From Nocardioides sp. (GTDB lineage Bacteria > Actinomycetota > Actinomycetes > Propionibacteriales > Nocardioidaceae): DNA of 24,978 nt. Positions 1 through 24,978 of the stretch are shown here, piece by piece; the stretch's first letter is position 1, and the number at the start of each line of letters is the position of its first letter. The stretch covers positions 1 through 24,978 of the forward strand of contig JARICB010000450.1 in the NCBI GenBank assembly GCA_029264225.1, written 5' to 3'. Both the position numbers and the translations under genes were made by a program. The notes below the pieces were generated by a model. That model made no database searches and was not told the origin of the DNA. It saw only the letters and a program-made list of their open reading frames with translations.

Positions 1-739
1 CGCGGGCGTCCTCGACGGCCTGCTCGCTGGGGGCGAACGCAGCGTTGGCCCCCTCGATCTGGCCGGGGTGGATCAGCGTCTTGCCATCGAAGCCCAGTTG
101 GCGGCCCTGCTCGCACTCGGCCAGGAAGCCCTCGGTGTTCTTCACGTCGTTGAAGACGCCGTCGATGATCGCCTTGCCGGTGGCTCGGGCGGCCAGCAGC
201 GCCAGGGAGAGAGCGGTCAGCACCGGCGCGCGCCCGGGCACGTGCTCGGCATAGAGCTCCTTGACCAGGTCGTTGGTGCCCATGATCAGCACGGTCAGCC
301 GCTCGGATGCCGCGGCGATCTCCTCGGCGTGCAGCATGGCGTAGGGCGTCTCGACCATCGCCCAGAGCTTGGTGTGCGCGGGAGCGCCGTGAGCGGCCAT
401 CGCCTCGACCAAGGTGTGCACGGCATCGGCCGAGTTCACCTTGGGTACGACGATCGCGTCCGGTCCGGCGGCGCACGCGGCGGCCAGGTCGTCGGCGTGC
501 CACTCGGTGTCGGCGCCGTTGACCCGGATGGTCAGCTCGCGGCGGCCGTATTCTCCGCTGCTGACTGCGGCGCAGGCGGCAGTGCGGGCGGTCGGCTTGT
601 CGTCGGGCGCGACCGCGTCCTCCAGGTCGAAGATGATCGCGTCGACCTTCAACGTCTTGGCCTTCTCCAGTGCCTTCGCGTTGGAGCCCGGCATATAGAG
701 CACCGAACGGCGAGGACGGAACTGTTCGATGTCGGCCAT
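1..739 (-). CDS. CitE/HpcH-family CoA-ester lyase (3' end outside window)
   Basis: This enzyme belongs to the HpcH/HpaI aldolase and citrate-lyase beta-subunit superfamily, cytosolic Mg-dependent lyases or thioesterases acting on malyl-CoA-type esters. About 246 codons are visible and the reading frame runs off the left edge. My translation reads MADIEQFRPRRSVLYMPGSN, followed by IIFDLEDAV (around residue 35), IRVNGADTEW, KVNSADAV, AMVETPYAML and IMGTNDLV, the usual order of the CoA- and metal-binding elements of this fold. The ATG at 739 shares one base with the TGA of the upstream lyase, so the two are translationally coupled. In the ethylmalonyl-CoA pathway a malyl-CoA lyase (Mcl1) and a malyl-CoA thioesterase (Mcl2) are both CitE-like. 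This shorter protein could fill the second role, but that is inferred from context only. Confidence 0.85.
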   Translation of the reverse strand, partial: MADIEQFRPRRSVLYMPGSNAKALEKAKTLKVDAIIFDLEDAVAPDDKPTARTAACAAVSSGEYGRRELTIRVNGADTEWHADDLAAACAAGPDAIVVPKVNSADAVHTLVEAMAAHGAPAHTKLWAMVETPYAMLHAEEIAAASERLTVLIMGTNDLVKELYAEHVPGRAPVLTALSLALLAARATGKAIIDGVFNDVKNTEGFLAECEQGRQLGFDGKTLIHPGQIEGANAAFAPSEQAVEDAR

Positions 740-1797
740 CAGTTCGCCACCTCGATCGCGTCGTAGCGCTCCTTCAGCGCCGGATCGATCTCGGCCAACT
801 CCTCGGCGAGACGGACCAGCACCAGACACTGCTTGAGGGACGCGTCGTCCTCCATCTTGCCGTCGAGCATCACTGCGCCGGTGCCATCACCCATGGCGGC
901 CACCACCTGCCGCGCGTGCACGATGTCCTCGACGCTGGGGGAGAAGACCCGGTTGGCGATCTCGATCTGCTTGGGATGCAGGCTCCAGGCGCCGACGCAG
1001 CCGAGCAGGAAGGCGTTGCGGAACTGGTCCTCGCACGCGGTCACGTCAGCGATGTCGCCGAACGGGCCGTAGTAGGGGTAGATGCCGTGCATCGCGCACG
1101 CGTCGACCATGCGAGAGATCGTGTAGTGCCACAGATCCTGCTGATAGGTCGCTCGTGGAGCATCCGGCTGGTCGGGGTCTGCACGGACGAGATAGCCGGG
1201 GTGTCCGCCGCCGACCCGGGTCGTCTTCATCCGTCGGTCGGCGGCCAGATCGGCCGGACCGAGCGATAGGCCCTGCATACGGGGTGAAGCACCACAGATC
1301 TCCTCGACGTTGGCCACGCCACGCGCGGTTTCGAGGATGGCTTGCACCAGGATCGGTCGCTCGAGGCCAGCCTTGGCCTCGAGTTGCGCCAGGATGCGGT
1401 CGATGTAGTGGATGTCTTCGGCGCCCTGCACCTTCGGCACCATGATCACGTCGAGCTTGTGGCCGATCTCGGGCACCAGCGTCGTGAGGTCATCGAGCAC
1501 CCACGGGCTGTCGAGGGCGTTGATCCGGGTCCACAACTGGGTCGGTCCGAAGTCGGTGTCCTTGGCGATCCGCACCAACCCGGCGCGGGCGGCTTCCTTG
1601 TTGTCGGCCTTGACGGCGTCCTCGAGGTTGCCGAGCAGGATGTCGACGGTGCCGACCATCTGCGGAATCTTGGCCGCCATCTTCGCGTTCGAGGGATCGA
1701 AGAAGTGGATGGCCCGGCTCGGTCGAGCGGGGATCTCGCTCAGTGGTGCCGGGGCGCCGAGGGCGAGCGGGCGAAAGAAGTCCTTGCTGGTGCGCAT
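739..1797 (-). CDS. L-malyl-CoA / beta-methylmalyl-CoA lyase-like protein
   Basis: A 352-aa CitE/HpcH-superfamily protein that I recognise as close to malyl-CoA/beta-methylmalyl-CoA lyases, which reversibly cleave malyl-CoA to glyoxylate plus acetyl-CoA, or the methyl homologue to propionyl-CoA. The motif order matches that subgroup: HFFDPSNAKMAAK near residue 32, LLGNLEDAVKADNKEAA, LWTRINALDSPW, LDVIMVPKV, ILVQAILETARGVANVEEI, MQGLSLGPADLAA, then GPFGDIADV and AWSLHPKQIEIANRVFSPS. The GNLEDAV segment has Asn where many relatives have Asp (FDLEDAV in the neighbour). The ATG at 1797 has only a weak AGG upstream. The stop overlaps the next lyase start, giving a two-gene unit. Substrate is not decided by sequence alone; ethylmalonyl-CoA or glyoxylate metabolism is the likely setting. 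Confidence 0.85.
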   Translation of the reverse strand: MRTSKDFFRPLALGAPAPLSEIPARPSRAIHFFDPSNAKMAAKIPQMVGTVDILLGNLEDAVKADNKEAARAGLVRIAKDTDFGPTQLWTRINALDSPWVLDDLTTLVPEIGHKLDVIMVPKVQGAEDIHYIDRILAQLEAKAGLERPILVQAILETARGVANVEEICGASPRMQGLSLGPADLAADRRMKTTRVGGGHPGYLVRADPDQPDAPRATYQQDLWHYTISRMVDACAMHGIYPYYGPFGDIADVTACEDQFRNAFLLGCVGAWSLHPKQIEIANRVFSPSVEDIVHARQVVAAMGDGTGAVMLDGKMEDDASLKQCLVLVRLAEELAEIDPALKERYDAIEVAN

Positions 1798-2044
1798 GGG
1801 GGAAACCTATCGAAGTCGCGCCTGCTGCGATGACGTGGGCGACTGCGTCTGGGCTGAGATGCACAACTCGGTGCAGTTGAGCCAATGCCTGGAAACGGTT
1901 GGGCCACGGGAGGCCCACAGCCTTCCCACGTGGCGCAAGGAAGTCCGGTGTCATCCCTAACGTCGATTCCAGCCGGTGGGAACGACGTAGCTGGTTGGAC
2001 GAATACCGAAGCACGTCAAACCACATGAATCAGGAACTGACGCC

Positions 2045-3058
2045 ATGAACCGCACCATCAAGTCCGCAACAACCATTGCCGCCGTCGCGCTCATCAGCGC
2101 TGGCTTTGCCATCCCGGCCCAGGCTGCGACAGCGACCATCCGATCGGGAGAGTTGGATCTCAGCAGGACCCGGACGTCGGGGCACGTGGAGTTTCTCCGG
2201 CACGGCCTGCACGTCTACACCGACGACAACACCAACCTGGCGAAGGCGGCGGGCTTCTTCAACGTCGGCACCACCTTCCCCTCCACCGTCTCGATGAAGT
2301 GGAGCGGTACGGGCATTCCGCCCGGCTCACAGATCGTCTTCGACACGGACGGCATCACGAATGCCAACGACGCGCAGTTCAACACCCTCATAGGTGAGAC
2401 GGCCTACGGTGACGACTATTGGTACAACGGCGATGCCGCCAGCGCAGCCGCGCGCGGCATTACTTGCCCTTCGACCACCGGGGGCTCTGGCTCCGACTGT
2501 CACGGCACGCTCGCACAGTGGAAGGTCAATCTGCCCAACGCCAAGGTCTTGGCCGGTGGCTTCTCCCTCGGCTCTGGCGTCCTCGGTGATGGTGTGATCG
2601 AGCGGATGCAGTACGACAGCACGGTGTATGAGTTCACCAGCGTCCCGATCGCTCTGGACGGGGCAACCGGGCCCGCGGGCGCGACCGGTGCTGCGGGTGC
2701 CGCGGGTGCCGCGGGCGCCGCGGGCATCCAACTGCCGCCGCTTGTCGTGACCGAAACCCTCGGTCAGGACGTGCTCGTGCAGAGTGGCGACGTGAGCGGC
2801 AAGCTCCGCGTGGTCAAGGCCAAGCGCAAGGTGCGGATCTTCTTCCAGGCCGACAAGTCCGCGGACACGCTGACCGGCAAGAAGCTCACCTGGAAGGTCA
2901 AGGTGGACCGCAAGGTTGCTGCGACCTACGTGCAGTCCTTCAACGACCGCGACTACTTTGCGGTTCGCTTCCCCAAGGCGAGCGGTAAGCACACCGTCTC
3001 CGTCCTGAAGAACGGAAAGGTCGTACGCACCATCAAGGTGCGCCCGCGTCGACGTTGA
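2045..3058 (+). CDS. Secreted protein with short collagen-like Gly-X-Y tract
   Basis: A 337-aa protein of unknown function. Residues 1-27 form a clear Sec signal peptide: basic MNRTIK, a hydrophobic core, and an AQA|A cleavage site after residue 27. The mature N-terminal part (about 28-204) has many Gly, Asn and aromatic residues and two Cys (CPSTT, DCHG), and looks like an extracellular beta-rich domain. Residues 206-229 are eight consecutive Gly-X-Y triplets, mostly GAT/GAA with one GPA. After this the protein changes to a Lys/Arg-rich domain (about 230-337) ending in RPRRR, which could bind cell-wall polymers. An AGGAA lies about 7 bases before the ATG. It stands alone, divergent from the lyase pair across a 247-bp gap. 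I do not recognise the family; extracellular or wall-bound location is the only safe inference. Confidence 0.75.
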   Translation: MNRTIKSATTIAAVALISAGFAIPAQAATATIRSGELDLSRTRTSGHVEFLRHGLHVYTDDNTNLAKAAGFFNVGTTFPSTVSMKWSGTGIPPGSQIVFDTDGITNANDAQFNTLIGETAYGDDYWYNGDAASAAARGITCPSTTGGSGSDCHGTLAQWKVNLPNAKVLAGGFSLGSGVLGDGVIERMQYDSTVYEFTSVPIALDGATGPAGATGAAGAAGAAGAAGIQLPPLVVTETLGQDVLVQSGDVSGKLRVVKAKRKVRIFFQADKSADTLTGKKLTWKVKVDRKVAATYVQSFNDRDYFAVRFPKASGKHTVSVLKNGKVVRTIKVRPRRR

Positions 3059-3092
3059 GACTGCGAGTGGCCCTGCTCCGTAGGGTCATGGC

Positions 3093-3757
3093 ATGGCCTC
3101 CGTCCTCTCCGTCAACATCGGCGCGGCGACGCGGCAGGTCGCTACGAAGCTGCCGACCGGCATTGCGAAGGTGCCGGTCGCGCAGATCGACGTGTTCGAC
3201 CCTGGCCCGAAGCGTCGTGGCGCCGACGGCGTCGGTTACAGCGGTGTCAAGGGTGACTTCATCGGCAATGGGCGCCACCACGGCGGCGCCGACCGGCGGT
3301 CTACGCGGTGGCTCGCGAGGAACTCGATCACTGGTCGCACGAACTGGGCCGGGAGCTGTCCGACGGGATGTTCGGAGAAAATCTGACGACGGTCGGCCTC
3401 GATGTCGACGCGGCGGAGTGGGGCGATGTGTGGAGCGTCGGCACCGCCGTACTGCGCGTTAGTGCACCGCGGGTGCCGTGCGCGACGTTCGCCAAACGGA
3501 TGGGCGAGCGGGCGTGGGTGAAGAGGTTCGCCGAGCGTGGCCGGGCGGGCACCTACTTCGCGGTCGTCGAGCCGGGGACGATCCGAGCCGGCGACGAGAT
3601 CAGCGTCGCTCCCTCCGGCAGCGGGCTGCCCATCCCTGCCCTGCTGCGGGCGTGGATGGGCGACGTCGAGGAGATGAGGGCTCTCCTGGCCCTCGACCAA
3701 CTCGACGACGAGAGCCGACGTCGTTTTACCCACGTGTTGGCCAAGCGACTCAGTTGA
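3093..3757 (+). pseudogene. MOSC-domain protein, interrupted by a one-base frameshift
   Basis: MOSC domains bind molybdenum cofactor or related sulfur species. The first part begins MASVLSVNIGAATRQV and runs in frame to HHGGAD (residue 67). The expected continuation (VYAVAREELDHW, ELGRELSDGMFGENLTTVG, SAPRVPCATFAKRMGERAWV, AGTYFAVVEPGTIRAGDEI) lies in another frame from about 3299 to the TGA at 3755-3757. The family usually reads HHGGADQAVYAYAREDL here, so one base appears to be missing between about 3291 and 3299, in a run of G and C. Without the shift the first frame ends at 3386 after 97 aa and loses the conserved Cys of PRVPC. Reassembled, the protein is about 221 aa, normal for single-domain MOSC proteins. 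Both halves keep family motifs, so the lesion is recent or is a sequencing error. Confidence 0.8.
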
Positions 3758-3851
3758 GGGCGCGCATCGTCGACCCGTACGCCTCGACCTGGGCGCTGAT
3801 CGCGTCCCAGACGGTGACGACGGTCAAGATCTCTCGTGCAGCCGGGGTGAG
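3750..3851 (-). other. Coding-like 33-codon tail after the MFS stop
   Basis: Directly downstream of the MFS stop (3852-3854), and in the same frame, the minus strand stays open for 33 codons until a TGA at 3750-3752. It reads LTPAAREILTVVTVWDAISA followed by QVEAYGSTMRALN. Nearly every third codon position is G or C, as in real genes here, and the peptide looks helical. It could be a C-terminal extension cut off by a nonsense mutation, a readthrough extension (the stop context is TGA-C), or the 3' remnant of another gene such as a MarR-type regulator. I cannot choose between these. Confidence 0.35.
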
Positions 3852-5318
3852 TCAGTCGCTGAAGGCAGACTTCGGTACTGCGACCAGCGCGAACGCCGCG
3901 AAGAGTGCCGCCACCGAGCAGACCGCCCACACCGTCAGGTAGCCGCTGAGTGGAGCGTGTCCCTCGGTCGGGTCGCCCAGCGACCCGGTGGACGCCAAGG
4001 CGATCGCGAAGATCGAGGAGGCGATCGCCCCGCCGACCGTCTTGGTCGCGTTTGTCATTCCGGTGGCGAAGCCGGTGCGGTTCGCGGGAGCAGCGGCGGC
4101 CGCTGCGGCCGGCAGCGCCGCCACCAGGGCACCGGAGCCGAGGCCCGCGACGCCCATGTTGATGAGTGCTTGGGTGGTGGTGTCGTGGAAGGGGATCCAC
4201 AGCGCATAACCGAGAGCGACGAGCAGGGATGAGGCGATCAGGGCACCCCTCGCGCTGAGCAGCCGCGAGGTGAGGGGCAGCGTAAAGGCGCCGATGGCCA
4301 GACTTACGACGTAGACGCCGATCAGGGTGGAGACGAACGCTGCATCGGCGCCGAGTCCGTAGCCGACGACGTCAGGGTCGGTGCGCGCGAAGGTCGACAG
4401 CGGGATCTGAGCGCCCAGGACTGACATGCCGAACAGGAACGCCGTCAGCTGCACCGGCCACTGGGCCCGGGTTGCCATCAGGTTGACGTCGATCAGAGGC
4501 TCGCTGATCCGTCGTTCGGCCTTGACGAACGGAACGATCAGGGCCAGGGCTCCGGCGATCAGCAGCCAGGCCAGCACGGAGCCGACGCCCTCGAGACGGA
4601 TCACGATCAGGCCGGCCATCAGCACACCCAGCACGCCGGTGATCATGATGAAACCGACCCAGTCGATGCCGCCGGTGGCCCGGCCGGGGAGGTCCTCGAT
4701 CCCGAACCAGATCACCACGAAGCAGATCGTGACGGCGATCGCGGGCAGCATCAGCAGCACGGTCATCGACGTCGCCTCGACCAGTGCCCCGGAGGTCAGC
4801 GCGCCGATGATCACCGACAGTTCGAGAGCGCCGACCAGGACTGCCGCGGACCGTCGGGTGAGCAACGCCTGGCGGCCCGTGTTTGCCGTACGTCGATGGA
4901 TGATCGCAATCTCGAGCGGCAACCACACGACGTAGGCACCTTGGATGGCCCAGCCGATCAGGAACGTCGTGAAGGAGGGCGCGAAGGCCAGGATCCTTGA
5001 ACCGAGCGCGGTGATCGCGGTCGAGATCAGGAGCACCTTTCGGTGCCCGATCAGGTCGCCGAGCCTGGCGAGCAGCGGCACGCAGAGCGCCGAGACGATG
5101 AGCTGCGCCGCCTCGAACCAGTTGACGTCGGCGTCCTGGATCCCGAGGTGGGTGGCGATGTCGGAAAAGATCGGCGTGTAGTAGCCCTGCAGGATGCCGC
5201 TGGCGATCTCCACGCAGACCAGGAATCCGACGATCCGAAGCAGGTTGGTGCCGACCACGGCGGCACCCGACGTGCCGGTCCCGGCCACCTCATCCGGCAG
5301 TGCGGTCTTCTCGCTCAT
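3852..5318 (-). CDS. MFS transporter, 14-TM DHA2-like
   Basis: A 488-aa inner-membrane secondary transporter of the major facilitator superfamily. About 14 hydrophobic segments can be counted, starting near residues 27-47 and ending near 460-482, as in the drug:H+ antiporter-2 subgroup. The cytoplasmic motif-A loop is RLGDLIGHRKV at residues 85-95. An Ala-rich stretch (GALVAALPAAAAAAAP) lies near helix 12, followed by NRTGFATGMTNATKTVGGAI, a conserved-looking segment in DHA2 proteins. The ATG at 5318 overlaps the stop of the M20 peptidase gene by ATGA, so both are made from one transcript. Export or import of a small molecule or peptide processed by that peptidase is a reasonable guess; the substrate is unknown. 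See the coding-like tail after its stop. Confidence 0.85.
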   Translation of the reverse strand: MSEKTALPDEVAGTGTSGAAVVGTNLLRIVGFLVCVEIASGILQGYYTPIFSDIATHLGIQDADVNWFEAAQLIVSALCVPLLARLGDLIGHRKVLLISTAITALGSRILAFAPSFTTFLIGWAIQGAYVVWLPLEIAIIHRRTANTGRQALLTRRSAAVLVGALELSVIIGALTSGALVEATSMTVLLMLPAIAVTICFVVIWFGIEDLPGRATGGIDWVGFIMITGVLGVLMAGLIVIRLEGVGSVLAWLLIAGALALIVPFVKAERRISEPLIDVNLMATRAQWPVQLTAFLFGMSVLGAQIPLSTFARTDPDVVGYGLGADAAFVSTLIGVYVVSLAIGAFTLPLTSRLLSARGALIASSLLVALGYALWIPFHDTTTQALINMGVAGLGSGALVAALPAAAAAAAPANRTGFATGMTNATKTVGGAIASSIFAIALASTGSLGDPTEGHAPLSGYLTVWAVCSVAALFAAFALVAVPKSAFSD

Positions 5319-6649
5319 CGGGGGAGCCTCGCGATCAGGGTGAGATACCAGGCGACCCCGTCGATGAGATCGGTCACCCGGAGGTGTTCGTCATAGGAAT
5401 GGATGGCCTCGCGCTGTGCCTTGGTCATCCGGAACGGCGCGAAGCGGTAGACCCGGTCGCTGATCGCGCAGAAGTGCCGCGAGTCGGTGGCGGCCATCAT
5501 GACGTAGGGAGTGGGGACCGCGTCGGGAAACACGTCGAGGATCGTGGATTCCAACAGCTCGAACGCCTCGTCCATCGGCGAGACCGGGGAGGGCTCGCTC
5601 TGCTCGATGACGTCGATACGGATCTCGTCGTCCTTGATCGTCCTGCGTAGGTGCGCCAGCACGCCGGCGATGGTGTCGCCGACCATGATCCGGATGTTGA
5701 GGCCCGCCGTGGCGCTGCTGGCGATCACGTTGAGCGCGGGGCTGCCGCTCAGCGTGGTTGCGGCGACCGTGGTGCGGGTCATTGCGGCGGCCTCCGGACC
5801 AGCCACCTGTAGCGCCTTGGTCACCAGTGGCGTGATCTTCTCCGCGCTCGAGGCGATGGGGCGCACCGCGCGCGGCAGGTGGGGTGCGAGTCGGCGGAGC
5901 AGTTCGAGGGTCGGAGCGGGGGTGGAGCCGGGGAACGGATGCTTCTCGATCCGCAGGATCGCCGTGGCGATGCGCGCGGTGGGGCCGTTCTTGGCCGGCG
6001 TCGAGGCGTGCCCGCCCCGGCCCTCGGCGACGAGTTCGACCGACGTCAGGCCCTTCTCGGTCACGCCGATCACCCCGAGCGGGGGCTCCACTCCAGGGAA
6101 GGCCTGGTGGGCGATCGCGCCACCTTCGTCGAGCACGAACCACGGGGTGACGCCGAGCCGTTCGAGCTCGGCGACGGCCGCGGGCGCCGACGTACCACTC
6201 ACTTCCTCGTCGCAGCCGAAGGAGAGCCACACGTCCTGCATCGGGGTGGTGCCCTGCTCCAGAAGCAGCTCGACCGCCTCACAGATGCCGACCACGCAGC
6301 CTTTGTCGTCCAGGGTGCCGCGACCCCAGATGGCGCCGTCGTGGATCTCGGCGCCGAAGGCCGGGTGCTGCCAGGGTGCGTCCGCGTCGACGGGGACGAC
6401 GTCGAGGTGCGCCATCAGCACGATGGGTCTCTCGCTGCTCGCGCCGGCCCACTTGAACAGGAGTCCGTGAGTGCCGACCCGGGTCAGCTCAAGATGCTGG
6501 TGGAGCAGTGGGAATTGGGCGGCCAGTTCACTGAGCAGCCGGTCGAACACCTCGGTGTCGACCAGAGCGGGGTCACGATCGGAGACCGTCGGGATGCGCA
6601 CGAGCGCCTGCAGTTTGGCGACGACGCGATCGTGGGTTGGGGCGGGCAT
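5315..6649 (-). CDS. M20/M25/M40-family metallo-hydrolase (CPS1/dipeptidase-like)
   Basis: A 444-aa zinc-dependent amidohydrolase or peptidase, with a catalytic domain split by a dimerisation domain. Metal and catalytic motifs are intact: MAHLDVVP (His81, Asp83), GRGTLDDKG (Asp114/Asp115) and FGCDEEVSG (Glu148/Glu149). The lid domain (about 195-330) contains GHASTPAKNGPTARIA and SGSPALNVIAS. A C-terminal metal-side histidine lies in TDSRHF. The arrangement matches carboxypeptidase-S-like M20 enzymes, which release an amino acid from short N-blocked peptides. The first gene of a two-gene operon, it overlaps the MFS transporter by 4 bp. The ATG at 6649 has a weak AGG before it. The exact substrate cannot be read from the sequence. 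Confidence 0.87.
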   Translation of the reverse strand: MPAPTHDRVVAKLQALVRIPTVSDRDPALVDTEVFDRLLSELAAQFPLLHQHLELTRVGTHGLLFKWAGASSERPIVLMAHLDVVPVDADAPWQHPAFGAEIHDGAIWGRGTLDDKGCVVGICEAVELLLEQGTTPMQDVWLSFGCDEEVSGTSAPAAVAELERLGVTPWFVLDEGGAIAHQAFPGVEPPLGVIGVTEKGLTSVELVAEGRGGHASTPAKNGPTARIATAILRIEKHPFPGSTPAPTLELLRRLAPHLPRAVRPIASSAEKITPLVTKALQVAGPEAAAMTRTTVAATTLSGSPALNVIASSATAGLNIRIMVGDTIAGVLAHLRRTIKDDEIRIDVIEQSEPSPVSPMDEAFELLESTILDVFPDAVPTPYVMMAATDSRHFCAISDRVYRFAPFRMTKAQREAIHSYDEHLRVTDLIDGVAWYLTLIARLPR

Positions 6650-6815
6650 GCGCCGAACCTAGTGCCGATGGGCACCGAGTGCGTGGCCTCCGGTGATTTT
6701 GTTGTGTGCCGCGGTCTCCCGAACCGCGACCGCCGACCTGTGTCACGGGCAGGCAGTCGGGACGGGTGGATCGTTGGTACGTCGCTGCGCCGTGGGCGGC
6801 CGGGTGCGCGAGGTT

Positions 6816-6854
6816 GTGGGGGTTCTCAGTCAACCAATGACTGCAATCCCCCAC
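6816..6854 (-). terminator. Hairpin downstream of the nitroreductase gene
   Basis: A long inverted repeat pairs 6816-6832 with 6838-6854 around the 5-nt loop ACCAA; 14 of 17 positions match. It starts 8 bp after the nitroreductase TAA on the minus strand. No T-run follows on either strand, so it is a GC-type actinobacterial terminator or an mRNA 3'-end stabiliser rather than a classical intrinsic terminator. The rest of the 6650-6861 gap shows nothing else clear; the M20 promoter must lie in it. Confidence 0.6.
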
Positions 6855-6861
6855 ACCCCGG

Positions 6862-7479
6862 TTACGCCTCCGGGCTCCGGTAGCGGCCGCGATGCACCAC
6901 GTCCGTACGCCGCGGCCTGCGGGCCGGCGATCCGGGACTCCCCGCGTCGTCGGTGTGGTGTCCGACGGTGATCGCGCCGATCGGTGTCAGCGCCTCGGGG
7001 ACGGCGAACTCGGAGCGGAACGCCTTGACCCGCGTGCCGGGGACGCCGAAGAAGCAGGCACCCAGCCCCTCGTCGACAGCCGTCTGGAGGATCAGCAGCG
7101 ACGCCATCGCGGTGTCCATGTGCCAATAGGGCACCGGCCAGTCAGGCGGACGCTTGTCGGCCTCCTCGTAGCGATCGAGGTAGGCGCCCTTGTCCGACAT
7201 GGGCACGATCACGACGGGGGCCGTGCGCATGCCGTCGAGCCAGCGGTTGGGTGTGACCGCGGATCGCCCTTCCTCTTCCCCTGCAGGGGACGTGGACTCC
7301 CAGAAGCGGGTGATGTCGCGGGGGGTGTCGAGCACCAGGAAGGCCCAGCCCTGGGTGAAGCCGGCGTTCGGGGCGCGGACCGCGTTGTCGAGCAGGCGGT
7401 CGACGCTCGCAGGGTCGACCGGTCGGTCGGCATAACGCCGGACCATCCGGCGGCGGCGGACGACGTCTTGGAACTCCAC
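6862..7479 (-). CDS. Nitroreductase-family FMN oxidoreductase
   Basis: A 205-aa flavoprotein of the nitroreductase fold, which as a homodimer uses FMN and NAD(P)H to reduce nitro groups, quinones or related electrophiles. The N-terminus [20 protein letters not shown] is the classic FMN-phosphate-binding start of the family. PNAGFTQGW and [20 protein letters not shown] are the other conserved blocks, and the C-terminus ends in a basic ARRPRR segment before HRGRY. I chose the GTG at 7479 because family members start at this point. The in-frame ATG at 7506 would add nine unconserved residues and overlaps the ATG of the divergent gene. Only 25 bp then separate the two start codons, so any promoters must overlap the coding ends. 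The physiological substrate is unknown. Confidence 0.85.
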
Positions 7480-7504
7480 GGCCGTACTGTGGCACGCTCC
7501 GGCC

Positions 7505-8611
7505 ATGGAACCAATCGTGTCGCTGATCGAGGTCGACCGGTCCGCACCTGCCGACCGGGAATGGGTCACCGGAGCCATCCGTAAACTCAAGGCCGACCAG
7601 AACCGGTCGGCCGACACGCACCTGATCGCCGTACCGATGCCGGCGTTCCCCGACATCGACCTCTATCTCAAGGATGAGTCGACCCATCCGACCGGCTCGC
7701 TCAAGCACCGGCTCGCGCGGTCCCTGTTCCTCTACGGCCTGTGCAGTGGGCTGATCTTCGAGGGCATGGAGATCGTGGAGGCGTCCTCGGGCTCGACCGC
7801 GGTCAGCGAGGCGTTCTTCGCGAGGATGCTGGGGCTGCCGTTCACGGCCGTCATGGCGATCGGCACCTCGCCCTCCAAGATCGCGCTGATCGAACGCGAG
7901 GGGGGAAGATGCGTGCTCGTCGACGACCCGGCCTCGGTCTGCGACGTGGCGCGAGATATCGCTGCCAGGACGAAGGGCCACTACCTCGACCAGTTCACCT
8001 ACGCCGAGCGGGCGACCGACTGGCGCGGCAACACCAACCTCGCCGAATCGATCGTCGGCCAGTTGGAGATGGAGCGCTTTCCCGAGCCCGAGTGGGTCAT
8101 CGTCGGGGCCGGCACCGGCGGCACCTCGGCAACGATCGGCCGGTTCGTGCGCTACCGGGGCCTGGCGACTCGCGTCTGCGTGGTCGACCCGGAGGACTCG
8201 GCCTTCCTGGCTGCCTTCCAGGAGCCCGGCTGTGGCGTGACCACCGGCGGGTCGAGGATCGAGGGCATCGGGCGACCGCGTGCCGAACCGTCCTTCCTGC
8301 CGACCGTGGTCGACCGGCTCGTGCGGGTGCCGGATGCTGCCTCGGTGGCGGCCGCCCACTTCCTGCGGCACCGCACGGGCGCCCTCGCCGGGCCCTCGAC
8401 CGGGACGGCGTTGTACGCCGCGGCAAAGTTGGCCTGCGACATGCGCGGGGCCGGTCAGAGCGGGTCGATCGTGACCTTGCTGTGCGACAACGGCATGCGC
8501 TACCTCGACACCTACTTCTCCGATGCCTGGGTGGACGCACAGGGCTGGGACCTCTCGCCCTACCTCACTGTCATGAACCGGGCCTGGGACGACGGCGTCT
8601 GGACCGGCTAA
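7505..8611 (+). CDS. PLP-dependent cysteine synthase-family protein (Cds1-like)
   Basis: A 368-aa fold-type II PLP enzyme. The Schiff-base lysine is Lys67 in [11 protein letters not shown], the substrate loop is [11 protein letters not shown] (about 93-103), and the PLP-phosphate loop is [12 protein letters not shown]. The protein is longer than CysK or CysM (about 310 aa) and, as I recall, resembles the actinobacterial subgroup containing M. tuberculosis Rv3684 (Cds1), a cysteine desulfhydrase that forms sulfide, pyruvate and ammonia. No CBS domain or N-terminal heme region is present. The gene is divergent from the nitroreductase and is followed by two tight hairpins before the hut operon, so it is probably transcribed alone. 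Cysteine synthase activity is the alternative. Confidence 0.82.
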
Positions 8612-8614
8612 GTG

Positions 8615-8654
8615 GTCTGGTATCCCAGACAGTCAACGTCGTCGCGACGTTGAC
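8615..8654 (+). terminator. Two tandem perfect hairpins between the PLP enzyme gene and the hut operon
   Basis: Hairpin 1 pairs GTCTGG (8615-8620) with CCAGAC (8625-8630) around TATC. Hairpin 2 pairs GTCAACGTCG (8632-8641) with CGACGTTGAC (8645-8654) around TCG; every base of both stems matches. They lie 3 bp after the TAA of the upstream gene and 30 bp before the M20 amidohydrolase start. Termination of the upstream transcript is the simplest reading. The second, a 23-bp palindrome with a 3-bp centre, could equally be a repressor operator for the hut genes. Confidence 0.6.
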
Positions 8655-8684
8655 CCGCAGGCCCGTAGCCGGTGGACTCACCTC

Positions 8685-9878
8685 ATGACGTTCGAGGCGA
8701 TGTGGCGTGACCTGACTCCGGTAGGACGCTCTGCTTCGTCAGGTGGCTACTTCCGTCAGCCCTGGACCTGCGCCGAGTCCGAGTTGCGGGCCTGGTTCGC
8801 CGAGGCCGCCCTGGCCCGTGGTCTCGAGCTCGAGACCGATGCCATGGGTAACCAGGTCGCCTGGTGGCGCCCGGTCGGGGCAACCGGGTCGGCTGTGCTG
8901 ACTGGTTCGCACCTTGACTCCGTTCTCGACGGTGGCGCCTACGACGGCCCGCTCGGCGTCGTGTCCGCGCTTGCCGCGGTGGACGAGATGCGCTCGCGAG
9001 GCGTCGTACCGCTGCGCCCGATCGGCGTCTCGGTCTTTACCGAGGAGGAAGGCTCCCGGTTCGGGCTGGCCTGCCTCGGCTCGCGGCTCGTCACCGGAAC
9101 AACGACCTGGGAATCGGCGCGCGAGCGACAGGACCAGAGCGGGGTCTACCTCAGCGATGCACTGGCCTCCGCCGGTCTCGACCCATCGGCGGGACTGCTG
9201 TCGCTGGCCGACGTCGGTTGCTTCGTCGAACTGCACGTCGAGCAGGGCCGCGACCTTGTCGAGCGTGATGTCGCCGTCGGTCTCGCGAGCCAGATCTGGC
9301 CGCACGGGCGCTACCGGTTCGACTTCGTCGGTGCGGCCAACCACGCTGGGACGACGCGGATGGAAGACCGGCACGACCCGATGCTGACCTATGCGATGAC
9401 AGTGCTGGCCGCCAACAAGCAGGCTCGACTGGCCGGCCAGCGGGCCACCTTCGGCCGACTCGAGGTCGCTCCCAACGCGACCAACGCGGTGCCCTCGCGG
9501 GTCACTGGCTGGCTGGATGCGAGGTGTTCCTCGGACGAGGGCCTGGCCGCGCTGGTCGAGGCGATCACGACCCAAGGAGTCGACCGGGCCGGCCGCGACG
9601 CAACGGTGCTGACAGTGACCCCCGAGTCGGTGTCGAGCGCCGTGCACTTCGACCCCGCGCTGGTGGCCTCGCTCGCGACCCTCGGCGACTGGCCGCAGAT
9701 TCCCACCGCGGCGGGACACGACGCCGGCATCCTCTCGGCCGCGGGGATCCCCACGGCCATGCTGTTCGTTCGGAACCCGACCGGTGTCTCCCACTCGCCG
9801 GCCGAGGCGGCGGAAATGGGCGACTGTCTCGCTGGTGTCGCTGCGCTGGCCGACGTGCTCACGGAGCTGGCGACGTGA
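8685..9878 (+). CDS. M20-family amidohydrolase of the histidine-degradation operon
   Basis: A 397-aa Zn-dependent hydrolase of the allantoate amidohydrolase / N-carbamoyl-L-amino acid hydrolase group. Conserved motifs are GSHLDSVLDGGAYDGPLGV (metal ligands His76, Asp78, Asp87), TEEEGSRFG (Glu120-122), ELHVEQG, GAANHAGTTRMEDRHDP in the lid, and AGHDAG near the end. Its stop overlaps the hutF GTG start (GTGA). From memory, Streptomyces carries the same order of allantoate-amidohydrolase-like gene, hutF and hutI. Since HutF makes N-formylglutamate and no HutG is present here, this enzyme probably removes the formyl group to give glutamate and formate; that is inference from context. The start ATG has a GGTGGA about 8 bases upstream. 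It is the first gene of the operon after the tandem hairpins. Confidence 0.85.
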   Translation: MTFEAMWRDLTPVGRSASSGGYFRQPWTCAESELRAWFAEAALARGLELETDAMGNQVAWWRPVGATGSAVLTGSHLDSVLDGGAYDGPLGVVSALAAVDEMRSRGVVPLRPIGVSVFTEEEGSRFGLACLGSRLVTGTTTWESARERQDQSGVYLSDALASAGLDPSAGLLSLADVGCFVELHVEQGRDLVERDVAVGLASQIWPHGRYRFDFVGAANHAGTTRMEDRHDPMLTYAMTVLAANKQARLAGQRATFGRLEVAPNATNAVPSRVTGWLDARCSSDEGLAALVEAITTQGVDRAGRDATVLTVTPESVSSAVHFDPALVASLATLGDWPQIPTAAGHDAGILSAAGIPTAMLFVRNPTGVSHSPAEAAEMGDCLAGVAALADVLTELAT

Positions 9879-11239
9879 CGACGTACCTCCTCGAACGAGC
9901 ACTGCTGCCCGACGGGTGGCGCGACGAGGTCGAGGTAACGGTCGAGGACGGCCGATTCGTGGAGGTTAGAGACCCGTTCACTAGGTTTGACCCCCAAGCA
10001 TTGGCCGACAACCTAGGGATTCACCGGTCAGCCGGTGAATCTGTGCGGGTCCCCGGCCTCACCATCCCCGGGCTAGCGAATACGCACAGCCACGCCTTCC
10101 ACCGAGCACTGAGGGGACGGACCCAAGCGGGTCAGGGGACGTTCTGGACCTGGCGCGAGCAGATGTACGCCGTCGCCGAGCGGCTCGATCCCGACGGCTA
10201 TCTCGAGCTCGCGACCGCCACCTTCCAGGAGATGGTGGCGGCGGGAATCACCTGCGTCGGCGAGTTCCACTACCTGCACCATGGGCGTGACGGGACGCCG
10301 TATACCGACCCGAACGAGATGGGTGCCGTGCTTGTCGAGGCGGCCCGCGTCGCCGGGCTTCGGATCACCGTGCTCGACACGCTCTACCTCTCCAGCGGTT
10401 TCGGCGCTGCACCGCGCGGTGCGCAGGTGCGGTACGCCGATGGTTCGGCGCTGGCGTGGGCCGAGCGCGTCTCCGCGCTGGTCGCCCCCGAGCACGCGAT
10501 CGTTGCCGGTGCGCTGCACTCCGTCCGGACCCTGCCGAAGGACCCTGCCGAGACGCTCAACCTGCTGGCTGGGTGGGCCGCAGACCGACCGTTCCACGTC
10601 CACCTCTCCGAGCAGGTTGCCGAGAACGAGGGTGCCTTGGCCGCCTACGGCCTGACCCCGACCCGGTTGCTCGCTGCCCACGGGCTCCTTGGCCCGATGA
10701 CCACGGCCGTGCACGCCACACATCTGTGTGATCGCGACATCGCCGAGCTCGGTTCCGCGTCAGCGTTCGTGAGCTTCTGTCCCACCACCGAGCGCGACCT
10801 CGGCGACGGTGTCGGTCCGAGCCGGCGGCTGGCCGACGCGGGGGCACGGTTGACCCTGGGCTCCGACAGCAATGCCGTGATCGACCTCTTCGAGGAGATG
10901 CGTGCCGTTGAGCTCGACGAACGGCTGGTCACCCAACGCCGGGGGCACTGGCGCTCCGCCGACCTGATCGAGGCCGCGACCACGACCGGGCACGCGAGTC
11001 TCGGCTGGCCCGATGCCGGCGCGATCGCGGTCGGTCAGCGCGCCGACCTGGTCACCCTCGACACCACCACGCCGCGCACGGCGGGCACCGGAGCCGACGA
11101 ACACACGGTCGTCTTCGCCGCCGGCGCCGGCGACGTCGTCTCGACCATGATCGAGGGGAGGCTCATCTTCCGGCACGATGATCGAGAAGAGATCGGCCGG
11201 GCACTGTCGCGGGCGATCGGGAAGGTGTGGGCCGAATGA
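9875..11239 (+). CDS. hutF: Formimidoylglutamate deiminase
   Basis: A 454-aa metal-dependent amidohydrolase that deiminates N-formimino-L-glutamate to N-formyl-L-glutamate plus ammonia. I start it at the GTG that overlaps the M20 stop; the open frame continues upstream only inside that gene. Family motifs are [16 protein letters not shown] (metal ligands His71 and His73), [36 protein letters not shown] and [16 protein letters not shown]. Length fits HutF and is longer than guanine deaminase or chlorohydrolase relatives. Residues about 33-57 look like an insertion against other HutF proteins, with codons rare in this genome (AGA, AGG, CTA, ATT, TCA) and two adjacent hairpins. Its stop overlaps hutI by ATGA. 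Confidence 0.93.
9981..10041 (+). repeat. Palindromic, rare-codon segment inside hutF
   Basis: Two adjacent inverted repeats lie in the coding sequence. CTAGGTT (9981-9987) pairs with AACCTAG (10010-10016), with a small inner stem CCAA/TTGG. Then GATTCACCGG (10018-10027) pairs perfectly with CCGGTGAATC (10032-10041) around TCAG. The segment is less GC-rich than its surroundings, uses rare codons, and falls where HutF proteins normally have a short linker. It keeps the reading frame open. Confidence 0.55.
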
Positions 11240-12435
11240 GCATCGTCATCGTCGGGATCGGCGAGCTCACCACCAACGACGCCAGTGCGTCTGTCCCGCG
11301 CAGTCATGACGGACCCATCGGCGAGGACCGGCTCGCGATCATCCGAGACGCTGCGGTCGTGATCGAGGGCAGCACCGTCGCCTGGGTCGGCCCGGCCGCG
11401 AGCGCACCGGCAGCAGATACGGCGTACGACGCGGGTGGGCGCGCCGTCATCCCCGGCTACGTCGACAGCCACAGCCACCTGGTCTTCGCCGGCGACCGTG
11501 GGCCGGAGTTCGCCGCCCGGATGACCGGCGAGCCCTACTCCGCCGGCGGCATCCGCACCACCGTGGCCGCCACCCGTGCAGCCACCGACGAACAGCTCAT
11601 GGCACGCGTAGCCCGGCTCGTGGCCGAGATGCGGGCCCAGGGCACCACCTCACTGGAGATCAAGAGTGGCTACGGACTGACGGTCCACGACGAGGCGCGC
11701 TCGCTGGCCGTGGCCCGACACTTCACCGAAGACACCACCTTCCTCGGCGCCCACGTCGTACCGACCGGCACCACCCCCGAGGACTACGTCGATCTCGTCA
11801 CCGGCCCGATGCTGAGTGCGGCGGCACCTCATGCGCGGTGGATCGACGTCTTCTGCGAGGACGGCGCCTTCGACGTCGACCAGGGACGGGCCATCCTGGC
11901 AGCGGGCGCCGACAATGGGCTGCGAGGTCGCCTGCACGCCAACCAGCTGACCTTCGGCGGGGGCGTGCGACTCGCCGCCGAACTGGGTCTGACGGCCGTC
12001 GACCACTGCACCTACCTGGCCGATGCCGATGTCGGTGCCCTGGCCGACAGTGCCACCATTGCGACGCTGCTGCCCGGCGTCGAGTTCTCCACCCGTCAGC
12101 CCTACCCCGACGCGCGTCGCCTGTTCGATGCTGGCGTGCGGGTCGCGCTCGCCAGCGACTGCAATCCCGGCTCCAGCTTCACCAGTTCGATGGCGTTGTG
12201 CATCGCGCTCGCGGTGCGCGAGATGGGGATGAGCCCGGCCGAGGCGCTGCACGCTGCGACGGCGATGGGCGCGGCCGCCCTGGAGCGTGAGGACGTCGGT
12301 GTCCTTGCGCCGGGCAAGCGGGCCGATCTCGTGCTGCTCGACGCTCCGTCCTACCTCCACCTGGCCTATCGACCCGGCGTCCCGCTCGTGGCTGGCGTCT
12401 GGCAGTCGGGTCGTCCGGTCCACCCCGCCACGTAG
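11236..12435 (+). CDS. hutI: Imidazolonepropionase
   Basis: A 399-aa cytosolic amidohydrolase that opens 4-imidazolone-5-propanoate to N-formimino-L-glutamate, the step before HutF. Recognisable motifs are [16 protein letters not shown] (metal ligands His79 and His81), [37 protein letters not shown] (substrate and metal histidine), TAVDHCTYL and [14 protein letters not shown] (catalytic Asp), followed by the usual [10 protein letters not shown] tail. The start at ATG 11236 is set by the ATGA overlap with hutF; an in-frame GTG at 11227 would add only three residues. It is the last gene of the operon. HutU and HutH are not in the window and must be encoded elsewhere if the pathway is complete. 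Confidence 0.95.
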
Positions 12436-12446
12436 CGCCCGGAGTG

Positions 12447-12532
12447 CTCTGAGGTAGCCGCCTGCAGTCTCTGAGGTAGCTGGGAACGACCAGATAGGGC
12501 GCCAACCCCATGTGCTGGTCCACCTCAGAGAC
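12447..12532 (+). repeat. Direct and inverted repeats after hutI
   Basis: The 12-mer CTCTGAGGTAGC occurs at 12447-12458 and again at 12469-12480, a 22-bp period. The second copy is also part of a perfect 11-bp inverted repeat: GTCTCTGAGGT (12467-12477) pairs with ACCTCAGAGAC (12522-12532), enclosing a GACCAG/CTGGTC inner stem. It lies 12 bp past the hutI stop and may end that operon or be a binding region for the genes downstream. Confidence 0.5.
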
Positions 12533-12583
12533 CGACTCTTTGAATATCGTCACGATCGTCGGGGCGATATGAGGAGAAGAATC

Positions 12584-12718
12584 GTGTTCGCCATGGACAG
12601 CTGCATCAAGGCCGAGGTCAGCTATCGCGAGGACCGCGTGCGTCGCGACTGGACCCACCGCCGGGTCGTCGCCGAGCAGCACCGCATCGAGAAGGTCGAG
12701 CCCCGCAGGGCGCGTTGA
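12584..12718 (+). CDS. Very small basic protein (44 aa), unknown function
   Basis: The GTG at 12584 is preceded by AGGAG (12572-12576) with ideal 7-nt spacing, and the frame runs 44 codons to a TGA at 12716-12718. Third codon positions are almost all G or C, which supports translation. The peptide starts VFAMDSCIKAEVSYREDRVR and ends EKVEPRRAR; it is rich in Arg, Glu and Val, probably one amphipathic helix, with a single Cys. I do not recognise a family. It sits 72 bp before the LAL regulator start on the same strand and could be co-transcribed with it. A longer in-frame ATG at 12569 exists but lacks a good ribosome site. The antisense frame is also open, so a chance ORF is the alternative. 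Confidence 0.5.
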   Translation: MFAMDSCIKAEVSYREDRVRRDWTHRRVVAEQHRIEKVEPRRAR

Positions 12719-12790
12719 GCCTGACCCCAACAGCGGTCCCGGCCCGAACGAGTGCCCGATATCGGCCGGCTGTCGGTGGGAGACGACACA

Positions 12791-15739
12791 ATGACGGGTA
12801 TGCCCGCCTCGCACAGCACCGCCCTCGTCGGTCGTGAAGCCGAGCTGGTGGAGTTGATCTCCCGGCTCGGTATTCGTGCGTCCGGAGGTCCTGGCGGTGA
12901 GCAGAGCCGGGCCGTGCTGCTCGCGGGTGAGGCTGGGGTGGGCAAGACTCGGCTGCTGACGGAGCTGCGCGACGTCGCGCACGGCCAGGGTTGGCTGGTT
13001 CTCGCCGGTCACTGTCTCGACCTGGCCGACGGCTCACTGCCCTACCTGCCGTTCTCCGAGATCCTCGGGCGCGTTCACAGCGCCCGGCCCGAGGTGGCCG
13101 CGAGTGTGACCGATCGCCACCCCACCCTCGCCCGACTCCAGCCGGGCCGGCGGCTGCGCACCAGCGACGACCACGAGAGCGACCAGTCGCTCGATCGGGG
13201 CAACATGTTCGCCGCCGTGCACGACCTGTTCGAGACTCTCGCCACCACCGGGCCGCTGCTGGTGGTGGTCGAAGACACCCACTGGGCCGATCAGTCGACG
13301 CGCGACCTGTTGAGCTTCCTGTTCTCCCGACCCTTCGCCGGGCCGGTCCGTCTGGTTGTCTCCTACCGCTCCGACGACCTGCACCGCCGTCATCCGTTGC
13401 GACCACAGATCGCTCAATGGGCTCGCCTCAACGGGGTCGACCGGTTGCAGGTCGAGCCGCTGCGAGCCGTCGACGTACGGCGACTGATGGTGAAGCTCCA
13501 CACCGGGCCGCTGACCGAGGCCGACTTCACCGAGATCGTCGACCGGGCAGAGGGAAACGCCTTCTTCGTCGAGGAACTGGTCGGGGCGAGCCGGGCCACC
13601 GGCGGCCAGATCCCGGCCGAGCTCGCCGACGTGTTGTTGGTACGCCTCGACGGGCTCGACGAGACGACGCTGAGCGTGGTCCGGGTCGCGAGCGTAGCCG
13701 GTCGACATGTCTCGCACGACCTGTTGTCGGCCGTGACCCGGCTGACTACCGCCGACCTGGAAAGCGCTCTGCGCACCGCTGTCGAGTCCAACGTGCTGGT
13801 CGCTGCCCGCGAGTCGGCCTACGCCTTCCGGCACGCGCTCCTCGGCGAAGCGGTCTACGACGATCTGTTGCCGGGCGAGCGGGTGCGGTTGCACACCGAG
13901 TTCGTGGAGGCCTTGCAACACGGAACCGTTGCCGGCACCACCGCCGAACTGGCCTTGCATGCCCGCCGGGCTGGCGATCACGAGACGGCGCTGCGGGCAG
14001 CGGTCGAGGCGGGAAACGAGGCCTTCGCCGTCGGGGGGCCGAGTGAGGCCGCCAGCTTGTTCCTGGCGGCGATCGACACCCTGAACACGATGCGGGTGGT
14101 GCCCGACGATGTCGATGAGGGTGCGCTCGTACGACGCTGCGCGGAGGCCTTGATCGCCAGCGGTCGCGCCTCGAAGGCGGTCAAGGTGCTGCGCGCCCAT
14201 CTCGACGCGCTGCCTGCAGATGCGCCCGACCTCGAGCGGGGGCAGATGCTGAGTGCGCTGGCTGCCGCGTTCCTGGTGACCGACACGACGGAGAACGAGG
14301 CAGCGATCGCGGCCGAGGCGGTCGAGTTGTTGGCTGATGCCCCGCCCCGGCTGCTGGCGCGGGCCCTCAACGTCCGGGCTCGCGCTCTCGGGCGATGGAA
14401 CGAGGACGAGGCCCGAGAGACCGCCCTGCGAGCGCTGGCGCTGGCCGATCGTCACAACTTGGTCGCGATCGCTGTCGACGTCGCCGCCACCCTGACCGCG
14501 CTCGAGTCCAGCAACGACCCCGATCGGCTCCGCACGGCCTGGCTCGACGCCGCTGCCAAGGCCCGGGCCGAGGGCGTGCTCGATGCCGAGCTGCGCTCTC
14601 TCTACTTCCTCGGCCGCTTCCACCACGACCGGGGCGAGCTCGACGAGGCGCTCGATGCCTATCGGCAGACGGTGGCCCGTGGCGAGGCGAGCGGCCTGAT
14701 GTGGTCGCCGTTTCCCGCCGAGGCGCGCTTCTACATCGCCTACGTGCTGATCGAGCGCGGTGATCTCGACTCGGCGTGGGACCTCCTTGACGTCTCGGAG
14801 CAGTCGCCGCCTCTGGTCTTCGAGTGGCTCTACTTCGCTCTCCAGACCGAGATCGCCCAGCTGCGCGGCGTGTCGAGGCAGGGGGCTCTGCACAAGCTGC
14901 GGACGCATTGGTCGCGTGACGGACTGATCGCCTTGACGGCCGCCAGCGCTGAGCTCATACAGGCCGAGCAGCGGGGCGATCCCGCCGCAGCCTTGGCGAC
15001 CTACGACCAAGTGGTCGACACCGTCACCTCGCTGTGGCACGAGCGGTTCCAGGCGCGGCTGCGACTCGCCACCGTCGTGATCGGCGTCTTCGCCTCTGCG
15101 GCGACGAAGCAGACCTTTGCGCAACGGGCCGTGGCCGCCGAGTCGGTGACGCGCCTGTTCGAGGACGGTGCCCGCGTCATCGACTTCTACGCCGACTACG
15201 AGACAGCACGCGGGCCGGAGTACCGGGCCTGGGTACGTCGCCGCGAGGCTGAAATCCTGCGCTGGCGCTGGCTCAGCCAGCTCGATGCCCCCTCGGCGCA
15301 GGAGCTGTCGACTGCTTGGCGCGAGGCGGAGCAGGCCTTCGTGACCCATGGCAACGTCTATGAACTGGCCCGGGTCCGGGTTCGGTGCGCTGAGGTGCTG
15401 CGCGCGAGTGGTGACGTCGCCGGAGCCCGGCACTACGGCGACCCGGCCCGGCAGGCGGCCACCGCACTCGGTGCCGGGCCCCTCCTTGCCGAGCTGACCG
15501 CCCTCGGATCCTTACCACCGCCCGCCTCCGGCGCCCGACCCTCCGCGACGCTGACCCCGCGGGAGTCGGAGATCCTGGCCCTGGTCGCCGAGGGGCGCAG
15601 CAACGGTCAGATCGCCAAGCTGCTCTTCATCACCACCAAGACGGTCTCGGTGCACGTCTCCAACATCTTGGGCAAGTTCGGCGCCAGCTCTCGCACCGAG
15701 GCCGCCGCGATCGCTCGCCGTGAAGGTCTGCTCCAGTGA
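12791..15739 (+). CDS. LuxR-family transcriptional regulator with ATPase domain (LAL type)
   Basis: A 982-aa large ATP-binding regulator of the LuxR family. The N-terminal AAA/STAND ATPase starts at ALVGREAELVELI, with Walker A GEAGVGKT (residues 46-53) and Walker B LLVVVEDTHWAD (156-167). The middle (about 370-900) is an Ala/Leu/Glu-rich helical region typical of TPR-like sensor repeats. The C-terminal LuxR helix-turn-helix spans 921-982: LTPRESEILALVAEGRSNGQ, then KTVSVHVSNILGKFGASSRTE. Start: the ATG at 12791 has GGGAG 8 nt upstream and precedes the conserved domain closely; an upstream GTG at 12752 and an ATG at 12800 are alternatives. Targets are not evident. It is followed 13 bp later by the ferredoxin-like gene and is downstream of the hut operon, but no direct link to it is seen. 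Confidence 0.92.
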   Translation: MTGMPASHSTALVGREAELVELISRLGIRASGGPGGEQSRAVLLAGEAGVGKTRLLTELRDVAHGQGWLVLAGHCLDLADGSLPYLPFSEILGRVHSARPEVAASVTDRHPTLARLQPGRRLRTSDDHESDQSLDRGNMFAAVHDLFETLATTGPLLVVVEDTHWADQSTRDLLSFLFSRPFAGPVRLVVSYRSDDLHRRHPLRPQIAQWARLNGVDRLQVEPLRAVDVRRLMVKLHTGPLTEADFTEIVDRAEGNAFFVEELVGASRATGGQIPAELADVLLVRLDGLDETTLSVVRVASVAGRHVSHDLLSAVTRLTTADLESALRTAVESNVLVAARESAYAFRHALLGEAVYDDLLPGERVRLHTEFVEALQHGTVAGTTAELALHARRAGDHETALRAAVEAGNEAFAVGGPSEAASLFLAAIDTLNTMRVVPDDVDEGALVRRCAEALIASGRASKAVKVLRAHLDALPADAPDLERGQMLSALAAAFLVTDTTENEAAIAAEAVELLADAPPRLLARALNVRARALGRWNEDEARETALRALALADRHNLVAIAVDVAATLTALESSNDPDRLRTAWLDAAAKARAEGVLDAELRSLYFLGRFHHDRGELDEALDAYRQTVARGEASGLMWSPFPAEARFYIAYVLIERGDLDSAWDLLDVSEQSPPLVFEWLYFALQTEIAQLRGVSRQGALHKLRTHWSRDGLIALTAASAELIQAEQRGDPAAALATYDQVVDTVTSLWHERFQARLRLATVVIGVFASAATKQTFAQRAVAAESVTRLFEDGARVIDFYADYETARGPEYRAWVRRREAEILRWRWLSQLDAPSAQELSTAWREAEQAFVTHGNVYELARVRVRCAEVLRASGDVAGARHYGDPARQAATALGAGPLLAELTALGSLPPPASGARPSATLTPRESEILALVAEGRSNGQIAKLLFITTKTVSVHVSNILGKFGASSRTEAAAIARREGLLQ

Positions 15740-15752
15740 CGCGACGGGCACA

Positions 15753-16523
15753 ATGACACAGGTGACCGACGATTTCCGCTGTTCCGTGACCAGCGCCGAA
15801 GAGGGTGAGCCGCTCGCCGGCACGGCACCGACCGACGAGGCATTCCTGTTTGTGGAGTACGCCGGCCCCTGGGGAAGCCAAGCGCTCAGCGAGAGCCGAC
15901 TCCCGCAACCGGTGAAGGATCGTCTAGCGGCGCTGCCCGGCACCCGTGTCCAGCTCATCCGTCGCCACGGTGGCGAATCGGGCCCCGGGGTGCGGGTCTT
16001 CCACGCCGTGGCGACCGCCGACGCGTTCACCCTGACGACCACCGTGCTCGACGCCGTCGAGGACCTGATCGATCTCGACCTCGCCGACCTGACGACCCAT
16101 GACGCCAGCCTGTGGCTGGTGTGCACCAACGGCAAACGGGACCGTTGCTGCGCCGTCGTCGGTCGACCCATCACCTCCAAGCTGGCTGATCGCTGGCCGG
16201 GTGAGACGTGGGAGACGACCCACCTTGGCGGACACCGATTCTCCGGCACCCTGCTCGCCCTGCCGAGCGGGCACACCTTGGGCCGGCTCACGAGTGAGAA
16301 CGCTGAGGCTGCCTGCGCCCAGATCGAGGCCGGCACGGTGCCGGTCGAGCTGAGCCGCGGTCGCGCGGGACGCACCCCGGTCGAGCAGGCGCGGGAGTTG
16401 CACCTGCTGAGCGGCGGCAGTTCCGACGTCGACTTCGTCGAGGTGCCCGGCCCGCAGCGTCGGGCGAGTTGCGGCGACCTGAAGTTGAAGGCGACCACCA
16501 TCGTGGAGGCGCGCCCGCGATGA
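15753..16523 (+). CDS. Sucrase/ferredoxin-like family protein
   Basis: A 256-aa protein of the sucrase/ferredoxin-like family (Pfam Suc_Fer-like), a thioredoxin-fold group related to 2Fe-2S ferredoxins whose role is poorly known. The marker segments are WLVCTNGKRDRCCAVVGRP (Cys124, Cys132, Cys133) and TTHLGGHRFSGTLLALP (His157, His161), which supply candidate iron-sulfur or metal ligands. Cys10 in FRCSV is a further conserved-looking cysteine. I start it at ATG 15753, 13 bp after the LAL regulator stop; the open frame also reaches back into that gene. Its TGA overlaps the next ATG (ATGA), so it is co-translated with the MocA-like protein. A redox function is likely but not shown. Confidence 0.85.
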   Translation: MTQVTDDFRCSVTSAEEGEPLAGTAPTDEAFLFVEYAGPWGSQALSESRLPQPVKDRLAALPGTRVQLIRRHGGESGPGVRVFHAVATADAFTLTTTVLDAVEDLIDLDLADLTTHDASLWLVCTNGKRDRCCAVVGRPITSKLADRWPGETWETTHLGGHRFSGTLLALPSGHTLGRLTSENAEAACAQIEAGTVPVELSRGRAGRTPVEQARELHLLSGGSSDVDFVEVPGPQRRASCGDLKLKATTIVEARPR

Positions 16524-17095
16524 CGCGGGTAACCGGTGTGGTGCTGGCCGCCGGTGCGGGTCGGCGCTTCGGTCGCCCCAAGGGGCTCGTCGTCGGCAAC
16601 GACGGCGTCGGCTGGGCCCTGCGTGCTGCCCGCGTGCTCGCAGAAGGAGGTTGCGACGAAGTGGTCGTGGCGGTCGGTGCGAGGGCGGCAGAGGTGCGGG
16701 CCACCCTGCGCAACGAGTTCGAGACCACGACCGTCGATGACTGGGCAGCCGGGCAACACGCGTCGTTGCTGGCCGCCATCGCCCAGGCGCGTAGATCCGG
16801 GGCAGACCTGCTCGCGGTGATGCTGGTCGACCTGCCCGACGTGGGTGACGATGTCGTACGTCGGGTGCTGGCGGCAGCCGACGGCAACCCCCACAGGGTG
16901 CTCTCCCGGGCGACGTACGACGCTGTCCCGGGCCATCCGGTGTTGCTGGGCCGCGACCACTGGGGCGCGATCGAGGCCGAAGCCACCGGCGACCACGGGG
17001 CTCGTGACTACCTGAGGCGCCATCAGGTGCTCGACGTCGAGTGTGGCGACCTCGCCAGCGGTAGAGACGTCGATGAAACCGGGTCGACTGACTAG
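16520..17095 (+). CDS. MocA/MobA-like nucleotidyltransferase
   Basis: A 191-aa NTP-transferase-fold protein. The N-terminal signature VLAAGAGRRFGRPK (residues 8-21) binds the nucleotide. VMLVDLPDVGDDVV carries the metal-binding Asp, and GHPVLLGRDHWGAI is the substrate-loop motif seen in MocA/YgfJ-type enzymes. Relatives attach CMP (or GMP) to molybdenum cofactor; others in this fold act on sugars or coenzyme F420 precursors. The C-terminal CGDLASGRDVDE fits the typical GRDID-like end of the family, so the protein looks complete. Start ATG 16520 is set by the ATGA overlap with the ferredoxin-like gene. A molybdoenzyme link is possible but no molybdoenzyme lies in the window. Confidence 0.8.
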   Translation: MTRVTGVVLAAGAGRRFGRPKGLVVGNDGVGWALRAARVLAEGGCDEVVVAVGARAAEVRATLRNEFETTTVDDWAAGQHASLLAAIAQARRSGADLLAVMLVDLPDVGDDVVRRVLAAADGNPHRVLSRATYDAVPGHPVLLGRDHWGAIEAEATGDHGARDYLRRHQVLDVECGDLASGRDVDETGSTD

Positions 17096-17105
17096 CATCG
17101 CGGGT

Positions 17106-17282
17106 ATGACCTCGCTCACAGAGCAGTCGCTCAGCCGGATGGCCCGCACTGGCCGGCGCTGGCTCAAACCATCGGGCTGCTCCGCTTCCGCCACCAGTTC
17201 GTGCCGTGGGCGCACCGGCGCTACAGAGATGCGTTCACCCGCCGCGTGCTACCGCAGGCCGAAGGTCCGTATCACCCGGTAG
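17106..17282 (+). pseudogene. Probable frameshifted small gene or gene remnant
   Basis: An ATG at 17106 begins MTSLTEQSLSRMA in one frame with high third-position GC. From about 17145 the coding signal moves to another frame, reading HWPALAQTIGLLRFRHQFVP then WAHRRYRDAFTRRVLPQAEG, again with high third-position GC and a plausible composition. In the original frame the sequence turns Ser/Cys/Arg-rich and ends at a TAG at 17280-17282. This is what one indel near 17142-17150 would produce. I do not recognise the protein. It lies between the nucleotidyltransferase and the convergent sulfotransferase, and could also be a remnant with no function. Confidence 0.35.
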
Positions 17283-17297
17283 TTCGCATCGACCCGT

Positions 17298-18425
17298 TCA
17301 GTAGTGCAACTGGTCGCGCACCTGGGCCTCGGTCAGGCCGTAGTCGGCCAGGTCGTAGTGATGCTTCGGAGCGCGTACGCCGCTGCGTGAACGCTGGAGC
17401 TCGTCGCTGATCGCGGCCTCGACCGACTCCGACCACACCAGCCCGGCGCTGTCGTAGACCTCTCGCACGGTGTCGAGCGGATTGCCGACCAGGTCGTCAT
17501 AGCCCACATCGATCACGTCAGCGCAGTGGGCGCTCGCGCTGAACGCCGCCTGCTCCCGGGCAAGCAGATCCAGCTGGGTCCGGCCGATGGTCTCGCCGAC
17601 GAACACCTCGGAGAAGCCCCGCGTCGACGCCTCGGCCAAGGAGCACATCGAGGCCGTGCACGCGACCGGATCTCGGTGCGTGACGATGATGACGGCGTCG
17701 GGATAGACCGACTTGATCGCGTCGAGAGCCATCAGGGAGCTGGGGTTCTTGAGCACCCACTGCTTGTCGGTGTCGTTGAAACCGATCAGTTGCAGGAGCG
17801 CCTTGTGCCGTTGGTAGGCCGGAGTCCAGTCCTGTCCTGCGAGCCAGGCCGAGTAGCCGGGGACGTAGGCCTGGGTCTCGAACGCGACCGAGCGGCCAGA
17901 GTGCTGGAGCAGTCGCCAGCACTCCTCGTGGGAGGCGGCGTCGGAGTAGTGGAGTCCGGCGAGCTCCGGGTTGGCCTCGTGGAACGCCGCGTAGCCGCCC
18001 TGCATCGCGCTGAACATCGGGTCGTCATCCCAGGTCTCGCGCGGCGGCCGGGGTTGCGGCAGGTCGGCCAGCCACTGCTCGAGCCCCTGGTGTGAGGGGT
18101 CGGCCGTGAGCAGACGCTGCAGCAGCGTCGTACCGGACCGGGGGAGTCCCACGATGAAGAGCGGTCGCTCGATCGCGACACCGACCGACGAGGGGTTGGC
18201 GATGAAGCCCTGCTGCGCCATCAGCTTGGCAACCAGCAGCCCCTTCAGCGATCCGCGCATCCGATAGTTGCCGACGCCGGTCAGCCCAGAGGTGGACGCG
18301 TAGTCCTCGAGCAGTACGCCGAGACCCTCCACGTGCGAGTCGTCGCCGAAGTCGCTCAGGCCGGTGGCTCGGGTCGCGGCGCCCACGATGTCGTCGTAGG
18401 AGCCGACGTCCTCGCGCTGCCTCAC
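17298..18425 (-). CDS. Sulfotransferase-family protein (Rv3529c-like)
   Basis: A 375-aa PAPS-dependent sulfotransferase-fold protein. The 5'-phosphosulfate loop is VGLPRSGTTLLQ (residues 92-103), and the 3'-phosphate region is KNPSSLMALDAIKSVYPDAV followed by VTHRDPV. The long N-terminal part before the loop and the YDDLVGNP and HHYDLADYGL segments match the bacterial family that includes, from memory, M. tuberculosis Rv3529c. It starts at GTG 18425, overlapping the SDR stop (GTGA), so the two form one operon from the promoter at 19208-19236. If the KstR assignment holds, a role in sterol or related lipid metabolism follows, but the acceptor is unknown. Confidence 0.85.
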   Translation of the reverse strand: MRQREDVGSYDDIVGAATRATGLSDFGDDSHVEGLGVLLEDYASTSGLTGVGNYRMRGSLKGLLVAKLMAQQGFIANPSSVGVAIERPLFIVGLPRSGTTLLQRLLTADPSHQGLEQWLADLPQPRPPRETWDDDPMFSAMQGGYAAFHEANPELAGLHYSDAASHEECWRLLQHSGRSVAFETQAYVPGYSAWLAGQDWTPAYQRHKALLQLIGFNDTDKQWVLKNPSSLMALDAIKSVYPDAVIIVTHRDPVACTASMCSLAEASTRGFSEVFVGETIGRTQLDLLAREQAAFSASAHCADVIDVGYDDLVGNPLDTVREVYDSAGLVWSESVEAAISDELQRSRSGVRAPKHHYDLADYGLTEAQVRDQLHY

Positions 18426-19201
18426 GAGTGGAACTCGCCGCAGTCCACGTTGAGCACCTGGCCGGTGACTGCACTGGCCAGGTCGCTCGCCAGGAACAAG
18501 GTGGCGCGAGCGATCTCATCGGGCGTGGCGAGCCGCTTGAGGTCGGTCGGCTCGGCCTTCTCCGCATAGACCTCGTCGTGGGTGCGACCCGACTCCGAGG
18601 CGATCCACTCGAAGTAGGCCTTGTTCACGTCTTCGTAGATGTAGGAAGGCGCCACGGAGTTGACCCGGATACCGCGCGGCCCCAACTCGGTGGCAAGGCT
18701 GGAGCTGAGGTGTTGAAGGGCGCCCTTGGAGAGCTTGTAGCCGCTGAACTCCGGCTGCGAGCTGTAGAGGACGCAGGAGTTGATGTTGACGATCGAGCCG
18801 CTCGATGCCGCGAGCGCGTCGGCGAACAGAGCACTGAGGCGCAGCGGCGCGAAGACGTTGGTCTCCTGCGCGGCGCGCAGTGCCTCCAGGCTCAGCGTGG
18901 TGATCGGATCCATCGGCGGAATGCCGAACGCGTTGTTGATCAGGCAGTCGACCTTGCCGAACTCGGCCAGCGCTGACTCGACCAGACGGGCTCGAGAGTC
19001 CTCGTCGGTGATGTCGGTGGCCACGACGAGAGCGCGGCGCCCGAGGTCGCGCACGGTTTCGGCCATCCGCTCGAGTCGCTTCTCCGTGCGGCTCACGAGC
19101 ACGAGGTCGGCGCCCATGCGGGCCGCCTCTTCGCCGAGGGCCCGACCCAGGCCGGGGCCTACGCCGGAGAGCACGATTACCTTGTCCTGAAGCAGCATCA
19201 T
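18422..19201 (-). CDS. SDR-family oxidoreductase (Rv3530c-like)
   Basis: A 259-aa classical short-chain dehydrogenase/reductase with an NAD(P)-binding Rossmann fold. The glycine-rich loop is SGVGPGLGRA (Gly13 to Gly19), ATDITDED follows beta-4 in the position usual for cofactor adenine contact, and LINNAFG supplies the NNA motif. The active site shows Ser142 (NINSC), Tyr155 and Lys159 (GYKLSKG). It is the first gene of the operon with the sulfotransferase. Start: two adjacent ATGs at 19201 and 19198. The -10 box ends only 6 nt before the first, so the mRNA is probably leaderless. A KstR-like operator overlaps this promoter. A hydroxysteroid or other alicyclic alcohol substrate would fit, but is not shown. 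Confidence 0.88.
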   Translation of the reverse strand: MMLLQDKVIVLSGVGPGLGRALGEEAARMGADLVLVSRTEKRLERMAETVRDLGRRALVVATDITDEDSRARLVESALAEFGKVDCLINNAFGIPPMDPITTLSLEALRAAQETNVFAPLRLSALFADALAASSGSIVNINSCVLYSSQPEFSGYKLSKGALQHLSSSLATELGPRGIRVNSVAPSYIYEDVNKAYFEWIASESGRTHDEVYAEKAEPTDLKRLATPDEIARATLFLASDLASAVTGQVLNVDCGEFHS

Positions 19202-19207
19202 GCCCCG

Positions 19208-19236
19208 AGACTAGAACGTGTTCTACGTCATGTCAC
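19208..19236 (-). promoter_or_regulatory. Promoter with KstR-like operator, leaderless start of the SDR operon
   Basis: On the minus strand a -35 box GTGACA (19231-19236), a 17-bp spacer and a -10 box TAGTCT (19208-19213) point to a transcription start at or next to the SDR ATG (19201). The spacer and -10 contain TAGAACACGTTCTA (19212-19225), which fits the published KstR consensus TnnAACnnGTTnnA at every fixed base and is symmetric except for its central two bases. Binding there would block RNA polymerase. Confidence 0.7.
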
Positions 19237-19253
19237 GGTATCGGGCCCCTTGG

Positions 19254-19330
19254 GCAGCTGTGCCCCCACCTGCAGCTCACTGCCCCCGCAGCTCGCTGCC
19301 CCCACCTGCAGGGCGCTGCCCCCACTGCAG
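19254..19330. repeat. Imperfect tandem repeat, four units of 16-20 bp
   Basis: Four consecutive units each begin with GCAG and contain a run of five C: 19254-19271, 19272-19287, 19288-19307 and 19308-19326. The fuller form reads GCAGCTCGCTGCCCCCACCT. Unit length varies, the core is low-complexity and there are no unique spacers, so this is not a CRISPR array. It lies between the SDR promoter and the perfect inverted repeat. Confidence 0.55.
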
Positions 19331-19331
19331 G

Positions 19332-19387
19332 GTTACCGAACAGTCATGTCGTCCGGCGACGCTGGAACGACCGGACTGTTCGGTAAC
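19332..19387. repeat. 14-bp perfect inverted repeat downstream of the DUF1214-like gene
   Basis: GTTACCGAACAGTC (19332-19345) and GACTGTTCGGTAAC (19374-19387) are exact inverse complements. The 28-nt centre adds a five-pair inner stem, GTCGT (19348-19352) with ACGAC (19367-19371). The element starts 34 bp beyond the stop of the minus-strand gene ending at 19422. Between them the motif TGGGCGAGCTCGG occurs twice, 15 bp apart (19394-19406 and 19409-19421). A terminator, a regulator site with two half-sites, or a small mobile element are all possible. Confidence 0.55.
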
Positions 19388-19421
19388 TCGGGTTGGGCGA
19401 GCTCGGGGTGGGCGAGCTCGG

Positions 19422-20567
19422 TCAGCTCAGCATCCGGCGAGCCACTCCCACTTGCCGCGCCGCGATGCGCCCGGCGTACTGCTCCGGCGACACCTGTTGA
19501 GCTGCCAATTGAGTCACCTGGGAGTGCACGTCGGCCAGCGCCATCAGTTCCACCGTGGGTCCGTCCGAGGCGCCGAGTTCACGCGCGACCCGCTGCCAGC
19601 GCAGCATCATTACACCGGCAGGGTGGCCGGTGGTCTCCAGCCAGTTGGCGATCCCCGGGTCCTGCTCGCTGATGACGTAACGCAGCATTCCGTCCTCGTC
19701 CACGTGCGACTGGGCGCGTGTCAGCGAGGTCTGGTGGTGTTCGTAGTCGGTGGAGACATACCACTTGGAGCCGATCTGGATGGCCTGGTACGCCGCATCG
19801 TCACTCGCCGGCACCGTGACCACCAGAGCCTGGTCGGGCTCGAGTTCGTAGTGACCGATCGAGCTGAACTGCGAGGCCAGCCCCCCCGGAGTCGACTTCG
19901 GGACGGTCAGGGTGTTGACCGATTCCTTGTAGGTGAACCACTCGGGGAACGCGAACCAGGTCTTGATCCGGCCGACCAGCATCTTCGCGGCGACGCCGTA
20001 CCTCTTGTCGATCCGGTCGATCGTGACCGGACCCCGCGCGACGCCGGCGGTGTCGAGACGCTGCAGACGGATGGTGCCCCGGTCCTCGGTGTTCCAGTCG
20101 GAGTAGACCTCGCGCACGATCAGGGTCGATCCCTTGCGCAGCCCGAGCTCGGGACCGAAGTGCCACTCGAAGGTGCCGTCGTCGGCGATCTCGAGCTCAC
20201 GATCGTCGAAGGCGGCCAGGGTCTCGGGGGCGCCGGTGTCGGTATAGGTGCCGGCCATGATCTGGAAGGACAGGTCTGCGGTGGTGCCGCGACGCCCGGA
20301 GACGACGTAGGACGCGCCCTCGCTCAGATAGGCGTTGAAGTAGATCGCGTCCGGATTGTCGAGGCCCTGGCGGGAGTACTGGTGCGTCGGGTTGATCAGG
20401 ACCGGGTGCTCGAGGTCGTAGTCGAAGGCCATCTGGATGGCTGAGCGGATTGAGCCACCGAGGTAGTCGAGCCCCTCGGCCAGTTCCTGTTCACTGATCT
20501 CGAACGGCGGGTTGCGGATCAGGCGCTCGGCCTCCGCGACGGCGTCCCGGAACGCCTCCAGGCTCAA
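19422..20567 (-). CDS. DUF1214-like protein (Rv3531c-like), unknown function
   Basis: A 381-aa protein without a signal peptide or membrane segment. The central part, including NPDAIYFNAYLSEGASYVVS then GRRGTTADLSFQIM and FDDRELEIADDGTFEWHFGP, resembles DUF1214/DUF1254-type beta domains found beside lipid-catabolism genes. The C-terminal half is mixed helix and strand, with NWLETTGHPAGVMMLRWQRV near the end. The start is a TTG at 20567 that overlaps the TGA of the LLM oxidoreductase gene (TTGA), showing translational coupling. By length and neighbours it matches mycobacterial Rv3531c, which I recall as a KstR-regulon gene of unknown function; this identity needs a search. Confidence 0.7.
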   Translation of the reverse strand: MSLEAFRDAVAEAERLIRNPPFEISEQELAEGLDYLGGSIRSAIQMAFDYDLEHPVLINPTHQYSRQGLDNPDAIYFNAYLSEGASYVVSGRRGTTADLSFQIMAGTYTDTGAPETLAAFDDRELEIADDGTFEWHFGPELGLRKGSTLIVREVYSDWNTEDRGTIRLQRLDTAGVARGPVTIDRIDKRYGVAAKMLVGRIKTWFAFPEWFTYKESVNTLTVPKSTPGGLASQFSSIGHYELEPDQALVVTVPASDDAAYQAIQIGSKWYVSTDYEHHQTSLTRAQSHVDEDGMLRYVISEQDPGIANWLETTGHPAGVMMLRWQRVARELGASDGPTVELMALADVHSQVTQLAAQQVSPEQYAGRIAARQVGVARRMLS

Positions 20568-21442
20568 CGGTTCACCTTGGCGATGATCGACTCGGCGTAG
20601 CGCTCGAGGTTGGCGACCTTCTTCTCCAGCGGCTCCGGGTCAGCGCCCATGATGTAGGGCACCCGGAAGCCGATGATGCAGTCGGTGACGCCCTTGTCTG
20701 CGAGCCGCTTGATCCCGTCGAGGTCGTAGGCGTCGTAGGAGATCGCGTGCACCTCGAAGTTGTCGCGGGTATCGCCCTCCTCGGCGCGGATCTCGTTGAG
20801 ACGGACGAGCAACCTGTCCAGTTCCTCACCGTCGCCACCCGCATGCATCCATCCGTCGCCCTTGCGGACGGCGCGACGCAGGGCGGCGTCGCTGTGGCCG
20901 CCGACCAGCAGCGGGATGGGCTTGCTCGGCGCGGGCGACTGCTTGATTTCGGGGAAGGAGTAGAACTCGCCCTCATAGCCGAAGAACTCCCCCGACGTCA
21001 GCCCGCGCAGGATGTCCATGCACTCGTCCATCCGCTTGCCGCGACGCGCCCACGGGATTCCCATGGCGATGAAGTCCTCGGGCCACGGTGAGAGCCCGAC
21101 GCCGAGACCGAGGCGGTTCTCGGAAAGGAACGCGATCGACGAGGCCTGCTTGGCGACCAGTACCGGCGGTCGGACCGGCAGTTTGAGTACGAACGGGGTC
21201 AACCGCAGGGTGGTCGTCACCGCGGCCAGGTGGGTCACCAGGGTCATCGTCTCGATGAACTCCTTGTCCTCGAGGAACGCCCGGTCGCCGGTGTCGGTGT
21301 AGGGGTACGTCGAGTCGGACTCGCGGGGGTAGATGAGCGAGTCGGCGACCGTCATCGAGGTGTAGCCGGCGGCCTCGGCTGCCTGAGCGAGCGGGGCGTA
21401 GTACTTCGCCTGAGTCATCGCTTCGGCGTAGGTGAATCGCAT
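20564..21442 (-). CDS. LLM-class F420-dependent oxidoreductase
   Basis: A 292-aa luciferase-like (beta/alpha)8-barrel enzyme, most likely using the deazaflavin cofactor F420. It begins MRFTYAEAMTQAKYYAPLAQ. Typical blocks are AAEAAGYTSMTVADS, LAAVTTTLRLTPFVLKLPVR, LGLGVGLSPWPEDFIAMGIP then WARRGKRMDECMDILRGL, and PIPLLVGGHSDAALRRAVRKGDGW. The start at ATG 21442 has AGGAGAG about 4 nt upstream; the open frame reaches further upstream but without a comparable site. It leads the operon with the DUF1214-like gene and is divergent from the NTF2-like gene. A KstR-like operator lies 32 bp upstream of the start codon. Oxidation of a sterol-derived or fatty intermediate is a context guess. Confidence 0.85.
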   Translation of the reverse strand: MRFTYAEAMTQAKYYAPLAQAAEAAGYTSMTVADSLIYPRESDSTYPYTDTGDRAFLEDKEFIETMTLVTHLAAVTTTLRLTPFVLKLPVRPPVLVAKQASSIAFLSENRLGLGVGLSPWPEDFIAMGIPWARRGKRMDECMDILRGLTSGEFFGYEGEFYSFPEIKQSPAPSKPIPLLVGGHSDAALRRAVRKGDGWMHAGGDGEELDRLLVRLNEIRAEEGDTRDNFEVHAISYDAYDLDGIKRLADKGVTDCIIGFRVPYIMGADPEPLEKKVANLERYAESIIAKVNR

Positions 21443-21470
21443 TGTCTCTCCTGACAGGTGGTCGTGCTGA

Positions 21471-21488
21471 AGGGTAGAACGCGTTTCA
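21471..21488 (-). promoter_or_regulatory. Second KstR-like operator with -10 box, divergent promoter region
   Basis: TAGAACGCGTTTCA (21475-21488) fits TnnAACnnGTTnnA at all fixed bases. On the minus strand the operator's last TA forms the start of a -10 box TACCCT (21471-21476), the same geometry as at the SDR promoter. A poor -35 (TGGCAG) lies 17 bp upstream. The site is also 21 bp before the plus-strand NTF2-like start, so one operator could control both directions. Confidence 0.6.
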
Positions 21489-21509
21489 GTTTCCTGCCAC
21501 AGTTGGTCC

Positions 21510-21932
21510 ATGGACCTGTCCGAGCTGAGTGACCGCCAAGAGATCACCGACCTCATCACTCGTTATACGCGCGCGGTGGATACTCGCGCCTACGACGACC
21601 TGCACGGTGTCTTCACCCCGGATGCGGTGCTGGACTACTCGCAGCTGGGCGGGCCCAAGGACACGCCGAGCGTCGTCGTGCCATGGATCGAGGAGGGGTT
21701 GGCCGGTTTCGATCGGATCCAGCACCTGATCGGACAGGTCTCGATCGAACTGGCGGGCGACACCGCGACGGCGACCGCCTACTTCACGAACCCGATGGTG
21801 AGCACCCGCCCGGACGGCACCGAACAGCTCTGGGAGGTCGGTGGCTACTACCACCACGACCTGATCCGCACGCCCGACGGTTGGCGCTCGCGCGGCATCG
21901 TTGACGAGATGATCTGGTCGCGGGGCTTCTGA
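21510..21932 (+). CDS. NTF2-like / SnoaL-type protein
   Basis: A 140-aa alpha+beta-cone protein of the NTF2-like superfamily, which includes ketosteroid isomerase, scytalone dehydratase and SnoaL cyclases. The start MDLSELSDRQEITDLITRYT then RAVDTRAYDDLHGVFTPDAV is the standard first helix and hydrophobic-pocket segment. LWEVGGYYHHDLIRTPDGWR then SRGIVDEMIW gives the last strands. Candidate acid or base residues are Asp24, Asp28 and the His pair in YYHHD. The next ATG begins 1 bp after its stop, so it is cotranscribed with the Ddn-like gene. The KstR-like operator 21 bp upstream makes a steroid or polycyclic substrate attractive, but it may equally be a dehydratase. Confidence 0.82.
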   Translation: MDLSELSDRQEITDLITRYTRAVDTRAYDDLHGVFTPDAVLDYSQLGGPKDTPSVVVPWIEEGLAGFDRIQHLIGQVSIELAGDTATATAYFTNPMVSTRPDGTEQLWEVGGYYHHDLIRTPDGWRSRGIVDEMIWSRGF

Positions 21933-21933
21933 G

Positions 21934-22404
21934 ATGGACAAGCCGGCCGGACTCAACGCCCCCTACGCCCGCACTTTCCTGAAGTACCTGGGCCGCGCCC
22001 ACGTAGCCTGCTACCGCCGCACCGGTGGGCGGATCGGCGGGAGATGGCGCGTAGGGGCAGCCCTGCGCAAGCCGGTACCGATCCTGCTGCTCGACCATGT
22101 CGGCCGCACGAGCGGGGCGCCGTACACGACGCCGTTGCTCCACCTGCGCGATGGCCAGGACGCGATCGTCGTGGCGAGTTCTGGGGGGATGGACCGGGAA
22201 CCGCAGTGGTATCGAAACCTGATGGCGCACCCCGACACCTCGATCCAGATCGGTAGCACGGTGCGGAAGGTGCATGCCCGCACTGCCGGCGCCACCGAGC
22301 GTGCCCGACTCTGGCCGCTCCTGGTCGACGTCTATGCCGACTTCGCCTCCTACGAGACGTGGACGGATCGTGAGATCCCTGTCGTGATCTGCGAGCCTCG
22401 GTGA
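21934..22404 (+). CDS. Ddn-type F420-dependent nitroreductase-family oxidoreductase
   Basis: A 156-aa split-barrel protein of the deazaflavin-dependent nitroreductase (Ddn) family, which uses reduced F420 to reduce quinones or other acceptors, usually at the membrane surface. Diagnostic segments are VPILLLDHVGRTSGAPYTTP, the strand AIVVASSGG, then EPQWYRNLMAHPDTSIQIG. The basic N-terminal region (ACYRRTGGRIGGRWRVG) probably contacts membrane or nucleic-acid-like cofactor phosphates. It is the second gene of a pair with the NTF2-like protein, 1 bp apart. The neighbouring operon also encodes an F420-type LLM enzyme, so two F420 enzymes share this control region. Confidence 0.87.
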   Translation: MDKPAGLNAPYARTFLKYLGRAHVACYRRTGGRIGGRWRVGAALRKPVPILLLDHVGRTSGAPYTTPLLHLRDGQDAIVVASSGGMDREPQWYRNLMAHPDTSIQIGSTVRKVHARTAGATERARLWPLLVDVYADFASYETWTDREIPVVICEPR

Positions 22405-22470
22405 CGCCAGTTCGCCCAGATGCCACCTCCGCGCGATGATGGCGATCCGATATCCACGAGGAGGTCTGAG

Positions 22471-23004
22471 GTGTCCGAGCCCAACGAGCGTCCGGTCCTG
22501 AGCGGTCTCATCGCTCTGGTAGCCGTGGCGATGGTCATCGGAGTCATCGGCGGTCTGGCCATTCTGGTGGCCAGCAAGGTGGTCGGGGTCGACGGCGATG
22601 CGACCAGCACGGACGATTCGGCCACCAGCGGGTCGACCCTGTTCCTGCCCGAGCCGACGATCACTTCGGAGACGGTGACACCGGAGCAAGGTGCCTCTCC
22701 GACCGGACCGGCACCCTCGACGACGGAGTCAGCGAGCGGGATCTCGCTCTCGGCGGCGCAGCAGTCAGTGAGCGCAATGCAGCAGATCGACCTGACCGGC
22801 ACTTACGCCGGCGGCGAGGGTGCGATCCTCCAGGTGCAGCGGTTCGAGGGCGGCGAGTGGTCCGACTTTCCCGTCACCATGTCGGTCACCAACCAGACGT
22901 TCGCCACCTACGTCCAGACCAGTCAGGCCGGCCGCAACAGGTTCCGGGTGATCGACACCGACAAGGACGTCGTCTCCAACGAGGTCGTCGTCAAGGTCGG
23001 CTGA
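22471..23004 (+). CDS. Membrane-anchored protein with Ser/Thr/Pro linker and beta domain
   Basis: A 177-aa protein of unknown function. The GTG start at 22471 has GAGGAGG 8-9 nt upstream. A short cytoplasmic N-terminus (VSEPNERPV) is followed by one transmembrane helix (about residues 10-32, LSGLIALVAVAMVIGVIGGL). A low-complexity, probably extracytoplasmic linker rich in Ser, Thr, Pro and Asp covers about 37-95. The rest (about 100-177) looks like a single Ig/fibronectin-like beta sandwich, with GEWSDFPVTMSVTNQTFATY and FRVIDTDKDVVSNEVVVKVG. An envelope adaptor or binding role is plausible. Its 3' end converges on the EamA gene; the EamA frame, as far as its next stop, overlaps it antisense. 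Confidence 0.7.
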   Translation: MSEPNERPVLSGLIALVAVAMVIGVIGGLAILVASKVVGVDGDATSTDDSATSGSTLFLPEPTITSETVTPEQGASPTGPAPSTTESASGISLSAAQQSVSAMQQIDLTGTYAGGEGAILQVQRFEGGEWSDFPVTMSVTNQTFATYVQTSQAGRNRFRVIDTDKDVVSNEVVVKVG

Positions 23005-23862
23005 GGCGACAGGTCGCACCGAAGGGGGAGTACGCCGCGTCATCCGTTGGCCGAGAACCACCCCGCCCAACACGAGCAACACGCCGAGTGCCTGCACCGG
23101 TCCGAAGAACTCGTGGGCGAACGCCACGCCCAGCACCGTGCCGATGACCGGGTTGATCAGGCCGATCAGGGCGACCGACCCGGCAGGCATGGCGCGCAGG
23201 CCGGTGAACCAGCAGACGTAGGCCACCCCGGTGCCGACGACGGCCAGCCAGGTTTAGCCCGCCGCAGCGGCCAGGTCGATCGCTGGCGGCGCTCCCTCGA
23301 TCAGGAGGGCCACCGGGAGGAGCAGCAGCCCACCGGCGACCAGCTGCCAGGAAACGAGGGTGATCATGTCGACCGGAGGGTTCCAGCGCTTGATCAGCAC
23401 GAAGCCGACGGCGCTGAGCAGAACCGAGCCGAACCCGCCCGCGAGACCGAGCAACGTCACACCGTCGGGACTCTGAAGCACCAGCAGAATGACGCCGGCG
23501 AGACCGACGAGGGCCGCGACCACACGCAGTACCGTCGCCCGTTCGCCGATGATCAGCCAGGCCATGCCCATGATGACCAGCGGTGAGATGGCCTGGATCA
23601 TCGAGGCCAGCCCGCCGGGCAGGTGGTAGGCGGAGAGGAAGATCAGCGGGAAGAAGAGCGCGATGTTGCACACCCCGAGCACGAGCGCCTTCCACCACCA
23701 GGAGCCCTTCGGCAGGGTCCGGCGCCAGGCGAGGAAGGCCAGCCCGATCGGGAGCGCGCGGATCAGCGCCGCGAACAGCGGCCGGTCCGGCGGCAGGAAC
23801 TTCTCGGTCACGATGTAGGTCGTGCCCCATGCCGCGGGCGCGATGGCCGTCAGCAGGATCAT
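22765..23862 (-). pseudogene. EamA/DMT-family transporter with an internal TAA
   Basis: A drug/metabolite-transporter-superfamily protein with two EamA repeats and about ten TM helices. The first 202 codons begin MILLTAIAPAAWGTTYIVTE and run to AAAAG, then a TAA at 23254-23256. The same frame then continues directly with TWLAVVGTGVAYVCWFTGLR, AGSVALIGLINPVIGTVLGV and ALGVLLVLGGVVLGQ, the rest of the second EamA domain. Homologues usually have an aromatic residue such as Tyr at the stop position, so a single TAC/TAT to TAA change would explain it. Homology ends near 23030; the next in-frame stop is at 22765, inside the convergent gene. Start ATG 23862 is 16 nt past a TATTCT -10; GTG 23892 is an alternative. 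The divergent MarR gene is its likely regulator. Confidence 0.8.
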
Positions 23863-23881
23863 TCCGAACCGGTGCGCGAGA

Positions 23882-23925
23882 ATAGTTTCCACGGAAGAGA
23901 GAATACTTTCCGGGGAAGGTATATT
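23882..23925. promoter_or_regulatory. Tandem MarR operators in the EamA/marR divergent promoter
   Basis: Two similar palindromic boxes lie 21 bp (two helical turns) apart. Box 2 is ATACTTTCCGGGGAAGGTAT (23903-23922), built from ATAC/GTAT and TTCC/GGAA half-sites. Box 1 (23882-23901) starts ATAGTTTCC and shares TTCC-N2-GGAA (23887-23896). A plus-strand -10 TATATT (23920-23925) ends 7 nt before the GTG of the MarR gene, and a minus-strand -10 TATTCT (23879-23884) serves EamA, so both promoters would be covered. Confidence 0.6.
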
Positions 23926-23932
23926 CCATCCC

Positions 23933-24430
23933 GTGAGCCATGACCTTGACCACGTTGGTCGGATCCAGGAGCAGTGGGCCCTCGAGCGCCCCGATATCGA
24001 CACCAGCGCCATGGCCATCATCGGCCGCGTGCACCGGCTCGCCGAGGCGCTGCATCTCGAGTTGCGCCCAGTCTTCGCTGCGGCTGGCCTGACCGACGGC
24101 GAGTTCGACGTTCTGGCTGCCTTGCGCCGCGACGGAGCGCCGTTCGAGTTGACCCCGAGTCAGCTTGCCCAGTCCACCATGATCACCTCCGGCACGGTCA
24201 CCAAGCGCGTCGATCGGCTGGCCGTGGCGGATCTGGTGACTCGCACCCGCGACGACCAGGATGGGCGGGTGCGCCGTGTCGCCCTGACCGAACGTGGTCG
24301 GGTGCTCGTCGACGAACTGGTCGGGGCCCACTACACCAACGAGGAGCGCCTGGTCGCCACCTTCTCCTGCCTCGAGCGGGAGCAGTTGATCGGTCTGCTG
24401 AGCAAGTGGACCCACGACCTCGGGGTCTGA
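23933..24430 (+). CDS. MarR-family transcriptional regulator
   Basis: A 165-aa winged-helix regulator that acts as a dimer. The DNA-binding core covers about residues 53-125: AGLTDGEFDVLAALRRDG, FELTPSQLAQSTMITSGTVT (recognition helix about 82-96), KRVDRLAVADLVTRTRDDQD (wing) and VRRVALTERGRVLVDEL. The flanking helices form the dimer interface. I start it at GTG 23933, which sits 7 nt after a TATATT -10 box and so may be translated from a leaderless mRNA; a GGGGAAGG lies too far upstream to be a good ribosome site. It is divergent from the EamA gene, the common arrangement of a MarR repressor with the efflux pump it controls. Ligand unknown. Confidence 0.9.
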   Translation: MSHDLDHVGRIQEQWALERPDIDTSAMAIIGRVHRLAEALHLELRPVFAAAGLTDGEFDVLAALRRDGAPFELTPSQLAQSTMITSGTVTKRVDRLAVADLVTRTRDDQDGRVRRVALTERGRVLVDELVGAHYTNEERLVATFSCLEREQLIGLLSKWTHDLGV

Positions 24431-24435
24431 GCCCT

Positions 24436-24512
24436 CTCTGGGGGTGACCGCTGGTCCCCCGGTTAACCGGGGGATCCGACACTTCTGGGGGGCTGCAACA
24501 CCCCAGAGGTGT
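24436..24512 (+). terminator. Terminator cluster with competing stems after marR
   Basis: Two strong hairpins follow the MarR stop. The first is a 20-bp perfect palindrome centred on GGTTAACC (24455-24474) flanked by C5/G5. The second pairs ACACTTCTGGGG (24479-24490) with CCCCAGAGGTGT (24501-24512), 11 of 12 Watson-Crick plus one G-U, around a 10-nt loop. CTCTGGGG (24436-24443) can also pair with CCCCAGAG (24501-24508), and GGGGGTGACC (24440-24449) with GGTCCCCC (24453-24460). The following 24513-24660 shows no further gene. Confidence 0.65.
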
Positions 24513-24664
24513 ACGGCGCGCCGGGGAGGTCGACATATCGGGGGTTCCAGCGCGACTCCGAAGCGAGCGGGGATCGACCAGCAGGATGTGGCCCACGTCA
24601 CCGGTTCCCCGGGTGGGTGGCGGGAACACCGCACCCGGCTCCTGCGTTGTAGCCCATGAATCAA

Positions 24665-24685
24665 CTTGAGTCGGATCGGCTCAAC
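24665..24685 (+). promoter_or_regulatory. HAIR element, HspR operator of dnaK
   Basis: CTTGAGT (24665-24671), a 7-bp spacer and GCTCAAC (24679-24685) match the HAIR consensus CTTGAGT-N7-ACTCAAG with 12 of 14 bases and the exact spacing. HspR bound here represses the dnaK operon until heat shock. TTGAGT within the left half may serve as the -35 box; a clear -10 was not identified. Confidence 0.75.
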
Positions 24686-24762
24686 TGTTTTGCCATTCAC
24701 GCCGCAGATGCGGCAGGATGGACTTACCCAGACATCCCGGCATCGGTCGGGCAGCAAAGCAG

Positions 24763-24978
<216 letters not shown>

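What the first reader, a model, noticed from the sequence alone, without database searches (positions are those of the whole stretch)
19208..19236. KstR-type operator in a leaderless promoter of the SDR-sulfotransferase operon
TAGAACACGTTCTA (minus strand) fits the KstR consensus TnnAACnnGTTnnA at every fixed position and overlaps a good -35/-10 pair (GTGACA, 17 bp, TAGTCT) whose predicted start falls on the SDR ATG. KstR is the TetR-family repressor of cholesterol catabolism in mycobacteria and rhodococci. A precise match in the right place suggests sterol-controlled expression here.
Basis: partly seen in the sequence, partly recalled or inferred. Interest (0 to 1): 0.72.

Follow-up and report, generated by a model that had tools for sequence, protein, structure and literature searches.

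The report
Sterol-repressor site before sulfotransferase operon
A Nocardioides-like bacterium carries what looks like a genuine binding site for the cholesterol-breakdown repressor KstR right at the start of a two-gene operon that includes a sulfotransferase, and related bacteria hint that sterols may switch on a sulfate-attaching step with no assigned role.

Summary
TAGAACACGTTCTA (19212-19225, minus) scores 26.2 bits on a matrix built from 47 published KstR sites, equal to their best; the window holds one other hit (21475, 22.0 bits). The genome, a Nocardioides relative, has a KstR homologue, and matching sites lie beside kstD, hsaA, fadE-like, fadD-like genes and kstR itself. In 37 same-genus genomes strict motif and SDR follow kstR. 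In 17 of 18 relatives with the site an in-frame start codon lies 10-11 nt behind the operator, and a TAnnnT overlaps it in 18 of 18, as a leaderless promoter predicts. The SDR site is not universal: present in 16 of 17 relatives where SDR-sulfotransferase has left the upstream operon, 2 of 24 otherwise. Outside the genus one operator precedes the whole 381-aa protein-SDR-sulfotransferase triad (19 of 22). Unexpected: where cysD-cysNC (PAPS synthesis) sits beside the triad, it has its own KstR-type site (4 of 5; 0 of 53 other cysD loci). The operon is a new member of the KstR regulon; a sterol-induced sulfonation branch is the novel, untested reading.

The parts
19212..19225 (-). KstR-type operator TAGAACACGTTCTA
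   Evidence: 26.2 bits; site before the SDR in 18 of 41 relatives
19208..19213 (-). -10 element TAGTCT; its TA is the last TA of the operator
   Evidence: TAnnnT in 18 of 18 relatives with the site
19231..19236 (-). -35-like GTGACA, 17-nt spacer
   Evidence: not found by the generic scan; inferred
18422..19201 (-). SDR oxidoreductase, first gene of the operon; start codon 10 nt behind the operator
   Evidence: (NF005909, 370 bits, cut-off 258)
17298..18425 (-). Sulfotransfer_3 sulfotransferase, Stf1-like; overlaps the SDR stop
   Evidence: PF13469, 172.8 bits; 2zq5, 383 bits
19422..20567 (-). 381-aa protein of unknown function, upstream member of the conserved triad (position of Rv3531c)
20564..21442 (-). 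F420-dependent LLM-class oxidoreductase; start probably the ATG at 21442, not the listed 21559
   Evidence: TIGR03619; matches in 10 of 21 relatives begin at residue 40, in 6 at residue 1; start inferred
21475..21488 (+). second KstR-type operator TAGAACGCGTTTCA between divergent genes
   Evidence: 22.0 bits; a site of 14 bits or more between the two genes in 21 of 21 Nocardioidaceae loci
21510..21932 (+). SnoaL-like protein, divergent from the LLM gene
   Evidence: PF13577
21934..22404 (+). F420H2-dependent reductase family protein behind the SnoaL gene
   Evidence: PF04075

Best explanation
19212-19225 is an operator of the genome's own KstR. A KstR dimer on it covers the upstream edge of the -10 element of a leaderless promoter and keeps RNA polymerase off; when sterol side-chain degradation yields the steroid acyl-CoA effector, KstR lets go and the SDR-sulfotransferase mRNA starts at or next to the SDR ATG. 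The neighbouring 381-aa/LLM operon and the divergent SnoaL genes answer through the second operator at 21475, so the whole block 17298-22404 is sterol-inducible. The SDR site arose, or was kept, because here SDR-sulfotransferase is separated by 220 nt from the upstream gene. Shown here: sites, KstR homologue, candidate regulon, conservation, spacing. Inferred: binding, repression, effector, start site.
For: Matrix score equal to the best published sites. KstR homologue with TetR_C_20 and the helix VALGTLYRYFPSK found in 27 of 27 same-genus KstR hits, own included, with an upstream site (L057:9534, 19.1 bits). Sites of the same type beside kstD and hsaA (L049), an Rv3520c-type F420 enzyme and a ChsH2-like OB protein (L043), a fused acyl-CoA dehydrogenase (L045), FadD (L048), a GMC oxidoreductase (L042), a thiolase and a weakly matched P450 (L047). 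Motif follows kstR: 3 or more strict readings in 24 of 27 kstR-positive, at most 1 in 10 of 10 kstR-negative same-genus genomes; SDR hit in 23 of 27 against 0 of 10. In-frame start 10-11 nt behind the operator in 17 of 18, TAnnnT in 18 of 18. Triad order in 22 of 22 loci examined outside the genus, operator before it in 19 of 22. Published KstR binding at Rv3531c/Rv3532 (PMC1995591).
Against: 23 of 41 relatives lack a site at the SDR, and one of the 17 separated cases (L064) lacks it. In L078 the ATG 11 nt behind the operator is out of frame with the SDR, whose start lies 57 nt behind. The KstR homologue scores 265.3 bits, under NCBIfam's 280 cut-off. Some own-genome sites stand by genes with no evident sterol role (2-oxoacid:ferredoxin oxidoreductase/sulfate transporter, DUF6801, pyridoxal kinase, thioredoxin-reductase-like). 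A second KstR-like TetR (C70, nearest 3bjb) could share the operator. No RNA or binding data; generic promoter scan negative. Genome 83.86% complete.
Confidence: 0.87

Rival explanations
1. The operator is real but is bound mainly by the KstR-like paralogue encoded on C70, so the operon answers to another sterol or acyl-CoA signal.
For: The paralogue keeps the LYRYFPSK core and shares TetR_C_20; its best solved match is 3bjb, then KstR.
Against: No site of 8 bits or more in its 3.1-kb locus, while the KstR homologue has one before its own gene, as do 25 of 27 same-genus kstR loci.
Confidence: 0.07
2. The promoter is real and KstR-repressed but not leaderless: transcription starts upstream and the SDR mRNA has a short leader, or the SDR is read mainly from the upstream operon.
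For: Only 220 nt separate it from the upstream gene; 22 of 24 relatives with a short gap have no SDR site; the hexamers are poor; L078 has its SDR start 57 nt behind the operator.
Against: In-frame start at 10-11 nt in 17 of 18 and an overlapping TAnnnT in 18 of 18 relatives; an inverted repeat at 19332-19387 lies in the gap and might stop read-through.
Confidence: 0.13
3. Chance match or a site for an unrelated regulator.
For: The degenerate consensus is common (28 against 17 in the control).
Against: 26.2 bits against a simulated maximum of 22.1 in 400 windows; position, spacing and co-occurrence with kstR.
Confidence: 0.01

Closest known systems
KstR regulon of mycobacteria (Kendall et al. 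2007, PMC1995591; passages and section 10 read)
   Same: Same palindrome TAGAAC(N2)GTTCTA, overlap with -10, site before its own gene, and a site with positive EMSA at Rv3531c/Rv3532, by position the upstream gene of the matching triad.
   Different: Here the SDR carries a second operator of its own and the 381-aa gene sits behind an LLM gene; the regulator is a diverged homologue.
KstR-type kstD3 promoter of Rhodococcus ruber (PMC5348764, passages read)
   Same: KstR-type sites at a promoter proposed there to be leaderless.
   Different: Different genes; there the promoter was reported to work in Rhodococcus, here nothing was measured.
KstR regulon of Nocardioides simplex (PMC7807495, passages read)
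   Same: Probably the same genus; KstR sites predicted in 71 operons, 27 of them induced by phytosterol.
   Different: A text search of the main text finds no 'sulfo' or 'sulfate'; its supplementary tables, which list the operons, were not seen.
Stf1 (Rv3529c; name from PMC8882603, one passage); PDB 2zq5 (label STF1 recalled)
   Same: 383 bits over 370 residues to 2zq5; same place behind an oxidoreductase and the triad gene.
   Different: Substrate unknown from any of my calls; only homology.

Membership tests
KstR operator | TnnAACnnGTTnnA palindrome | tested here: met
KstR operator | overlaps the -10 of a promoter | tested here: met
   TAGTCT overlaps in sequence and TAnnnT in 18 of 18 relatives with the site; promoter activity itself inferred
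KstR operator | bound by KstR in vitro | not testable with these tools
   no binding data for this site; the Rv3531c/Rv3532 site was bound in PMC1995591
KstR repressor (C419 protein) | over NCBIfam NF033703 equivalog cut-off (280 bits) | tested here: not met
   265.3 bits over the full model; therefore called a KstR homologue that probably works like KstR
KstR repressor (C419 protein) | TetR_N plus TetR_C_20 and best solved matches KstR | tested here: met
KstR repressor (C419 protein) | operator before its own gene | tested here: met
   L057:9534, 19.1 bits, 120 nt before the assumed TTG start
KstR repressor (C419 protein) | operators beside sterol-catabolism genes | tested here: met
   kstD, hsaA and others
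KstR repressor (C419 protein) | release by a steroid acid or its CoA thioester | not testable with these tools
   stated for KstR in a passage of PMC5348764
Stf1-like sulfotransferase | Sulfotransfer_3 domain over cut-off | tested here: met
   172.8 bits, cut-off 27
Stf1-like sulfotransferase | PAPS-dependent activity | not testable with these tools
   GLPRSGTT loop present; activity unknown
Leaderless promoter | transcription start at the start codon | tested here: inconclusive
   spacing conserved in 17 of 18; no 5'-end data

The most novel reading that the evidence does not exclude
KstR controls a sulfonation branch of sterol metabolism: sterol induces the Stf1-like sulfotransferase with its SDR and 381-aa partner and, in some actinobacteria, the PAPS supply as well. 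On a Tsukamurella plasmid and in three other loci (two unnamed genera) cysNC-cysD stands divergently beside the triad, and the only two sites of 14 bits or more in each 18-25 kb stretch lie before cysD and before the triad (in L253 both in one shared 149-nt gap). In the genus of the window a KstR-type site stands between a 2-oxoacid:ferredoxin oxidoreductase gene and a sulfate-transporter gene in 12 of 17 kstR-positive but 0 of 7 kstR-negative genomes with that gene pair (30 of 36 hit genomes examined). The SDR would make or expose a hydroxyl that the sulfotransferase sulfonates.
Probability: 0.35. Interest if true: 0.75.

Novelty: new member of a known kind. Interest (0 to 1): 0.48.

Why it matters
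The site is one more KstR operator, but it ties a conserved, unexplained gene triad (381-aa protein, SDR, Stf1-like sulfotransferase) to the sterol regulon in Nocardioides and in other families of the class, in line with the published Rv3531c site, and in several lineages links it with PAPS synthesis. That turns the question of what Stf1-type enzymes sulfonate into a direct test: look for sulfonated steroid intermediates in sterol-grown cells. It also suggests how operators follow genes: where the SDR pair has left its operon, a KstR promoter with near-fixed spacing stands in front of it.

Tried and rejected
Degenerate pattern as evidence by itself: rejected (28 matches against 17 in the reversed control; many inside ORFs). 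My simple gene caller also marked several good sites as inside ORFs, 21475 among them, because it takes the first start codon. Generic promoter scan: none found in the region. LLM start at 21559, which would put the second operator inside the gene: thought unlikely, since matches in 10 of 21 relatives begin at residue 40, but 6 of 21 align from residue 1, so it is not settled. Site near the C70 paralogue: none. KstR site before the genome's own cysD: none of 14 bits or more (L255). Cluster L251 (second copy in G164): same gene order with cysD-cysNC but no site, which speaks against a universal rule. My early guess that the organism was an acidimicrobial one was wrong: named contigs, and G005, whose contig length and SDR equal those of Nocardioides allogilvus, place it with Nocardioides.

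Literature: KstR with sulfotransferase and cholesterol gave one paper, on P450s, whose two passages do not link them; KstR with Acidimicrobi and steroid none; KstR, cysD, sulfate adenylyltransferase and Stf1 (any two) gave 165 papers, 12 listed, none opened, two of them (PMC7846781, PMC3916317) holding both KstR and cysD; sulfotransferase, steroid catabolism and actinobacteria one, listing only. PMC4810484, PMC5790920 and PMC3141025 were searched for passages only; PMC3068626 was searched for the triad and sulfate terms with no occurrence.

Limits: loci came from the best matches (30 loci, 44 genomes with hits; 30 loci, 36 genomes with hits; 30 loci, fewer than the places listed). L082 was dropped as a duplicate of L062, L074 for lack of an SDR, L081 as the window itself, before the counts. 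L104, a second, 46% SDR of G003 without a site, was left out. Species in the two sets may be close relatives, so the counts are not independent.

Full report
What was claimed. A KstR-type operator overlapping a leaderless promoter of an SDR-sulfotransferase operon at 19208-19236. One search confirms every base and coordinate: operator 19212-19225, TAGTCT 19213-19208, GTGACA 19236-19231, SDR ATG at 19201.

Is it more than chance? The loose consensus is not enough: 28 genome sites against 17 for the reversed pattern. A matrix from the 47 mycobacterial sites in Table 3 of PMC1995591 (section 10 read) gives 26.2 bits for 19212, the top published score, and 22.0 for 21475; nothing else in the window reaches 6 bits. 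In 400 simulated windows four sites reached 16 bits, the best 22.1. TNRAACRYGTTCTA: 8 forward and 0 reversed-control readings in this genome.

Is there a KstR? Among 24 TetR_N hits one protein, on contig C419, matches solved chains named KstR at 195.4 bits and NCBIfam KstR at 265.3 bits, under the 280-bit equivalog cut-off, with TetR_C_20. It is best called a KstR homologue. A 19.1-bit site lies 120 nt before its assumed start. Of 27 same-genus kstR loci, own included, 25 have a site of 14 bits or more within 190 nt upstream, and all 27 share VALGTLYRYFPSK. A second, more distant KstR-like TetR is on C70.

Regulon. I fetched 20 contigs of this genome, 19 because they hold a pattern match and C442 for a TetR. 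Nineteen sites of 15 bits or more on those contigs and the window stand beside kstD, hsaA, an Rv3520c-type F420 enzyme, a ChsH2-like OB protein, FadD, a fused acyl-CoA dehydrogenase, an SDR, a thiolase, a weakly matched P450, a GMC oxidoreductase, an alpha/beta hydrolase and kstR, but also beside genes with no evident sterol role: 2-oxoacid:ferredoxin oxidoreductase and sulfate transporter, DUF6801, pyridoxal kinase, a thioredoxin-reductase-like protein, a methyltransferase, Ku, RecO, an antiporter, a WS/DGAT protein. Some of these are the other side of a divergent pair. Because the contigs were chosen for a match, 19 is not a whole-genome count. Matches of other types (TTGAAC, TTCAAC and the like) lie mostly inside ORFs.

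Co-occurrence. Of 37 same-genus genomes, own included, 27 have a KstR hit at E 1e-40. Strict-motif readings (both strands added) are 3 or more in 24 of these 27 and at most 1 in the 10 others (Fisher p 8e-7). The SDR (E 1e-60) is found in 23 of the 27 and in none of the 10. None of the 21 genomes of other families had a KstR or SDR hit at these limits. Three kstR-positive genomes (G021, G026, G028) have no strict motif. These genomes are related, so the p values overstate independence.

Where the operator sits. In 21 named Nocardioidaceae loci the LLM/SnoaL divergent gap has a site of 14 bits or more in 21 of 21, the lowest 14.0. At the SDR, 18 of 41 non-identical relatives have one. It depends on the distance from the 381-aa gene: 2 of 24 when the gap is 100 nt or less, 16 of 17 when larger or when that gene is not adjacent (p 2e-8). 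The window, gap 220 nt, is of the second kind. In 17 of the 18, and in the window, an in-frame start codon begins 10 or 11 nt behind the operator; in 18 of 18 the operator's last TA begins a TAnnnT. The exception is L078, where 23-nt repeats follow the operator, the ATG at 11 nt is out of frame, and the SDR start lies 57 nt behind. Outside the genus, 22 of 22 loci examined keep the order 381-aa protein, SDR, sulfotransferase; 19 of 22 have an operator before the first gene and none has one at the SDR. So one operator for the triad looks ancestral and the SDR operator a later addition. The Mtb listing Rv3531c, Rv3530c (possible oxidoreductase), Rv3529c (PMC6429209 table passage) and Rv3529c = Stf1 (PMC8882603 passage) fits; that the window genes are their orthologues rests on order and on 2zq5, whose label STF1 I recall.

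Mechanism. Shown: sites, homologue, candidate regulon, spacing. From print: KstR binds as a dimer, its site overlaps the -10 and it represses (PMC1995591 passages); it is released by 3-oxo-4-cholestenoic acid or a CoA thioester (PMC5348764 passage), and that paper proposes a leaderless kstD3 with KstR-type sites at its promoter. Inferred: the same happens at 19212.

Unexpected link to sulfate. A plasmid of Tsukamurella tyrosinosolvens carries the triad beside cysD and an APS kinase-GTPase fusion. Only two sites of 12 bits or more lie in the 25 kb, one before the triad (22.1) and one before cysD (20.6), the latter between TTGACA and TAATCT; 200 simulations gave two sites of 16 bits and none of 20. 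Three more clusters in two unnamed genera show a site before each operon, the cysD ones weaker (14.7 to 17.5 bits); a fifth, L251, has the genes but no site. Among 58 cysD loci, 4 of 5 triad-adjacent copies have a site of 14 bits or more within 110 nt upstream and 0 of 53 others one of 12 bits or more within 200 nt. The window's genome has no site of 14 bits before its cysD but has a 26.2-bit site between a 2-oxoacid:ferredoxin oxidoreductase gene and a sulfate-transporter gene, kept in 12 of 17 kstR-positive and 0 of 7 kstR-negative genomes with that gene pair (p 0.005); which of the two genes it serves is open. Together this favours a real PAPS-dependent role for the sulfotransferase under sterol control; its substrate is unknown.

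Verdict. Observation confirmed; interpretation supported; new member of the known KstR regulon, with a testable sulfonation link that my searches did not find described (most subscription papers are not in the library, and one search was not read beyond its listing).

Noticed in passing
L046:2169-2182 (own contig C203): Perfect KstR-type site between a 2-oxoacid:ferredoxin oxidoreductase alpha gene and a sulfate ABC transporter binding-protein gene; present in 12 of 17 kstR-positive and 0 of 7 kstR-negative genus genomes with that gene pair. I recognise no counterpart in the Kendall table.
   Followed up: partly
L132:8997-9010 and 9990-10003; L250, L252, L253: KstR-type sites before both cysD-cysNC and the 381-aa/SDR/sulfotransferase triad; an IclR-type regulator gene lies between them in three of the four.
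   Followed up: yes
L251 (G164 contig C10): Second copy of the same sulfonation-like cluster without any KstR-type site of 14 bits.
   Followed up: no
G018, G021, G026, G028, G036: kstR kept with a site before it but few or no other strict motifs: a contracted regulon or drifted operators.
   Followed up: partly
own contig C70 (L020): KstR-like TetR paralogue nearest PDB 3bjb, no KstR-type site nearby.
   Followed up: partly
19332-19387: 21-nt, 90% inverted repeat with 14 nt between the arms, between the 381-aa gene and the SDR operator; possible transcription barrier or another operator.
   Followed up: no
19261-19328: Degenerate tandem repeats spaced 16-20 nt (TGCCCCCACCTGCAG) just upstream of the SDR promoter.
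   Followed up: no
L078:9237-9320: Behind the operator a 23-nt unit with an ATG is repeated; the first ATG (11 nt) is out of frame with the SDR and each reading overlaps the next ATG by ATGA, as in translational coupling.
   Followed up: partly
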